The notes below the pieces were generated by a model, which searched no databases, had not been told where the DNA came from, and worked only from the letters and a program-made list of their open reading frames with translations. The position numbers and the translations under genes were made by a program. A DNA stretch of 64,000 bases, taken from positions 62,001-126,000 of the forward strand of contig NZ_LWSK01000002.1 of assembly GCF_001642955.1 (NCBI RefSeq), given 5' to 3'. Position 1 is the stretch's first letter, and each line of letters opens with the position of its first letter. This DNA comes from Rubripirellula obstinata. GTDB lineage: Bacteria; Planctomycetota; Planctomycetia; Pirellulales; Pirellulaceae. Shown piece by piece: positions 1-64,000 of this stretch.

Positions 1-1053
1 CAGACTCGGATCTGCAAATCGATTTGCGTCGCGCGCCATACCTGAGACTACGATCGTTTCTGATCCCGCCGCGATCCACTGCTGTAGCGTGTAGTCGACA
101 TCCAAACCGTCATTCAAATCCAGCAGCAGGCTGCTGGATTGCTGACCAATTGCGCCGTCTTGAGCGCCGACGTAATCAAACGTGGGCAAAACATCAATGA
201 GCCCAGGATAGTAGCGGCCGATGAAGTCCGACTCGGACAAGTTCTCACTGCTCAGTATTTCGCCGCCGGGTGTGAGAATCGTTGAACCGTTTTGCAGTTG
301 CCCATAGGCGGCATCGAGAGTCGCGGCGGTGATGATCCGAGGTGTCGCGTCGCTGGTCAGTTCCGTTGCAAAGTCATTCTGAAGTTGATTCAACGCCGAA
401 ACGATTCCCCGATTTGGCGCACCAATCAACGTTAAGTCGTTCACCGCTGGTAAATTCCATCCTTCTGCTGTCGTGGCCTGGTAAGCACTACTTTGCACGT
501 AGGCGCGAACCATGATCGCCCCCACTCCATGACCAACGATATCCACCGTAGTCGGCCGAGCACCTGTTTTCTGCAACCATGCATCCGAGGATTCATGCAA
601 CCAATGTCCGAGGTAGTCAACAGCGTGATTGAATTCTCGGTCCAAGATAGACGCGGAAGTCAATGCATCAAGCTGACCATCGTACGACGTACTGGGATCT
701 GTTGGAGCAATTGCCAGTCGCCAATCAAACGGAGCCGCGATCAGATCTTCACCTAGCGTGAATCCAGCTTCATCCAAGGAATCGATCAGGGGTGCGTACG
801 TCAGCGAGACTGGATCAAGTTCGAGTTTCTCAGGCGCAATTCCGACAGTCGATAGCCATGTGTCTTCGGCACCTGCCACCGGACCGCTCAAGGGCGCATC
901 GGGAATGATCAGCAAGGGACGCTCCGGCACGACTTCGCCGGCTAGCATCATTCGCGGTTCCAGCAGTTCCGCGAAAACGCGTCTCCGCCGTTGCTGACGC
1001 TTGCTTTTGGTTCGCTTTTTTCGCCGTCGCTCGTCTTTCTCGCGAGATGTCAT
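1..1053 (-). CDS. LEPR-motif exoprotein with LCAT/lipase-like alpha/beta-hydrolase domain (5' part only)
   Basis: Open from an ATG at 1053 to the window edge in one frame (351 codons, no stop), so the gene is cut off at its 3' end. The N-terminus is very basic (about residues 8-26) and runs into FAELLEPRMML (28-37), the LEPR-type motif typical of large exported planctomycete proteins. After that come features of LCAT/PGAP1-like lipases: APFDWRL near 107-113, a VDIVGHGVG elbow at 170-178, and LTLIGAPNRG near 207-216. Family members usually have G-H-S-x-G at the elbow. Here the codons read G-H-G-V-G (GGA at the serine position), so the usual nucleophile is missing. The fold assignment is by motif only. 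The protein may be a non-catalytic binding or structural domain of a larger surface protein. Confidence 0.8.
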   Translation of the reverse strand, partial: MTSREKDERRRKKRTKSKRQQRRRRVFAELLEPRMMLAGEVVPERPLLIIPDAPLSGPVAGAEDTWLSTVGIAPEKLELDPVSLTYAPLIDSLDEAGFTLGEDLIAAPFDWRLAIAPTDPSTSYDGQLDALTSASILDREFNHAVDYLGHWLHESSDAWLQKTGARPTTVDIVGHGVGAIMVRAYVQSSAYQATTAEGWNLPAVNDLTLIGAPNRGIVSALNQLQNDFATELTSDATPRIITAATLDAAYGQLQNGSTILTPGGEILSSENLSESDFIGRYYPGLIDVLPTFDYVGAQDGAIGQQSSSLLLDLNDGLDVDYTLQQWIAAGSETIVVSGMARDANRFADPSL

Positions 1054-1457
1054 TTGATTGGCTCTGGATCTGAAACGCAATTTGAGTCGAACTACGAACG
1101 AATGGGTCGTATTCTGGAGGTCGCTACTGACTGTGCTGAGAGTCGCCACGCAAACTACCTTTTGGCTGTTTGGACCTCCAGGAAAGTTAAAGTGAACTTA
1201 GGGAGAATTTCCTCTCGGCTGGGGCGATAACACTCCTGACTCCTGGGCAAACCGGTAAAAACGAGACGGACCCTAAAAGCTAACGTGGGGAAATTCTCGT
1301 CTCCATCCCCGAATCCGGGGATCGAACCTGGCGGGAACGGTTGGCATATTCCTGACGCCTACGCGCAAGCCGATACGCGCGACTAGCGTCTCAATCGTGT
1401 AGTTTGTAAATCCGTCAGGCGATCATCGTCCGTCATCAAAGCCCAAGCGTCCGGATC
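1054..1457. other. Divergent intergenic region, no gene seen
   Basis: These 404 bases separate the divergent exoprotein and LuxR-type genes and should hold both promoters, though I cannot assign -35/-10 boxes. A short palindrome (ATCCCCGAATCCGGGGAT, 1303-1320) is present. No reading frame here has recognisable protein character. Confidence 0.5.
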
Positions 1458-2270
1458 ATGATCGAAGATATATCTCAACGAAACACGTCGGAAATCGAGT
1501 CGGAAATGGATTCGGATCTGGCGTTGGATAAGGTCGGTCGCTTGATCGCTGGTGTCGCCCGAATCGGAGAGATGCGACTCGACGTCGGGGAGTGTCGATC
1601 CAAAACTCTCACGCTGTTGGTTGAATTGATCGATGCGACGTCGGCTGCATGGGCTTGGGGCGTTGCCAATGATTCCGCGGAATCGATCGCCGCGATCGCC
1701 ACGGTCGAGGTGGGCGTGACGGCATCCCAGTCGGCGGCGATCATTAACATGGGACTTGATCCCAAAATGTTCGAAGAGTTTCGTCGTCCGATTACCGAAA
1801 AATGGAAGGTGGCCGCGCGGGGCACTGACTTACGGACAGATTTGTATGATGATCAGCAATGGAAAACGACGCGGATGTACGCGAATTTGATTGAGGGTGG
1901 CTATGACGAGTGGTTGCACAGTTTTCAATACGAGTCTTCGGAAACTTGGTCTGGGGTTTTCTTTTTACGCCAAGCTGGTTTGGCTCCCTTTCAACCTGCC
2001 GACCGACAGTTGATCGACTTGGCGATGCGTAGCATTCCATGGTTCGGGACAACGCTGGAGGTCGTGTGTCCTGCGCAATCCAGCGTAGCGTTGACGACCC
2101 GTCAGCGAATGGTGTTGATAATGCAGTTCAACGGACTGTCGCGAAAACAGATTGCCAGCCGATTAGAAATCAGCGTTGATACGGTTGGCGATCACATGAA
2201 GCAAATCTACGAGCACTTTCATGTGAACTCGGCCGGCGAATTAGCCGCGATCTTTCTGCGAGGTCGCTAA
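1458..2270 (+). CDS. LuxR/GerE-type helix-turn-helix transcriptional regulator
   Basis: 270 residues from ATG. The last ~58 residues (from LTTRQRMVLIMQFNGLSRKQ) form a GerE-type HTH: the opening LT-x-RQ, then GLSRKQIASRLEISVDTVGDHM as the two helices, then a dimerisation helix. The N-terminal ~200 residues lack a receiver phospho-acceptor motif and resemble a sensory (GAF/PAS-like) region only loosely, so the ligand is unknown. It stands alone, divergent from the exoprotein and followed by an R1 element, so no regulated operon is obvious. The DNA-binding role is secure; what it senses is not. Confidence 0.85.
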   Translation: MIEDISQRNTSEIESEMDSDLALDKVGRLIAGVARIGEMRLDVGECRSKTLTLLVELIDATSAAWAWGVANDSAESIAAIATVEVGVTASQSAAIINMGLDPKMFEEFRRPITEKWKVAARGTDLRTDLYDDQQWKTTRMYANLIEGGYDEWLHSFQYESSETWSGVFFLRQAGLAPFQPADRQLIDLAMRSIPWFGTTLEVVCPAQSSVALTTRQRMVLIMQFNGLSRKQIASRLEISVDTVGDHMKQIYEHFHVNSAGELAAIFLRGR

Positions 2271-2341
2271 ACCGGAAAGATACCGGGAAGATGCCGTCAA
2301 CCTTCCTACGTTTGACGATGCTTTGGCGTTTTAGTGGCTGC

Positions 2342-2502
2342 CTGTCTGGGCAACGCCGTGAAGTGTTTTGGCCTCGGAAAAAACGGGTTAGTTCGTTTAA
2401 CCGCGTGGGCATCGCCCCGCGCGTTTCGCCCCGCATGGACGCGCGGGGCGATGCCCACGCGGTTAAACAGTCCAGAAACCCTTCACGGCGTTGCTGTCTG
2501 GG
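2342..2502. mobile_element. R1 MITE-like element, copy A, with exact 9-bp target duplication
   Basis: The element spans 2351-2493 (143 bp). It begins CAACGCCGTGAAG and ends with the exact reverse complement, CTTCACGGCGTTG. The core is a hairpin at 2395-2468: two perfect 29-bp arms around a 16-base loop. Both sides carry the same 9-mer, CTGTCTGGG (2342-2350 and 2494-2502), as expected for a target-site duplication. It encodes no transposase. It fills most of the gap between the LuxR-type gene and the first XRE-NTF2 gene. Confidence 0.85.
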
Positions 2503-2600
2503 GCTGCATCCTGACACGAGTCGATGGAATCCCTTATCCTTAAAATCGCGTCAGCGGGGCTTTCCATCCACCCAAACGTATTGAGATCGAGGTTGTATCT

Positions 2601-3251
2601 GTGAGGGGAGTCCATCCAGATGGTGAGAAGATCCGCCTCGCTCGGTCCGCTGCGTCGATGACGCAAGAAGAAGTAGCGGGGATCGCTCAATGCAACGTTA
2701 AGACCATTCGCAAAGCGGAACAGGGTACAAATCGGTTGGACTTGCGAGTGATCGCAGCGATCGCTTCGGCTTTTGAGACGACTGTTTCTCAGTTAACGAT
2801 TCCAGACCGCAACGTCGATCATCATGGGCATCTTCTGCAGCGAATGGACCAGTGGATCCATCATTTCGCTGCCAGCGACGTCGAGGGGTTTCTGTCTCTA
2901 CACACCCAAGATTCTGTACTGGAAATGCCGGGGGCAGAGGACTTGTTCACGCCTGCGAACTGCAACGGCATCGATCAACTGCTCAACCACGCCGTCGTAT
3001 TTTTTAAGAGTTTTCGCCTGATTGAATTGCAACAAAAACTGACTCACTCCTATGCGGCTGAACGGTTCGTATTCTTACGGATGACGGCATCCATTGAATA
3101 CATTCCCGCCGGACGAAGTTACACGGCCTGTCACGTCCACGAGTTCGAGTTTCGTGAAGATAAGATTAGCCGCCGCGTTTCCGTTGCTGACTATGGTGAG
3201 CTTCGACAGATCATCAAAGAGCACGAGTATACCCAATCCACCAAACCCTAA
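2601..3251 (+). CDS. XRE-family HTH fused to an NTF2/SnoaL-like domain (first of a tandem pair)
   Basis: 216 residues from a GTG start. Residues ~5-65 form a Cro/C1-type HTH: GEKIRLARSAASMTQEEVAG, then NVKTIRKAEQGTNRLDLRVI. Residues ~75-210 look like an NTF2/SnoaL-like cone fold: MDQWIHHFAASDVEGFLSLH at the start, a GIDQL helix, and the closing strand FEFREDKISRRVSVADY. Such a domain could bind a small ligand and control DNA binding, but that is inference. The next gene is a close paralogue 21 bases downstream with the same architecture, so the pair probably arose by duplication and is co-transcribed. Confidence 0.85.
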   Translation: MRGVHPDGEKIRLARSAASMTQEEVAGIAQCNVKTIRKAEQGTNRLDLRVIAAIASAFETTVSQLTIPDRNVDHHGHLLQRMDQWIHHFAASDVEGFLSLHTQDSVLEMPGAEDLFTPANCNGIDQLLNHAVVFFKSFRLIELQQKLTHSYAAERFVFLRMTASIEYIPAGRSYTACHVHEFEFREDKISRRVSVADYGELRQIIKEHEYTQSTKP

Positions 3252-3272
3252 GCACAGGATGACGCAGAGAAT

Positions 3273-3944
3273 ATGCGAGGAATTCTAGCCAACGGAGTTC
3301 AAATTCGGTCATTGCGAAAAGCACAAGCGATGACTCAAGAGGATTTGGCGTCGCGTGCTGATCTTGATGTGAAGACGATTCGCAAAGCCGAGACAAAAAA
3401 ACAACGTGTTGACCTAAGTGTGCTCGTTGCAATCGCCGATGCGTTGGGCATAGCTCATCAATCTATCTCAATTGACGACCAGTTGAATGTGCTGACGCCA
3501 GAGCAATTAATTGCACTAGTTCACCAGTGGAATGACGCATGGCTACGCTGCGATATCGATGCCATTGTGTCCATGCACACGGAGGACACGGTGATGGTAC
3601 TTCCTGGCACCGAGGATTTTCCCGATGCGAAAAACAGCCAGGGACTCGAAGAATTGCGAGTGTTTCTTACCAACCTCTTTCCGCAGTTCCAAATTTCTGA
3701 AATCGACCAAAGCACGCTTCAAATCGACGTCTCCGGAAACCATGTGTTCCAGCGAACCAATGCCACGATCACGCATGTTCCCTCGGGAAGAGCCTACACG
3801 ACGAGACACGTGCATGAGATTGAGTTTCGCGGCGACAAAATCGCTCATCGGATCACGGTGGCGGATTACGATTTGCTCCGAAAAATCCACGCCGATATCT
3901 CAGCGGATCAGCAAGCCGATACAGACATGTCACCGGCTGAGTGA
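3273..3944 (+). CDS. XRE-family HTH fused to an NTF2/SnoaL-like domain (second of a tandem pair)
   Basis: 223 residues from ATG. Same order as the upstream gene: HTH at ~5-65 (LRKAQAMTQEDLASRADLDV, KTIRKAETKKQRVDLSVLV), then an NTF2-like domain (~75-210) with VHQWNDAWLRCDIDAIVSMH and HEIEFRGDKIAHRITVADYD. Both copies keep the MTQE, KTIRKAE, MPG/LPG-x-EDF, R-x-Y-T and H-EFEFR-type signatures but differ widely elsewhere, so the duplication is old. The most variable parts lie in the predicted pocket domain, which would fit a changed ligand. It converges on the HEAT-repeat gene. Confidence 0.85.
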   Translation: MRGILANGVQIRSLRKAQAMTQEDLASRADLDVKTIRKAETKKQRVDLSVLVAIADALGIAHQSISIDDQLNVLTPEQLIALVHQWNDAWLRCDIDAIVSMHTEDTVMVLPGTEDFPDAKNSQGLEELRVFLTNLFPQFQISEIDQSTLQIDVSGNHVFQRTNATITHVPSGRAYTTRHVHEIEFRGDKIAHRITVADYDLLRKIHADISADQQADTDMSPAE

Positions 3945-3997
3945 CCGTAGTGGCAGGATTCCGCGGCCACTGCGGAAGAGACGACATCATCGGCCTG

Positions 3998-6900
3998 CTA
4001 ATTCGGTGGTTTAGCACTGGTGATCGACACGTCTTGGTAGCGTTGGCCTGATGTGATCGATGGGTATTCTTCGATTCTTTTGGCGATGCAGGCCCACGTC
4101 AGGTCCTGTTGCAATTCTTTGCGAATCGATTCGTTTTGTTCTAGCTCGTAAGCCTTGCGAGTTAAGTCTCGCCAGGCTTGCTGTGCTGGCCATGCTAATT
4201 TGCGTGACGAATGGATTTCAGTCTTGGCGATCGGTGGGAAGGGTGGCGTCGCAAGCTGGATCGCTCGCGAGACGCGGTCTTGATATGCGACGACCGTGAT
4301 CAATTTGCTGTGAACTGGAACGTCATCGTAAAGACCATGCCGACGTAAAAAGGGCAGACAATAGGCATCGACGTTGGTTGATCGCTGGGAAGCTTTGATG
4401 TCTTCTACGAATTGAGCTGGGGTCCACGTTCTGCCGCCAAAGCAAAGCGTGCTGTCTAGGTTCAGGATATCTTCAAAGAGATTCAGTGCAGCGAATGCTT
4501 CTTCATCAGTCCATCGCTTTTTCATCGGGTACCGCTGGCCAGCGTCGCGACGTTGTTTCGTGATTCGATATTCGATCCTGTTCCACCAGTGACGCATCTC
4601 GCTGGCGAGTGACTTATCCAATTGCAGCACTTCAAACAGATTGTCTTTTAACTTTCTGGGTTCTCGTCCTAGCTCGATCATCGAACGAAGGAATGTTTCG
4701 GTCTGGCCGCTACGCCAAAGTGATTGTGCCACATGCATGCGGTACTTCTTTTTCGCGTTGCTCGACGACGCGGCCCTGGCGCGTTGGCGGAGGATTTCGT
4801 AGATTCGCATTGCCAGTTCTGTCTTTCCCGCACCGACGTGCAGTTCCGCGGCTAGCGTGCCGAGTTCAATTCGCGACCACTTCGATGCCGACTTCTGATT
4901 GGGTGTTGGGAATGTTTCCAACCAAGTTTCAATGTCCATCTCATCGAAATCCAGCTCGTTGATCGCTTCGTCGTACTGACCACGGGCGATCCGCAATTGC
5001 AATGCTAAAAACGGGTTCACTGTCATCAGCAACTTGAATCCCTTGGTTGGTTGATCGCAGCGAATCAGTGTCAACGCCAAGGCTTCACTCGCACGTCTGT
5101 TGTCCAGTTCGTCGCAGAGCGTTTGCATGTCGGAAAGGGTTTGGGAGAACCCGTCTTTGTCTTCGTCATACCATTGAAAAATTGCGAGCAGACTCAAGTC
5201 ATCGACGGTTTCCGTTGCTCGTCTTTGATCAAGATCAATCGCCTTCTTCTGCCAAGCTGCTGCTTCTTTCCAGTTCCGTGCTTCGGCAAACAAATCGGTG
5301 ACGAGATCCAGCTTTTCAAACTCAATCGCCTTCCGAGCGGCTTCGCCAGAGCGACCGCTGGCTCTCAGGAAATCAATCAAGTTGCGCTGCTGGTGCGGTT
5401 CAAGCGTTTCTGTTTGCTTTAGTTCTTCTATCCGCAAATCCAGATCGCCAAGTTGTTGATAAAAACTAGCAAGATGTACTGACGCACCATCGACGTCCGC
5501 GTTTTGGCGGAGTATTTGCCGTGCATCGTCGATGCGATTTTCATGGATCGCAAACGCAACTTTGCCACTACTGGAAAACAAGAAATCGGCCATCGCCCCA
5601 GGGGGATCACCGGCCAGTTTGATCCAGTGCATCAGCTTGTGCGATTGTCCGCTGCCCAACATCGTCCAACGCAGCTTGGCCTGGTTGAGTGCCTGGGTGA
5701 ACAACCATCGTTGCTGGTTTTCGGGTTGTTGCAGGACCAGCTTCTCGAAGCCTTCAACAAATTTGGGATCGGTAAATAATTCAGGATTGATAACCGAGAC
5801 GCTGCTCAGAAAACTCCTGAGTTCGCTAGGCGGACAGTCAATCGCGATACGCAACCATGGATCGAGCTTCCCGGCCTTAATCCACTCAATCGCGGAAAGC
5901 CGATTCAAATAGAGCTTCGAGACAATTTGGTGCCGTTGCTGGGAGCTCATGAAGTTCGGATCGTTGACCCAATCAAACAGACGTTGTTGATATCCCGATT
6001 CGACAAGCTGCTTGACCATTGATGAATCATTGAAAAGCCGAGTGACGATTGTTTTCCGCGTTTTCAGGTCCAGTCTTCGGTCCACCACACGCCACAATTC
6101 ATCACCGCGTTTCTCTTTTAGTAAATGATCAATCACTCGGTTATTAAGCACTCGACCCCAGATCGTTCCTTCCTTGGACGGTTCGGCGTAGCGGACAATC
6201 AATTCAGAAATCGGCGTCAACTGGTCGTGCTTGACCAGCACCAGAACACTCTGCGAGTTTGACACCAATGATTCGAGCAATCGATGTCGCCAACGCAGAT
6301 CGGGCTCGTGGCGAACGATGTCATAAAGCAAATCAAGTTGCTTCTTTGCGGCCAACGCTTCGACCAAGTGTGTTGAGCTGAACAGCGCGTGGTTGCGGAA
6401 AGAACGACCTTGTTTTGGGTTTGTGGTCAGCCAACCGATCAACTCGGGCAGTCGGTCTTTCTTTGCAAATTCGGAGATTACGGCTTTGTTGTTGACCAGC
6501 CTTTGAAGGTGTGAACGATGCTCCGGCAGATCGAATTGTGCAAGATCGACCAAGCCGAAGAATCGGTCTTTCTTGACAAGCTGATCTACCAATGGGCTCA
6601 TCCCCATCATGTTCGCGACCAGCGGGGCGACGTCACGTTGAACGTCACCTTGAACGCCGGGTTGAGCGACAAGTTCATCGACAAGATCTAGCAACGCATC
6701 GAACTTACCAGCCTGGACAATCGCTTGGGCTGCTGCGTGGCGACCAACGACTTGGTTTGCAAACTCGGCTCGCTGCTGGAGCGACCACTGCGGATTCGCG
6801 AACGAGAAAAGGAGTGCTCGTTCTTTGCTGCGCATCAAGTGTTCAATCACCCTAGCATCCGCCATGAATTTGCCGAGCACTTGTGATCGGCGTCGTTCGT

Positions 6901-9031
6901 TTGTGTGACTTCTGGCGATTGCGAGCAGATCATCAAAACGGGCGTCTTGAATCAGTTCTCGCATCGCACGGTAGTTGCTGAACAACGATTCAGCAGCGGT
7001 CGCCTTGGCATCCTCGCTGCCTAGCGATTCAATCGACGTGATGAACCACTTGGTGCGATCTGATTTCCCAAGTAGTTCGGTGACCGTTGTCGATCGAAAC
7101 AAAGCACGAAGTAAGCGTTCGGCTAATTCTGGCGATGCCTCACTGGACTCCTTTAGTAAACGGTCCAGCAGAGATTCGTTTAAATGCAAAGCAAACAAGC
7201 GGTTCTGGACGAGCGTTTCGCCGATCTTGGTGGAGACGTCGGGGGAAGCGAACGGAATTCGATCACTGACCCAATCGCGGTGCTCGGCGGATTCAGCGAG
7301 CCGTTTCATCAATGGTCCGCCATTGCTAAACACGGCGAGGGTTCTGTCGGCTTCATCAATCGATGATTCGATAATCCCCTCGAACACGAGCGTTGCAAGG
7401 TTCTGATTTTTGGACATTCGCAACAACGGGGTATTCGCCATCGCGACTAAGAAATCGATCCGATCAGGGCCATCGAGTTGTTTGAGCACGATCCGCAAAT
7501 TGATGGCTGCGTCGAACGGATCGTTCCGATCCTGTGCTTGGAAAAGACGGTGGAGAATATGGGTTTGCCGACTTTGCTTCATCCTGCAAATGATCCGAAC
7601 GAAGCGATCAATTTTGTTCGTTTGCCGAATCAGTTGAATGTTTTTGTACTGACCAAAAATCGATGTCGACACCAAGCCAACGGTGTTGTTGTCGAGCGAT
7701 TCCAAGACGACGATTAGTTTTGATAATCTTTGATCGTCTTCGATCAGCCTTGCAAAGCTCGGCGGGTTGGCAATGCGTGCAATGGCGAGTCGTTGTAGGG
7801 CAGCGTTGCTGGAGGTAGCCGCCATTTCCCAAACCTCGAAATACGCTTGGTACTCGGCATCGTCTGATTGATTTGAAAACAGCTTGGACTGCATCAACGC
7901 CATTAAATATGCGTCCTGGATCTCTCCTGTGGGTTGAGACTTGGCGTAGCCGACAATTTTCGACCATTGATCTTTTGTTTGAAGACTCTGCAGCGCAACC
8001 GGATCGGACAAAATGCGTCCCATCACTGTCGCACGAAGTTTAGGATCGTTCACATGATCGGCTGCGGCAATCAAACCGTCCCAACCGGTTTGCTGATGAA
8101 TCGCTGCGATGACGGATGTTTGTCGCAGAGCCGATGCGATCGCCGTGGGGATGACGCCCGGCGAGCCAAGTGTTTTGATTCGGCTTGCGAACGCCGAAAA
8201 GCCATCGACTTCGACAATTACTTTCATTACCGCTTGATTGGATGCCAATCGCAACACGGCACGATCTCGCAGCGGTTGCGTGTTGGATTGGTCCAGCATT
8301 CCAAAAACGAATTCTGTTCCAGCAATCTGGACTAGCGTTTGTAACGAGCCATTGCCGTTGATCATCGCGTCGAGATAGAGATCGCGTTGGCCGACCGATG
8401 TCTCGGCAACGATCGTTTTCAGCGTATCGAGTTTGCTGGCTTTGTTGAGCGTTACCAGAAAGCTTGGCGAGAAGAGAACGATGGCACGAGTTTGGACACG
8501 CCATTGTTTCGATTGGTTGTCACCTGTTCGATCGAGTAGTGCGTCGACTTTGGCGACATCATCATAATGTTTGACAATGACTCCTCCGCGAAACATCACT
8601 CGAATCCATCTTTGACGCTGTTCGCTGTTGGGTTGCAGCGAAATCAATCGTTCCAAAACCTCAGTGGATCCATCGGCACAAAGATCGCCAAACGCTTCGG
8701 CTTGCTTGGCGGGGTCTCCGTCGCGGAAAGCAATGATCTTTGCCCGCACCGAAGGCGGCGTGTCGGGAAGAACCCCGTAGCGAAAGTCGCGGAGGATTCT
8801 CCGTGCTCGAATGCGGGCTTCCGCATCAGCACCTTCGGCGAGCCGTTTCAGCGCAGCTTCCGTTTTCAACCCCATCTGCCAAAGATCGTCCGACGCTTGC
8901 TCGCGATCCTTGTACCGGTCCGAAGTCAATGCTTCGATCGCTTCGCGGATCTTAGGGTTGCTGGATTGGCAATGGGCCAGCGAGATTACAGTAAAGCTGA
9001 AAATCAAGAAGAGCGTTGATCGGCCAAGCAT
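3998..9031 (-). CDS. Very large exported HEAT/TPR-like alpha-solenoid protein
   Basis: 1677 residues. The N-terminus is a signal peptide (MLGRSTLFLIFSFTVISLAHC); the residue before Cys is His, so it is a poor lipobox and signal peptidase I cleavage is more likely. From ~25 to ~1130 the sequence is a long series of ~35-residue helical-pair units, many with patterns such as L-x-RLA, LLDLVDEL and D-x-x-x-R-x-x-V-x-x-x, like degenerate HEAT repeats. From ~1150 to ~1420 units such as LASFYQQLGDLDLRIEELKQ and LGTLAAELHVGAGKTELAMR look like TPRs. The C-terminal ~250 residues are unassigned. Probably a periplasmic or surface scaffold. No catalytic motif seen. Confidence 0.8.
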   Translation of the reverse strand: MLGRSTLFLIFSFTVISLAHCQSSNPKIREAIEALTSDRYKDREQASDDLWQMGLKTEAALKRLAEGADAEARIRARRILRDFRYGVLPDTPPSVRAKIIAFRDGDPAKQAEAFGDLCADGSTEVLERLISLQPNSEQRQRWIRVMFRGGVIVKHYDDVAKVDALLDRTGDNQSKQWRVQTRAIVLFSPSFLVTLNKASKLDTLKTIVAETSVGQRDLYLDAMINGNGSLQTLVQIAGTEFVFGMLDQSNTQPLRDRAVLRLASNQAVMKVIVEVDGFSAFASRIKTLGSPGVIPTAIASALRQTSVIAAIHQQTGWDGLIAAADHVNDPKLRATVMGRILSDPVALQSLQTKDQWSKIVGYAKSQPTGEIQDAYLMALMQSKLFSNQSDDAEYQAYFEVWEMAATSSNAALQRLAIARIANPPSFARLIEDDQRLSKLIVVLESLDNNTVGLVSTSIFGQYKNIQLIRQTNKIDRFVRIICRMKQSRQTHILHRLFQAQDRNDPFDAAINLRIVLKQLDGPDRIDFLVAMANTPLLRMSKNQNLATLVFEGIIESSIDEADRTLAVFSNGGPLMKRLAESAEHRDWVSDRIPFASPDVSTKIGETLVQNRLFALHLNESLLDRLLKESSEASPELAERLLRALFRSTTVTELLGKSDRTKWFITSIESLGSEDAKATAAESLFSNYRAMRELIQDARFDDLLAIARSHTNERRRSQVLGKFMADARVIEHLMRSKERALLFSFANPQWSLQQRAEFANQVVGRHAAAQAIVQAGKFDALLDLVDELVAQPGVQGDVQRDVAPLVANMMGMSPLVDQLVKKDRFFGLVDLAQFDLPEHRSHLQRLVNNKAVISEFAKKDRLPELIGWLTTNPKQGRSFRNHALFSSTHLVEALAAKKQLDLLYDIVRHEPDLRWRHRLLESLVSNSQSVLVLVKHDQLTPISELIVRYAEPSKEGTIWGRVLNNRVIDHLLKEKRGDELWRVVDRRLDLKTRKTIVTRLFNDSSMVKQLVESGYQQRLFDWVNDPNFMSSQQRHQIVSKLYLNRLSAIEWIKAGKLDPWLRIAIDCPPSELRSFLSSVSVINPELFTDPKFVEGFEKLVLQQPENQQRWLFTQALNQAKLRWTMLGSGQSHKLMHWIKLAGDPPGAMADFLFSSSGKVAFAIHENRIDDARQILRQNADVDGASVHLASFYQQLGDLDLRIEELKQTETLEPHQQRNLIDFLRASGRSGEAARKAIEFEKLDLVTDLFAEARNWKEAAAWQKKAIDLDQRRATETVDDLSLLAIFQWYDEDKDGFSQTLSDMQTLCDELDNRRASEALALTLIRCDQPTKGFKLLMTVNPFLALQLRIARGQYDEAINELDFDEMDIETWLETFPTPNQKSASKWSRIELGTLAAELHVGAGKTELAMRIYEILRQRARAASSSNAKKKYRMHVAQSLWRSGQTETFLRSMIELGREPRKLKDNLFEVLQLDKSLASEMRHWWNRIEYRITKQRRDAGQRYPMKKRWTDEEAFAALNLFEDILNLDSTLCFGGRTWTPAQFVEDIKASQRSTNVDAYCLPFLRRHGLYDDVPVHSKLITVVAYQDRVSRAIQLATPPFPPIAKTEIHSSRKLAWPAQQAWRDLTRKAYELEQNESIRKELQQDLTWACIAKRIEEYPSITSGQRYQDVSITSAKPPN

Positions 9032-9418
9032 TCGTTTGACTCGTTTTTTGGATCGGCGAACGGTTTCTGGGCGACTGTCGTTCTATTCTACGCCAAAACC
9101 AGTCGTCCAATATCCAGCAGCGTCGCAATGTAGGCCGGAACAAGGAGTCTTCGACGCAGTTCCGGCAATACGACAAAACCTTCGCAACTGCCGGAACTGC
9201 GCCGAAGCGGCTTTGTTACCGGCCTACCTCTGTGCGTCGCAACGTAGGCCGGAACAAGGAGTCTTCGACGCAGTTCCGGCAATCGCATCTCGCTGTCAAT
9301 ACGCTGCGTGAAACACGATCCTGACTGTTTTACGCTTCGCTATGGACCGAACGCTCGAACTTTAGCTAATGTCGTGAAAACGACGTTAATATTTTCACAC
9401 GGACGTGAAGGACCACCG
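9032..9418. repeat. Intergenic region with palindromic repeat (R7) upstream of flhA
   Basis: A unit beginning GTAGGCCGGAACAAGGAGTC occurs at 9130-9167 and again, nearly identical, at 9244-9282. Between them (9188-9226) lies an inverted copy ending in GGCCTAC. The first and middle units can form a long hairpin with ~38-base arms. A reading frame continues upstream from flhA through the third unit to 9308, but it is repeat-derived and not needed for FlhA. The divergent promoters of the solenoid gene and the flagellar cluster must lie in this stretch. Confidence 0.6.
9407..9412 (+). promoter_or_regulatory. Ribosome binding site fixing the flhA start
   Basis: GAAGGA lies six bases before the ATG at 9419. 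It supports this start over an in-frame position 111 bases upstream that falls next to repeat DNA and has no such site. Confidence 0.55.
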
Positions 9419-11488
9419 ATGCAGTTATTGATGCGCTACCGTGACTTGGTGTTGCCGCTTGGCATCATTGGGTGTTTGGTGGTCATTTTGATGCCGCTGC
9501 CACCGCTGGTGATGGATTTGTTGCTGGCTGGCAATATCACCGTGGGCGTCATTGTTCTGCTGACGACGGTTTACGTTTCGACACCGCTGGAATTCAGCGT
9601 CTTTCCTTCGCTGCTACTTGCCACCACGCTCGCTCGATTGGTGCTGAACGTCGCCACCACTCGGTTGATTCTGACCGGCGCAGATGAACGAGGAATGGAA
9701 GCGGCCGGTGGAGTGATCCAGGGCTTTGGTGAATTCGTTGCCGGTGACCGCGTCGAAGTCGGGGTGATCATCTTTGTGATCATCGTGTTGATTCAGTTCA
9801 TTGTGATTACCAAGGGTGCGACGAGGATTAGTGAAGTCGCAGCCAGATTTGCGTTGGATGGAATGCCAGGTCGTCAGATGGCGATCGATGCTGATTTGAA
9901 TGCGGGACTGATCGACGAGAAACAAGCTCAATCGCGCCGCGAAGAAATTTCCAGCCAAGCAGATTTTTACGGGGCGATGGATGGTGCCAGTAAGTTTGTC
10001 CGCGGCGACGCGGTCGCGGGCATCGTGATTACGATTGTCAACGTGATGGGTGGTCTTTACATCGGCGTCGTTCAGGCTGGGATGAGTATCACGGACGCGG
10101 CGGCACTGTTTACCAAGTTGACGATTGGTGATGGATTGGTCAGCCAAGTGCCAGCGTTGTTGATCTCGTTGGCCGCGGGTTTGTTGGTCACGCGAAGTGC
10201 CAAGAAAGCGAATCTTCCCGAACAGTTTTTGCAACAGTTGCTTGGTAATCCGCGTGCGTTGATGGTCGCGGGTGGATTCTTGCTGCTGTTGATCGTGACG
10301 AATCTGCCCACGATTCCAATGGCGACCTTGGGAATCGGTTGCATTGGGTTGGCGGTGGTGATGAATCGTCAGACCGCACAGAACGTTGTCAATGATGCCA
10401 ACAAAGCAGAAGCCGAAGCGACCGCCGCCGCGGTGCCCGCAGAGAAGCGTGTCGAGGACTTCCTTGCTGTTGATCCGATGGAAATGTCGATTGGGTTGGG
10501 GCTGTTAAGCCTTGCTGATCCGTCGCGTGGCGGCGATTTGATGCAGCGGATTACGGGCGTGCGAAATGCGATCGCGACCGATATCGGTATCATCTTGCCC
10601 AAGGTGCGGGTGCGGGACGAAATGAGCTTGGGTGAATTTGAATATGAAATAAGAATCGGCGGAAACCCGATCGCCAGGTCATCCGTGTTTCCCGGTCGCT
10701 TGTTGGCGATCGATGGTGGAAACACAACGGGCGTGATTGAAGGCGAACCGACTCGCGACCCAACGTTCGGCGAACCGGCGGTTTGGATCGATCCGCTTCG
10801 GCGTGAACAGGCAGCAATCTATGGATACACGACCGTGGATCCGGGCGCGGTGCTGGCGACTCACTTGCAAGAAATTTCCCGTCGTCACGCGGACGAATTA
10901 CTTTCACGAGACGCAACCAAACACTTGATTGACGAACTGAAAGAAACGTTGCCGACGGTGGTTGAGGAACTGGTGCCTGGATTGATGAAGGTCAGCGAGG
11001 TGCAAAGTGTTCTGCACATGTTGCTTCGCGAGGACATTCCGATTCGCCAGCTTGGCATCATCATGGAAACGCTCGGTGATTTCGCGGGCAAGACGAAGGA
11101 TCCGATTTGGTTGTGCGAATACGTTCGTCACCGTCTGGCTCGTACGATTAGTTCGCGTTATCGCGATGAACAAGACCGTTTGCACGTGATTGCTCTTGAC
11201 CCGGCGATGGAAGATCGCATTGCGGCTGGGATCGAGCATGGTGAACGAGGACTTTTTGTCAGAATGAGTCCTGCAGCGATCGACACGACTTGCAATCGAA
11301 TTCAAGAAGCAGTTAAGAAGTTAATTACGGCGGGCCGTCCGCCCGTTATTTTGGTCAGTCCTCGGATTCGACCAGGTCTTCGTCAGATGACAGCCGCATC
11401 GATGCCTCGATTGCGAGTGCTGTCCTACAACGAGATCACGCAAGATACAAAAATTGAATCCTACGGAGTCGTTAGCGACGTTGATTGA
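9419..11488 (+). CDS. flhA: Flagellar type III export apparatus protein FlhA
   Basis: 689 residues from ATG 9419, the usual FlhA length; the start is supported by an upstream GAAGGA. The first ~320 residues contain eight or so hydrophobic segments and the FHIPEP-family signature around LVLNVATTRLILTGADERGM and GGVIQGFGEFVAGD. The cytoplasmic part follows a charged linker (about 345-370) and ends with the conserved block IRPGLRQMTAASMPRLRVLS. FlhA forms the nonameric ring of the flagellar export gate. It heads a co-directional cluster (flhF, small membrane protein, fliA). flhB, which often precedes it, is not here. Confidence 0.96.
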   Translation: MQLLMRYRDLVLPLGIIGCLVVILMPLPPLVMDLLLAGNITVGVIVLLTTVYVSTPLEFSVFPSLLLATTLARLVLNVATTRLILTGADERGMEAAGGVIQGFGEFVAGDRVEVGVIIFVIIVLIQFIVITKGATRISEVAARFALDGMPGRQMAIDADLNAGLIDEKQAQSRREEISSQADFYGAMDGASKFVRGDAVAGIVITIVNVMGGLYIGVVQAGMSITDAAALFTKLTIGDGLVSQVPALLISLAAGLLVTRSAKKANLPEQFLQQLLGNPRALMVAGGFLLLLIVTNLPTIPMATLGIGCIGLAVVMNRQTAQNVVNDANKAEAEATAAAVPAEKRVEDFLAVDPMEMSIGLGLLSLADPSRGGDLMQRITGVRNAIATDIGIILPKVRVRDEMSLGEFEYEIRIGGNPIARSSVFPGRLLAIDGGNTTGVIEGEPTRDPTFGEPAVWIDPLRREQAAIYGYTTVDPGAVLATHLQEISRRHADELLSRDATKHLIDELKETLPTVVEELVPGLMKVSEVQSVLHMLLREDIPIRQLGIIMETLGDFAGKTKDPIWLCEYVRHRLARTISSRYRDEQDRLHVIALDPAMEDRIAAGIEHGERGLFVRMSPAAIDTTCNRIQEAVKKLITAGRPPVILVSPRIRPGLRQMTAASMPRLRVLSYNEITQDTKIESYGVVSDVD

Positions 11489-11559
11489 TCGTCAAACCAC
11501 TGACGAAGACTATCGCTGACCTTTGAAGCACTCCATCCCTCTAACCTTTACATCTACCC

Positions 11560-12726
11560 ATGCACATTCGCACCTTCCGAGCCAACAGCTTGCAAGACGC
11601 TTTGGAGCAAATTCGATCCCAGATGGGAGCGGATGCTTCGGTGCTTCATACTCGCCAAGTCCGCGACGGATTGATGGGGTGGTTGGGGCGAACGTACGTC
11701 GAAGTGACTGCGGGTTTGAAGGATGGCGAAGGCAACGAAATCGGGGCAGGGCAGGGCGGTTCTGATTCACCCCAACTAGGTGACGATCACGGTTGTCCAG
11801 CGTCACGTTTCAACGTGGTTTCCCAAGGCTCAGACTCGCTGCAGCCAAGTTTGCAAACCCAAGCGTCTTTCGAGGAAAACCTTCCCGCGCCGCTTCGTTC
11901 CTACTTTGATGAACTGCTTTCCCAAGGCGTGCTTCGCGCTGTCGCGGAGCGTTGGATCATGGGCACGGTCAGTTTTGCTGCCAGCTTAGGTGAGACGTCC
12001 GGTGATTCATTGGGATCATCGATTCCCTGGTTAGAACATTTGCAGCGCAGTGTGGGTCGCGAGCTTCGCATTGGCAGCCCGATCCGAACACAGCCCGGCG
12101 ATCGGCGGATCGTTGCCTTGGTCGGACCGACCGGTGTCGGCAAGACGACGACGGTTGCCAAGTTGGCGGCGGGTTTCCGATTGGAAGCGCGTCGAAGGGT
12201 CGGCCTGCTAACGATTGACACATTCCGAATCGCAGCGGTTCAACAATTACGCGCTTACGCCGACATCATGGACTTGCCCATGGAAGTCGTCGAGAAACCT
12301 GAACAGATGCGTCCGGCTCTTGGACGGCTTGGCGATGTTGATTTAGTCTTGATTGACACGGCGGGACGAAGTCCAACCAGCGACGCGCGGATCGAACAGT
12401 TAGTTGAACTGCTAAGAAGTGCTCAACCCGACGAAACTCATTTGGTGCTCAGCGGCACATCCTCAGTTGCATCAATCGAACAAACGATTCGCGGATTCGC
12501 ACCGGTTCGCCCGACTTCGGCCATTGTCACCAAGCTAGACGAGACGCCGCACTTGGCCGGTGTGTTGTCAGCGATTGTGGCGACAGAAACAAATTCAGGG
12601 ATCGCACTCAGCTACACCACCGACGGACAACAAGTCCCCGATGACATCGCAATCGCTGACGCATCAGCGCTGTTGTCCCGGTTGTTACCTCCGCGGATGC
12701 AACTTTCTCAGGCCGAAGCTGCTTAA
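11560..12726 (+). CDS. flhF: Flagellar biosynthesis GTPase FlhF
   Basis: 388 residues. The N-terminal ~60 residues (MHIRTFRANSLQDALEQIRS, GADASVLHTRQV) match the FlhF N-domain. A less conserved linker follows. The SRP-type GTPase domain (~185-385) shows GPTGVGKTTTVAKLA (P-loop), DTFRIAAVQQL, LIDTAGRSP and a TKLDE motif near the end. FlhF places polar flagella, usually together with the MinD-like ATPase FlhG. The gene after it is not flhG but a short membrane protein. The linker carries a run rich in GQGG that comes from a GC-rich motif found repeatedly in the window. Confidence 0.95.
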   Translation: MHIRTFRANSLQDALEQIRSQMGADASVLHTRQVRDGLMGWLGRTYVEVTAGLKDGEGNEIGAGQGGSDSPQLGDDHGCPASRFNVVSQGSDSLQPSLQTQASFEENLPAPLRSYFDELLSQGVLRAVAERWIMGTVSFAASLGETSGDSLGSSIPWLEHLQRSVGRELRIGSPIRTQPGDRRIVALVGPTGVGKTTTVAKLAAGFRLEARRRVGLLTIDTFRIAAVQQLRAYADIMDLPMEVVEKPEQMRPALGRLGDVDLVLIDTAGRSPTSDARIEQLVELLRSAQPDETHLVLSGTSSVASIEQTIRGFAPVRPTSAIVTKLDETPHLAGVLSAIVATETNSGIALSYTTDGQQVPDDIAIADASALLSRLLPPRMQLSQAEAA

Positions 12727-12886
12727 AAGATTGCAACTTAGGCTAAAGCCCAACGCATCGGAAATCCGATACAGATAGTGAGGGATCTTGCATCCAACGA
12801 AAACGGCTTGAGCCAAAATTATTTTGCAAGACAACTCGACGCATTGAACAGAATCGCTTGACACTTTCAACACAGAGAAAACGACG

Positions 12887-13192
12887 TTGCCTCGAAGCCT
12901 TGCCGCATCGCTCAGCGCACTCGCCATGGCCCTTGTGGTCTTGCGAGGAGCTGCCGGTGGCGAGCCCATCGAGGTGGTCACGGCGGAAGCCATCGTGGCC
13001 ATGTTGATCTTTGCTGTTGTTGGATATGTCGCCGGGTGGATCGCGGACTACTTAGTTCGGGATTCGCTTGAGCAAAACTTCCGAGCTCGAATGGATTGGT
13101 ACCGCAAGGAACTTGTCCAACTGGGTTTGGATCCGGCAGTTGATTCGACTAGCGATCCAGGCCAACCGCCTGAGAATCGCGAAGCGGCTTAG
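12887..13192 (+). CDS. Small membrane protein in the flagellar cluster
   Basis: 101 residues from a TTG start, between flhF and the flagellar sigma factor on the same strand. Residues ~4-22 are hydrophobic (signal-like or first membrane segment) and ~39-62 (AIVAMLIFAVVGYVAGWIAD) form a clear membrane span. The rest is charged (QNFRARMDWYRKEL), probably cytoplasmic and helical, with a Pro/Asp-rich tail. I do not recognise the family. Its position, where many genomes place flhG, suggests a flagellum-linked role, but nothing in the sequence proves it. Confidence 0.7.
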   Translation: MPRSLAASLSALAMALVVLRGAAGGEPIEVVTAEAIVAMLIFAVVGYVAGWIADYLVRDSLEQNFRARMDWYRKELVQLGLDPAVDSTSDPGQPPENREAA

Positions 13193-13289
13193 CAACGAAA
13201 ACTTAACCATTGATTTCTTGCCCGATCACCACCCGCGGTGTTCGGCTAGAAAGCTCACAGCAGGACGCTGTGAAACAGATACCTATCAC

Positions 13290-13294
13290 GGAGG
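13290..13294 (+). promoter_or_regulatory. Ribosome binding site fixing the sigma-factor start
   Basis: GGAGG lies five bases before the ATG at 13300. It is one of the best Shine-Dalgarno sites in the window and favours this start over an in-frame position 90 bases upstream. Confidence 0.7.
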
Positions 13295-13299
13295 ATAGA

Positions 13300-14097
13300 A
13301 TGGCTGCCACTGCCACAAAAGACGACGTAATCCTGCAAGTTTGGAACGATTTTAAAAAGATCACCAAGGATTCGCCTGATTACGAAGACCTCCGAAACAC
13401 GTTGGTCGAACGCTACATGCCGCTGGTTCGCTACAACGGCGATCGTATCTGGCAACGCTTGCCCGACGGTGTCGAGCTGGACGATTTGATCAGTGCCGGA
13501 ATCTTTGGATTGATGGACGCGATCGACGCGTATGACATGGAACGAGGCGTCAAGTTTGAAACCTACTGCGTTCCGCGTATCCGTGGTGCGATGCTAGACG
13601 AATTGCGAACGATGGATTGGGTTCCACGTTTGGTTCGCAGCAAGGCGAGCAAGTTGGCTGCGGCTAAGAAAGCTCTTGAAACAAAGTTCGGCCGAGCACC
13701 CACGGTGGTCGAACTGTCCGAGCACATGGAATTGGCGGTTTCGGAAATTGAAAAAATGCAATCCGACGCCAACGCAGTCGGTGTCGTTTCGCTGAACAAG
13801 AAATGGTACGAAACGGACAGCTACAAAGATGTTCGCGAGATCGACATCTTGGAAGACAAGAAGGGCGAAGACCCAACGATTCGCGTTCAGAAAAATGACC
13901 TGATGCGTCTGGTCACCAAAGGTTTGAATCGAAACGAACGCCTGATCATCATTCTTTATTACTACGAAGAATTGACGATGAAGGAAATTGGGGCGACTTT
14001 GGATCTTTCCGAATCGCGTGTCAGCCAAATGCACACCTCGATCGTCAATCGTTTGCAGTCACAGCTTGGCTACCGACGTATTGAGTTTGGTGCTTAG
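13300..14097 (+). CDS. fliA: FliA/WhiG-family RNA polymerase sigma factor (sigma-28 type)
   Basis: 265 residues from ATG 13300. Region 2 is clear (DDLISAGIFGLMDAIDAYDM followed by FETYCVPRIRGAMLDELR), then the region 2.4/3 boundary MDWVPRLVR typical of FliA/WhiG. Region 4 (LNRNERLIIILYYYEELTMK, EIGATLDLSESRVSQMH) is the -35 binding HTH. It follows flhA-flhF and ends at a strong intrinsic terminator, so it is the last gene of the cluster. It should direct late flagellar genes, possibly controlled by an FlgM-like anti-sigma encoded elsewhere. Confidence 0.95.
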   Translation: MAATATKDDVILQVWNDFKKITKDSPDYEDLRNTLVERYMPLVRYNGDRIWQRLPDGVELDDLISAGIFGLMDAIDAYDMERGVKFETYCVPRIRGAMLDELRTMDWVPRLVRSKASKLAAAKKALETKFGRAPTVVELSEHMELAVSEIEKMQSDANAVGVVSLNKKWYETDSYKDVREIDILEDKKGEDPTIRVQKNDLMRLVTKGLNRNERLIIILYYYEELTMKEIGATLDLSESRVSQMHTSIVNRLQSQLGYRRIEFGA

Positions 14098-14130
14098 GCA
14101 CGGAACTCGTTCTCCCAAAAAAACATCAAG

Positions 14131-14164
14131 ACGGCAGCCTGGAATCACCAGGCTGCCGTTTTTT
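14131..14164 (+). terminator. Rho-independent terminator after fliA
   Basis: A perfect 12-bp stem (ACGGCAGCCTGG, 14131-14142, pairing with 14148-14159) with a five-base loop, followed by a run of six T. It ends the flagellar cluster. Confidence 0.93.
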
Positions 14165-14185
14165 GATTATGTTGGGAGAGCATTC

Positions 14186-14345
14186 GTTTAGCCGCGTGGG
14201 CAACGCCCCGCGCGTTATGCTGGACCCGAACGCGCGGGGCGATGCCCACGCGGTTAAACGATTTAGAAACCCTTTACGGCGTTGGGCATCGCCCCGCGTG
14301 TTGTGCCCCGCATGGACGCGCGGGGCGATGCCCACGCGGTTAAAC
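14186..14345. mobile_element. R1 MITE-like element, tandem double copy (B and C), truncated
   Basis: Two R1 hairpin cores lie head to tail (14186-14259 and 14280-14345). The junction reads CCTTTACGGCGTTG, an R1 right end, running directly into the second core, whose left half is shortened. Neither the left terminal repeat of the first copy nor the right one of the last is present, and I see no flanking duplication. It sits just before the glycosyltransferase and contributes an artefactual N-terminal extension in that frame. Confidence 0.75.
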
Positions 14346-14380
14346 GACACGTCTTTTATTCTCTACAGGCTAATTCATCC

Positions 14381-15544
14381 GTGCGCGTCGCTCATATCAT
14401 TACACGAATGATCATTGGCGGTGCGCAGGAAAACACGCTGCTGAATTGCTTGGACTTGATGCGGGATTACGGCGACGACGTCATCCTGATTACCGGCACA
14501 TCGACCGGACCCGAGGGAGACTTGTTGAGCCAGGGGAGGGCAGGGGAGTTACCGATTCGGTATCTGGATTCGCTTCAGCGAGCGATTCAGCTTCGCGACA
14601 TTGCGGCGGCTCGCGACATCCGGCGAGTGCTTCGCGAGTTCCAGCCCGACGTCGTTCACACTCATAGCGCCAAGGCTGGATTGATTGGCCGCTATGTTGC
14701 GTGGGGCGAGAAAGTTCCGGCTGTGATTCATTCCGTTCACGGCGCACCGTTTCATCCGTATCAGAACTTCGCAGCACGCGAGTTCTTTCGTCGCTGTGAA
14801 AAGTGGGCGGCCAAGCGATGCCACCGAATGATCAGTGTTGCCGATGCGATGACTGACTTGATGGTGGAGGCAAGCGTTGCGCCACGCGAAAAATTCATCA
14901 CGATTTCTAGCGGCATGGATGTCCAGCCGTTTGTTGATGCAACGAAGCATCGTGAAAACATTCGTGCCAAGTATGGATTCACCGATCAGCACATTGTGGT
15001 TGGGAAGATCGCTCGCCTGTTTCACTTGAAGGGGCATGCGGACCTGGTCACTGCTGCTGCGGACGTGATTGCGATCGAGCCCAACGTGCGGTTTCTGCTG
15101 GTGGGTGATGGGATCTTGAAAGAGTCGTTGCAGCAGCGGATTGGCGAACTGGGGCTATCGGATCATTTCGTTTTCACTGGGTTGGTTCCGCCGTCGGAAG
15201 TCCCGCCACTAATCGGAGCGATGGATGCGTTGGTTCATACGTCCTATCGCGAAGGCCTCGCCCGAGCCTTGCCGCAGGCTTTGATCGCCGGCCGCCCGGT
15301 CATTAGCTATGACGTCGATGGTGCGCGAGAGGTTGCGATCCCCGGGGAAACTGGATTCCTGGTGGCACCCGGCGATACCGATGATTTGGCGAAATCGATC
15401 TCGACCCTGGTTGGCGACGCTGAAATGAGGCATCGGATGGGCAGGGAAGGGCAGTTGCGATTTACGGACCAGTTCCGTCACCAGACCATGACTCGGCGAA
15501 TCAGGCAGGTTTACGAGGAAGTGGTGGCAAAATCCGCGGTTTGA
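14381..15544 (+). CDS. GT4-family glycosyltransferase
   Basis: 387 residues from GTG 14381 (VRVAHIITRMIIGGAQENTL). An earlier in-frame ATG at 14282 lies inside an R1 element and would add 33 repeat-encoded residues, so I reject it. The N-domain has the GGAQ loop and DVVHTHSAKAGLIGR. The C-domain has GKIARLFHLKGHADLV, then LLVGDG, and the donor-site block SYREGLARALPQALIAGRPV, with E-G-L-x-x-x-L-x-Q/E-A as in GT-B GT4 enzymes. Substrates are unknown; envelope polysaccharide or lipid glycosylation is likely. No signal peptide or membrane span. Confidence 0.9.
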   Translation: MRVAHIITRMIIGGAQENTLLNCLDLMRDYGDDVILITGTSTGPEGDLLSQGRAGELPIRYLDSLQRAIQLRDIAAARDIRRVLREFQPDVVHTHSAKAGLIGRYVAWGEKVPAVIHSVHGAPFHPYQNFAAREFFRRCEKWAAKRCHRMISVADAMTDLMVEASVAPREKFITISSGMDVQPFVDATKHRENIRAKYGFTDQHIVVGKIARLFHLKGHADLVTAAADVIAIEPNVRFLLVGDGILKESLQQRIGELGLSDHFVFTGLVPPSEVPPLIGAMDALVHTSYREGLARALPQALIAGRPVISYDVDGAREVAIPGETGFLVAPGDTDDLAKSISTLVGDAEMRHRMGREGQLRFTDQFRHQTMTRRIRQVYEEVVAKSAV

Positions 15545-15661
15545 CCCGGTGGTGAAACGGCTGCGGATGATGTCGAATAGTAAAGGAATACTGGCGGTCC
15601 AACGGCCCCACTATTTTGATTCCTTACAGTCCCATCGAAATTCGTTCCGTCGAAATTCAAT

Positions 15662-16582
15662 ATGTCAAAATCACGCGATTTCCTAGGCCCGTATCGGCTC
15701 GCCCGTTTGATCCGCCAAGGAACCACGTCCGAAGTCTGGGAAGCGATCGAAGAGAACAGCCAAGAGCGGTTCGCGCTGAAGGTTCTGCGAGAGAACATCA
15801 AGAACGACAAGGCCGAAATCGCGTTGCTGAAACACGAATACAACATCGCCAAAGACCTGGCCAGTCCTCGCGTGATCAAGGTCTTGGAGTACCGCGAAGA
15901 CGGTCGGCCGTACTTGGTGATGGAACTGTTTAGCGAACTGAATATGAAACAGGCGCTTCGCCGCGGCCCTGAATCGCTTGCCTTCATGCTCGGTAAAATT
16001 GTTGAACAAGCCGCCGAAGGTTTGTACTACATGCACACCAAGAATTGGATTCACTTGGACATCAAGCCTGACAATTTTTTGGTCAGCCGCGACGGGGTAG
16101 TGAAGCTGATCGACTTTACAATTTCAGAAAAGAAGAAGTCTGGGCTTAGCAAATTTTTCCATCGCCCCAAGATGGCTCAAGGCACTCGCAGCTACATGGC
16201 TCCTGAACAGATCCGCCGAAAGGTTTGTGACGAGCGAACGGATATCTATTCGTTTGGATGCGTGTTGTATGAATTGTGTACCGGCAAGCCGCCGTTTACT
16301 GGCAACACGCCCAACGATCTTTTGAACAAACACATCACTGCATCGATCCCAAGTCCCATTGTTCACAACAGCAATGTCAGTCGTGAATTCGCGGACTTGG
16401 TTAAAAGCATGATGGCGAAGAAGCCCGACAGTCGTCCCGAATCGATGTGGGAATTCTTGAAAGTGTTTCGTGGCATCGAGATTTTCAAGAAGATTCCAAA
16501 AATGCCAGAGATCAGCGTGTTCGATAGCATGCCCGGAGTTCGCGGCGCAGATGACATGGTTCGTAAAGGCGAACCGTCTTAG
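15662..16582 (+). CDS. Atypical Hanks-type Ser/Thr protein kinase (HLD and DFT motifs)
   Basis: 306 residues, ATG start, no membrane segment. Kinase features in order: glycine-loop region LIRQGTTSEVWEA (17-29), Lys40 in FALKVL, HLDIKPDN (131-138) with catalytic Asp133 and Asn138, DFT (151-153) where DFG is usual, MAPE (179-182) and DIYSFGCVLYEL. Thus Lys, catalytic Asp and metal-binding Asp are kept, but HRD is HLD and the DFG glycine is Thr, and the glycine loop is poor. It is probably active but regulated differently. It precedes accA by ~180 bases on the same strand. Confidence 0.88.
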   Translation: MSKSRDFLGPYRLARLIRQGTTSEVWEAIEENSQERFALKVLRENIKNDKAEIALLKHEYNIAKDLASPRVIKVLEYREDGRPYLVMELFSELNMKQALRRGPESLAFMLGKIVEQAAEGLYYMHTKNWIHLDIKPDNFLVSRDGVVKLIDFTISEKKKSGLSKFFHRPKMAQGTRSYMAPEQIRRKVCDERTDIYSFGCVLYELCTGKPPFTGNTPNDLLNKHITASIPSPIVHNSNVSREFADLVKSMMAKKPDSRPESMWEFLKVFRGIEIFKKIPKMPEISVFDSMPGVRGADDMVRKGEPS

Positions 16583-16765
16583 ATCTTTGGCATGAGGAAC
16601 TGCCCCAAAACAACTTCCCGATTTCCCAACCCGAACGCTTAAGCGGTGGATCTTGTTTGACCTGGTAATCCCTCGCTTACGCATTTGGGTTGGGATTCTG
16701 TTCTTAAAGAATTCGAGACACACAGCACACCTAACAAAACCAACGAATACATCAGAGATAAACCA

Positions 16766-17734
16766 ATGAGCGGCGGACCTGGACTGGAATTTGAAAACGA
16801 CATCGCGGAACTGGAAACAAAGATCGCGGTGTTGGAACGACAAACCGATCGCACTGATTCAAGTGACAACGAAATCCGCACCTTGCGATTGGAATTGGTC
16901 AAGCAACTTCGCGAAGCTTATGGATCGTTGGATGCGTGGCAAACTGTGCAAGTGGCGCGGCATAAAAATCGACCTTACACACGCGATTATTTGAACCTGG
17001 CTTTCGATGAATTTGTCGAACTGCACGGCGACAAATTCTTTGGCGACGATCGAGCGATGCTGGCCGGGTTTGCAAAGCTGGATCGCTTTAAAGTGATGGT
17101 CATCGGGCACCAGAAAGGTCGCACTTACAAAGAACGCGCCGCATGCCATTTCGGGTGTGCTCATCCCGAGGGATATCGCAAAGCGATGAGCAAAATGCGA
17201 CTGGCCGAAAAGTATGGCTTGCCGCTGATTTGCTTCATCGACACGCCGGGTGCTTATCCCGGAATCGGTGCCGAGGAACGCGGTCAGGCTCAGGTGATCG
17301 CCGAAAGCATGTTCAAGATGAGTGAGCTGAAAACTCCGATTATCTGTGTTGTGATTGGTGAAGGCGGATCAGGCGGTGCGTTGGGTATCGGCGTTGGCGA
17401 TCGTGTTGCGATGCTTCAGCATTCCTATTACAGCGTGATCAGCCCCGAAGGATGTGCGGGCATTTTGTGGAAAAGTCACGAACACGCCCCCAAGGCCGCC
17501 GCAGCGCTTCGATTTACCAGCGACAACCTAAAACGCTTTGGCGTTGTCGATGACGTGCTGGAAGAACCCCTGGGCGGTGCTCATCGCGATCATCACCAAA
17601 TGGCGTCGCGGTTGAAGTCGTATCTGTCGCGGACGTTGTCAGAATTGGAAGTCAAACCGACCGACGAACTGCTGAACGAGCGATACGAAAAGTTCCGTCG
17701 CATCGGTGTGTTTTTAGAAGAGCCGGTGGCGTAG
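16766..17734 (+). CDS. accA: Acetyl-CoA carboxylase carboxyltransferase subunit alpha
   Basis: 322 residues from ATG 16766, the usual AccA length (~320); an in-frame TTG 81 bases upstream would add residues without family character. Hallmarks: LETKIAVLERQ coiled N-terminus, RPYTRDYLNLAFDEFVELHG, GDRAM-type block GDDRAMLAGFA, ICFIDTPGAYPGIGAEERGQ, GEGGSGGALGIGVGD and YYSVISPEGCAGILWK. With AccD it transfers CO2 from biotin to acetyl-CoA, the first step in fatty acid synthesis. accD and the biotin subunits are not in the window. Confidence 0.96.
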   Translation: MSGGPGLEFENDIAELETKIAVLERQTDRTDSSDNEIRTLRLELVKQLREAYGSLDAWQTVQVARHKNRPYTRDYLNLAFDEFVELHGDKFFGDDRAMLAGFAKLDRFKVMVIGHQKGRTYKERAACHFGCAHPEGYRKAMSKMRLAEKYGLPLICFIDTPGAYPGIGAEERGQAQVIAESMFKMSELKTPIICVVIGEGGSGGALGIGVGDRVAMLQHSYYSVISPEGCAGILWKSHEHAPKAAAALRFTSDNLKRFGVVDDVLEEPLGGAHRDHHQMASRLKSYLSRTLSELEVKPTDELLNERYEKFRRIGVFLEEPVA

Positions 17735-17746
17735 CCGACAACCGCC

Positions 17747-17825
17747 GTAGCTGATCCCGCCAGGGTTCAGTCGAACTGTTTCAGTCGGTCTTGTTCGGTC
17801 CTGAACCGTGGCCGGTCCAGCTACG
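17747..17825. repeat. R4 inverted repeat, copy 1
   Basis: Begins GTAGCTGATCCCGCCAGGGT and ends with the imperfect complement around CTGAACCGTGGCCGGTCCAG, then CTACGG. A related copy lies at 34306-34385. It follows accA directly and may act as a 3'-end hairpin. The rest of the gap to cvpA (to 17995) shows nothing else I can name. Confidence 0.6.
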
Positions 17826-17995
17826 GAAGGATCGTGAATGGGGAGCCAAAACAGGGCATTTCGCGACCGCCCCACAACGTCCGATAATGCCTCTTATGTT
17901 GTATTAGAGGTGCGTAAAACCCTGTGTTTGGGGCTTTTTTGCAATCAACCGATGGTCTCCACCGATTCACTGCGTAGACCGTCGTGCTACTTTCA

Positions 17996-18673
17996 CTACC
18001 GCTGGAAACTTCCGCCCTGTTGCTGTGTGTTGGGTTGCTGGGCTTGCTGCGGAACCCAGCTCTGCGACGCGGCGGATTCGGGTGTCCAGCTTTGGATTTG
18101 TTGCCGGGCTTCGGTCGCGAACTGGGCTGCCGATGGACTGACCAATCCGCCGCCTGCGGGTTGGTTGAATTGCTGCTCGAAACGTCGGAGGTACGGACCG
18201 ACGAATTCGTGAATTTCGGGCGGGATGACCGATTCGCTGCGGTCCAAGACATCAGCGATGTAATGACCGCTTTTGCTGCTGACGACGGTTTCGCGAATTT
18301 GTTCACCCGCCAACGTGACCGCGAACAGTGTCAACAGCACGCAGTACAGTCCGCCTTTGATCAGACCGAAAATCGCTCCGATGTGTCGGTCGAACTCTTT
18401 CAGCCGCAATCGATCGATCGACTTGCTGACCATCCGGAAAGCGACCCAAACCAGCAAAGCCGTCGCAACATACAGAATCAGCATTGCTAGCAATCGGTTC
18501 AGTGGCGGGTCCAGTGCGATCGATCGGCTGAATGGTTCGCGGAACTTCAAGGCAACAAAATAGCTGACGACGATGGATGCGATCGACGCGAGTTGCCAAG
18601 CGAAGCCTTTGGCCGCGCCGAACAGCATGGCACCGACCAAAACAACGATCATGATGATGTCGTAAATCTGCAT
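17996..18673 (-). CDS. CvpA-family membrane protein
   Basis: 225 residues from ATG 18673 (MQIYDIIMIVVLVGAMLFGA); longer upstream frames add only unlikely sequence. Four hydrophobic spans (about 5-25, 30-50, 65-90, 105-130) and the CvpA pattern G-A-x-K-G-F-x-W-Q, then RLRLKEFDRHIGAIFGLIKG. The C-terminal third is soluble and Gln/Pro-rich. CvpA proteins are inner-membrane proteins first linked to colicin V export and more generally to envelope homeostasis. It converges with accA. Confidence 0.88.
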   Translation of the reverse strand: MQIYDIIMIVVLVGAMLFGAAKGFAWQLASIASIVVSYFVALKFREPFSRSIALDPPLNRLLAMLILYVATALLVWVAFRMVSKSIDRLRLKEFDRHIGAIFGLIKGGLYCVLLTLFAVTLAGEQIRETVVSSKSGHYIADVLDRSESVIPPEIHEFVGPYLRRFEQQFNQPAGGGLVSPSAAQFATEARQQIQSWTPESAASQSWVPQQAQQPNTQQQGGSFQR

Positions 18674-19058
18674 CGAAACAAAACCGAAAATGGGTGAACG
18701 AAATCCTACGAAGACGCTTTTAGCAACTTGCGCTGGTCCAGCGAAGATCGATTCAGACCACACCCGAAAAAGGAAAGGGGCGACCAAGCACCTCCTTTTT
18801 TTGACAATGTTTTTTCATCTAAATCCTCCACCCGATCTGCACGACGAGTTCGACAAAAAAATTGTTGTCAAAAAAATTTGGCGGCAGTCAGTGGTCGAAG
18901 AATAATGAGTCGGATTCGGGATGGCTTTTGAACTGAAAATGCTCGTATGAAGAGAAGGGTGCCTTGCGCGTTTTCTTTTCTGACTTTGGCTTGCTAGCAA
19001 TAAGCGAGCACACAGGAAATTTTCAACTCCCCTGCCCTAGCCCGATTTCCGACCGTCG
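18674..19058. other. Intergenic region between divergent genes, no gene seen
   Basis: 385 bases between the divergent cvpA and YdjM-like genes. AT-rich tracts (runs of T near 18797 and A/T near 18857-18880) suit promoters, but I cannot place boxes confidently. A CCCCTGCCCT motif lies near 19029. Confidence 0.5.
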
Positions 19059-19760
19059 ATGGCGGACTTCAAATCACACATTACCGGTAGCACGATCGTC
19101 GGCATCGCCTATGGATATTGGGGCGTGGCCGAGCAATCGATGTCGATCGAAAGCGGAATGCTGGCGGGTGGCTTATGCGCGGTCAGTGGCATGTTGCCGG
19201 ACTTGGACAGCGACTCGGGAATCCCGCTTCGCGAGACCAGCATGTTTGTTGCTGCGATCGCTCCGATGTTAATGATCGATCGCTTTCGTGATCTAGGACT
19301 GTCGCATGAATCGATGGCACTGGCGGCAATGATCGTCTACATCGGGATTCGATTTGTTGGCGTCGAATTCTTTAAACGCTTCACCGTCCACCGCGGCATG
19401 TGGCACAGTATCCCTGCGGCGGCATCGGCTGGCTTGATCGCTTACTTGGTGATGCCTTGTCCGACGGAATCGGTTCGCGTTTACAAGAGCTTGGCCGTCG
19501 TGCTTGGCTTCATTGTTCACTTGACGATGGACGAGATTTGGTCGATCGACGTTGCGGGTGGTTTTCGATTGAAGAAGTCATTTGGGACAGCGCTGAAGTT
19601 CTTTGGCAACAGTGCATTGGCGAACACGATGGTCTGGGCGATGTTTGGTGGGTTGTTGTACTTTTCGATGGGCGACCATGAAGTTGTCGATCGCATTCGA
19701 GACCGCACTCGGTTGGAACGCACCTACCTGGCGCAGCCCGAACCTAGGCCTTGGCGCTGA
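19059..19760 (+). CDS. YdjM/DUF457-family membrane-bound metal-dependent hydrolase
   Basis: 233 residues from ATG. Family signature residues: His near the start (FKSHITGSTIVG), LPDLDSDSG, HRGMWHSIPAA and HLTMDEIWSID, which together suit a metal site. Several membrane spans lie between them. E. coli YdjM is LexA-regulated and its biochemical role is not established, so function is given at family level only. I see no SOS-box-like operator upstream. It is followed by a repeat-rich gap with an R1 copy. Confidence 0.85.
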   Translation: MADFKSHITGSTIVGIAYGYWGVAEQSMSIESGMLAGGLCAVSGMLPDLDSDSGIPLRETSMFVAAIAPMLMIDRFRDLGLSHESMALAAMIVYIGIRFVGVEFFKRFTVHRGMWHSIPAAASAGLIAYLVMPCPTESVRVYKSLAVVLGFIVHLTMDEIWSIDVAGGFRLKKSFGTALKFFGNSALANTMVWAMFGGLLYFSMGDHEVVDRIRDRTRLERTYLAQPEPRPWR

Positions 19761-20215
19761 GTTTGGTCTGGTTGTTGTTCTACTGCGTTTCACTTCTGCC
19801 TTTGGGAGAGGTTGAGCCGAATAGTCCCGGGAGGGACGGAAGCCCTTTGCCGTGAAGAGTTTTGGTCCCGGAAAAAAACGTGTTAGTTCGTTTAACCGCG
19901 TGGGCATCGCCCCGCGCGTTCGCGGCCGCACAACGCGCGGGGCGATGCCCACGCGGTTAAACGATTTTGGAACCCTTCACGGCGTTGGAAGGAAGCCCTC
20001 TGCCGGGAATGTAAATCCCCGGATGTCGGCGTTGAATCTCCCTTTTTTCTCTGCCTCGGGCAGTGCGGTAGGCCCGGCCGCTCACGCGTCGCGGCTCACT
20101 TTAATCGACAGGCCATCGCGCACCCGGCACCGGGTTGCCGAGCCTTCGGGCCTGACGCCTAACTTGCAGTAACTCATGCGACGTTCCACGCAGGGGCGGT
20201 GAATGGTGAACGAAA
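19761..20215. other. Repeat-rich intergenic region
   Basis: 455 bases without a gene. It holds R1 copy D (19845-19987) and, at about 20060-20170, GC-rich hairpins of the GGCCCGGCC and CCCGGCACCGGG kind, resembling the hairpin building blocks of repeat R2. The paired GGGAxGGAAGCC and CTCTGCCGGG phrases around the R1 copy look like parts of a hairpin element that R1 interrupted. Confidence 0.55.
19838..19999. mobile_element. R1 MITE-like element, copy D
   Basis: Right terminal repeat CTTCACGGCGTTG intact (19975-19987); left end altered to CTTTGCCGTGAAG (19845-19857). Hairpin core at 19890-19962 with a shorter loop than copy A. The 9-mer GGAAGCCCT occurs at both ends (19838-19846 and 19991-19999), offset a few bases from the terminal repeats, which suggests a target duplication with later change at the junctions. 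Confidence 0.7.
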
Positions 20216-20653
20216 TTAGCGGTCAAGGATTAGCGTGACGGGGCCATCGTTGACGAGACTGACTTGCATGTCGGCGGCGAAGATTCCTTGCTGGACCGGG
20301 ATGCCCCGATCACGCAAACACTCGGCGTAATGCAGATACAGTTCGTTGGCTCGGCCAGGCTCGGCGGCGTCGGTGAATGCTGGGCGTCTGCCTTTGCGGC
20401 AATCACCCAGCAGCGTGAATTGACTGACGACCAAGACCGCACCTTTGATTTCTTCCACGTTCAGATTCATCTTGCCTTGATCGTCCGCAAAGATCCTGAG
20501 CACTGCGGTCTTGTCGGCCAACCATTTCGCCTCCGCTTCGGTGTCATCGTGCCCGACGCCGATCAGGACTAGCAGCCCTTGATCGATGTTGCCAACGACT
20601 TCATCGTGTACGCTGACACTGGCCGATTTGACTCTTTGAATCACCACTCTCAT
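20216..20653 (-). CDS. dtd: D-aminoacyl-tRNA deacylase
   Basis: 145 residues from ATG 20653 ([15 protein letters not shown]), the canonical DTD start and length. Both active-site cross-subunit motifs are present: SQFTLL and, at the C-terminus, NDGPVTLIL. The enzyme hydrolyses D-amino acids wrongly attached to tRNA. It is a single gene with a repeat-rich 3' region and is divergent from the DUF1559 gene. Confidence 0.95.
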
Positions 20654-20759
20654 CTGCAAACTCAATAAAGGTTAAAATTAGGACGTCCAACCAAACAGAC
20701 TCCCCTGCCCTCCTCTGTCTCCACAACCTCGCAGCAAACGCCAAGTAGCGTCCAACGGC

Positions 20760-21671
20760 ATGCCATTCCTTTTCACTTGTCCGCACTGCGAAACGAAAAC
20801 ACAAGTTGACGACCAGTACAGCGGCAAACAAGGCCAGTGCGTTTCTTGTGGTGGCGAAATCACGCTGCCGCGTTTCGCGAGTGCCACCAAGACAAAGTCA
20901 AAACCCGCGCGGCGTGATTCAAAACTGATCAGCGTGCTTGCTGCGACTGCGGTGTGTTCGTTGATTCTGGGCAGCCTGCTTTTTGCGATCATTCGTTTTG
21001 GCGGTCAAACAATGGCGACGTTGTCGAACAGTCGCGAGCAAACCACATCGATGCGCAATCTGGAAAAAATTGCGGCAGCGATGAACGCTTATGCTGCCGA
21101 CCATGGTACCTACCCCGCACCGATGACCGTCAATTCCAACGGCACTCCCCTGCACTCTTGGCGAGTTCTGTTGTTGCCGTATTTGGGCGAAGAAGATCTG
21201 TACGATCGCATCAACCTGCGACTGCCGTGGGATCATGCCGAGAACGCGATGGTGATGCAGTATTCCGCGCCTCTGGTCTATCAACATCCCAGTTCGACCA
21301 ATAACGGATTTGGATCGGGACCAGCTTACTTCTTGATCACGGGAACAGGCACATTGTTTCCGCCCACCGGACCGCTGTCGCCGAATGACGTGACCGATGA
21401 TGTGACGCAAACGTTGTTGGTGGTCGAAGGATCGCCAGTCACGCCGCCGATGTCTTGGGCTGAACCGGTTGACTTGCCCTTTTCGATGATGACCGGCCGG
21501 TTGGCTGGCAACCCCGGCAGCGAACCAGGCGGGTTATTGGAAGGCGGCGTAGCGGCGGCAACGGTGGACGGCCGCGGTCACTTCATCCGCGACGAGATCG
21601 CTCCGGCCGATTTCTTGTCGCTGGTCACACCCACCGGCGGCGAACGACTAAGAGACGATACGCTCGATTGA
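20760..21671 (+). CDS. Zinc-ribbon, membrane-anchored DUF1559-type protein
   Basis: 303 residues from ATG. A zinc ribbon opens the protein (CPHC at 8-11 and CVSC at 27-30), followed by a basic stretch, one membrane span (~57-80) and a pilin-like DUF1559 region: MRNLEKIAAAMNAYAADHGT, then HSWRVLLLPYLGEEDLYDRI and PWD. These proteins are very abundant in planctomycetes and are usually thought to be pseudopilin-like; the role is unknown. This one has a zinc ribbon instead of the usual prepilin cleavage signal, so it is a variant. Divergent from dtd. Confidence 0.85.
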   Translation: MPFLFTCPHCETKTQVDDQYSGKQGQCVSCGGEITLPRFASATKTKSKPARRDSKLISVLAATAVCSLILGSLLFAIIRFGGQTMATLSNSREQTTSMRNLEKIAAAMNAYAADHGTYPAPMTVNSNGTPLHSWRVLLLPYLGEEDLYDRINLRLPWDHAENAMVMQYSAPLVYQHPSSTNNGFGSGPAYFLITGTGTLFPPTGPLSPNDVTDDVTQTLLVVEGSPVTPPMSWAEPVDLPFSMMTGRLAGNPGSEPGGLLEGGVAAATVDGRGHFIRDEIAPADFLSLVTPTGGERLRDDTLD

Positions 21672-21684
21672 GAAGGTGTTGAAC

Positions 21685-21720
21685 ACGCGGCCCGATGGGC
21701 ACTCGGGCACGCGGTTAAAC
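21685..21720. repeat. R1-derived fragment
   Basis: Only the right half of an R1 core remains (ACGCGGCCCGATGGGCA and then GCACGCGGTTAAAC). It shares the CGGCCCGATGGGCA variant with the remnant at 57727-57795, so the two come from the same sub-lineage. Confidence 0.6.
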
Positions 21721-21738
21721 ATCAATGATCAAAACGCT

Positions 21739-21860
21739 CTAGTGGTCTGTCACAGCTTAATTTTAGGGTAGTGGATCTTGTTAAAGATCCTATCGCGAGA
21801 GGATCTTTAACAAGATCCACTACGGCACACCCTAATTCTTAGCTGAGACAAGCCACTAGT
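21739..21860. mobile_element. R5 palindromic element overlapping the argG stop codon
   Basis: The centre is a perfect 23-bp inverted repeat (21768-21790 and 21801-21823) around a ten-base loop. Outside it the two sides remain complementary with gaps: CTAGTGGTCTGTCACAGCTT on the left against an imperfect complement on the right ending CCACTAG. The whole is a near-complete ~120-bp palindrome, as in small non-autonomous transposable elements. The right-hand CTAG contains the TAG stop of argG (minus strand). It lies between converging genes and may also terminate both. Confidence 0.7.
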
Positions 21861-23073
21861 AGGTTCGCGGCGCGACGACGCCTTGCACCCGAGATGGCAA
21901 GCCGTGGATTCGCAGGAAGCCTTCGGCGTCGTCTTGGTTGTACGAACCGCCGCCTTCCATCGTTGCGATCTCTGCGTCGTACAAGCTGTTGGGGCTCGAG
22001 CGGGCATCTACCATGATGTTGCCCTTATAGAGTTGTAACGTGACTTCGCCGGTGCATGGTTTTTGGGCTTCGCGAATGAACGCCATCAACGCATCCATCT
22101 TGGGCGTGTACCAGAAACCGTAGTAAACCATTTCAGCAACTTCGGGGGCCATGCGATCACGCAGGTGCATCAAGTCGCGGTCCATCGTTAGTTGTTCGAT
22201 GTACATCAACGCGTCGTAAAGGATTGTCATGCCGGGTGCTTCGTAAACACCACGGCTCTTCATGCCGACGAAACGATTTTCGACCATGTCGATTCGGCCG
22301 ACTCCGTTGCGTCCGCCGATGTCGTTAAGGCCTTTGACCATTTCCAAAGCGCTGACGGTTTTTCCATTGAGTGAAACCGGCACACCGGATTCAAAACCGA
22401 TGGTGACGTTTTCTACTTTGTCGGGTGCGTCTTGTGGGCTGACACCCATTCCGAAGTCCACGGTTTCGACGCCGTTGACATCAAGCTCTTCCAACTGACC
22501 GGCTTCGTAGCTGATGTGCAGAACGTTTTCGTCGCTGCTGTAGGGTTTGGCCGTTGACGCTTTGACTTCGATGTTTTTGTCTTTGCAATAGGCGATCAGT
22601 TCCGTACGTCCGGGGAACGCTTCGCGGAATTCTTTGATCCGCCAAGGAGCGATCATTTCAACCTTGGGGTCCAGTGCTTCGGCAGCCAATTGGAATCGGC
22701 ATTGGTCATTGCCCTTCCCTGTTGCACCGTGAGCGTAGGCGGTCGCGCCGACTTCGCGAGCGATTTGAAGGCACTTTTTGCTGATCAGCGGGCGGGCGAT
22801 CGAGGTGCCCAGCAGATAGATCTGTTCGTACTTGGCTTGCCAAGCCAGCACGGGGAACGCAAAATCTTTGCACAGTTCTTCTTGGACATCGATCAGGTGA
22901 GACGAGGCGGCACCACAATCTTTTGCCTTCTGCATGATCGCTTGCCGATCTTCGCAGGGCTGTCCCAAATCGACATAGACGCAGTGGCATTCGTAGCCTT
23001 GGTCTTGCAACCAACCAAGAATGACCGAGGTATCGAGTCCGCCGGAATACGCGAGAACACAGCTTTTGGTCAT
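21856..23073 (-). CDS. argG: Argininosuccinate synthase
   Basis: 405 residues from ATG 23073 (MTKSCVLAYSGGLDTSVILG), the standard length and start; the frame is open further upstream but that part lacks family similarity. AYSGGLDTS is the ATP pyrophosphatase P-loop; YAHGATGKGNDQCRF and GRIDMVENRFVGMKSRGVYE are further ArgG signatures. It joins citrulline and aspartate with ATP in arginine synthesis. The stop codon lies in the R5 element. Divergent from larB, with a 90-base gap. No other arg gene is nearby. Confidence 0.97.
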   Translation of the reverse strand: MTKSCVLAYSGGLDTSVILGWLQDQGYECHCVYVDLGQPCEDRQAIMQKAKDCGAASSHLIDVQEELCKDFAFPVLAWQAKYEQIYLLGTSIARPLISKKCLQIAREVGATAYAHGATGKGNDQCRFQLAAEALDPKVEMIAPWRIKEFREAFPGRTELIAYCKDKNIEVKASTAKPYSSDENVLHISYEAGQLEELDVNGVETVDFGMGVSPQDAPDKVENVTIGFESGVPVSLNGKTVSALEMVKGLNDIGGRNGVGRIDMVENRFVGMKSRGVYEAPGMTILYDALMYIEQLTMDRDLMHLRDRMAPEVAEMVYYGFWYTPKMDALMAFIREAQKPCTGEVTLQLYKGNIMVDARSSPNSLYDAEIATMEGGGSYNQDDAEGFLRIHGLPSRVQGVVAPRTY

Positions 23074-23163
23074 CAGAGGAAAGTCCACATCGAAGGAGGT
23101 ATAAAGGTGGTTAACTGAGCCACCATTTGAATCCGATTCTCTCTCAATGCAAGGTGCCCGAAC

Positions 23164-24012
23164 TTGAACGACAACTCCCGCGGCAAAAATTCTAGTAGCG
23201 ACTCCCGTAGCGACTCCCGCAACGACGACCGCCCTGCCCTGCCCCGTGAATCGACGCTGCCCAGTGATCCCGGACAGACCAGCGATCCCGAACAGACCAA
23301 GCGGATTGACAACGCTGTGGTGGATCTGGGGCGGCAAGCTCGTTGTGGATTTGGCGAAGCAATCTATGGCGAGGGGAAATCGGCGGATTTGATCATTCAA
23401 ATTGTCCGTGCCCAGCTCGATCAGGGCCAACAATCACTGGTGACTCGAATCACCGACGAGGTTGCCGAAGAAGTGTCGCGGCATTTTGACCACTGCCGGG
23501 CCAATCCGCTGGCCAAGACGCTAAGGATTGCAACGCAGGAAATTGATCCGCCGATTGATGACCAGTCGCATCGGGTTCATGTTGCCGTTGTTACCGCGGG
23601 CAGCACTGATCAAGGGATCGCGGAAGAGGCGATTGAAACCTTGGGCTGGATGGGAATCCCGGTTCGATCTTACAGCGACATTGGGGTGGCCGGGCCGCAG
23701 CGATTGGTCGCCGCGGTTCCCCGGCTTCGCGAAGCGTCGGCCTTGGTGGTCGTTGCGGGAATGGAAGGTGCGTTGCCATCGGTGGTTGCCGGGCATATTT
23801 CTGCGCCAATCATTGCCGTTCCCACCAGTGTCGGTTACGGCGCGAACCTGGGCGGCGTGACGGCGCTGTTGGGAATGTTGACGTCTTGCGCCGCCGGTGT
23901 GGCGGTCGTCAACATTGATGCCGGATTCAAAGGAGCATACATGGCCGGATTGGTGGTTCGCCAGCAATCCCAAGACCGAGACACTCAGCAACAACAATCT
24001 CAACAGCAGTGA
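23164..24012 (+). CDS. larB: Nickel-pincer cofactor biosynthesis protein LarB
   Basis: 282 residues from a TTG start. The first ~50 residues are polar and low-complexity. The C-terminal ~150 residues form the PurE-like (AIR carboxylase) domain with the LarB motifs VVTAGSTDQGIAEEA, VVVAGMEGALPSVVAG and VPTSVGYGANLGGVTALL. LarB carboxylates and hydrolyses nicotinic acid adenine dinucleotide, the first step toward the nickel-pincer cofactor of lactate racemase-type enzymes. larC, larE and larA are not in the window. nnrD follows after six bases, so the two are probably co-transcribed. Confidence 0.92.
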   Translation: MNDNSRGKNSSSDSRSDSRNDDRPALPRESTLPSDPGQTSDPEQTKRIDNAVVDLGRQARCGFGEAIYGEGKSADLIIQIVRAQLDQGQQSLVTRITDEVAEEVSRHFDHCRANPLAKTLRIATQEIDPPIDDQSHRVHVAVVTAGSTDQGIAEEAIETLGWMGIPVRSYSDIGVAGPQRLVAAVPRLREASALVVVAGMEGALPSVVAGHISAPIIAVPTSVGYGANLGGVTALLGMLTSCAAGVAVVNIDAGFKGAYMAGLVVRQQSQDRDTQQQQSQQQ

Positions 24013-24018
24013 AACGCG

Positions 24019-24915
24019 ATGTCCCCTGCCCTGCCAATTTCACAGACAAATTCACAGCCGAATTCACAGCCACCTTTTCCAATTCCCTCGCGTGACGCCG
24101 ACGCACACAAAGGAACGTTCGGTCGAGTCCTTCTGATCGGCGGTTCGCGAGGCATGGCGGGATCGATTGCGATGTCGGCGATTGCGGCAATGAAATCCGG
24201 CAGCGGTTTGGTGTCGGTCGCCGTTCCGGATCCGTGCTTGGAGACCGTTGCTTCGTTTCACCCGGCGATGATGACCATCCCGATCAGTGACGATGGTGGT
24301 GGCTGCTTTGGATCGAACGCGGCGTCGGAGTTGTTGCCAAAGTTGGAATCGGTTGACGCGATCGCCGTCGGTCCGGGCATGACAACTGGTCCGGGGGCGA
24401 AGCAGATTGTCGAAGACCTGATCGATTCCGCTGGCCGCCCGATGGTGTTGGACGCGGACGCGATCAATTGCTTGGCAGCGAAGGAAGACTCAAATCAAGT
24501 TCGGCTCAACCGAGTCGTCCTGACCCCGCATCCTGGCGAACTTCAGCGGCTGACGGGTGTTTCGAGCGGTCAACGCGACGCCCAGATCGCCGCGGCCAGC
24601 AAATTCGCCAAGGAAACCGCGGCGACAATTGTGGTTAAGGGCGGACCGACGGTCGTGGTCGATGGTCAGCAAACGTACGTCAACGAGACGGGAAATCCGG
24701 GAATGGCGACCGGCGGCAGCGGCGACGTTTTGACCGGTGTGATCACCAGTTTGCTTGGTCAGGGTCTCTCGCCCTGGGAAGCCAGTTGCCAAGGCGTTTG
24801 GGTTCACGGCTTGGCCGGCGACATCGCTGCAACCCAGTGTGGCGAGATCAGCATGACGGCAATGGAGATCATTTCCTCACTAAGCAGCGCTTTCCAGCAA
24901 TCCAGTCCCCCGTAG
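24019..24915 (+). CDS. nnrD: ADP/ATP-dependent NAD(P)H-hydrate dehydratase
   Basis: 298 residues, six bases after larB. Ribokinase-like CARKD domain: HKGTFGRVLLIGGSRGMAGS, VGPGMTTGPG, VLDADAINCLA, LTPHPGELQRL and the catalytic NPGMATGGSGDVLTGVI. It repairs hydrated NAD(P)H. The fused epimerase domain seen in many bacteria is absent here. The first ~20 residues are Ser/Gln/Pro-rich and poorly conserved, so a start slightly downstream is possible. Confidence 0.93.
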   Translation: MSPALPISQTNSQPNSQPPFPIPSRDADAHKGTFGRVLLIGGSRGMAGSIAMSAIAAMKSGSGLVSVAVPDPCLETVASFHPAMMTIPISDDGGGCFGSNAASELLPKLESVDAIAVGPGMTTGPGAKQIVEDLIDSAGRPMVLDADAINCLAAKEDSNQVRLNRVVLTPHPGELQRLTGVSSGQRDAQIAAASKFAKETAATIVVKGGPTVVVDGQQTYVNETGNPGMATGGSGDVLTGVITSLLGQGLSPWEASCQGVWVHGLAGDIAATQCGEISMTAMEIISSLSSAFQQSSPP

Positions 24916-25644
24916 CGTGATTCTGGCTGCGAATGCCCTGCAGATTACCTGATCCGTAAACTTAAACGCCCCAGCTTGAGGGTTTGGTTACGGTCAAATC
25001 CTAAGAGTCGCCCTGTTACAACTTACCCACTCCTTGCCAAAACGCGTTTGAGTCGGCAAAACATGGAAAATCAGGATGGTATTTGATGATTTTTTGCTCA
25101 AACACTTGACCATCTGCCGATACCGTTAATGGTTGCAAAACACACATCAAAAGCTGCGGCAGAAATATCTGAAATATCGGTACGATTTGCCATCGTCTTT
25201 TTTTGAGTTTGCATGATACTTCTTTGAATCCAAATGGTTTACTCCTCGCGGATCCAGTTGTGTTTTGCAGCGTTTTTGGCGGAAATGGTCTTTACGAAAC
25301 TCGGATTGATCTTGTAACGTCAAATTTATCGATGGTTCAGTCCATCGACCTTATCCACTTTGCTTATCGAATCATTCCTTGCGGAACGATGCCAGCTACT
25401 TACCAGCGAAAACGCTGACTGATGTTCGATCCGGTTCCCGGTATCAACAGAAGCTCAGTAGGTTGCTGAACTGTCGTCCTTTTGCTCTGGAATCCACTTT
25501 TCCACTGAACAGTTTCCGCTGTATCGCATTGCGATCGGTGCGTTTCTTTCCGCTTCCTACGAATCGGTACAGAACCACTTTCGCCAGCGTGCCCGGTCGC
25601 TTGTTTCACTCATCTGTTTTGCCGTCTTTCAAAGGTTTGGCTTC
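24916..25644. other. Long AT-richer leader upstream of pgsB, no gene seen
   Basis: 729 bases with no convincing reading frame, the longest gap in the window apart from repeat clusters. Base composition is clearly more AT-rich than the surroundings from about 25040 to 25400 (for instance TTTGATGATTTTTTGCTC). I see no terminator-type hairpin or known riboswitch. It most likely carries the promoter and a long 5' untranslated region or a small RNA for the pgs operon. Confidence 0.5.
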
Positions 25645-26952
25645 GTGAATTGTTTGTGTGCTCTCGCAACATTGGCTACCGTCACCACCGTCGCGTTTCT
25701 TGTCGAAGCTTGGTTGTACAGGCGGCGACTTAATGGAATCCCAATCCGCGTTCACGTGAACGGAACTCGCGGTAAGTCCTCGGTCGCCCGTTTGATCGCT
25801 GCAGGTTTGCGTGGCGGCGGAATTCGTACTTGTGCCAAGACGACCGGTACCCTGGCGCGAATGATTTTCCCCAACGGCGAAGAACTGCCGATCTTCCGAC
25901 CGGCTCGTGCCAACGTGATCGAACAAAAACGAGTCGTTCGTGCTGCTGCCAAGGCCAAGGCCGAAGCGTTGGTGATTGAGTGCATGGCGTTGCAACCGTT
26001 GTTGCAATCGACCTGCGAACTTCAATTGGTTCGATCCACCCACGGCGTGATCACCAACGCTCGTGCAGATCACTTGGATGTGATGGGCCCAGACCGCTTG
26101 CACGTCGCCAAGGCGCTTTCGGGCACAACGCCCGTTGCCGGCACACTGTTCACCGCCGAATCACGACTGGATTCATTGCAAGTCATGCAGCACGCCGCCC
26201 AAGACCGCGGCAGCGAAATGCAGATCATCACTCAAAACGACAGCGCCAAAATCACCGAAGAAGAACTCGCGCAGTTCAGCTATCTGGAACATGCCGAGAA
26301 CGTTGCACTGGCGCTGCGAGTTTGCGAATCGATCGGCGTTGGTCGCGAAGAAGCCCTTCGCGGCATGTGGGCTGCCACGCCTGATCCGGGTGCGATGAAA
26401 GTACACACCACCGATGTTCAAGCGATGCCCTCGTTCGATTCAGGCCAACCAACCGAGCCATCGGTGTTCCACTTTGTCAACGGTTTCGCCGCCAACGACC
26501 CCGAGTCAACGGAACAGCTTTGGGAAACCGCGTTCAACCGGTTCCCCGATTCGGATCGCCGAGTGATGGTGATGAACTGTCGCGAAGATCGCCCCGATCG
26601 ATCGGAAATCATGGGAGCTGCGATCGGAAAATGGTCTGCTGCTGATCAAGTGGTTGTCATCGGAACCGGTACAGAACTTTTCATGCGAGCGGCAAAGAAG
26701 AGCGGCGTTGATCCGTCTAAACTCGTATGTTTGGGCGAAGTCGAATCGCCTGAGCAAGTTGCCGAAGTGATTGCCTGTGACGACGCACTTTGCGAACCAG
26801 GTGTGATGGTGATGGGAATTGGTAACGTCAAGAACGGTGGCTTTGCACTGGATCAGTTCTTTGAAGAACACAGCAATTGGATTCCCCAGCGTGTTGCAAT
26901 TGCTCAGCAAGAAGCAGCATCGGGACGCGCTAGCGTGGCGGGAGCATCTTAA
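25645..26952 (+). CDS. pgsB: Poly-gamma-glutamate synthase subunit PgsB/CapB
   Basis: 435 residues from a GTG start. One N-terminal membrane span (~5-22), then a Mur-ligase-like ATP-binding site VHVNGTRGKSSVARLIAAGL, TTGTLARM, ECMALQP and NARADHLDVMGPD. PgsB/CapB ligates glutamate to a growing gamma-linked chain using ATP. pgsC follows after three bases and pgsW overlaps it, giving a three-gene operon. No polysaccharide-deacetylase-like PgsA or hydrolase PgsS is adjacent. Confidence 0.94.
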   Translation: MNCLCALATLATVTTVAFLVEAWLYRRRLNGIPIRVHVNGTRGKSSVARLIAAGLRGGGIRTCAKTTGTLARMIFPNGEELPIFRPARANVIEQKRVVRAAAKAKAEALVIECMALQPLLQSTCELQLVRSTHGVITNARADHLDVMGPDRLHVAKALSGTTPVAGTLFTAESRLDSLQVMQHAAQDRGSEMQIITQNDSAKITEEELAQFSYLEHAENVALALRVCESIGVGREEALRGMWAATPDPGAMKVHTTDVQAMPSFDSGQPTEPSVFHFVNGFAANDPESTEQLWETAFNRFPDSDRRVMVMNCREDRPDRSEIMGAAIGKWSAADQVVVIGTGTELFMRAAKKSGVDPSKLVCLGEVESPEQVAEVIACDDALCEPGVMVMGIGNVKNGGFALDQFFEEHSNWIPQRVAIAQQEAASGRASVAGAS

Positions 26953-26955
26953 GCG

Positions 26956-27483
26956 ATGGAATGGGTCGCCGTTTCGATTGGCTTAGGCCTGATCGTTAGC
27001 CTGCTGTTTACCGAAGCGTTCGGTTTGAGTGTGGGCGGGATGATCGTGCCAGGATACTTGGCTCTTCATTTTGATCGGCCCGGAACCGTGGTTGCCACCA
27101 TCGCTGCGGCAATTCTGACTTTTGTGGTCGTTCGATTTGTCAGTAAACATGCGATCGTTTTCGGTCGTCGGCGAGTCGTTTTGACAATGCTGATTGGCTT
27201 TGCGATCGGCGAGTCACTTCGTCAAGCTTTTCTTTGGTACACCAGCTACTCAATCGCCAACGACCCGACCATCTCTGATACAACTTCTAGTTTGCTTCAA
27301 TCCGCGGGATCAAGTATCGATGTTGCGGACGCCAGCGTTAGCGTGATCGGTTTCGTGATTCCGGGATTGATTGCGTTGTGGATTGATCGCACCAGTCTGC
27401 TTCAAACGCTTTCGCCGTTATTCGCCGCATCAGGTTTGGTGCATTTAACGCTCGTCGTTTTGGGGCTCGAGTTCCTGAAATGA
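26956..27483 (+). CDS. pgsC: Poly-gamma-glutamate synthase membrane subunit PgsC/CapC
   Basis: 175 residues, nearly all hydrophobic, with about five membrane spans. The conserved N-terminal block LLFTEAFGLSVGGMIVPGYL is characteristic of PgsC/CapC, as is YLALHFDRPGTV. It forms the membrane complex with PgsB. Its stop overlaps the pgsW start (ATGA), so translation is probably coupled. Confidence 0.93.
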   Translation: MEWVAVSIGLGLIVSLLFTEAFGLSVGGMIVPGYLALHFDRPGTVVATIAAAILTFVVVRFVSKHAIVFGRRRVVLTMLIGFAIGESLRQAFLWYTSYSIANDPTISDTTSSLLQSAGSSIDVADASVSVIGFVIPGLIALWIDRTSLLQTLSPLFAASGLVHLTLVVLGLEFLK

Positions 27484-28637
27484 AATCACTTTATTACCGA
27501 ACGCAAAACGTATCCAGCCGCGCGTTGATTTGGATCGCGGCAATCACGTTGGTGGCACTGCTGATGCTTCGCCAATGGCCAGTCCGCACGTCGGAGTGGG
27601 AACGCGAACGCATGCTCGAAGCGTCCTATCGCACCGAAGCCGCCTTTGACGCAATCGCATGCCGGCGAGTCGATTTGGGGCAACAGATGTTGCGTAGCCA
27701 AGATCCCAACGAAACGGGAATGCTGGGCCCGTCGATGTCGTTGGTGACTACCTTGCCGGGGCACTTGGACGCCAAGCTAACGTCGATCAATCCAAACTTT
27801 GCAGCCGTGACGGTACGGTTGCTTTTAGATGCAGGGATCCAACGCGGCGATTGTGTCGCGATTGGAATGACGGGCAGCTTCCCAGCGCTGAACATTTCGG
27901 TACTGCAAGCTTGCGAAAGCTTGGACCTGCGGCCGTTGATTGTCAGCAGTGCCGCGTCAAGCCAGTTTGGTGCGAATGATCCGGGCATGATGTGGCCCGA
28001 CATGGAAAAAATTCTGTACGACGAAGGCATGATCAATCAACGCAGCTTGTTGACATCGCCCGGTGGATTTCGCGATGCCGCCGCCGGGATGAGCGAGGAC
28101 ACGCAGAAGTTGTTGTACGATTCAATCGCTCGCAACAAAGCTAGGTTGCTACGCTGTGAAACGCTGGAGGAATCGGTCGACAAGCGAATGGAAGCCTTCT
28201 TTCGATCGGCTGAAAACGAAACGATCAAGGCCTATATCAATGTTGGTGGCGGAGCCGCATCGGTCGGTGGTACCGAGGGCAACGACTTGTGGGGCAGCGG
28301 TTTGATTTTGCCTGACGTGCTTCAGACGATGGATGAAGAAGTGGACTGCGTGGCGACGCGGTTTCTAAAGCGGGATGTTCCGCTGATCAATATGGTTCAT
28401 TCGGTTTCAATGGCGAAGCGATATCAATTGGTGATCGCGGGTGCCACGCCACCCATTGTGGGCGAAGGCACCGTCTACGAATCGGCCGCCTACCGGCGTT
28501 GGCTGGCCCTGCTGGGCATCGTGATGATCTTGGTAACGACTTGGTTTGCGGTAAAGCCACCGCCTGCATTCACGAATCTGCTTCAGCGAAGTCGATCGTG
28601 GAGCGAGAAGAACGAAAAGCCGCAGTGGATGGTTTAA
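27480..28637 (+). CDS. pgsW: Poly-gamma-glutamate system protein PgsW
   Basis: 385 residues overlapping pgsC by four bases. N-terminal span ~17-32 and C-terminal span ~345-365, with a large domain between. That domain carries GDCVAIGMTGSFPALNISVL, VSSAASSQFGANDPGMMWPD and YINVGGGAASVGGT, matching the PgsW family that replaces PgsA in some PgsB-PgsC loci. The exact reaction is not established; a role in export or chain handling is inferred from position. Confidence 0.85.
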   Translation: MKSLYYRTQNVSSRALIWIAAITLVALLMLRQWPVRTSEWERERMLEASYRTEAAFDAIACRRVDLGQQMLRSQDPNETGMLGPSMSLVTTLPGHLDAKLTSINPNFAAVTVRLLLDAGIQRGDCVAIGMTGSFPALNISVLQACESLDLRPLIVSSAASSQFGANDPGMMWPDMEKILYDEGMINQRSLLTSPGGFRDAAAGMSEDTQKLLYDSIARNKARLLRCETLEESVDKRMEAFFRSAENETIKAYINVGGGAASVGGTEGNDLWGSGLILPDVLQTMDEEVDCVATRFLKRDVPLINMVHSVSMAKRYQLVIAGATPPIVGEGTVYESAAYRRWLALLGIVMILVTTWFAVKPPPAFTNLLQRSRSWSEKNEKPQWMV

Positions 28638-28653
28638 GTCCAACGCTTACCTA

Positions 28654-28683
28654 GGGAGGGGATAATTGTTATCCTGCCCTCCC
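28654..28683. repeat. Hairpin between pgsW and ribF
   Basis: GGGAGGGGATAA, then TTG, then TTATC, CTG, CCCTCCC: two stacked stems with a small bulge. No T-run follows, so it may be an RNA-processing or pausing hairpin rather than a full terminator. Confidence 0.5.
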
Positions 28684-28736
28684 CTGCCCCGTTGATTTCC
28701 CCCCACTGATTTCCTGTTCTCGTTCGCTGCGACTTC

Positions 28737-29717
28737 GTGACACCTATCGTTTCCATCTCTGATCTTGTGTCGAATGGGACCGGCGGATCCAGCTTGCCCG
28801 AAGAGTTCCGTGGTGGCGCGATTTCGATCGGAAACTTCGACGGTGTGCATCGCGGGCACGCGGCATTGCTCAGTCGAGTCCGCCGGATGGCTGATCGCGT
28901 GGGCGGTCCCGCTATCGCCGTCACGTTTGATCCGCATCCGGTGAAGTTGCTTCGCCCCGAATTGGCACCGACTCGATTGACATCGATTGCCGTGCGTGCC
29001 GAGCGAATGTCGCAGATCGGCATGGATGCCTTGGTGGTTTGTGAGACCACGCCGGACCTGCTGAACCTATCCGCTGCCGAGTTCTTTCAAAGCCTGGTTT
29101 GTGACCAATTGGACGCCAAAGGAATCGTCGAAGGCCCTAATTTCTTTTTTGGTAAAGACCGAGGCGGCGATGTCGAAGTGCTTCGCAAGATGGCCCAGCA
29201 ATCGAAACGCGAAATCGAGATTGTTAATCCAGAGTTAGACGGCGATCGCATGGTCAGCAGCAGCATGATTCGCAGTTGCATTGCCAGCGGTGATGTCGCC
29301 GAAGCCGCGTTGCTTTGCGGGCATCGACATCTGATCACGGGGATCGTTTCCAAGGGTGCCCAACGCGGTCGCAAAATTGGTTTCCCCACCGCTAACTTGG
29401 AAAACATTGATGCGTTGGTGCCCAAGCCGGGTGTGTACGCAGGTCTGGCGTGGCTGCCTGGCGAAAACGATTACCGGTATGCCGCAGCGATTCACATCGG
29501 GCCTAACCCAACGTTTGACGATGATGGGGCCGTCAAGGTTGAGGTCCACCTGATCGACTATGATGGCGGCCTTTACGATCAACACTTGCGAGTTGAATTC
29601 GTCGATCGTTTGCGTGACATTCAGCGTTTTGATTCGTCGGATGATCTGAAGATGCAGCTCGAAAAAGACGTTCAGAGCGTCCGTGATCTAAACCTACCGA
29701 AAGGCAAACGCCGATGA
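28737..29717 (+). CDS. ribF: Bifunctional riboflavin kinase / FAD synthetase
   Basis: 326 residues from GTG. N-domain (FMN adenylyltransferase): ISIGNFDGVHRGHAALLSRV, TFDPHP, GPNFFFGKDRGGDVE and the SSSMIRSCI block. C-domain (riboflavin kinase): GAQRGRKIGFPTANLEN and NPTF. Makes FMN and FAD from riboflavin. The last codons overlap the nrnA start (ATGA). Confidence 0.95.
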   Translation: MTPIVSISDLVSNGTGGSSLPEEFRGGAISIGNFDGVHRGHAALLSRVRRMADRVGGPAIAVTFDPHPVKLLRPELAPTRLTSIAVRAERMSQIGMDALVVCETTPDLLNLSAAEFFQSLVCDQLDAKGIVEGPNFFFGKDRGGDVEVLRKMAQQSKREIEIVNPELDGDRMVSSSMIRSCIASGDVAEAALLCGHRHLITGIVSKGAQRGRKIGFPTANLENIDALVPKPGVYAGLAWLPGENDYRYAAAIHIGPNPTFDDDGAVKVEVHLIDYDGGLYDQHLRVEFVDRLRDIQRFDSSDDLKMQLEKDVQSVRDLNLPKGKRR

Positions 29718-30706
29718 GCGTCAATTGGAAAGCATTCATCAATCAGATCAGCCATTACGAATCCTTCGTTCTGGTCAGCCACATCCGGCCTGATTGTGAC
29801 GCTCTTGGCAGCGAACTTGGAATGGCCGAAGTCCTGCGAGCGGTGGGAAAGAAAGTGCGAATCATCAACGCGCATCGCACACCCGCTGCGCTGAATTTCC
29901 TGGACCCCGCCGGCAACATTGAAGTGCTGGGGGATCACGTCGAAGCCGAAGACATTTCAACCAACTGCATCATGATTCTGGACACCAGCGCCTGGGCACA
30001 ATTGGGAGACATGGGCGACGTGATCCGCGTCGCCAGTTGTGACAAGATCGTGCTGGATCATCACGTTGGTGAAGATGATTTGGGTGCCACGATGTACAAA
30101 GATTATCAGGCCGAAGCGACCGGCCAATTAGTCGTGCAGGCGGCCGATGCGTTGGGTGTTCCACTGACGCGAACCATGGCGATGCCGCTGTTCGCAGCAA
30201 TCGCAACCGACACCGGTTGGTTTCGGTTCCCAAGCGTCACCTCTGAAACCTATCGCGTGATCGCTCGATTGATCGACGTCGGCGTGGTGCCAGCGGAAGT
30301 TTATGGTGACCTTTACGAACGCGACACGATCGGTCGTTTGCGGCTACGCGGCTTGGCGCTTTCTAGAACGCAAACCGAACTGGACGGGGCGTTGATGTAC
30401 ACCTGGGTCGAAAAGCAAGATTTCGAGGCGACCGGCGCGCTGCCCAACGATACCGAAGACGCGATCAACTTGACGCTGGCCGTCGAAGGTGCCCAGGGAG
30501 CGGTAATTTTTGTCGGACAAATTCGCGGCGGATTCAAGATGAGTTTCCGCAGCCGGTGCGGCATGGATTGCAACGAAGTCGCTAGAAATTTTGGTGGCGG
30601 CGGTCACAAAGCTGCCGCCGGTGCCTTCGTCGAAGGAACCCTGGCCGAAGCAAAAGAACGAGTGCTGCCGGTCGTTCGCGAAGCGATGGAAAAAGGACTC
30701 CAGTAG
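29714..30706 (+). CDS. nrnA: DHH-family phosphoesterase, NrnA type (nanoRNase/pAp phosphatase)
   Basis: 330 residues overlapping ribF by four bases. DHH motifs: SHIRPDCDALGSELGMAEVL (motif I), LDTSAW, VLDHHVGEDDLG (DHH), ATDTGWFRF; DHHA1 domain ends in GGGGHKAAAGAFVEG. NrnA-type enzymes degrade 2-5-mer RNAs and often dephosphorylate pAp. Cytoplasmic and metal-dependent. The exact substrate cannot be read from sequence. ribF-nrnA pairs are common in bacteria. Confidence 0.92.
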   Translation: MSVNWKAFINQISHYESFVLVSHIRPDCDALGSELGMAEVLRAVGKKVRIINAHRTPAALNFLDPAGNIEVLGDHVEAEDISTNCIMILDTSAWAQLGDMGDVIRVASCDKIVLDHHVGEDDLGATMYKDYQAEATGQLVVQAADALGVPLTRTMAMPLFAAIATDTGWFRFPSVTSETYRVIARLIDVGVVPAEVYGDLYERDTIGRLRLRGLALSRTQTELDGALMYTWVEKQDFEATGALPNDTEDAINLTLAVEGAQGAVIFVGQIRGGFKMSFRSRCGMDCNEVARNFGGGGHKAAAGAFVEGTLAEAKERVLPVVREAMEKGLQ

Positions 30707-30846
30707 ATAGAATCTTGCGTTGACAATTTGTTCATAGAAACTAATTCAGCAATCAAACAATCGTACGTGGGATCTATTAGGCTATGGGAGTGCATTAGTG
30801 CCGGCGGCTCTGAAGCCTTTTCTGTTCCCTTTAAGAGAATCCCTCC

Positions 30847-33800
30847 ATGAAGCGTTTCTTGTCTCAGCTTTCATTCTTGTGTTTCGCATGCGTTTATTGC
30901 TTCTCGTTTGAGAAGACTGCTATCGCCAGCGATGTTGTCTTTCAAGAAGAAGGCGGCATCGTTGCTGTCGAAGCGGAACACTTTTTCGACCAGACGCACA
31001 CTGAAAAGCGTTCTTTTCATTTGACCAGTTCCACGGTTAAGCCTGGCATCAAACCTGACCCTGATCCATCGCATGTTGGTGGCGCTAGCGGCGGAGCGTA
31101 TCTGGAGATTTTGCCTGACACCCGCGTCACGCATGACGACGAGTTGATTCGGGGAACAAATTTCTCTGATCAGCCAGGGAAGTTGGCGATCCTTCATTAC
31201 AAGGTTAACTTTCAAACGCCTGGCAAGTACTACGTTTGGGTTCGCGCTCATTCCACCGGCGGCGAAGATAACGGTCTTCACGTGGGGCTGGATGGTCAGT
31301 GGCCCGAAAGCGGTCAACGTCTACAGTGGTGTGTTGGTAAGAACAGTTGGCGATGGGAAAGCAAACAGCGAACCAAAGAAGTCCATTGCGGCGAGCCTCA
31401 TAAGATCTTTCTAGAAATTAAAGATGCCGGCCAACACACGATTTCATTCTCGATGCGAGAAGACGGCTTCGAGTTTGATAAATGGTTGATGACAACCGAC
31501 CGTAACTTTGCTCTGCCCAATGGTGTTGGACCTGTTTCCAAGGTTCATTCGGGAACCATGCCAGCGGCTTTCCCGATGGTCGATGCCCCGGCAAGGCAGG
31601 CTAAGCAAAGTTTGAAACCTGTTGCATCTACGCATGGTCAATCCGCTGGCAACAATGGCACGCTGACGAAAGGCACGCTGACGATTGGTGCTCGTGACTT
31701 TGATCTTGCTGGCACTGGTTTCTATCTTGATCAGGGCAAATGGTTGGCGGTCAATCCTAACCAAAGGAAACAGGGCAAGGTAACCATCACGTTCCCCTAC
31801 CCTACTGGTAAGTATGACATCACCTTGCAAGCGATTGGCGAAAACGATGGTCAGTCCACTTTCAAGCTTGAACTTGATGATGATTTGGTTGGCGATTTCA
31901 AATGTCCGCTTAGTAAGGAAATGTTTGAAGACGCACCAAAGTTTCGTAAGACATGGAAAGCTGTCCCAATCACCGATGGAGCGATCCTTGGCGTGACGGC
32001 AAACATCGGCTCGAGCGACGGCTTGGAATACAGCCGTGCTCGTTGGGTAGCCGTGAAGTTTAAACCCGCTGACGATGCAACAAGAAAGGCCGCACAACCA
32101 TTCTTGAAGCGGCAAAAGCCAAAGCCAGCCAAGGCGGTTTCGGCTAAGCCATCCAGCCCAACCAAACCTGTCAGCAAGTTGCCTTTGATTTTGCCTCGTC
32201 AGCCCGATGGAGATGGTTCCATCGAGATATCAGGTGAAACCAAGCAGTGGCATAAAGTGACGCTGACGATGGATGGACCTTACGCTCACGAACAAGACAA
32301 CGCACCGAATCCCTACACGGATCTTTGCATGTCGGTCACATGGAAACACTCCGATGGCACCACGTACACGGTCCCCGGATACTTTGCGGCCGATGGCAAT
32401 GCGGGCGAATCCTCCGCGGATTCGGGGACCGCATGGCGGGCCCATTTTGCACCGGACCGCACTGGCCAATGGTCCTACACCGTTTCGTTTCGGCGAGGTC
32501 CGCTTGCGGCACTCAGCTTGGAAAACGACGGGGATGCCGTTGCCCCTTTTGACGCTCAACAGGGGCAAGTGTCAATCGATCAAAGCGACAAGCAAGGCAC
32601 CGACCTTCGTGCTCGCGGTCGATTGCAAATCGTTGGCAAGCGTTACCTGCAATTCGCTGGCAGCAAACAGTACTTCTTGAAAGTCGGCGCGGACGCGCCG
32701 GAAACGATGCTGGGCTACGCGGATTTCGACAACACGATTGCTGGAAAGCCAAAAAAGGTTCCGCTGAAGACATGGACGCCACATGTTGGTGACTGGCAAT
32801 CAGGCGACCCCACATGGAAGAACGGTAAGGGCAAGGGGCTGATCGGTGCGATCAATTATCTGTCCGGCAAAGGATGCAACGCGTTTTCGTTTTTGACCTA
32901 CAACGCTGGCGGTGATGGCGACAACGTGTGGCCGTTCATTCATCGTGACGACAAACTGCATTACGATTGCAGCAAGCTGGATCAGTGGGGCGTCGTCTTC
33001 GATCACGGTACCGCCAAGGGCATGTACCTGCATTTCAAAATGCAAGAAACCGAGAACGACGACGACATTCCTGAATCGCTCGACGGTGGAAACTTGGGTG
33101 TCCAACGCAAACTGTATTGCCGCGAATTGATCGCTCGCTACGCCCATAACTTGGCATTGAACTGGAACATCAGCGAAGAGAACACTCAGTCGATCCCGCA
33201 GATCAAAGCGATGCTTGATTACATCGCCAGCCTGGATGCCTATGGTCACAATCGCGTGACGCATACGTACCCCAATCAACAGGACAAGGTGTACCGACCG
33301 CTGCTCGGTGACAAGTCAAAGTTGACCGGGTTGTCGTTGCAGAACAGCGCGATCAAAGACACGCACCGTCAAACGGTCAAATGGGTTCAGTTATCCGCGG
33401 CGGCTGGTAAGCCTTGGATCGTGGCCTTTGACGAATCAGGCACCGCGGCTCATGGCCAAAGTCCCGATCTTGGCTATCGCGGATTCGACGGCCGCGACAA
33501 AACCGGCAAGATGGCTTACACCCAACACGAAGTTCGCAAGCAGACCCTGTGGGGAACGTTGATGGGAGGCGGTGCCGGTGTGGAATACTACTTCGGATAT
33601 CAATTCGTCGAGAACGATTTGATTTGCGAGGATTGGCGTAGCCGCGATCAGAGTTGGGATTATTGCCGAATCGCGATCAGCTTTTTCCATGACAACAAAA
33701 TCCCGTTCTGGGAAATGTCGAATCAAGATGCGTTGGTGGGTAATCCGAACCACGGCAATTCCAAGTACTGCCTTGCCAAGCCCGGTGAATCCTACGTGGT

Positions 33801-33996
33801 CTATCTATCCGAAGGTGGAACCACTGAGCTTGATTTAAGCGAGGCCAGCGGAGATTACTCCGTGCGTTGGTTCAACCCGCGCGACGGCGGACCGATGCAG
33901 TCCGGATCGATCGCAAGCGTTCAAGGCGGCAGTGTTGTTGACTTAGGAAAAGCACCTTCAGATACCAACCAAGACTGGATCGTGGTGGTGGATTAG
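30847..33996 (+). CDS. Exported multidomain glycoside-hydrolase-like protein with DUF5060 and collagen-binding-like C-terminus
   Basis: 1049 residues. Signal peptide (~1-27), a carbohydrate-binding-like beta-sandwich (~35-215, [11 protein letters not shown] and KWLMTT), a second beta domain (~275-420), a Lys/Pro linker, and a DUF5060-type domain (~455-560, KWHK-type opening [16 protein letters not shown]). A TIM-barrel-like region (~585-940) follows with [31 protein letters not shown] and [10 protein letters not shown], giving two candidate catalytic Glu/Asp sites near 777 and 862. The last ~100 residues resemble the putative collagen-binding domain often after DUF4038/DUF5060 barrels. Probably degrades a polysaccharide outside the cytoplasm; substrate unknown. 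Confidence 0.83.
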
Positions 33997-34454
33997 GGCT
34001 ACAAAATCCGGGTGCTGACCTGGCGCCGTGAACAGCTTTGGCTAAGGGGCGATTGCTGTCGGCCCGCTGGGCCTAGTCGGTTTTGGTTTCGAGAAACCGG
34101 TGGCTGCGCCACCGGCACGGGGCTGCCGCCACTTCGTGGCTGAGAGTCATACCAGGCCCGGAGGGCCGAAAGCCCAATGCCGGTGGCGAAGCCACCGGTT
34201 AATACAACTAAAACCGAAAAGGCCCGGAGGGCCGACAGCTCCCTGCCGGGTGCGCGAGCACCCGGATGGCTGCCCCACATCAATTCTCTGGCTCGGTTTT
34301 CCCGTTGCTGGGCCCGTCAGGGTTCAGTACCTGTTCAGTCCATCACTACCTGTACCCGACTGAACCCTGGCGGGACCAGCTACGAAAGACTTCGCTAAAT
34401 ACGGAACTTGTTTCGTGACAGTTCCTAAGCCGACGCTCTCGCTTGCGCCACGTG
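33997..34454. repeat. Hairpin-rich repeat region (R2-like and R4 copy 2)
   Basis: 458 bases without a gene. Contains GGTGGCTGCGCCACC-type and GCCGGTGGCGAAGCCACCGG hairpins, two GGCCCGGAGGGCC stems, and TGCCGGGTGCGCGAGCACCC, similar to the building blocks of R2. R4 copy 2 (34306-34385) has CAGGGTTCAG near its left end and CTGAACCCTGGCGGGACCAG near its right end. The stretch follows the glycoside-hydrolase-like gene and ends at a convergent gene. Confidence 0.6.
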
Positions 34455-35135
34455 CTAGATCTCGTAGCTCTCGCCGACCGCCAACACCTTTGCATCGCTG
34501 CCCGTTTCTTTCACGCGATTTGCCCAGGCATTTGCATCCTGTTCGATCGGTGGCCAAGTTCCGTAGTGTGTCGGCAGCACCATCTTGGGCTCGATCAGCT
34601 TGACGACCTCGATCGAATCATCGACGCCCATGGTGAACTGGTCACCGATGGGCAACACCGCGACGTCAACGCCTGCAGCGTAAAATTTCATGTCGCCGAA
34701 GTACGCCGTATCGCAGGCAAAGTAAATTCGCTTGCCATCGATTGTCAGGATAAAGCCAGCAGGGTTTCCACCGTCTTTACCGTCGGGCATGCCACTGCTG
34801 TGGACCGCTGGCACCATTTTGACTTTGCCAAACGGCAGATCGACTTGCCCGCCAAAGTTCATCGGCGTCGTGCTCTCGATTCCTTTTTCACCAAACCAAC
34901 TTGCGACCTCAAAATTCGCAACCACGTTTGATCCGCAACGCCTCGCGATCGTTTCGACATCGGCAACATGATCAAAGTGACCATGCGAAACCAAGATGTG
35001 CGAAACGTTGTCGCGAAAATCATCCGCTGAAACTTTCGCCGCTGGATTGTCGGTAAAAAACGGATCCAGCAACACACGGTGCTGGTTCGTTTCAATGATC
35101 CACGATGCGTGGGAGAGCCAAGTCAATTTTACCAT
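34455..35135 (-). CDS. UPF0173-family metal-dependent hydrolase (metallo-beta-lactamase fold)
   Basis: 226 residues from ATG 35135 (MVKLTWLSHASWII). MBL motifs: LVSHGHFDHVADV (HxHxDH), VPAVHSS, ACDTAYFGDM (metal-binding Asp), and LPTHYGTWP near the C-terminus. Members are soluble hydrolases of unknown substrate. It begins two bases after the stop of the Uma2 gene, which overlaps trpB, so all three may be one transcript. Confidence 0.92.
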   Translation of the reverse strand: MVKLTWLSHASWIIETNQHRVLLDPFFTDNPAAKVSADDFRDNVSHILVSHGHFDHVADVETIARRCGSNVVANFEVASWFGEKGIESTTPMNFGGQVDLPFGKVKMVPAVHSSGMPDGKDGGNPAGFILTIDGKRIYFACDTAYFGDMKFYAAGVDVAVLPIGDQFTMGVDDSIEVVKLIEPKMVLPTHYGTWPPIEQDANAWANRVKETGSDAKVLAVGESYEI

Positions 35136-35137
35136 TT

Positions 35138-35803
35138 CTAAAAAGTCCAAACACTCGTCGATTGTTTATCAGAAATTTGAATCGCTGGGCGATCGTTCAA
35201 TGGATCTTTCTTGAGTGAAAAACCGACGTCGATCGAAGTCGAAATTGCTTCCGCACCATCGACTTCTGTCAGTCCCAAGGATTGCATTCCACCGTTTGAA
35301 AGTGAATACAATTCCAGCCGCCACGGATCTCGATCAATCACCAGCAATTCTCTTGTGCCAACTTCGGCGTAAAAATCTAGTTTATCTCGACTGCGATCAC
35401 CCTCGCTAACGATTTCGATTGCCAGATCCGGACCGCCCCGCCAGTAGGCCCCACAGTCGACTGCCTTACCATTGGCCAGGAAGACTGCCACATCGGGAAT
35501 CCGATAGTTTTTGTCCCAGCCCTCGTCGCGATCGGACACATTGACCGTCGTCATCACGCTGCCGCGATCGGAATCACCGATCAGTTGGTCCAAGTAACGT
35601 GCCAATTTGGTGCCAATACGTTGGTGTTCGTTGTTTGGTGCCGGAGCCATCATATAAGTTCCTTCCCAAACCTCATCAAAGCGATCCTGACCCGACTTCG
35701 CGCGTTCTTGTAACAACGACGATAGCACCGATTGATCTAGCACCACGGCATGATCAATCAGTTCGATTGCGTCTTTGGAAGGCGGGAGTTTTCGAATCAC
35801 CAA
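35138..35803 (-). CDS. Uma2-family (DUF820) PD-(D/E)XK nuclease-like protein, copy 1
   Basis: 221 residues. Core motifs: RIPDVAVF (Asp), [20 protein letters not shown] (Glu and Lys), [15 protein letters not shown]. The fold is nuclease-like, but the cellular role of Uma2 proteins is unknown. They are greatly expanded in planctomycetes and cyanobacteria. Starts inside the last codons of trpB (7-base overlap). Two further members lie at 45411 and 49187; the three are diverged and not recent copies. Confidence 0.88.
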
Positions 35804-37020
35804 TCTTCTCCTCGAAGCCTAGCGATTTCCATTGCGTCTTTGTCCCCACGACCAGACAAACAAACGACCAGATGCTGATCGGACGACATTTCGGCAGCGA
35901 TGTCGATTGCCTTCGCGATCGCGTGCGACGTTTCCAGGGCCGCGATGATGCCTTCAGTTTTGGCTAGACGATCAAACGCGTTCATCGCCGCGTCGTCCCC
36001 GCATTCAAAGTAATCGACTCGCCCGGTGTCTTTCCAGTAGCTGTGTTCAGGACCAACGCCGGGATAGTCCAGTCCAGCACTCATCGAATGGACGTCGCAA
36101 GTTTGACCGTCATCGTCCTGCATCACGTAGCTGTAACTTCCGTGCAGCACTCCGGGGCTACCGAACGTTAGCGGCGACGCATGGTCACCTGCGCCCGCCC
36201 CCCGACCGCCCGCTTCGACACCGACCAGTCGGACGCCTTCGTCTTCAACAAACGGAAAGAACATGCCAGCCGCATTGGAACCACCGCCGACACATGCCAC
36301 CACACAATCGGGCAGCCGATCGAACGACTCGATCGATTGCTGTTTGGTTTCGCGACCGATCACCGCCTGGAAATCTCGGACCATCATTGGGAACGGGTGA
36401 GGCCCGATCACGCTGCCGATGATGTAGTGGGTGTCTTCGACTGACGACATCCAATCTCGCATCGCTTCGTTGACCGCGTCGCGCAGAGTCTTTGATCCAC
36501 TTTCGACGCTGCAAATTTCGGCTCCCATCAATTTCATGCTGAACACGTTGGGTTTCTGGCGGCGAATGTCTTCAGCCCCCATGTAAACCGTGCAAGGCAA
36601 ACCAAAGTGGGCACAAGCCGTCGCGGACGCCACGCCGTGCTGGCCGGCTCCGGTTTCCGCAATTACACGCGTCTTGCCCATCCGCAGGGTCAGCAGAGCC
36701 TGGCCGAGCGTATTGTTGATCTTGTGAGCACCGGTGTGGTTCAGATCTTCGCGTTTGAACCAGATTTGGGCTCCACCGACTTCGCCGGACAGCCGTTTCG
36801 CGTGATAGAGCGGGTTGGCTCGCCCGACGAAGGTCCGCAACAACTCGTCTAATTCAGCCTGAAACGACGGATCTTTTTTGGCCAATTCGTACTCAGACGA
36901 CAATTGATCCAGGGCTTTGGTCAGCGTTTCAGGCACAAATCGCCCGCCGAAATCGCCAAATCGTCCGTTTAAATCGGGCACCAGAGCCGAAGCTCGGTCG
37001 GTAAGGGGTGCGGTGCTCAT
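35797..37020 (-). CDS. trpB: Tryptophan synthase beta chain
   Basis: 407 residues. [16 protein letters not shown] opens the domain; HTGAHKINN holds the PLP lysine; [20 protein letters not shown] (phosphate-binding) and GVEAGG follow. Converts indole and serine to tryptophan. The partner trpA is not adjacent; the next gene is Uma2, overlapping by seven bases. Confidence 0.97.
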
Positions 37021-37284
37021 GCAGTCAGTTCAGCGCTGGAAAGGTGGAAAGGGAGTCGTCAACTTGAATTCCTGTTACCGCAATTGTCTTCCCAAGGCCA
37101 ACTTAGGTCAACGGAATCGAATTTTGACCGCCAATCCGTGCCCCTGACAGCCAATTTTGTCCTCAAATTTGTGCCGATCGTTACATTTTCCTCGAATCAT
37201 CGGACCAGAATCTAGCGACAAGACCGACTTGCCGATCTAATCTTGTAGGCTCACCGATTCAGGCATATCACCGCGAAAATTGAC

Positions 37285-38712
37285 ATGTTGCAGACCGCTC
37301 AAGCTCACAACGCCCAGCAAACCGATCTCGCCTTCCAGCAGTGCATCAATGCAGACTGCAAGGCGACCTACGACGCCAACACGATTCGCACTAGCTGCGA
37401 CAAGTGCGGCGACCTGCTGGATATCGCCTACGATTGGGACCGCGCCGCGGTACCGAATAAACTGAGCGATTTCGAGCAATTCTGGTCCGAGCGAACCAAC
37501 CCGGTTCGGTTTTCCGGCGTCTGGCGGTTTCACGAACTGTTGCCGTTCGCCCCGCAAGACAAATTGGTAACCGTCGGCGAAGGCCAAACGCTGCTGCAAC
37601 AAACCGACCGCGTTGGCGATTACGTCGGCATGAATCACGGCCAACTGCACCTGCAATACGAAGGCATGAATCCGTCGGGCAGTTTCAAAGACAACGGCAT
37701 GTGCGCCGCAGTGACGCACGCCAGCATGATGGGTGCCAAACGAGCCGCCTGTGCATCGACGGGAAACACGTCGGCCAGCTTGGCGCTTTACTGCAGCGCG
37801 ACCCGATTGATGAAAGCGGTCATCTTCATCGGCAGCGGAAAGATCAGCTACGGCAAACTCTCACAAGCACTCGACTACGGTGCCCTGACCGTTCAGATCG
37901 CAGGCGATTTTGACGACGCAATGTTGCGTGTTCGTGAAGTCGCAAGTGAGCTTGGCATTTACCTGGTCAACAGCGTCAACCCTTTTCGCTTGGAAGGGCA
38001 AAAGACGATCATGTTCCGCGTGCTGGAATCACTCGGTTGGGAGATTCCGGATTGGATCGTCGTGCCGGGCGGAAATCTTGGAAACAGCAGTGCGTTCGCC
38101 AAGGCGTTCATGGAACTGAAACAACACGGATTGATCGACAAAGTGCCGCGGCTTGCCGTCATCAACGCGGGCGGTGCTGATACGTTGTATGAACTGTACG
38201 AACGTCGCGGCGTTCGTTGGAACGCAGGCCGCGTGGTGATGGATCCGATCGTTGACTACAACGACAAGATGGATCGTGAACACATTCGCGCCGACACGAT
38301 TGCATCGGCCATCGAAATCAATCGTCCCGTGAACTTAAAGAAGTGCTTGCGAGCACTCGACTTCATGGACGGCGTTGTCCGCCAAGTTCCCGACCAAGAC
38401 ATCTTGGATGCCAAAGCCAAAATCGGCGAAGGCGGGTTTGGTTGTGAACCAGCATCGGCGGCCAGCGTTGCTGGTGCCAAGTTGCTGCGCCGCGAAGGCG
38501 TGATCGCACCAAGCGATCGAGTCGTTTGCGTTCTGACGGGACACGAGCTGAAAGACCCGTCGGCCACCGTCGCCTATCACACGTCCGACCAAGACGTGTT
38601 CAACAAAACGCTAGGCAGTCGAGGCGTCACCAAAGCCAGCTACGCCAACCGAGCCGTCGCGGTTCCCAACGAACTCGACGACATCATCAAAGCGATCCAG
38701 TTGTATTCGTAG
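37285..38712 (+). CDS. thrC: Threonine synthase
   Basis: 475 residues from ATG. The N-terminus has a four-cysteine, zinc-ribbon-like segment (C-x4-C ... C-x2-C, about 12-37). PLP site [12 protein letters not shown], then [31 protein letters not shown] and [12 protein letters not shown], as in ThrC. Converts O-phosphohomoserine to threonine. Divergent from trpB with a 264-base gap that should hold both promoters. Confidence 0.95.
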
Positions 38713-38950
38713 CGTTGTGGTTGCGTTGACATGGTCCGGGCCGCGAACGCGCACGCCCGCCTTAGATTCTAAGCATTCCGACGGCTAGGCTTTGTTAGTC
38801 CCGAAGGGACGAAAGCACGGTGCCGGGTGCGGAGCACCCGGAAACAACGCAAAAAAAACTCTCCGCCTCGATCGATCGGCGGCGAAGCCGCCGATCGATC
38901 GAGGCGGAGACAAAGATGGGGGCAGCATGTTCCGGGTGCTGACCGGCCTG

Positions 38951-39054
38951 TCGATTAAATCATAGATCCAAATTTATAGTCGCCTTTTGCTCCGCAAAAG
39001 CAGCGTTTGTGGACGCATCTTTCGCAGAGCGAAAGGCGACTATGAATTAATCGA
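38951..39054. repeat. R3 hairpin element, copy 1
   Basis: Core 38978-39041: AGTCGCCTTTTGCTCCGCAA on the left, ending GCGAAAGGCGACT on the right, with a short GC-rich centre. Outer arms CGATTAAATCATAG (38952) and CTATGAATTAATCG (39040) extend the palindrome. It lies within R2, at a point where the other R2 copy is continuous. Confidence 0.7.
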
Positions 39055-39079
39055 CGAACCGTGACGCATTCGGCAAAGG

Positions 39080-39239
39080 GCTGTCACCCAACGCCGTGAA
39101 GAGTTTTGGTCCCGGAAAAACCCATTGCTTTGTTTAACCGCGTGGGCATCGCCCCGCGCGGTTCGCCCCGCATGGACGCGCGGGGCGATGCCCACGCGGT
39201 TAAACAATTTAGAAACCCTTCACGGCGTTGGTTGTCGCC
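39080..39239. mobile_element. R1 MITE-like element, copy E, inserted in R2
   Basis: Element 39089-39230 (142 bp), both 13-bp terminal repeats perfect, hairpin core 39132-39205. Flanks: GCTGTCACC (39080-39088) and GTTGTCGCC (39231-39239), seven of nine matching, as an aged target duplication. The uninterrupted R2 at 61116-61153 reads through here with one copy of the 9-mer. Confidence 0.85.
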
Positions 39240-39409
39240 GCTCCGCGGCTAGATTGGCTGGTATGTGAACCTCCATGGCGTTTCTAAGCCGGACGTTCTC
39301 GAACGCGTCGAGCTTCAGCGCGCATTCACAATGGACTACTCTCTTTTTTGGTAAAGCGATAAACTCTGCATCAGGAAACACGCTGTCTCGCTCTACGGAC
39401 AAGAAACTG

Positions 39410-42400
39410 ATGGTATTTGAAAGTCACATGTCGCAGCTTAGCCGCATGCTGAGAATGGTTGATGAAGATCCTGACATGCTGGATGAATACAGCAGCCAGC
39501 CACTTGTCGAACAGTGGGGCGATGATATCAACGAATTGTTGCACATGTTGCCGGACAGCTTGGTGGAAGATTGGCAGATGCTACGGGAGTTGACGCGGTA
39601 CACCGTCACCAACGTTTACGCTGACAAAGAAATTCATGGGACCGTCCAAGAATACGGCAACGGTAGCGGCAACGTTTTTGTTCGATTCAAAGACAGCAAA
39701 ATTGTTGGTCCGCAGTTCGGATGCACCCTCTGTGAAATCTCCGGCGACAATCTCTGTCACCATTCCATTGGCTTCGTGGACTACCTAGACGATCAGCTTG
39801 ATGGTCGCCGTTCGAAACTGCGCACTCAAATTGAGAAAGCAAAATTTACCAAAGGCAATCCCGACCGCTCGCTCTTTCAGATTGATTATTCCAAGCGAGT
39901 GTTTCGTGACATCAATAACCTGATCAGCGTTTTACCGAAGACTGCGACGGTGGACCAGCTCGATGAATCGCTGCCACCCATCGCTGAAACGGCCAAGCAA
40001 CGGATTTGTTGGGCCATCAGTTGTGATGCTGAAGGTTTGTCCGTCGAAGGGATGCTGCAACAACAAAAGAAACGTGGCACGGGCTTTACCAAAGGCCGGA
40101 AAATCCGGCTTGAAAAGTTGGTAACCGACCGCACTCTGCCATTTTCCGAGGTTGACCAAAAAGTGGTCGAACAGATTGAATTAATCCAAGACTATTACCG
40201 ACACGGTGGTACATATCATCTGTCACCGCTTGCGGCGATTGCCGAACTGGTCGGCCAAGACAATGTGACATTCAACGACTCGCAATGCACCATCGCCAGT
40301 CGAACTCCGGTCATCACGATCGGCCAAAAAGACGAAAACTTGATGGCTTTTACGCTCGCGCGTTCGGCGGATGAATCGGATGGGCAACAAACTCAGAGAG
40401 TTTTTTTTGACGACACGCAGATGGCTGTCATTGACCAGGACCGTCACCATATTTGGTTCTCTTGTCCCGGCGAGAATGCGATTTCCGCAATTCGGTCTTT
40501 GATATCGGCAGCGCCGTTTGCGAATGATCAGCTTCCCGAAGTTGCCAAGCAACTGGAAGTACTACGCCCCTTTGTTTCGATTCAGTTACCCCAATCAATC
40601 GGCGGACCGCTCGTTGCCGAAACAGCAAAACCGGTTGTGATCCTGCGCTCGCGAAGCGATGGGCAACTCGATTACGGCGTCCGCGTTCGCACCGAATCAG
40701 GAAAACTAAAACGGCCGGGTTCACCGCCACTGGTTCAAATTGAAAAAGATGCCAACGGCAAACCGGTCCAGCGAATCCGTAGCGGTGAAAATGAAACCAA
40801 AGCGGCATCTGATTTGATCGCTGAACTTGGACTAGTCGCCGACAACCAAACGTTCCATGGGACGATCGATGATTTCCAAGTGGCACTCAGAGTGATCGAA
40901 CGATTGCAAAGTGAAGAACTTGACATTGAAGTGTTATGGGACAAGACCAGTGAAAAACCGGTCAAGGTGTTGGGCAATTTGTCCAGCAAAAACGTTCGCG
41001 TCGACATTGCATCGAAACGAAATTGGTTTGGCGTCACCGGCGAATGCAAGTTTGGCAACCAATCGATGCCGCTGGCGGACCTGCTGCGAAATCTACCCGC
41101 CGCTGACCAAGCCATCGGTGACTTCATCAACCTGGGCGACGGTGGCTGGGCAAAGATCAATGACAAACTACGCGATCGCTTGAAACAACTGCGCGACGCA
41201 ACACATTCCGATCGAAAAACGCTGAAGCTAGACGCGACCTCCGCGCCGGCAATCCGCGATTTGATGGATGAGGACATCGAAATCAAGGCGACCAAGGCGT
41301 GGGAAAAATGCTTGAAGCGTTTAGCCGATGCTGAAAAATTGCAGCCGGTGGTTCCAAAGAACCTGGATGCCAATCTGCGAGATTACCAGGTCGATGGTTA
41401 CAAGTGGATGAGCCGCCTAGCAGCTTGGGGCGTCGGTGGAATTTTGGCGGACGACATGGGTTTGGGGAAAACGCTGCAAACCCTAGCCGTGCTGCTCGAC
41501 CGCGCCGCGGACGGCCCCGCATTGGTCATCGCGCCAACGTCGGTGGGTTTCAATTGGGCCCGCGAATCCGAAAGGTTTGCGCCCGACTTGGACGTGCATC
41601 TTTACCGCGAAACCGATCGTGCTGACTTCCTGGCGTCGGTTGGCCCGGGCACGCTAGTGGTTTGCAGTTACGGCCTGGCACTGCGTGATGCAGAGGCCCT
41701 TGCGGCGGTGAGTTGGAACACGTTGGTGTTAGACGAAGCACAGGCGATCAAGAACAGTCGCAGCAAAACGTCGCGTGCGATCGCATCGATTGAAGCCGAT
41801 TGGACGGTCGCGCTGACAGGCACGCCTGTTGAAAACCACTTGGGCGAACTTTGGTCTCTGTTTCAAATCGTTTCGCCGGGCGTTTTTGGTGGCTGGGAAC
41901 AATTTCGCAGCCGTTACGCGGGGCCGATTGAAAAACAGAACGACGATGAGGCAAGGCAATCGTTGGCCACCCGCATTCAACCTTTCGTGTTGCGTCGAAC
42001 CAAAACCGAAGTGCTGAAAGAATTGCCGCCACGAACCGAAATGAATCTTTACGTTGATTTGTCGGCCGCCGAACGAGCCGAATACGAACAGGTGCGATTG
42101 GCTGCGATCGGGGAAATTGAACAACTCGAATCAATGCCCGACATTCAAGATCAACGGTTCAAGATTCTGGCTCTGATGACTCGGCTGCGACAGATTTCCT
42201 GCCACCCCGGTTTGGTCAACAAGAATTGGCAGGAATCTTCCGCCAAGCTGGATCAGCTTTGCAGCACGTTGGCTGACCTGAAAGAAGAAGGGCATCGTGC
42301 GTTGGTCTTCAGCCAGTTCACTTCCCACTTGGCCCTGATTCGCGACGCATTGGACCAACGCGGATTCACTTATGAATATCTGGACGGATCAACGCCAGCG

Positions 42401-42748
42401 AAGTCGCGTCAAACGGCGGTCGATCAATTTCAAAATGGTTCCGCCGATTTGTTCCTGATCTCGTTGAAGGCTGGCGGCACGGGATTGAACCTAACGGCTG
42501 CCGACTACGTCATTCACATGGATCCGTGGTGGAATCCGGCGGTGGAAGATCAGGCGACCGATCGGGCCCACCGTTTCGGTCAAGACAAACCCGTGATGGT
42601 TTATCGAATTGTTGCACGCGGTACGATCGAAGAAGAAATCCTGGCGTTGCATGAATCCAAGCGTGACCTGGTCGCCGGCGTCATGCAGGGCACTCAAGCG
42701 GCAGCGAAATTGTCCAACGAAGATCTCATCCGCATGATGCGGGGATAG
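39410..42748 (+). CDS. SNF2-family DNA helicase/ATPase with zinc-motif N-terminus
   Basis: 1112 residues from ATG 39410; an upstream ATG at 39275 would add residues from repeat-adjacent DNA. A C-x2-C-x7-C-HH cluster (GCTLCEISGDNLCHH, ~106-120) may be a SWIM-like zinc site. The ATPase core covers the last ~450 residues: DDMGLGKTLQTL (P-loop, ~680), IAPTSVGFNW, DEAQAIKN (~775), ALTGTPVENHLGELWSLF, then the C-lobe VFSQFTSHLALIRDAL, LISLKAGGTGLNLTAAD and DRAHRFGQDKPV. Such bacterial Swi2/Snf2 proteins remodel protein-DNA complexes; this one's target is unknown. No toxin or restriction genes are near, so I do not call a defence system. Confidence 0.93.
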   Translation: MVFESHMSQLSRMLRMVDEDPDMLDEYSSQPLVEQWGDDINELLHMLPDSLVEDWQMLRELTRYTVTNVYADKEIHGTVQEYGNGSGNVFVRFKDSKIVGPQFGCTLCEISGDNLCHHSIGFVDYLDDQLDGRRSKLRTQIEKAKFTKGNPDRSLFQIDYSKRVFRDINNLISVLPKTATVDQLDESLPPIAETAKQRICWAISCDAEGLSVEGMLQQQKKRGTGFTKGRKIRLEKLVTDRTLPFSEVDQKVVEQIELIQDYYRHGGTYHLSPLAAIAELVGQDNVTFNDSQCTIASRTPVITIGQKDENLMAFTLARSADESDGQQTQRVFFDDTQMAVIDQDRHHIWFSCPGENAISAIRSLISAAPFANDQLPEVAKQLEVLRPFVSIQLPQSIGGPLVAETAKPVVILRSRSDGQLDYGVRVRTESGKLKRPGSPPLVQIEKDANGKPVQRIRSGENETKAASDLIAELGLVADNQTFHGTIDDFQVALRVIERLQSEELDIEVLWDKTSEKPVKVLGNLSSKNVRVDIASKRNWFGVTGECKFGNQSMPLADLLRNLPAADQAIGDFINLGDGGWAKINDKLRDRLKQLRDATHSDRKTLKLDATSAPAIRDLMDEDIEIKATKAWEKCLKRLADAEKLQPVVPKNLDANLRDYQVDGYKWMSRLAAWGVGGILADDMGLGKTLQTLAVLLDRAADGPALVIAPTSVGFNWARESERFAPDLDVHLYRETDRADFLASVGPGTLVVCSYGLALRDAEALAAVSWNTLVLDEAQAIKNSRSKTSRAIASIEADWTVALTGTPVENHLGELWSLFQIVSPGVFGGWEQFRSRYAGPIEKQNDDEARQSLATRIQPFVLRRTKTEVLKELPPRTEMNLYVDLSAAERAEYEQVRLAAIGEIEQLESMPDIQDQRFKILALMTRLRQISCHPGLVNKNWQESSAKLDQLCSTLADLKEEGHRALVFSQFTSHLALIRDALDQRGFTYEYLDGSTPAKSRQTAVDQFQNGSADLFLISLKAGGTGLNLTAADYVIHMDPWWNPAVEDQATDRAHRFGQDKPVMVYRIVARGTIEEEILALHESKRDLVAGVMQGTQAAAKLSNEDLIRMMRG

Positions 42749-42793
42749 TCGAGGCTCTCCCGTCGCAACAGTCTTGACGCTAAGCTTTGGTCC

Positions 42794-43597
42794 ATGAGCA
42801 ATCAACTACAACTTGCCGTTCACGGAGCGGCCGGACGGATGGGACAGCGGGTCGTCGCGTTGGCGGCCGAGGACAGCGACATTGAAATCGTTGCGGCAAT
42901 AGAGCACTCCGAAAATCGGTTGCTCGGCAATGATGCCGGGCTGATCGCCGGTATCTCTGCACTCGATATCTCGCTGACCGATGCTTGGCCAAATTACGCT
43001 GCCGTCGTCATCGACTTCTCGCTGCCGGTTGCCGCCGATGGCTGCATCGCAAACTGTGTGGCGGCAAAGATTCCGCTTGTGATGGCGACCACTGGGTTGA
43101 CTGAGATTCAAAAACAGTCGCTCGAAGAAGCGTCCAAGTCGATCCCGATCGTCTTCGCACCTAGCATGTCGATGGCCGTCAATCTGACCATGAAATTGAC
43201 TCAGCAAATCACTGAAACACTAAAAGGTGTCCCCGGTGGGCTGGACATTGAAATCCTGGAACGTCATCACCGGTTCAAGGCCGACGCGCCCAGCGGCACC
43301 GCCATCAAGTTCGGGGAATTGATCGCCGAAAAGATGGACGGCGACGTCAAGCATGTCCACGGGCGTGAAGGCGAAACGGGCCAGCGAACTCGTGGTGAAA
43401 TTGGTTACCACGCGATTCGCGTCGGCGATAATCCCGGCGAACATACCATCGTGTTTGGCATGATGGGTGAACGGATCGAAATGAATGTCGCCGCCAGCAA
43501 TCGTGATTGTTATGCGTCCGGTGCCATCGTGGCAGCAAAGTGGCTGCAGGATAAACCGGCCGGACTTTACAACATGTTCGACGTCCTTGGACTCTAA
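42794..43597 (+). CDS. dapB: 4-hydroxy-tetrahydrodipicolinate reductase
   Basis: 267 residues. N-terminal dinucleotide fold VHGAAGRMGQRVVALA; VIDFSLPVA; ATTGLTE; SMSMAVNLTMKL; and the active-site block ILERHHRFKADAPSGTAIKF. Reduces the dapA product in lysine/diaminopimelate synthesis. 45 bases downstream of the helicase gene; the small next gene follows after six bases. Confidence 0.96.
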   Translation: MSNQLQLAVHGAAGRMGQRVVALAAEDSDIEIVAAIEHSENRLLGNDAGLIAGISALDISLTDAWPNYAAVVIDFSLPVAADGCIANCVAAKIPLVMATTGLTEIQKQSLEEASKSIPIVFAPSMSMAVNLTMKLTQQITETLKGVPGGLDIEILERHHRFKADAPSGTAIKFGELIAEKMDGDVKHVHGREGETGQRTRGEIGYHAIRVGDNPGEHTIVFGMMGERIEMNVAASNRDCYASGAIVAAKWLQDKPAGLYNMFDVLGL

Positions 43598-43603
43598 CTT
43601 ACC

Positions 43604-43978
43604 TTGGCCAAATGCGACGAAGGTTACCGATGCGACGTTTGCGGCAACGATGTCACATCGATTGTCGATAGCGATCTGTACCTCCGCTACGTGATCGGCG
43701 AATTGGATCCGGAAGTGTTGCACACCTCCGCCGAACGTCACCTGCGCTGCAACCCAGTCCTAACGCAGTTCATCGAGTACGAGGACTTCGAGCCTGTGGT
43801 CGTCGAAGGCGATTTCTCGAAACACAATCTCGATGCCGACTACGTTGCCAAACGAACCGAATTAGTGACCCGAGGCTACGTCAGGCTTTTGCAAATCGGA
43901 GCCACCGAAGGCGACCGAGACGTCACTAGTTACCCGCTACCCGAAGCAATCAAGAAATACCGATCATCACAACCGTAG
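43604..43978 (+). CDS. Small conserved-looking protein with an N-terminal CxxC motif
   Basis: 124 residues from a TTG start six bases after dapB. Near the N-terminus CDEGYRCDVCGNDV gives C-x5-C-x2-C, which could bind zinc together with the later Cys near 49. Otherwise polar, no membrane segment. I do not recognise the family. The base composition and six-base spacing to dapB suggest a real co-transcribed gene. Confidence 0.7.
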   Translation: MAKCDEGYRCDVCGNDVTSIVDSDLYLRYVIGELDPEVLHTSAERHLRCNPVLTQFIEYEDFEPVVVEGDFSKHNLDADYVAKRTELVTRGYVRLLQIGATEGDRDVTSYPLPEAIKKYRSSQP

Positions 43979-44020
43979 GCCGTGTGTTAAAGTCTCTCTT
44001 TGACTCTTCTCCTAAGAACA

Positions 44021-45382
44021 ATGGAACTACCCTTGTCCGGCAGTCTTTTCCAACGCGGATTCCTTAGCCTTATCGCGACTCAGTTCTTTGGGGCGATGAA
44101 CGATAATGTTCTCAAAGGCATTTTGACCTTTATGGTCATTGACGGTGCCTGGGCGGGAAACCTGGGTAGCGGTGGTCAAGGGATCGTTGGCATCTGCTTC
44201 ACCATTCCGTTCATTCTGCTTTCGGGGTACGCCGGCCAACTTGCTGATCGTCACTCGAAGAAGACGGTCACCACTTGGGTGAAAATACTCGAGATCCCAA
44301 TTGTCATGCTGGCAGGACTGGGATTCTGGCTGGGAAACCTTTGGGTGACCCTGGCCGCACTGGTCGCGCTGACTTGTCAAAGTTCGTTTTTTGGCCCCGC
44401 CAAGTATGGCATGATTCCTGAATTGGTGGACGATTCGCAACTGTCCAAAGCGAATGGATCGATCAACATGATGACCAACGTGGCGGTCATTGTCGGCACG
44501 CTGGTCGCGGGCGTCGTGAGCGATCTGTACGCGCCCCAAGACGGTGCGGCTGGAATGGTCTGGCTGCCCATCATCACTCTGTTTTTAATCTCGGTCGGCG
44601 GTTTAGTGTCAGCTTTGTTTTTAACTCCGCTGCAACCCGGTGACCGAAACTTGAAATACAATCTAAATCCGTTGCACACTTACATCGATGCAATCGGGGA
44701 AATGTCCAAGACGCGGCTGCTGATGGTGATGATGGCCTGGGGATACTTTTATCTGCTGGCGGGCATCGCATTGTTCATCGTGCCTGAGTACACCGTCGTA
44801 CTGGGAATTAACCGTGCCGAGGCAAGTGTGTTGATGGGTGTGTTGGGTGTCGCGATTGGCATTGGATGTGCGACCGCTGGGTTCATTTCCGGCAACCAGA
44901 TTCAACCCAAGCTGATTCCTATCGGAGCGTTTGGATTGATTCTGTTTTTCACCCTGCTTGCTGCTGTCCCGCCGTGGATGCCTGATGCGGGTCCGATGAT
45001 TCGCGTCGCCCTTAGCAACGTTTCGTTTTTTATTCTGGGCGCAGGATTCTTTGCCGGGTTCTACATCATTCCGCTGCAAGCACTGCTTCAAAAGATGTCG
45101 CCCGACGATGAACGCGGCCGGTTTCTGGGAACCGCCAATGCTGTTTCGTTCACGTTCATGACGATCGCCGCATTGTTCTACTGGGCGATCCGACCAGCCT
45201 TCGGCGACGAGCCGCAAAACATCTTTTACGTCAGTGCAGCGTTGATGGCCGCCGGAGCCGCATTCTTTCTGTGGCGACTGCGAGGCACGGGATTGGTGCT
45301 GGGCAACGCCAACGAATCACCTTCCGAAAAACCAGCCGTCGAAACGGGCAATCCGTATCAGCCACCTAGCGAACCAGAGTAA
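44021..45382 (+). CDS. MFS transporter, LplT-like (lysophospholipid transporter family)
   Basis: 453 residues from ATG 44021 (an alternative start 21 bases upstream adds no family sequence). About 12 membrane spans. QFFGAMNDNVLKGILTFMVI and GQLADRHSKKTVTTWVKILE (the MFS loop-2/3 region) and FGPAKYGMIPELVDDSQLSK closely resemble LplT/Aas-type flippase domains. No acyltransferase or acyl-ACP synthetase domain is fused, unlike in some relatives. Substrate assignment is by family only. Confidence 0.86.
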   Translation: MELPLSGSLFQRGFLSLIATQFFGAMNDNVLKGILTFMVIDGAWAGNLGSGGQGIVGICFTIPFILLSGYAGQLADRHSKKTVTTWVKILEIPIVMLAGLGFWLGNLWVTLAALVALTCQSSFFGPAKYGMIPELVDDSQLSKANGSINMMTNVAVIVGTLVAGVVSDLYAPQDGAAGMVWLPIITLFLISVGGLVSALFLTPLQPGDRNLKYNLNPLHTYIDAIGEMSKTRLLMVMMAWGYFYLLAGIALFIVPEYTVVLGINRAEASVLMGVLGVAIGIGCATAGFISGNQIQPKLIPIGAFGLILFFTLLAAVPPWMPDAGPMIRVALSNVSFFILGAGFFAGFYIIPLQALLQKMSPDDERGRFLGTANAVSFTFMTIAALFYWAIRPAFGDEPQNIFYVSAALMAAGAAFFLWRLRGTGLVLGNANESPSEKPAVETGNPYQPPSEPE

Positions 45383-45410
45383 GATAGGTGGGCGAACTAC
45401 CGAGGTTACT

Positions 45411-46079
45411 ATGCTGAAAATTATTGTCGAAGATCAGGTTCTGGTTCCCGAGGACGTCAAAGATTTGCAGTCTTTTCGTCAGTGGACTTATCGTGACGAC
45501 TTCCCGGAAAGCGGACGGATCGATTTCATCCAAGGCAGTATCGAGATTGACATGTCACCTGAACAACTATTTGCGCATGGACGACTGAAAGTTGAAATTT
45601 CAGGGACTTTGTTGTCAATTGTCCAACGCTCAGAATGGATGATTGTTTCTGATTCCACTCGTGTTGCGTGCGTTGAAGCTGATCTCGGTGCTGAACCAGA
45701 CATCGTTGTGCTTGCACGCGATACGATTCAATCCGGTGCAGTTCGCCTAACACCCAAGTCAAACCGAAGTGGCGACTTTGTTGAAATCGAAGGTCCGGTC
45801 GATCTGGTCGTTGAAGTTGTCAGTGATTCGTCAGTCTCCAAAGACATGACTCGTCTCAGACGAGCGTACTTTGATGCTGGGATTCGTGAATACTGGATCG
45901 CTGATGCCCGGAAAGACGATCTTGTTTTCAAAATCTTGACACGATCGGGTGATGAGTACCAAGAAAGCGAGCCATCCGAGGACGGCTGGCTCGCTTCCGA
46001 TGTGCTCAATAAAGAGTTCAAACTCACTCGGCCGGTCGTTGAACCTGAATGGGTCGAGTTTGAACTTCTCTGCCGGTAG
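45411..46079 (+). CDS. Uma2-family (DUF820) PD-(D/E)XK nuclease-like protein, copy 2
   Basis: 222 residues from ATG. Motifs: FIQGSIEIDMSPE, AEPDIVVL (Asp), VDLVVEVVSDSSVSKDMTRL (Glu and Lys), YFDAGIREYWIADAR. Role unknown. Follows the transporter gene after ~30 bases. Its 3' end faces thiC across a small hairpin. Confidence 0.88.
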   Translation: MLKIIVEDQVLVPEDVKDLQSFRQWTYRDDFPESGRIDFIQGSIEIDMSPEQLFAHGRLKVEISGTLLSIVQRSEWMIVSDSTRVACVEADLGAEPDIVVLARDTIQSGAVRLTPKSNRSGDFVEIEGPVDLVVEVVSDSSVSKDMTRLRRAYFDAGIREYWIADARKDDLVFKILTRSGDEYQESEPSEDGWLASDVLNKEFKLTRPVVEPEWVEFELLCR

Positions 46080-46086
46080 TAAGGAT

Positions 46087-46113
46087 GCCGTATTTCGCTG
46101 CTCTCAATACGGC
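46087..46113. terminator. Bidirectional hairpin between converging genes
   Basis: GCCGTATT, an 11-base loop, AATACGGC, then CTACGTC. The same pattern (GATGCCGTA...TACGGCCTACGTC) recurs at 56463-56489 between another convergent pair, so it is a small repeated 3'-end hairpin. It lacks a T-run. Confidence 0.5.
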
Positions 46114-46141
46114 CTACGTCGAACATCCGACAAAGAACTCA

Positions 46142-47473
<1,332 letters not shown>

Positions 47474-47606
47474 TCAACAGGGCTCCGACGACGTTAAATT
47501 AGTAGCCCAGACTATAGGCTTAGATTGGGGAAATGAGTAGATCCCGCGAAGTAACTTCCGATGTAATCAACAGCAGTTGGGGCTAGCGGTCGGTCGCGTC
47601 AATGTC

Positions 47607-47670
47607 AGTCGCCTTTCGCTCCGCGAAAGAAGCGTCCGCTAACGCAGCTTTTGCGGAGCAAAAGGCGACT
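47607..47670. repeat. R3 hairpin element, copy 2
   Basis: AGTCGCCTTTCGCTCCGCGA on the left, with the complementary arm ending GCAAAAGGCGACT on the right, in inverse orientation relative to copy 1 at 38978. It lies between the divergent-facing 5' end of thiC and the cytochrome gene's 3' end. Confidence 0.65.
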
Positions 47671-47687
47671 ATTTGATGCAACTCGCT

Positions 47688-49121
47688 TCACAGCGTCTTC
47701 AAGTATTCCAGCACAGCTTTTTTCTCAGCCTCGCTCAACTGATCAGGATAATCGTGTCCCGAATTACTTTTCCCGAACCGCCGCGTATCAAAATGGCTGC
47801 GTCGAATGGCCACATCGGGCTCGGTGACGGGAACTTTCGCAACCGACTTGACCTGTAACCCGACACGCTCCTCGTCCATTTCCTCGGCAGTTCGTATCCA
47901 AACCTCGGGCCGCTCGGCGGGGTGCAGGACATGCCACAGCGTGGGGACGCTGCCGTTGTGAAAGTAGGGAGCCGACGCCCAAATTCCGTCCAGCGGCGGG
48001 GCAACGTAACCGTCGGGGTCCGTGACCGTTTCTTGTTCGTCTTCCTCACCGCCGTGCGCAAACCAACTCTCGGCGTACCTCTGACGCCCCTCGACCGGAA
48101 GCGCCGTCAGACGAACCGGATCGGTCCCGATGTCGTCGATCGCAATGCGTCGGTTCGGGTAAGTCCAATCGTCGCCGCCTACTTTACTTGCATACGTACC
48201 GTGACAACTCGCACAGTGATCGCCGAACACCACCCTGCCCTGCTCTGCCAATTTTGCTTCAACCGGCCCCTCGTACTTCGGAGCACGCAGCGATGAAAGA
48301 TAAGCGTAGACGTCACGAAAGCCATCTTCGTTTTCGAGATAAAATTCGCGTTCGTTTTCAGGAATCAACGTGAACTGCATCAAACCGCGATGCCCTTTTT
48401 GTGCAAAGCCATCGATGTAAATGTAGGGCCGTTTGTAGAACGTCCACCATGGCGGAGCGTCCATATCATGGTGAGTAAACGACGTCGGCGGCGTGTCGAT
48501 CAAGTTCAAATCGGCGTCTCGACTGCTCATCAATCCCATGCCGAACACGACTGCGTTGGTGGTGCCATGCGTCGTACCCAACGGAATAAATAATGCCCCC
48601 ATGTCCATTCGCGAAAACGGTTTTCCCAGCTTGAATTTCGTCGCTCGGATTTCTTCGGTCATCGTCTGTAACGCGAATCGGTTGTTGGGTGCTCCAGGCG
48701 TTGGCTTGCCGTAGACGCTGCCGCCGTGACAAGAAAAGCAGTTCATTGTCCATTTGCCAGCCTCATCAACAACGTATTGCAGTGGCTTGCCGGAATCATC
48801 ATCCGGACGCGTTGTCAGCCCATAGCGGTTAAACGCCATCGCACGCCGCTCTTCGACCGTCGCATTCTCCGCAAGACTGCGCAGCGGTTCCGGCCAAGAC
48901 TTCCAAACCTGATCAAGAATTTCCTGAGTAAAATCACTAGTCAGAACTGGCTTTTCGGTCAGGAAACGGTATCCGCGTGCGGCGGCATCAGGATCAACAA
49001 CCGCCTCGCCCACGGCCCCATTTCCGACCTCAGCGATCGCGGGCGTGATACCCAAAGTGACGAAACAACACAGCACAACCGGGCAGATGTATGGTTTTAG
49101 ACAAGCAATCATGGGTCTCAC
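47688..49121 (-). CDS. Exported di-heme c-type cytochrome
   Basis: 477 residues. Signal peptide (~1-30, ending TPAIAE). Two heme-binding CxxCH sites: CFSCH (~129) and CASCH (~309). Between them lie several Trp- and Tyr-rich stretches and HHDMDAPPWWTF. The C-terminal part has APPLDGIWASAPYFHNGSVP, a motif with likely axial ligand/active-site residues seen in exported di-heme cytochromes of the peroxidase-like group. Electron partner unknown. Periplasmic by its signal. A single gene, with Uma2 upstream. Confidence 0.87.
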   Translation of the reverse strand: MRPMIACLKPYICPVVLCCFVTLGITPAIAEVGNGAVGEAVVDPDAAARGYRFLTEKPVLTSDFTQEILDQVWKSWPEPLRSLAENATVEERRAMAFNRYGLTTRPDDDSGKPLQYVVDEAGKWTMNCFSCHGGSVYGKPTPGAPNNRFALQTMTEEIRATKFKLGKPFSRMDMGALFIPLGTTHGTTNAVVFGMGLMSSRDADLNLIDTPPTSFTHHDMDAPPWWTFYKRPYIYIDGFAQKGHRGLMQFTLIPENEREFYLENEDGFRDVYAYLSSLRAPKYEGPVEAKLAEQGRVVFGDHCASCHGTYASKVGGDDWTYPNRRIAIDDIGTDPVRLTALPVEGRQRYAESWFAHGGEEDEQETVTDPDGYVAPPLDGIWASAPYFHNGSVPTLWHVLHPAERPEVWIRTAEEMDEERVGLQVKSVAKVPVTEPDVAIRRSHFDTRRFGKSNSGHDYPDQLSEAEKKAVLEYLKTL

Positions 49122-49186
49122 AAAACAAGTGGCTCTCGGTTAGTTTAGACCGGCAGCAAGCCCGGGACACAACTTGACTCGTTCGC

Positions 49187-49864
49187 CTAAACACTTTCAG
49201 TGTCGGATCCGCTTTCAGGTCGCTGTCGATCGAGCCGACCAAACAGCGTTGCCAAATCAACAGACCAACCCGGTAAGACCTTTCCGCCATCAAGTGTCGC
49301 TTCTTCATCGGCAACAAAGAAACGTTCGGGAGCTTCATAAACCGCTACCGTTCTACGTCGCGGATCGACCATCCAAATCAATCGCACACCCGCCTGAAAA
49401 TACTCTCGACGTTTGCGAGCCATCTCGGCTCGAGTGTTGCTGATACTTAGCACCTCCACAACAAAATCAGGCACCAAGTCTGGGATGGGTTGCCCGCGTG
49501 GAATTTTGCCATCAGGTAGGCGATCCCAACTTATAAAAGCGACGTCCGGGCCTCGAACCACTTCGCCGTACAACCTGGAGAAGCCGTCTGAGCCAGTCAC
49601 AACACCGAGATCATTCTCGTCTAAAAAGCTCATCAAAAAGTGACCAATGGCACTTGCCAACAAAGATTCCTCCCATCCCATGGCTTTCTCCACCAACGTG
49701 CCGTCAACCAGTTCGCACAAGCGACCTTCCACCTCGTTCACTCGAATCAAATCCACCAATGTCGCTTGGCCCGGCGGAGGATCAGACAACACGCGATCAG
49801 GCGAAATGCCCCCCAGATCGATCAAGCGATCAGCAAGAGAGTTGGTAACGGCAGCGTTTTGCAT
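49187..49864 (-). CDS. Uma2-family (DUF820) PD-(D/E)XK nuclease-like protein, copy 3
   Basis: 225 residues. Motifs: RGPDVAFISWDRL (Asp), VPDFVVEVLSISNTRAEMAR (Glu), KRREYFQAGVRLIWMVDPRR (Lys and strand). Role unknown. Third member within 15 kb; it differs strongly from the two others. Upstream of the cytochrome gene on the same strand with a 65-base gap. Confidence 0.88.
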   Translation of the reverse strand: MQNAAVTNSLADRLIDLGGISPDRVLSDPPPGQATLVDLIRVNEVEGRLCELVDGTLVEKAMGWEESLLASAIGHFLMSFLDENDLGVVTGSDGFSRLYGEVVRGPDVAFISWDRLPDGKIPRGQPIPDLVPDFVVEVLSISNTRAEMARKRREYFQAGVRLIWMVDPRRRTVAVYEAPERFFVADEEATLDGGKVLPGWSVDLATLFGRLDRQRPESGSDTESV

Positions 49865-49960
49865 GATCTACCCTGAAATGAATTGGTTCCACGGAACGTT
49901 GTAAGTATAGCAGGTTCAGATTCAGAATCGCATCTCTTGAACCAACCGAACCAACGGTTG

Positions 49961-51556
49961 TTACTGGCCAACACCGTTTCTAGCGCGAAGGAACTCATTG
50001 ATCGCCTTTTGGACCTCTGCCTTAGGAACATCCATCTGAAAGCGGATGACACTGACACCCCCGAAGGAACGAACTTCTGATTTCGTACTTCCAAATCGAA
50101 GAAAAAGATTTTCCTGTTTTTCGTTAACAGCGAATTGCGAAGCGGTTTCGCCTGACGTTCTTGCGATGATCCACGACGAACGTGCGTGCCCTACCCTGAC
50201 TCCGTAACCTCCAATGCTTTCGCGCCGGGATACTCGCATACCGATTGGCGGAATCAACCGCACGTTCTCCAGCCGGTAAGGTCCACTGACGGGATATCGC
50301 AAGTACCTCAAGTCGTCGATCGTTGGCGCAGGTTCGATCGTTCTCCACTGCGACAAAATTCTTGATTCGATCAGCCCTGGGTCCAGAGAGATCGTGTCTT
50401 TTTCACCTTTCTGCGACTGCACCCAACCCACCGCCGACCGCCAATCCTCGCCGCGATAGGCCAGCAGGTGCGGACGAGTGCAAAGCGTTTGCAAAACGCC
50501 CTGGGACCAAGTCAAACCGAGTAGCAAAACGATCGCCACAAATGCAGGTGCAGCAAGCCAACCCCGATTCGCAATCCGACATTTCCCCACCGCTCCACCG
50601 ACCAGCAACGCGAACATCGGCAGCGTGGAAACCAGATAACGCCGATGCCACAAATGCACCACATCCAAGCGTGATGCAATCCAAAATGCAAACGTTGCAC
50701 TGACCGCAATCAAGGCGACGCACACCATCGCTGGACGTTTGCCTGGGCAGAACAAAGCAATCACCAGGGGAATGACCAGCAACCATGTCCAATCCCAAAT
50801 CGCTACCGCGTCGCGAAATTCAGGTGCCATCGCGAAGGTCGCCCAGTTGCCACGCGATCGCCAAGATGACCCCAGTGTTGTCGTCCACAGCGCCCATCCC
50901 ACTGCCACCAATGCGGTGATCAGCAACAGGTTTGACAAACTTAACCGAAGTTTGAATCCTTCTTCCCGCAAACGTTTCAGCCCAACCAAAGCCGGAAGCC
51001 AGACCAAAACTCCAAACGAAGTTGGCTGCGTTGCCAGCGCGACCAAAACACTGATCGCCAGAATGTTCCAAGCGTAAGGCGAATCCGATTCAAGCAATTT
51101 GACAAAACAGATCGTTGCGATTGACGCGGAAAGAATCACGACGGCGTAGGGACGAATTTCCGTTCCGAAGAAGATCGCGTTGGATTCCAAGGCCATCACT
51201 AAACCGGCCGCGACCCCGCCGATTCGGCTGCCCGTCCATCGGTTCACGCCCCACGTCATCACGGCGGCGGCGATCGACGTCATCAGGACGCTGGACATTC
51301 TCAGCGCGACTTCACCACAACCAAACGCTTGTTTCCAAAACCACAATCCGCCGAAGTAAATCGGCGACTGATTGCCCAGCCGGGCTCGCGGAGCAACGTC
51401 GGCAAGTGCATCCCAAACGCACCATGCCGAGTGCAATTCATCGACCCAGAAACTTTCGTAGCATGATGGCAAACGAATCACCATTGCGACCAAAAACACG
51501 ATCGCTGCCGCAATGACAGCGCCCCGGTTCGACTTGGCCGTAGCGGAAGTCGCCAA
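49961..51556 (-). CDS. GT39/ArnT-like membrane glycosyltransferase
   Basis: 531 residues from a TTG at 51556. About ten to twelve membrane spans. The first periplasmic loop carries ESFWVDELHSAWCVW, the D-E motif of GT39/GT83 lipid-linked sugar transferases. Translation could start as far upstream as 51682, but that part would be encoded by a 28-bp perfect palindrome and would overlap the threonine aldolase gene by 59 bases, so I prefer the shorter form. Donor and acceptor unknown; probably glycosylates envelope lipids or proteins. Confidence 0.78.
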   Translation of the reverse strand: MATSATAKSNRGAVIAAAIVFLVAMVIRLPSCYESFWVDELHSAWCVWDALADVAPRARLGNQSPIYFGGLWFWKQAFGCGEVALRMSSVLMTSIAAAVMTWGVNRWTGSRIGGVAAGLVMALESNAIFFGTEIRPYAVVILSASIATICFVKLLESDSPYAWNILAISVLVALATQPTSFGVLVWLPALVGLKRLREEGFKLRLSLSNLLLITALVAVGWALWTTTLGSSWRSRGNWATFAMAPEFRDAVAIWDWTWLLVIPLVIALFCPGKRPAMVCVALIAVSATFAFWIASRLDVVHLWHRRYLVSTLPMFALLVGGAVGKCRIANRGWLAAPAFVAIVLLLGLTWSQGVLQTLCTRPHLLAYRGEDWRSAVGWVQSQKGEKDTISLDPGLIESRILSQWRTIEPAPTIDDLRYLRYPVSGPYRLENVRLIPPIGMRVSRRESIGGYGVRVGHARSSWIIARTSGETASQFAVNEKQENLFLRFGSTKSEVRSFGGVSVIRFQMDVPKAEVQKAINEFLRARNGVGQ

Positions 51557-51607
51557 GACTTTCGGCGAACACTTTTGATGCCGAAAGTCTTGGCGACTTC
51601 CGCTACG
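51539..51607. repeat. R6 perfect 28-bp inverted repeat
   Basis: Left arm 51539-51566 and right arm 51580-51607 are exactly complementary (CGTAGCGGAAGTCGCCAAGA onward), with a 13-base loop. It lies between the 3' end of the threonine aldolase gene and the start of the glycosyltransferase, and could act as an mRNA hairpin between them. Confidence 0.85.
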
Positions 51608-51623
51608 CTTTGCTGGACACACT

Positions 51624-52649
51624 CTATCGACCTGCGTCTCGGAGGACTCGGCAAGCCGTTTCAATCTGCTCCGCCGACACATTCAAATGGGTGACCAGGC
51701 GAATCGTTTGCGGACCAATTGCGAAACAATCGATGCCCTGATCAGCCAAGTGTTTTTGCAGTTTGTTGCCATCGCCCCAACTCGGATCGATGTCGATTGC
51801 GACAATGTTGGTGTGGACGTCGCCACCACGAATGCTGAACACACTGCAAGACTCCGCCGCATCGCCTAGCATTTTGGCGTGATCATGATCTAGGCTTAAT
51901 CGATCGCGGTGGCTTTCTAACGCATGCAGCGAGCCAGCCGCGACGATGCCGGCTTGCCGCATCGCACCGCCGAACAACTTTCTTGCCCGGCGAGCCGCTT
52001 GCACAAATTTTTCTTCGCCCGCTAGCGCCGAACCCACCGGTGCTCCCAATCCTTTGCTAAAGCAAACGCTGACCGAATCAAACGGCTCACACAACTCCGC
52101 TTCGCTTTTGCCAGTCGCGATCGCCGCGTTCCACAACCGGGCTCCATCCAAATGAGTCTTTAAGCCTTGACCGGACGCCCACCAGCAAGCCTCCACGACA
52201 TCGTCTTGCGGTGCGATCCGGCCGCCCCAACGGTTGTGAGTATTCTCCAGACACAGCAATTCTGTTCGCACATGATGATCGTCCGTGGGGTTGATCGCTC
52301 CTTGCAAATGCTCGACGCGAAGGACGCCTTGGTCGCCAGCGATGGTCTTGGCGACTAAACCGCTAAGTCCCGCGAAGGCTCCTTGTTCGTAGTGATAAAT
52401 GTGGCAATCGGCCTCGCAAATGAATTCATTGCCACGGTCGCAGTGAACCCGAACGGCCACTTGGTTTGTCATACTTCCGCTGGGCATGAAAACGGCGGCT
52501 TCCTTGCCGAGGATCTCCGCCGTTCGCTGCTCCAGCTTTTCCAGCGTCGGATCAACGTCGATGACTGCATCGCCCAGAGTTGCGTTGGCGATGGCGAGCC
52601 GCATTTCGGGGGTCGGCAAGGTGACGGTGTCGCTGCGAAGATCAATCAT
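51624..52649 (-). CDS. ltaE: Low-specificity L-threonine aldolase
   Basis: 341 residues. MIDLRSDTVTLPTPEMRLAI is the canonical start; PSGSMTNQVAV, CLENTHNRWGG, LDGARLWNAA and the PLP lysine in VSVCFSKGLGAPVGSAL follow. PLP enzyme cleaving threonine/allo-threonine to glycine and acetaldehyde. Followed on the same strand by the glycosyltransferase gene after the R6 palindrome. Confidence 0.93.
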   Translation of the reverse strand: MIDLRSDTVTLPTPEMRLAIANATLGDAVIDVDPTLEKLEQRTAEILGKEAAVFMPSGSMTNQVAVRVHCDRGNEFICEADCHIYHYEQGAFAGLSGLVAKTIAGDQGVLRVEHLQGAINPTDDHHVRTELLCLENTHNRWGGRIAPQDDVVEACWWASGQGLKTHLDGARLWNAAIATGKSEAELCEPFDSVSVCFSKGLGAPVGSALAGEEKFVQAARRARKLFGGAMRQAGIVAAGSLHALESHRDRLSLDHDHAKMLGDAAESCSVFSIRGGDVHTNIVAIDIDPSWGDGNKLQKHLADQGIDCFAIGPQTIRLVTHLNVSAEQIETACRVLRDAGR

Positions 52650-52764
52650 GGATGTTGCTGATTTGCATGGAATGCGGCCTGAGAAAGAGCGGCCTACGAA
52701 AGACCTGGGCTGGCATCTATCATGTCATCTTACCGACGACCACGTGACCCCATCGACCAATTTC

Positions 52765-54132
52765 ATGCCCTCACCCACCGCACAACTGAACATCCAACGC
52801 GTTGACGCTCGAACTGGATCCGCCGAGATCCTGGACGAGCTTCGAGCCAAGCTCAGCCCCGATGGTGACGTCGTTTCCCCGCGTGGGCGAGCGTTGACCG
52901 AAGAAGTCTTCGGCCAGCCGCTGACGCCGGTTCAAGTGGTCGACAAGATCTGCGAAGACGTCCGCGGCGAGGGCACGCCGGCGCTGCTGCGTTACCTGAA
53001 ATCGCTCGACAAAGCAGACCTGACCGCCGACCAATTACGAGTCCCCGCCGAAGAATTGAAAGCCGCCCACGCCGCCGCCGACCCAGTTCTATTGGAATCG
53101 ATTCGACGCATCCGTGACAACGTCGCCGAATTTGGAAAAGCGATTCTTCACCAGGATGTCACGATTCAACCCAAGCCTGGCGTAACGCTGACCCAGCGTT
53201 ATGTGCCGCTTCGACGTGTCGGCGTTTGCGTCCCCGGTGGTGCGGCGGCCTATCCATCGACCGTGTTGATGACCGTGGTGCCCGCACAAGTCGCCGGTGT
53301 GAAAGAGATCGCTGTCGTCGCGCCGCCGACGCCTTTCGGCGCTTACAACACCGACATGCTGGCGACGTGTCACGAACTCGGCGTCACCGAGGTCTATCGC
53401 ATGGGCGGTGCGCAAGCGGTCGCGGCACTGGCCTACGGATGCGACGATGTTCCTGCCGTCGATAAAATTGTCGGTCCGGGCAACCTGTTTGTCGCTCTGG
53501 CAAAGAAACGGGTCTACGGAACCGTTGATATCGATTCGTTTGCTGGCCCCAGCGAAGTGATCGTGATCGCTGACGAAACCGCGAACCCGGCATTCGTCGC
53601 ATCCGACTTGTTGGCTCAGGCCGAGCACTCGCCCGGATCGTCGATCCTGATCACGTGGGATGAAGGTCTGATCGAAAGCGTCTACGAAGAACTGGTTAAA
53701 CAATTGCAATCGCTTGATCGCAGCGAATTGACGCTCGATGCACTCCAATCTTTCGGCGCGTTGATCCTAGTTCGCGACGAACAACACGCCTGCGAATTGA
53801 CCGATAGTTTTGCACCGGAACATTTGCAAATTGAAACGGCCAACCCGCGAGACCAAATGGCCAAGATCAACAACAGCGGTGCTGCGTTCCTGGGGCACCA
53901 CACGCCAGTGGCACTGGGTGATTACGCAGCCGGTCCGTCGCACGTTCTACCAACCGGCGGCACCTGCACCTGGGCAGCCGGGTTGTGCAGCAACAGTTTC
54001 CTGCGAAGCGGTAGCGTGACGGAGTTCGACCAAACCGCACTGACCAACATCGCACCTGACGTAATTGCCGTTGCTGAAAAAGAAGGTTTGACCGCGCACG
54101 CAAAAAGCGTCTCGATTCGGACGAGCGAATGA
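52765..54132 (+). CDS. hisD: Histidinol dehydrogenase
   Basis: 455 residues from ATG 52765; an open frame reaches further upstream into the threonine aldolase antisense strand and is not used. Motifs: RYVPLRRVGVCVPGGAAAYP, YRMGGAQAVAALAYG, KIVGPGNLFVALAKKRVYG, DSFAGPSEVIVIAD and, near the end, GDYAAGPSHVLPTGGTCTWA. Oxidises histidinol to histidine with zinc and two NAD. The stop overlaps the following gene by four bases. Confidence 0.96.
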   Translation: MPSPTAQLNIQRVDARTGSAEILDELRAKLSPDGDVVSPRGRALTEEVFGQPLTPVQVVDKICEDVRGEGTPALLRYLKSLDKADLTADQLRVPAEELKAAHAAADPVLLESIRRIRDNVAEFGKAILHQDVTIQPKPGVTLTQRYVPLRRVGVCVPGGAAAYPSTVLMTVVPAQVAGVKEIAVVAPPTPFGAYNTDMLATCHELGVTEVYRMGGAQAVAALAYGCDDVPAVDKIVGPGNLFVALAKKRVYGTVDIDSFAGPSEVIVIADETANPAFVASDLLAQAEHSPGSSILITWDEGLIESVYEELVKQLQSLDRSELTLDALQSFGALILVRDEQHACELTDSFAPEHLQIETANPRDQMAKINNSGAAFLGHHTPVALGDYAAGPSHVLPTGGTCTWAAGLCSNSFLRSGSVTEFDQTALTNIAPDVIAVAEKEGLTAHAKSVSIRTSE

Positions 54133-54614
54133 GCGGTGTTAAGAAATTCACCGAGATACTGTTTTGGCAACGTGCGAGAGATTGGTCGAAAGAGATATTC
54201 TTTCTGACAAAGGAAAAACCATTTGCCTCCGACCGTCGCCTAGTCACTCAAATCAACGACTCGTCTGAATCAACAATGGCAAATATCGCTGAAGGCTTTG
54301 GTCGCGGAACTCAAGGTGAGTTTATTCAGTTTTTGGGCTATTCGATGGGCAGTTTGCTGGAAACACAATCGCACCTGGTCGCAGCATACGACCGCGAGTA
54401 CATCGATGCGGAGACGTATCGCCGATTGTTCAACGAAGGAACGTCGATCCGAAGAATGATGATCGCATTTATGAAATCGATGAAGAAGCACGGGTCAGGC
54501 GTCAAGCACATCAAACCGCCGTACAAGAGCTGGTCGAGCGAGGTGTGGGAGATGTACGAGAAGTTTACCGGAGAGAAGCGACCAGAGATGTTTCAAGAGG
54601 ACAAGAAGACGTAA
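54129..54614 (+). CDS. Four-helix-bundle protein of the S23/IVS-encoded family, inside the his operon
   Basis: 161 residues, overlapping hisD by four bases (ATGA), so translation is likely coupled. The family pattern is clear: ILFWQRARDWSKEIFFLTKE, QINDSSESTMANIAEGFGRG (conserved S-x-x-x-N-I-A-E-G-x-G-R), and FIQFLGYSMGSLLETQSHLV. Such proteins are pentameric four-helix bundles; they are often encoded in 23S rRNA intervening sequences or scattered in genomes, and their function is unknown. Its C-terminal half is longer than usual (KSWSSEVWEMYEKFTGEKRP). Its stop abuts the heptanucleotide array. Confidence 0.88.
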   Translation: MSGVKKFTEILFWQRARDWSKEIFFLTKEKPFASDRRLVTQINDSSESTMANIAEGFGRGTQGEFIQFLGYSMGSLLETQSHLVAAYDREYIDAETYRRLFNEGTSIRRMMIAFMKSMKKHGSGVKHIKPPYKSWSSEVWEMYEKFTGEKRPEMFQEDKKT

Positions 54615-54744
54615 GTACTCAGTACTCAGTACTCAGTACTCAGTACTCAGTACTCAGTACTCAGTACTCAGTACTCAGTACTCAGTACTCAGTACTCAGT
54701 ACTCAGTACTCAGTACTCAGTACTCAGTACTCAGTACTCAGTAC
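54614..54744 (+). repeat. Heptanucleotide tandem array (AGTACTC)n in the his operon
   Basis: About 18-19 uninterrupted copies of AGTACTC, beginning at the stop of the four-helix-bundle gene and ending just before hisC. No stop codon occurs in any plus-strand frame; each frame reads (YSVLSTQ)n. Such arrays change copy number by slippage. Confidence 0.95.
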
Positions 54745-54802
54745 GATGGCTATGCTTTGTCCACCTAGCGGTCAACCCAAACCCCGACCATTTTCCAACT
54801 CC

Positions 54803-55858
54803 ATGATTGAATCCCTCTTCCGCCCTGCCCTTTCCCGCATGCAGCCCTACGCCCCCGGCGAACAGGCGGCACCGGGCAAGACGATCAAACTAAACACGAA
54901 CGAAAATCCGTACCCACCGGCACCGGAAGTCGTCAAGGCAATTCAAGAAGCGGCCAGCGGGCCGCTGAACCGATATCCCGATCCGGTTGCGACGTCGTTT
55001 CGCCGCGCCGCGGCAGACGCACTTGGCTTGCCCGGACCTGAATGGATCCTAGCGGGTAATGGCAGCGATGAAATCTTGACAATCCTGGTTCGTGGTTTTG
55101 TCGGCGAGGGACAGCACCTACGCCTGCCCTACCCCAGTTACATCCTGTACCGAACTCTCGCCGACATCCAAGGTGCCGCGTGGCAACAAACACCTTTTGA
55201 AAATGACTGGAAACTGCCAGCCGCGTTTGGGGAAAACGAAGACGATTTGCGTTTGGTGTTGCTCCCAAACCCCAACAGCCCCAGCGGAACATTGGTGCCC
55301 AAAAACGAAGTCGCATCGATCGCCGATTCACTCGATTGCCCGCTGATCGTCGATGAAGCGTACGTCGATTTTGCAAACGAAAACTGCCTGGACTTAGTTC
55401 AGGAAAATGAACGCGTGCTGGTGACTCGAACGCTCAGCAAGTCTTACGGATTAGCCGGCATGCGATTCGGCTTCCTCGTCGCTCAACCTCACGTCGTCGC
55501 CGAACTATCCAAGATCAAAGACAGCTACAATTGCGACGCCATCTCCATCGCCGCTGCGACCGCGGCGGTGTCCAGCCAGGACTGGCTATCGGACATTGTC
55601 GCCAAGCTCAACGCCACCCGCGGGAGAATGGAAACCCGTTTGACTGAGATGGGATTTGCGGTAACACCCTCCCACGCCAACTTCGTTTGGTGCCAGCACC
55701 CCGATGGTAATCATCAAAGTCGTTACGAATATCTCAAGAAGAACCAAATCTTGGTTCGATATATGTCGTTTCCCGACTGGGGCGACGGGCTACGGATTAG
55801 CGTAGGAACCGACGACCAAATCGATGCCTGTTTAATGATGTTGGAAAGATTCTCATGA
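54803..55858 (+). CDS. hisC: Histidinol-phosphate aminotransferase
   Basis: 351 residues from ATG 54803 (MIESLFRPALSRMQPYAPGE). An in-frame ATG at 54746 would add 19 residues that lack family character and directly follow the repeat array. Motifs: NENPYPPAPEVVKAI, GNGSDEILTILVR, NPNSPSG, VDEAYVDF, TLSKSYGLAGMRFG (PLP Lys). Fold-type I aminotransferase of histidine synthesis. The stop overlaps the hisB start by four bases. Confidence 0.94.
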   Translation: MIESLFRPALSRMQPYAPGEQAAPGKTIKLNTNENPYPPAPEVVKAIQEAASGPLNRYPDPVATSFRRAAADALGLPGPEWILAGNGSDEILTILVRGFVGEGQHLRLPYPSYILYRTLADIQGAAWQQTPFENDWKLPAAFGENEDDLRLVLLPNPNSPSGTLVPKNEVASIADSLDCPLIVDEAYVDFANENCLDLVQENERVLVTRTLSKSYGLAGMRFGFLVAQPHVVAELSKIKDSYNCDAISIAAATAAVSSQDWLSDIVAKLNATRGRMETRLTEMGFAVTPSHANFVWCQHPDGNHQSRYEYLKKNQILVRYMSFPDWGDGLRISVGTDDQIDACLMMLERFS

Positions 55859-56442
55859 CCCGCACTGCAAACGTTCACCGCAAAACCGGCGAAACCGACA
55901 TTCAGCTATCCATCGATCTCGATGGTGATGGCAGCGGTACCCGTTCCAGCGGCATCGGTTTCCTCGACCACATGCTAGACCTGCTAGCCAAGCACGCATT
56001 GATCAATTTGGACGTCGATGCCAAAGGCGATTTGCACGTCGATGACCACCACACCGCCGAAGACATCGGCATCGCGTTGGGCCAATGCGTCCACGAAGCA
56101 CTCGGCGATCGCGCCGGCATCCGCCGCTACGGACACTTCACGCTGCCAATGGACGAATGCTTGGTCACCGCCGCAGTCGATCTTGGCGGGCGTTATGCGT
56201 TTGAATATCACGCACCGATCGCTGCATCAAAAATCGGAACCTTCGACAGCGAATTAGTCGAACACTTTTGGCAATCGTTCGCTGCCAACGCCAACTGCAA
56301 CTTGCATGTCGTCCTGCACCACGGACGCAACGGTCATCACATTGCCGAGTGCGTCTTCAAGGCCGTCGCAAGAGCGATTCGCATGGCCGCCGAAAGTGAT
56401 CCACGCAGCGACGCCGTGCCTAGCACCAAGGGCGTGCTGTAA
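55855..56442 (+). CDS. hisB: Imidazoleglycerol-phosphate dehydratase
   Basis: 195 residues, overlapping hisC by four bases. TGETDIQLSIDLDGDGSG, GIGFLDHMLDLLAKHA, HVDDHHTAEDIGIALGQ and HHGRNGHHIAECVFKAVARA give the metal-binding His/Glu pattern of the monofunctional HisB. No phosphatase domain is fused. Confidence 0.96.
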   Translation: MTRTANVHRKTGETDIQLSIDLDGDGSGTRSSGIGFLDHMLDLLAKHALINLDVDAKGDLHVDDHHTAEDIGIALGQCVHEALGDRAGIRRYGHFTLPMDECLVTAAVDLGGRYAFEYHAPIAASKIGTFDSELVEHFWQSFAANANCNLHVVLHHGRNGHHIAECVFKAVARAIRMAAESDPRSDAVPSTKGVL

Positions 56443-56462
56443 ACGCATTTGGCAGTTACGAT

Positions 56463-56489
56463 GCCGTAACTCGCTTCACTCGCTACGGC
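56463..56489. terminator. Bidirectional hairpin after hisB
   Basis: GCCGTA (56463) and TACGGC (56484) form a short stem around a 15-base loop, then CTACGTC. Same design as the hairpin at 46087-46113. Confidence 0.45.
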
Positions 56490-57275
56490 CTACGTCTTGG
56501 CAAACAAACCTACGGCTGCCAATCCAATCAGACTCAGTAGCACTGAAAACAGCAAGAAGTTTGAAAACAGTGCGATGGAGGTTAACAGGATGATGGCCAA
56601 AATTGCCGCGATGCGGGCCGGCAACATCCACAGCGTTAAACCGAAGATCGTTTCGGTGATGATGATGAATCGGCTGTAGGTCGTCGCGATCTCGCGAAGG
56701 GCTTCGGCGTCGTAACGATCGCGAAGCCAGTTGAAGGTCCAGAAATTGCGATCGACAAAATAGATGTCGTGCAGCACCTCGCCCGACCAATACTCTGGTG
56801 TCCACTTCCCCACCGCGCCGGCCAGCAAGATCATCGAAATCATACAGCGGGCCAAGAACGCACCCTTGCGAAGTAAGACTTCCGCATCGTCACAGTTCAT
56901 CCGACTGACAAACCACCACGACCAAAGCGACGTCCACCAACCCGTCGTAAACGTGGCGTCGTTGTAACTGCCTTGATGAAGACACAACACCGTTAAGCCG
57001 AACAACGAAACAAAACTGCCAAGATTCCGGACGACTCGGTTGCGAATCAAAATACATAGTAGCGATGAAATAACGACGGCGGCAAAACTGCCCACGAGTA
57101 CTGAATCGGATCGCAGTATCCGTGGGAAGAAAACATCATCGATCGTGATGTACCCATACACCTGGATCGACTGATAAAAGAACTCGTACTTCCAAACCAA
57201 CGATAACAGCAAGCAAACCTGTACGATTCGGTAGGCAAGATCAACTCGTCTGCTCAGCTTCGGCGATGCAATCAC
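56490..57275 (-). CDS. Multi-spanning membrane protein, HTTM-like
   Basis: 261 residues with six or so hydrophobic spans. One region, TFTTGWWTSLWSWWF followed by FLARCMISMILLAGAVGKWT and PEYWSGEVLHDIYF, resembles the core of HTTM (vitamin K carboxylase-like) membrane proteins, where an A-G-x-x-K-x-x-x-x-W-x-x-G pattern is typical; I call this tentatively. The start overlaps the previous gene's stop by four bases, so the two are coupled. Confidence 0.72.
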   Translation of the reverse strand: MIASPKLSRRVDLAYRIVQVCLLLSLVWKYEFFYQSIQVYGYITIDDVFFPRILRSDSVLVGSFAAVVISSLLCILIRNRVVRNLGSFVSLFGLTVLCLHQGSYNDATFTTGWWTSLWSWWFVSRMNCDDAEVLLRKGAFLARCMISMILLAGAVGKWTPEYWSGEVLHDIYFVDRNFWTFNWLRDRYDAEALREIATTYSRFIIITETIFGLTLWMLPARIAAILAIILLTSIALFSNFLLFSVLLSLIGLAAVGLFAKT

Positions 57276-57745
57276 GATTCAGGTTGCCTCAGCAACACAA
57301 AATCTCGCTCGCCGCGATTCTTCAAATGCAATTGCGTCCGCAATTGCTGGCCGCGGTAGTCGGATTCAAGCGTAAACCAGCGGTCGCGTCCATCTCGCAA
57401 ATTCACATACCTGCCCACTGAAAACGTGGCGTCACGAGCGGGAAAATGGTTGATGTAGCGAAACGAATCATCGACATCGAGACTGCCGAAGAAGGAATCG
57501 ACGAAGCCAGGCGGCACATCATTCACCTCCGTCCGATTGGCAAAGTTGTACATTGCCGGGATTGGAAACTGTGCGGCGAATCGCATAAACGATCCGCTTC
57601 GAAGATGAAAACGATGCATCGTTGCATTGGCGATCGCGGGAACGATCGGCATTAGCAACAGCCAGGTTGCGATTGCGGCGACAGAAAACAAGATCGCAAT
57701 GAAGCCGATATCGTTTTTCAAAACTTCGTTAAGCCGCGTGGGCAT
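57272..57745 (-). CDS. Small membrane-anchored protein partner (start in R1 remnant)
   Basis: 157 residues from ATG 57745. One membrane span (~13-35), then an extracytoplasmic-looking domain with FVDSFFGSLDVDDSFRYINH and RDRWFTLESDYRGQQL. Family unknown. The ATG and first residues (MPTRLNE) are encoded by an R1 remnant; the upstream frame to 57811 is repeat-derived. The true original start may have been lost or lies at a TTG just downstream. Overlaps the HTTM-like gene by four bases. Confidence 0.65.
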   Translation of the reverse strand: MPTRLNEVLKNDIGFIAILFSVAAIATWLLLMPIVPAIANATMHRFHLRSGSFMRFAAQFPIPAMYNFANRTEVNDVPPGFVDSFFGSLDVDDSFRYINHFPARDATFSVGRYVNLRDGRDRWFTLESDYRGQQLRTQLHLKNRGERDFVLLRQPES

Positions 57746-57795
57746 CACCCCGCGTTTCCCAGCAGACGCGCGGCCCGATGGGCACGCGATTAAAC
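57727..57795. mobile_element. R1-derived remnant (copy G)
   Basis: Degenerate R1 core: GTTAAGCCGCGTGGGCATCA on the left and GCGGCCCGATGGGCACGCG with ATTAAAC on the right. The terminal repeats are gone. It overlaps the 5' end of the minus-strand gene at 57272-57745. Confidence 0.7.
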
Positions 57796-57817
57796 GAAGA
57801 AAATTCGGCACAGGTCT

Positions 57818-59293
57818 CTACTCCTGTTCGATCAATTGAATCAAGGTTTGCCGAACCACTTGCGGATTCGCATTGGCGTTCTTCTTCTTAGCTTGCCCAA
57901 TCAACGAACCGACCGCTTGCTTTTTACCATCTTTGTAATCCTGAACGACCGCTGGGTTGGCGGCGAGCAGTTCGCGGCAAAGATCTTCGATTTCATTATT
58001 ATCCACCGACTCGATCCCAAGATCTTTGATCGCATCATCGACGCTCACGCCCTTATCGATCATGTGGGCAAGCACGTCACGAGCACGTCCGTTATCAAGT
58101 TCGCCCTTGGCAACACGACCGAGCAAATCACCCAACGATTCCGCGGCAACGGGATAGTCTTCGATGCTGATGGACCGTTCATTCATCAATCGCATCACGT
58201 CTTGTTGAATGAAACTGCTGGTCCGCTTGCCATCGTCCGATTTAGTTGCGGCGGTTTCAAAGTACGTGATCATCGCCACGCCTTGATTAACAATCACGTC
58301 GGCGTCATAGGGCTTGATGCCGTACTGTCCCTGCAACCGCTGGCGAATCTGAGCAGGCATTTCGCCCAGCGAAGCACGGATCGATTCGACGCGGTCGCGT
58401 GGCAATCGGATTGGCAACAAATCGGGATCGGGAAAGTACCGGTAGTCCGCGCTTTCCTCTTTCTCGCGTTGCAGAAACGTTTTCCCGGATTCATCGTCCC
58501 AACCACGAGTCGTTTTGGCTTCGTCCTTGATGGTCTTTCCAGTTTCTTCCCAGATGTCGTACTGGCGATCGATCTCGTACTGGATCGCTCGTTCGACTGC
58601 GCGGAATGAGTTCATGTTCTTCACTTCGACGATGGGCGTGGCAACGTTTTTGCCGTCTACGTCGATATGCAGGTTGACGTTTGCATCGACTCGCAAACTG
58701 CCTTCTTGCATTTCGCAATCGGAAATCCCCAGATGCGTCATGCGAAGCTTTAGTTCATTCAAGTACGCCTTCGCTTCATCGCTGGACCGCATGTCGGGCT
58801 GGCTGACGATTTCCAACAGTGGCGTGCCGCACCGGTTGAGGTCAATTTTTGTATCGCCCTTCCCTGCCGCCTCATCATGCATACTCTTGCCCGCGTCTTC
58901 TTCTAAGTGGGCGCGGATGATTCCCAGCTTGCGAATCTGACCAGGACTTGCCGGATCATCGATTTCAATGAAACCATCAGCGCAGATCGGTAAGTCGAAT
59001 TGGCTGATCTGATAACCCTTGGGCAAATCCGGATAGAAGTATTGCTTGCGATCCCACTTCGTCATCGGCGGAATCGAGCAATCGATCGCCAACCCCGCTT
59101 TGACCGACAAATCGATCGCGGCCTCGTTCATGACCGGAAGCGCACCGGGCAAGCCCAAACAAACCGGGCATACTTGCGTGTTGGGCTCGGCACCAAACTC
59201 GGTGCTGCATCCGCAAAACAGTTTTGTCTGTGTTTTCAATTGGACGTGGACTTCCAATCCAATGACAGTCTTGGTCGGGTAACCATCGCTCAT
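57818..59293 (-). CDS. gatB: Aspartyl/glutamyl-tRNA amidotransferase subunit B
   Basis: 491 residues from ATG 59293. TVIGLEVHVQLKTQTKLFCG, CPVCLGLPGALPVMNEAAID, RKQYFYPDLPKGYQISQFD and the GatB-type tail domain (YqeY-like, KGELDNGRARDVLAHM) are all present. Binds tRNA and the mischarged amino acid in the GatCAB complex. Overlaps gatA by four bases. gatC is not adjacent. Confidence 0.97.
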   Translation of the reverse strand: MSDGYPTKTVIGLEVHVQLKTQTKLFCGCSTEFGAEPNTQVCPVCLGLPGALPVMNEAAIDLSVKAGLAIDCSIPPMTKWDRKQYFYPDLPKGYQISQFDLPICADGFIEIDDPASPGQIRKLGIIRAHLEEDAGKSMHDEAAGKGDTKIDLNRCGTPLLEIVSQPDMRSSDEAKAYLNELKLRMTHLGISDCEMQEGSLRVDANVNLHIDVDGKNVATPIVEVKNMNSFRAVERAIQYEIDRQYDIWEETGKTIKDEAKTTRGWDDESGKTFLQREKEESADYRYFPDPDLLPIRLPRDRVESIRASLGEMPAQIRQRLQGQYGIKPYDADVIVNQGVAMITYFETAATKSDDGKRTSSFIQQDVMRLMNERSISIEDYPVAAESLGDLLGRVAKGELDNGRARDVLAHMIDKGVSVDDAIKDLGIESVDNNEIEDLCRELLAANPAVVQDYKDGKKQAVGSLIGQAKKKNANANPQVVRQTLIQLIEQE

Positions 59294-60798
59294 GACTGGA
59301 CTCCTTTCGTTGTATCAGGTCGCTCAGTATTTGGTCGATCAGTGTGGTGATCGGTGACCAATTGGAAAACAGACCCCGCAAACAACAAACGTGATTCTTC
59401 CAATGCCGGTGCTTGTAATTGAATCGCAATCGGCAATCCATCGGCGTCTTTACCGGCAGGCAGCGACAACGCTGGAATTCCAGCGAGGTTTGCACCGGTC
59501 GTGAACAAATCACATAGATACATCTGAATGGGATCGTCCACTTTCGATCCCAACGGGAAGGCGGCCGTTGGCGTGACAGGCCCCAGCAACAGATCCACTT
59601 GCGAAAACGCTGCATCAAAATCGCTCTTGATCAACCGTCGAACTTTCAGCGCCTTGTTGTAGTAATCATCGGCGTAACCTTCGCTGAGTGCATAAGTGCC
59701 AAGCATGATTCGACGTTTCACTTCCGCACCAAATCCTTCATCACGACTACGGCAGTAAGTCGTCACCAGCGGCCCAAGTTCCGCGCCGGTTTCGATGTCG
59801 GCCGCACGGTGTCCGTAGTGAGCACCGTCGTACCGTGACAGGTTGCTGCTGGCCTCGCTTGGTGCAATCACGTAATAGGTGGGTACCCAGTATTCGCTGT
59901 GCGGCAGATTGATGTCGATCAGTTCCGCGCCGGCTTTCTCGAATACTTTGGCAGCTTCCTTGACCGCCTCTTTGATCGTCGGATCGACGCCTTCGGCTTC
60001 CATGGATTCACGGAGCATGCCAATCTTGATTCCCGTCAAGTCCGTTCCTTTGATCGCATCGACGTAGGAACCAACATCCAAATTCAACGACGTTGAATCT
60101 CGTTTGTCATGCCCTGCGATCGTTTCCATCAACGGCGCGATATCCTGGACCGACCATCCGATCGGGCCGACTTGATCCAGACTGCTGGCGAAGGCGATCA
60201 ATCCGTAGCGGCTGACACGTCCGTAAGTCGGTTTCAAACCAGTGACGCCGCACATCGCGGCTGGTTGCCGAATTGATCCGCCAGTGTCGGTACCTAAACT
60301 AATCGGCACCATGCTGGCCGCCACGCAAGCCGCCGCACCACCGCTGCTGCCGCCGGGGATGCGAGTGGTATCCCATGGATTCTTGGTCACGCCGAAGGCA
60401 CTGTTTTCAGTCGAAGCGCCCATCGCGAACTCGTCCATGTTGGTCTTGCCAACGATGACGGCATCGGCGGCACGCAGTTTCTCCACCACGCCGCTGTCGT
60501 AGGGCGGATGAAAATTATGCAGCATTTTTGACGAACACGTCGTCGGCATATCGTGAGTACACAGCACGTCTTTGACCGCGACGGGAACCCCGGCCAGCGG
60601 CCCCAGCGTTTCCCCGGCCGACCGACGACGATCGACATCCGCCGCCGCAGCAAGCGTCAATTCTCGATTCAGGTGCGTAAAGGCATTGATGGTGCCATCG
60701 GCAGTTTCAATGCGATCAAGAGCGGCAGAGGCAATCTCCACCGCCGAGGCTTCGCCAGCGGATTGCAGCCGCAGTATTTCAGAAACAGAATCAAGCAT
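59290..60798 (-). CDS. gatA: Aspartyl/glutamyl-tRNA amidotransferase subunit A
   Basis: 502 residues from ATG 60798 (MLDSVSEILRLQSAGEASAV); an earlier in-frame start at 60813 adds five residues. Amidase-signature triad: VAVKDVLCT (Lys), GGSSGGAAA (Ser, PGGSSGG), LGTDTGGSIRQPAA (Ser). Hydrolyses glutamine to supply ammonia for Asn-tRNA/Gln-tRNA formation. Operon gatA-gatB. gatC is not visible upstream; it may be elsewhere. Confidence 0.97.
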   Translation of the reverse strand: MLDSVSEILRLQSAGEASAVEIASAALDRIETADGTINAFTHLNRELTLAAAADVDRRRSAGETLGPLAGVPVAVKDVLCTHDMPTTCSSKMLHNFHPPYDSGVVEKLRAADAVIVGKTNMDEFAMGASTENSAFGVTKNPWDTTRIPGGSSGGAAACVAASMVPISLGTDTGGSIRQPAAMCGVTGLKPTYGRVSRYGLIAFASSLDQVGPIGWSVQDIAPLMETIAGHDKRDSTSLNLDVGSYVDAIKGTDLTGIKIGMLRESMEAEGVDPTIKEAVKEAAKVFEKAGAELIDINLPHSEYWVPTYYVIAPSEASSNLSRYDGAHYGHRAADIETGAELGPLVTTYCRSRDEGFGAEVKRRIMLGTYALSEGYADDYYNKALKVRRLIKSDFDAAFSQVDLLLGPVTPTAAFPLGSKVDDPIQMYLCDLFTTGANLAGIPALSLPAGKDADGLPIAIQLQAPALEESRLLFAGSVFQLVTDHHTDRPNTERPDTTKGVQS

Positions 60799-61385
60799 GC
60801 ACACGTCGTCCAAGAGTCGAAAATCGGATCAAGTGCAGTGATTATCAACCAGAGATCAGCATGCGGCTAGGCGGGGAAGATTCCAACGCCACGAAGAGTT
60901 TGGTCCAGTGAAAACCTATTGTTTTGTTTAGCCGCGTGGGCATCGCCCCGCGTGTTTCGCCCCTCGTGTTTCGCCCCGCATGGACGCGTGGGGCGATGCC
61001 CACGCGGTTAAACAGTCCAGAGACCCTTCACGGCGTTAGGAAGATTCACCGCGGTCGTTGGAGTCTTGGCTTTGCAGATCGTCCAGCTTAGAAACGTTAT
61101 CAATGCTGCGCAAACCAGCTAATCTAGCCGCGGAGCGGTGACAGCTCTTTGCCGGGTGCGCAGCACCCGGTTCATGCCGCCCCATGTTTATTTATCTCAG
61201 CCTCGATCGATCGGCGGCTTTGCCGCCGATCGATCGAGGCTGAGAGGGTTGTTGGTTGCATTGTTTTCGGGTGCTGCGCACCCGGCACCGAGCTTTCGTC
61301 CCTTTGGGACTAACAGAGCCTGGCCGTCGGCATGCTTAGGTCCTAGCTGGACCCGCTCTTTAACCGAATTGAGTATCCCTAATCC
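60799..61385. repeat. Repeat region with R1 copy F and uninterrupted R2
   Basis: No gene. R1 copy F occupies 60884-61038. The uninterrupted R2 lies at 61116-61338 on the minus strand, ending with CCAGCTAATCTAGCCGCGGA at 61116. Its hairpins include CCTCGATCGATCGGCGGC with its complement (61202-61241) and two CCGGGTGC/GCACCCGG pairs. Confidence 0.75.
60875..61047. mobile_element. R1 MITE-like element, copy F, with exact 9-bp target duplication
   Basis: Element 60884-61038 (155 bp): left end CAACGCCACGAAG, right end CTTCACGGCGTTA, each one base off the consensus. The hairpin core (60926-61013) has a longer loop in which TTTCGCCCC is duplicated. Flanking 9-mer GGAAGATTC is identical on both sides (60875-60883 and 61039-61047). 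Confidence 0.85.
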
Positions 61386-62621
61386 CTAAACGTCGCGAAG
61401 CGTGATCGTTGCCACGCATCCGGCCGGGCCGCCGGCTAGCGAAATTTCGGCATGATGGAGTTGAGCGATGCGGTAGGCGCGGCACAGGCCAAGTCCTAAA
61501 CCTCGGCCAGCTTCGCGGCCGGAAAAGTACGGGTCGAACGCGTGCTCGCGAGCTTCCGCGGACAAGCCAGGACCGCTGTCGGCGACGTGAATTTGCGTCA
61601 TCGAGCCTTGTTCGACCAGTGACACAACAACTGTCCCCTGACAACCAATCGCTTCGATTGCGTTTCGAATCAAGACTCGAACGGCTTCGCTTAACATCCC
61701 CTCGTCTACGTTGCGATCAGCAGAATCTTTGGGCAAGCTCAATTCCAACCGAATCGATTGACGTTCGGCTTGTTCGCGAAACGAATCGGCGACTTGTTCG
61801 ATCAGCGGATTTAAATGAGAAGGTGTCGGTTCGGGAAGCGGTGGATTGGCGTAGAACATCAGGTCGGCAATCATTTCATGCGCGCGGTAGACCTGATCGA
61901 TAATTCGCTGCAACGTTGCCACTTTCGAGGGATCATCTTCGCCACGTTGCAACGACTGGGCGCGAGTGGAAATGTTCGCCAGCGGGTTGTTGATTTCGTG
62001 ACTCAATCCGTAAGCCAATTGTTTGATCGCGCCAAGCTTACTTTTTTTCAGCCGTGCATCGAACGCGTTGTCCATCGACTTCAACCGCTGCATCGTCCGG
62101 GCTAGTTGCTGAAGCGGATCCGCAGATGTCGTGGATTGATCAGCGGAGACGATTCCGTTGGTGGGCGCTGTGACCGTCGGCCATTGCTGTTGCCAGGCAG
62201 CGGAGACTTTTGGCCCGAAAGCTTCCAACCAAAGAACCGCATCGTCCATCCAACGGGAAATCGGTAACGTCAGATAGTGTTCGTTTAGCTTTTGGATTTT
62301 TTGATCATGTTCATTGATCGATTTTGGCGAACCCATCATCGCATCGCCGCTGGAAAAACGCTGGACCGCCTTCGCGATTAACCAATCTGCTAGATCAGCA
62401 ACAGTAAACGATGACTGACTACTGGTTTCATCGGAGCAACAGAGCGCGCAGTACAAAAGCAAAGCCGGATCGGACTCCAATGCAGTGATGACCGGTTGCC
62501 GTAACCGATCAACATCACTGCCTTGACCCAACATGATTGCTGCAATCACATCGGTCGCGATGGCCGAACGTGGTAACCACCAACGATCCGACCCGCGTCT
62601 GATACAAGGAAGCCACCTCAT
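61386..62621 (-). CDS. Sensor histidine kinase
   Basis: 411 residues from ATG 62621. No membrane span. Residues ~1-180 are unassigned (an HDOD-like N-terminal look, DPALLLYCALCC). HisKA segment KQLAYGLSHEINNPLANIST carries the phospho-acceptor His; the ATPase domain has VRVLIRNAIEAIGCQG (N-box), VADSGPGLSAE (G1) and GREAGRGLGLGLCRAYRIAQ (G2). The gene after the paired regulator on the same strand, so the two probably form one two-component system. Signal unknown; likely cytoplasmic. Confidence 0.9.
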   Translation of the reverse strand: MRWLPCIRRGSDRWWLPRSAIATDVIAAIMLGQGSDVDRLRQPVITALESDPALLLYCALCCSDETSSQSSFTVADLADWLIAKAVQRFSSGDAMMGSPKSINEHDQKIQKLNEHYLTLPISRWMDDAVLWLEAFGPKVSAAWQQQWPTVTAPTNGIVSADQSTTSADPLQQLARTMQRLKSMDNAFDARLKKSKLGAIKQLAYGLSHEINNPLANISTRAQSLQRGEDDPSKVATLQRIIDQVYRAHEMIADLMFYANPPLPEPTPSHLNPLIEQVADSFREQAERQSIRLELSLPKDSADRNVDEGMLSEAVRVLIRNAIEAIGCQGTVVVSLVEQGSMTQIHVADSGPGLSAEAREHAFDPYFSGREAGRGLGLGLCRAYRIAQLHHAEISLAGGPAGCVATITLRDV

Positions 62622-62733
62622 CGATTCCGTCCTCGGGACCGGCAAATTGCAAATGACGACCGAACTGCCAACGTCACAAGACTGAACAAGATCGCACTGA
62701 ACAAGATCGAACTTAACAAGGTCGATCGGGCCC

Positions 62734-63321
62734 TTAATTGACGACCCCGCGTTCCATCTCTAGCAGGTCATAAGCTCGCAGAACCAAGTCGTCGATTGCA
62801 AAAGGTTTTTGCATAAAGTCATTGGCACCGGCGGCTTTCAATGCGTCCACCTTGTTGTGTTCGACCATCCCGGAAATGCACAGAATTTTCACTGTATCCA
62901 TCGTGGGATCGTTGCGAACGCGTTGGCAGACTTCTTTGCCGTTGATATCGGGAAGCATGACATCGAGCACGACCAGGTCAGGCCGAAACTCTTTGACGCC
63001 CATTCCGGCATCGAATCCGTTGTTGGCGGTGCGAATATCAAATCGCCCGTCACGCTGGAAACCGTCTTGGATCAGATCGACCAAATCTTGGTCGTCATCG
63101 ACAATTAGAAGCTTCTTCTTGCCGCTTTCCAGAGCGTCGGTCGGAATTCCATTGTCTTTCATGAACATGTAAAGCTGCTCACGCGGAATTCGACGGAACT
63201 TGCTGCCGGGGACGCGAAATCCTTTCAGCGATCCGTTGTCGAAACAACGAATGATTGTTTGTTGGCTGACCTTGCAAATCTTGGCCGCTTCGCCTGTCGT
63301 AAAGACCGTTTTCGTGGTCAT
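62734..63321 (-). CDS. Response regulator with N-terminal excisionase-type HTH and C-terminal receiver
   Basis: 195 residues from ATG. Domain order is unusual: a MerR/excisionase-like HTH first (FTTGEAAKICKVSQQTIIRC, residues ~7-60, with KGFRVPGSKFRRIPREQL as wing), then a receiver (~69-190). Receiver residues: acidic pocket D75-D76-D77, phospho-acceptor Asp120 in VVLDVMLPD, Ser150 and Lys172 (QKPF). Lies 110 bases upstream of the histidine kinase gene on the same strand. HTH-first receivers occur in planctomycetes and related groups; targets unknown. Confidence 0.92.
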   Translation of the reverse strand: MTTKTVFTTGEAAKICKVSQQTIIRCFDNGSLKGFRVPGSKFRRIPREQLYMFMKDNGIPTDALESGKKKLLIVDDDQDLVDLIQDGFQRDGRFDIRTANNGFDAGMGVKEFRPDLVVLDVMLPDINGKEVCQRVRNDPTMDTVKILCISGMVEHNKVDALKAAGANDFMQKPFAIDDLVLRAYDLLEMERGVVN

Positions 63322-63913
63322 GTCAGAACCATCCTCCCTGCTTGTCGGGACGTCGCTAAGTACACGACGGGGACGTCACGATGTGAACCGATGCCTTGGC
63401 CCCAAATCTAGAAACGGAGGGATACCGTCTAGCTAGGGGACGATTCCAACCGATGGAATCCATCCAAAGCGGACACTTGGTAATTCACCAATGGCCCTCC
63501 ATTAACAAACTTGCCGTCCCAACGCACTAGCACTTCGTCGTGCCAAACTGCGTTAAGGCCGCAGGCGACAAGAAGCTCCAAGCCTCTCTGCCTTTCCAAG
63601 CTTGCCTGTTCGCCGGATTCTATCGTTTTCCCCCATTCGGTCAAGATCGATTCGTTTGACGTAAGTCCAAGTGAATCATTGATTTAAGCGACTGATGGCC
63701 AGAAGCTGAGAATTAATTCCAACCAAAGCGATCAGTTTGCGACCTAACGGCTTCCGACCAGTATGCCTAAATCCAAGTCAAACTTCGGCACTATCAATCT
63801 CTAAGCAAAGATCCAGTTTCAATGAAAAAAGTTTCGAGGTCATGTGTGAATCTTCCTAGGAGTAATCAGATCCAAGCAACGTTTTTTAACCGACTGTATT
63901 AGCGGGATTTCGC
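63322..63913. other. Divergent intergenic region, no convincing gene
   Basis: 592 bases between the response-regulator start and the right-edge exoprotein. A 71-codon minus-strand frame from a TTG (63429-63644) lacks family features and a ribosome site, so I do not call it. The last ~200 bases are AT-richer (for example AATGAAAAAAGTTTCGAGG near 63822) and probably contain the promoter of the right-edge gene. Confidence 0.5.
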
Positions 63914-64000
63914 GTGAATTTAAGAACAGGTTTATTGACTTCCAATTCAAGCGTTTCCAATCGCCGCCGGGTGAGGTTCGAGACCCTCGAAGGGAGACGT
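63914..64000 (+). CDS. Start of a LEPR-motif exported protein (cut by window edge)
   Basis: GTG at 63914 opens a frame to the end (29 codons): a short polar segment, then SNRRRVRFETLEGRR, the Arg-rich plus F-x-x-LE-x-R pattern of the LEPR-type N-terminal motif carried by large planctomycete exoproteins. It matches the motif in the minus-strand gene at the left edge. The rest lies outside the window, so function is unknown. Confidence 0.6.
   Translation, partial: MNLRTGLLTSNSSVSNRRRVRFETLEGRR

Follow-up and report, generated by a model that had tools for sequence, protein, structure and literature searches.

The repeat and its surroundings in the window

The window, that is, the whole 64,000-nucleotide stretch of DNA analysed here, corresponds to G000:C112:62001-126000 in a draft assembly (G000) of 6.58 Mb and 307 contigs. 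It contains copies of a non-coding unit of about 143 bp, in which perfect 13-bp terminal inverted repeats (TIRs) enclose a long palindrome. This element is of the ordinary kind of miniature inverted-repeat element (MITE), its unusual trait being an interior made of a separate palindrome. Four full copies, announced in a preliminary description of this DNA, were found at 2351-2493, 19845-19987, 39089-39230 and 60884-61038, and their sequences bear out the 13-bp TIRs and the long central hairpin. The unit has no coding capacity, about 143 bp being too short for a transposase. ORFs that carry a Pfam domain flank each of the four full copies. The first has a LuxR-type regulator on one side and an HTH/SnoaL protein on the other, the second a YdjM and a DUF1559 protein (ORF 20760-21668), the third a PALP enzyme and an SNF2 helicase, and the fourth an amidase and a histidine kinase. 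Some putative ORFs of the mechanical ORF list overlap MITE copies. An Rfam scan of the window returned no family at the gathering score, and a tRNA search of the window found none. The features are the following, with the strand in brackets where there is one.

2342-2350: left 9-bp target duplication CTGTCTGGG of copy A, from the sequence
2351-2493 (+): copy A of the MITE (143 bp), TIRs perfect over 13 bp, core of the palindrome at 2395-2468
2494-2502: right target duplication CTGTCTGGG of copy A, from the sequence
14186-14284 (+): left-truncated MITE, core and right end CTTTACGGCGTTG, abutting a second core, by reading
14285-14345 (+): rest of the second core, starting with target-like GGCATCGCC; putative nested-insertion product
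19835-19843: left duplication GACGGAAGC of copy 19845, one extra tip base allowed, by reading; 3/9 without the slip
19845-19987 (+): MITE copy, left end damaged
19988-19996: right duplication GAAGGAAGC of copy 19845, 8/9 with the slip
21685-21720 (+): half of an asymmetric (non-MITE) palindrome
39080-39088: left duplication GCTGTCACC of copy 39089
39089-39230 (+): MITE copy, 142 bp, perfect 13-bp TIRs
39231-39239: right duplication GTTGTCGCC of copy 39089, 7/9
57728-57795 (+): standalone asymmetric palindrome without MITE ends
60875-60883: left duplication GGAAGATTC of copy 60884
60884-61038 (+): MITE copy, 155 bp, end mismatches 2 and 1
61039-61047: right duplication GGAAGATTC of copy 60884
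61124-61158 (-): related empty site of the 39089 insertion, 32/35 bases equal to its joined flanks

The exact 9-bp repeats claimed for two copies are present at 2351-2493 (CTGTCTGGG twice) and at 60884-61038 (GGAAGATTC twice), as is the 7-of-9 pair claimed for a third (GCTGTCACC/GTTGTCGCC around 39089-39230). At 19845-19987, the pair GACGGAAGC/GAAGGAAGC matches at 8/9 only with one extra base at the left tip, and at 3/9 when counted from position 19845. Two other parts of the preliminary description had to be revised. The "tandem double core" at 14186-14345 does comprise two cores, but by reading it is a MITE truncated on the left, with its right end directly against GGCATCGCC within the second core. 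The segments 57727-57795 and 21685-21720, taken for MITE fragments, show an asymmetric form of the palindrome (L207 and L206), and no MITE end lies within 150 bp of either; they are copies of the inner palindrome and not pieces of the MITE.

Copies and target duplications across the genome

The MITE is present in dozens of copies in G000. With up to two mismatches allowed, there are 431 occurrences of the 13-mer on each strand (reversed pattern: 164 and 147). The 19-mer CAACGCCGTGAAGRGTTTY, which fits the ends of both the MITE and the insertion sequence described below, has 182 perfect occurrences (95 + 87; control 0) and is present in 3 of 241 genomes of the family. Both ends are perfect in 20 copies, a strict pattern by which many copies are missed, and many contigs of this assembly begin or end inside copies.

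Target duplications were counted in 59 TIR pairs of 125-175 bp from G000 loci and the window, with the core motif required and duplicates dropped by their flanks; up to three mismatches were allowed per end, and a few chance or rearranged pairs are among the 59. The flanking 9-mers match exactly in 22 pairs, at 8 or more of 9 positions in 31, at 7 or more in 35 and at fewer than 7 in 24, and no exact flank match of 5, 6, 7, 8, 10, 11, 12, 13 or 14 bp was found among the 59 pairs. Random re-pairing of the flanks (2,000 shuffles) gave a mean of 0.97 exact matches (maximum 5) and of 3.6 matches at 7 or more of 9 (maximum 10). Therefore, the 9-bp duplications are not due to chance, given 22 exact matches against a shuffled mean of 0.97 and none at other lengths. 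The preliminary description had made mobility depend on most copies being flanked by such duplications, which holds for 31/59 at 8 or more of 9 and for 35/59 at 7 or more. On the other side, the 24 pairs below 7 of 9 mean that many of the copies are old or recombined, or else are spurious pairs. At six loci (L002, L010, L011, L016, L020 and L041) copies lie beside a core, and one MITE end starts with CCG instead of CAA, differing at two bases, as if the tip had been replaced by core sequence.

In size, TIRs and non-coding nature, the element resembles the bacterial MITEs described as sequences of 70-300 bp with TIRs of 15-30 bp and no coding capacity, moved by transposases that recognise the TIRs (PMC3733652). 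Compared with them, its TIR is slightly short (13 bp perfect, 17/18 when extended), and here a specific partner IS was identified, together with a same-ended MITE of another genus that has a different interior.

An insertion sequence with the same ends

The preliminary description had predicted an insertion sequence (IS) that makes 9-bp duplications and moves the MITE in trans. G000 has an IS with the same 13-bp ends and an IS4-type transposase, and among the MITE copies 9 bp is the dominant duplication length. A Pfam DDE_Tnp_1 profile scan of G000 gave nine matches, and at one of these loci the ORF is bracketed by exact copies of the 13-mer. This IS (G000:C266:24807-26399; 1,593 bp) has CAACGCCGTGAAG exactly at both ends, identical to the MITE 13-mer at 13/13 positions of either end. 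By reading, the MITE consensus and the IS are identical along the first 19 bases on the left and the last 18 on the right. The MITE is not a simple internal deletion of the IS, because their likeness is confined to the terminal 18-35 bp or so of the MITE. The open frame has 495 aa, or 484 aa for the transposase from its first ATG, and the protein scores 66.2 bits against PF01609 (cut-off 23) and 109.5 bits against the NCBIfam IS4 model NF033592, narrowly below the cut-off of 115. Residues D152, D239, Y332, R335, E339 and K346, which make up the catalytic D, D, E and the YREK motif (Y-2-R-3-E-6-K), are invariant in 8/8 aligned transposases. Of the IS1 and IS4 options offered in the preliminary description, IS4, whose transposase profiles were the ones searched, fits. 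A PDB sequence search with the transposase at E up to 1 gave no match; among plasmids, 58 records match it, all at less than 60% identity and none covering more than 80% of it.

There are at least five copies of this IS in G000. Those other than the C266 copy run into contig ends, their sequence being 100% identical along 73-127 bases, and the copies of contigs C303 and C52 lie within MITE cores. The outer flanks of the left ends are GGGCCTACT (C266), GGCTGACGA (C32), GACGACGCC (C261), GGGCTTCCC (C116) and GGCATCGCC (C303), and those of the right ends are GACGACGCC (C266), GGCTGACGA (C112) and GGCGATGCC (C52). Two of the three right ends thus have an exact 9-mer partner on another contig, namely GGCTGACGA (C32, C112) and GACGACGCC (C261, C266), and the third has none. 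The single full copy assembled (C266, L224) has flanks that agree at 2/9, with no duplication; its right flank equals the left flank of C261, and we read it as a probable chimeric assembly, short of proof.

As described in Table 1 of PMC2266710, IS4Sa elements measure 1150-1750 bp, end in CA------T, have the YREK motif and produce direct repeats of 8-10 bp. The partner IS is like them in its 1,593 bp, its CAACGCCGT ends, its Y-2-R-3-E-6-K motif and its 9-bp duplication, and it fits IS4Sa by ends, size and duplication length, a placement set by the features of that table. Direct repeats of about 10 bp are a trait of the IS4 family; here they are of 9 bp, in the two cross-contig pairs and in relatives. 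The string "planctomycet" is absent from the main text of PMC2266710.

The closest named relatives of the IS are records of Planctomycetota, Fuerstiella, Planctomicrobium and Rhodopirellula, which, with the DUF1559 protein of the window, suggests a planctomycete host. The five named loci that come closest are L108-L112. In four of them the transposase gene has CAACGCCGTGAMG at its left end, and two have exact 9-bp duplications, with flanks determined by eye (L109, CCTGAAAGG; L110, CCTGCCGGG); L108 has no duplication, and a contig end cuts L112 at the right and L111 at the left. At 1e-20, the transposase is found in 21 of the 241 family genomes, G000 included. The ends of 20 of these loci were sought within 450 bp, and four (L229, L232, L236 and L237) showed 16/16 TIRs starting with C(A/T)ACGCCG and exact 9-bp duplications. 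The flanks match at 8/9 in L238 and L240 and at 7/9 in L239, L228 has good TIRs without a duplication, and in nine others, some of them truncated where the contig stops, the ends were not clear; the G000 IS itself (L224) is among the 20. In L227 and L231, the TIRs are perfect and the flanking 9-mers are inverted, not direct (CCCAACGGG/CCCGTTGGG and CCCGGAGGG/CCCTCCGGG). Against the pairing of MITE and IS, G003, from the same genus as G000, carries a related IS (39% identity) in six copies and yet has none of these MITE ends.

With a probability that we put at about 0.93, the repeat is a non-autonomous element with the ends of an IS4-type IS, mobilised in trans by the IS4-type transposase of the same genome, and its interior is an independent REP-like double palindrome. 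The IS transposase would bind the MITE ends, whose terminal 18 bp or so are those of the IS, and mobilise the element in trans. The element would then be joined to a 9-bp staggered cut, preferably at palindromic gGGYNNNGCCc, producing the 9-bp duplication, and the REP-like double palindrome would have come to lie between the IS ends. From sequence alone, the MITE and its IS can be described as a complete pair, together with the duplications, the preferred target and empty sites of the paralogous kind.

A sibling IS is found at G000:C244 (L054, L103 and L104) and at L105 and L106, where the end reads CAACGCTATGAAG and the transposase shows 46% identity within residues 11-339. The MITE could have been moved by another IS with similar ends, either this sibling, as its related transposase and, by reading, the resemblance of the MITE subterminal TTTTGG..CCG.AAAA to its left end would allow, or an unassembled element. 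Nevertheless, the sibling end differs at 2/13 bases where the C266 end is identical, and no right end of the sibling was found in the locus read, making this alternative unlikely. The C266-type IS is thus preferred as the partner.

Target sites, nested insertions and empty sites

For G000 targets whose flanking 9-mers match in at least 8 positions (n=31), the consensus is the palindromic gGGYNNNGCCc: G stands just before the 9-mer in 26/31, G occupies its first two positions in 22 and 22, C its last two in 19 and 23, and C follows it in 20. Five targets from G188, a genome of another genus of the family, look similar. The hairpin of the MITE itself holds GGGCATCGCCCC, a close fit to this consensus, and the presence of target sites in its own hairpin accounts for the nested copies with GGCGATGCC, GGCATCGCC or GGCGTCGCC as duplications (L002, L010, L016, L017 and L139).

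Joined targets fold more stably than nearby DNA (mean -5.7, n=31, vs -4.0 in 1,240 controls; resampling P 0.0002), an effect that is weaker once the six targets in the element's own core are removed (n=25, -5.0, P 0.028). Outside the 9-mer, dyad symmetry about the centre of the target reaches 3.3 pairs of 10 in 36 targets, five of them from G188, against 2.5 in controls (P 0.0002), and persists without own-core targets (n=30, P 0.0007). Insertion into hairpins in general was considered and reduced to a partial preference. ISRm22, an IS4Sa element, is a comparable case of an IS4-family member with palindromic, repeat-rich targets (PMC1525189, PMC2266710); all its counted copies lie in repetitive extragenic palindromic (REP) sequences, whereas here the preference is partial and the MITE itself bears a REP-like palindrome.

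The joined flanks of 35 G000 copies (7 or more of 9) were compared with 838,716 bases from several genomes, overlaps included, and an uninterrupted relative at up to 7 mismatches in 35 was found for 11 of them; seven further copies matched their own junction only and were left out of this count. Of these empty relatives, six fall within the core of the element itself or a variant resembling it (L002, L010, L011, L016, L017 and L139), and the other five belong to different extragenic repeats (L005, L021, L022, L042 and L185). L022 is the window copy at 39089, and its empty relative lies in the window itself, at 61124-61158. The empty sites found are paralogous, not orthologous. An orthologous empty site of copy 2351 was not found: among the matches listed for the region around this copy, those of 21 same-genus genomes lie within the MITE only, the listing not extending to the single G012 match. 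A second copy exists for 11/35 insertion sites against 13/110 random nearby 35-mers, a modest excess, some of these 13 falling in other MITE copies or in one locus.

That sites with duplications lie in other repeats in 11/35 cases could suggest that the 9-bp flanks are a host repeat structure and that the copies spread by recombination instead of transposition. However, 24/35 sites have no second copy in the DNA searched, and what is missing from the empty sites is the element together with one 9-mer. Together with unique sites such as 2342-2502, this makes the host-repeat explanation very unlikely, indeed the least credible of those considered, and transposition remains the preferred reading.

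The inner palindrome as a separate repeat

Among the matches listed, relatives cover positions 34-125 or so of the MITE, mostly 43-118. G003 has 300 core matches, in tandem arrays with a spacing of about 96-123 bp (by reading), and G027, from the same family, has 63; the 19-nt MITE ends are absent from both. A search of G000 for the palindrome in its asymmetric form, with up to two mismatches allowed, gave 12 hits (control 0). Two palindromes were counted twice, which leaves 10 places; 8 of these lack a MITE end within 150 bp, and the other 2 (L203 and L214) have one. The interior of the MITE therefore appears to be a separate repetitive palindrome that the element picked up.

Each half of the core folds alone. 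In 44 copies from a few arrays of G003, 91.5% of within-half pairs are kept against 19.3% of cross-half pairs in the same columns, and G027 gives 92.9% against 7.1% (7 copies). The values are 100% against 64% for 9 cores from the G000 loci of the asymmetric-form search, some of them MITE cores, and both are 100% for 6 cores of the window. Tandem copies are not independent, and these percentages are therefore supportive without being a statistical proof. Since within-half pairs are kept and cross-half pairs fail in relatives, the conserved unit looks REP-like, and the perfect long hairpin seems typical of the MITE, the REP-like half being the likely conserved unit. The core has the features of a REP-like dimer, with two inverted short hairpins, dispersed or in arrays. 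Dimers of the form TCGTTTAACCGCG..CGCGGTTAAACGA occur in G003 (L060, L069 and L071, in tandem) and G027 (L061, L066, L070 and L074), the halves swapping GG/CC and CC/GG independently.

The core resembles REPINs and the GTAG and CGTC REP dimers, as treated in PMC3733652, in its two inverted short hairpins, its conserved outer tag and its occurrence both dispersed and in arrays. It differs in that their outer tag is GTAG or CGTC and the core here has TCGTTTAAC, with no core beside 20 RAYT loci, one weak 16-mer aside.

These likenesses raise the alternative that the repeats are purely REP- or REPIN-like and spread by a RAYT (tyrosine transposase), the TIRs and duplications being incidental. The REP-like dimer structure of the core, the 15 Y1_Tnp matches in G000 and the conservation of halves instead of the long hairpin in G003 (the 91.5% vs 19.3% of the 44 copies) all speak for it. 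Nevertheless, within 1.5 kb on each side of 20 of the 47 listed Y1_Tnp matches (six genomes; 4/15 of those in G000), no core half was found except one 16-mer with 3 mismatches (L078), the MITE ends are those of the IS, and the 9-bp duplications disfavour a RAYT; to our knowledge, RAYT-moved REP elements are not expected to leave them. We regard this alternative as highly improbable. A RAYT was thus rejected as mover of the MITE, which we continue to ascribe to the IS4-type transposase, and may yet have spread the free core.

A second element with the same ends

G188 has 9 + 9 of the 19-nt ends and ten TIR pairs, eight of them 198-199 bp long, with flanks that match exactly in four and at 8 or more of 9 in five. 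By eye, the interior of this MITE is unlike the G000 core and contains halves of another palindrome, GTGAGCCG..GGCCGTAAGGCC. At up to two mismatches, this palindrome gives 31 hits in G000, 3 in G003, 18 in G188 and none in six other genomes. It lies free of MITE ends within 260 bp at 7 of the 8 G000 loci read, the other having an end about 160 bp off, and at 3/3 loci of G003, and all 9 G188 hits read adjoin MITE ends. A search of G188 for the transposase at 1e-20 gave no hit in an assembly that is 84% complete, a result that also weighs against the pairing of MITE and IS. A second dimeric palindrome family, GTGAGCCGCTGGCCGTAAGGCCTCGGG..CCCGGCCGCTTACGCGTCGCGGCTCAC, with 31 hits in G000 and 3 in G003, was observed at L246, L249, L252, L254, L256, L258, L260 and L262 of G000 and at L245, L248 and L251 of G003.

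We tentatively suggest, at somewhat less than even odds, that an IS4Sa-type group with a preference for palindromic sites has repeatedly made REP-like palindromes the cargo of MITEs, since two genera share the MITE ends with different palindromes, each of which also occurs free of MITE ends in G000 or relatives. Counting against this suggestion, free copies of the palindrome were not seen among the 9 hits read in G188, and no transposase was found there. If capture did take place, a DDE transposase would offer a RAYT-independent route for spreading REP-like repeats, and thus a mechanism by which extragenic palindromes spread without a dedicated transposase; for CGTC repeats, PMC3733652 leaves the means of such spread open. 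BrickBuilt of Porphyromonas gingivalis is likewise a MITE that encloses another type of repeat, with a minisatellite and IS5-like TIRs where the element here has a REP-like dimer and IS4-type ends (PMC4596501). In the open-access literature, we found no paper on miniature inverted-repeat elements in Rhodopirellula, which is not to claim that the element is unpublished, and none joining repetitive extragenic palindromic sequences, MITEs and the IS4 family. The recurring palindrome cargo is the part that deserves specialist attention.

Other repeats in the window

Three further repeats were observed in the window. An array of the heptamer AGTACTC occupies 54614-54746, near the boundary of two ORFs. 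A repeat of about 146 bp with a 51-bp palindrome lies in opposite orientations at 38769-38914 and 61191-61339, near two MITE copies. Finally, a hairpin-like repeat of 86 nt containing ATAGTCGCCTTT is found in opposite orientations at 38976-39061 and 47587-47672, the two copies being 84% alike.
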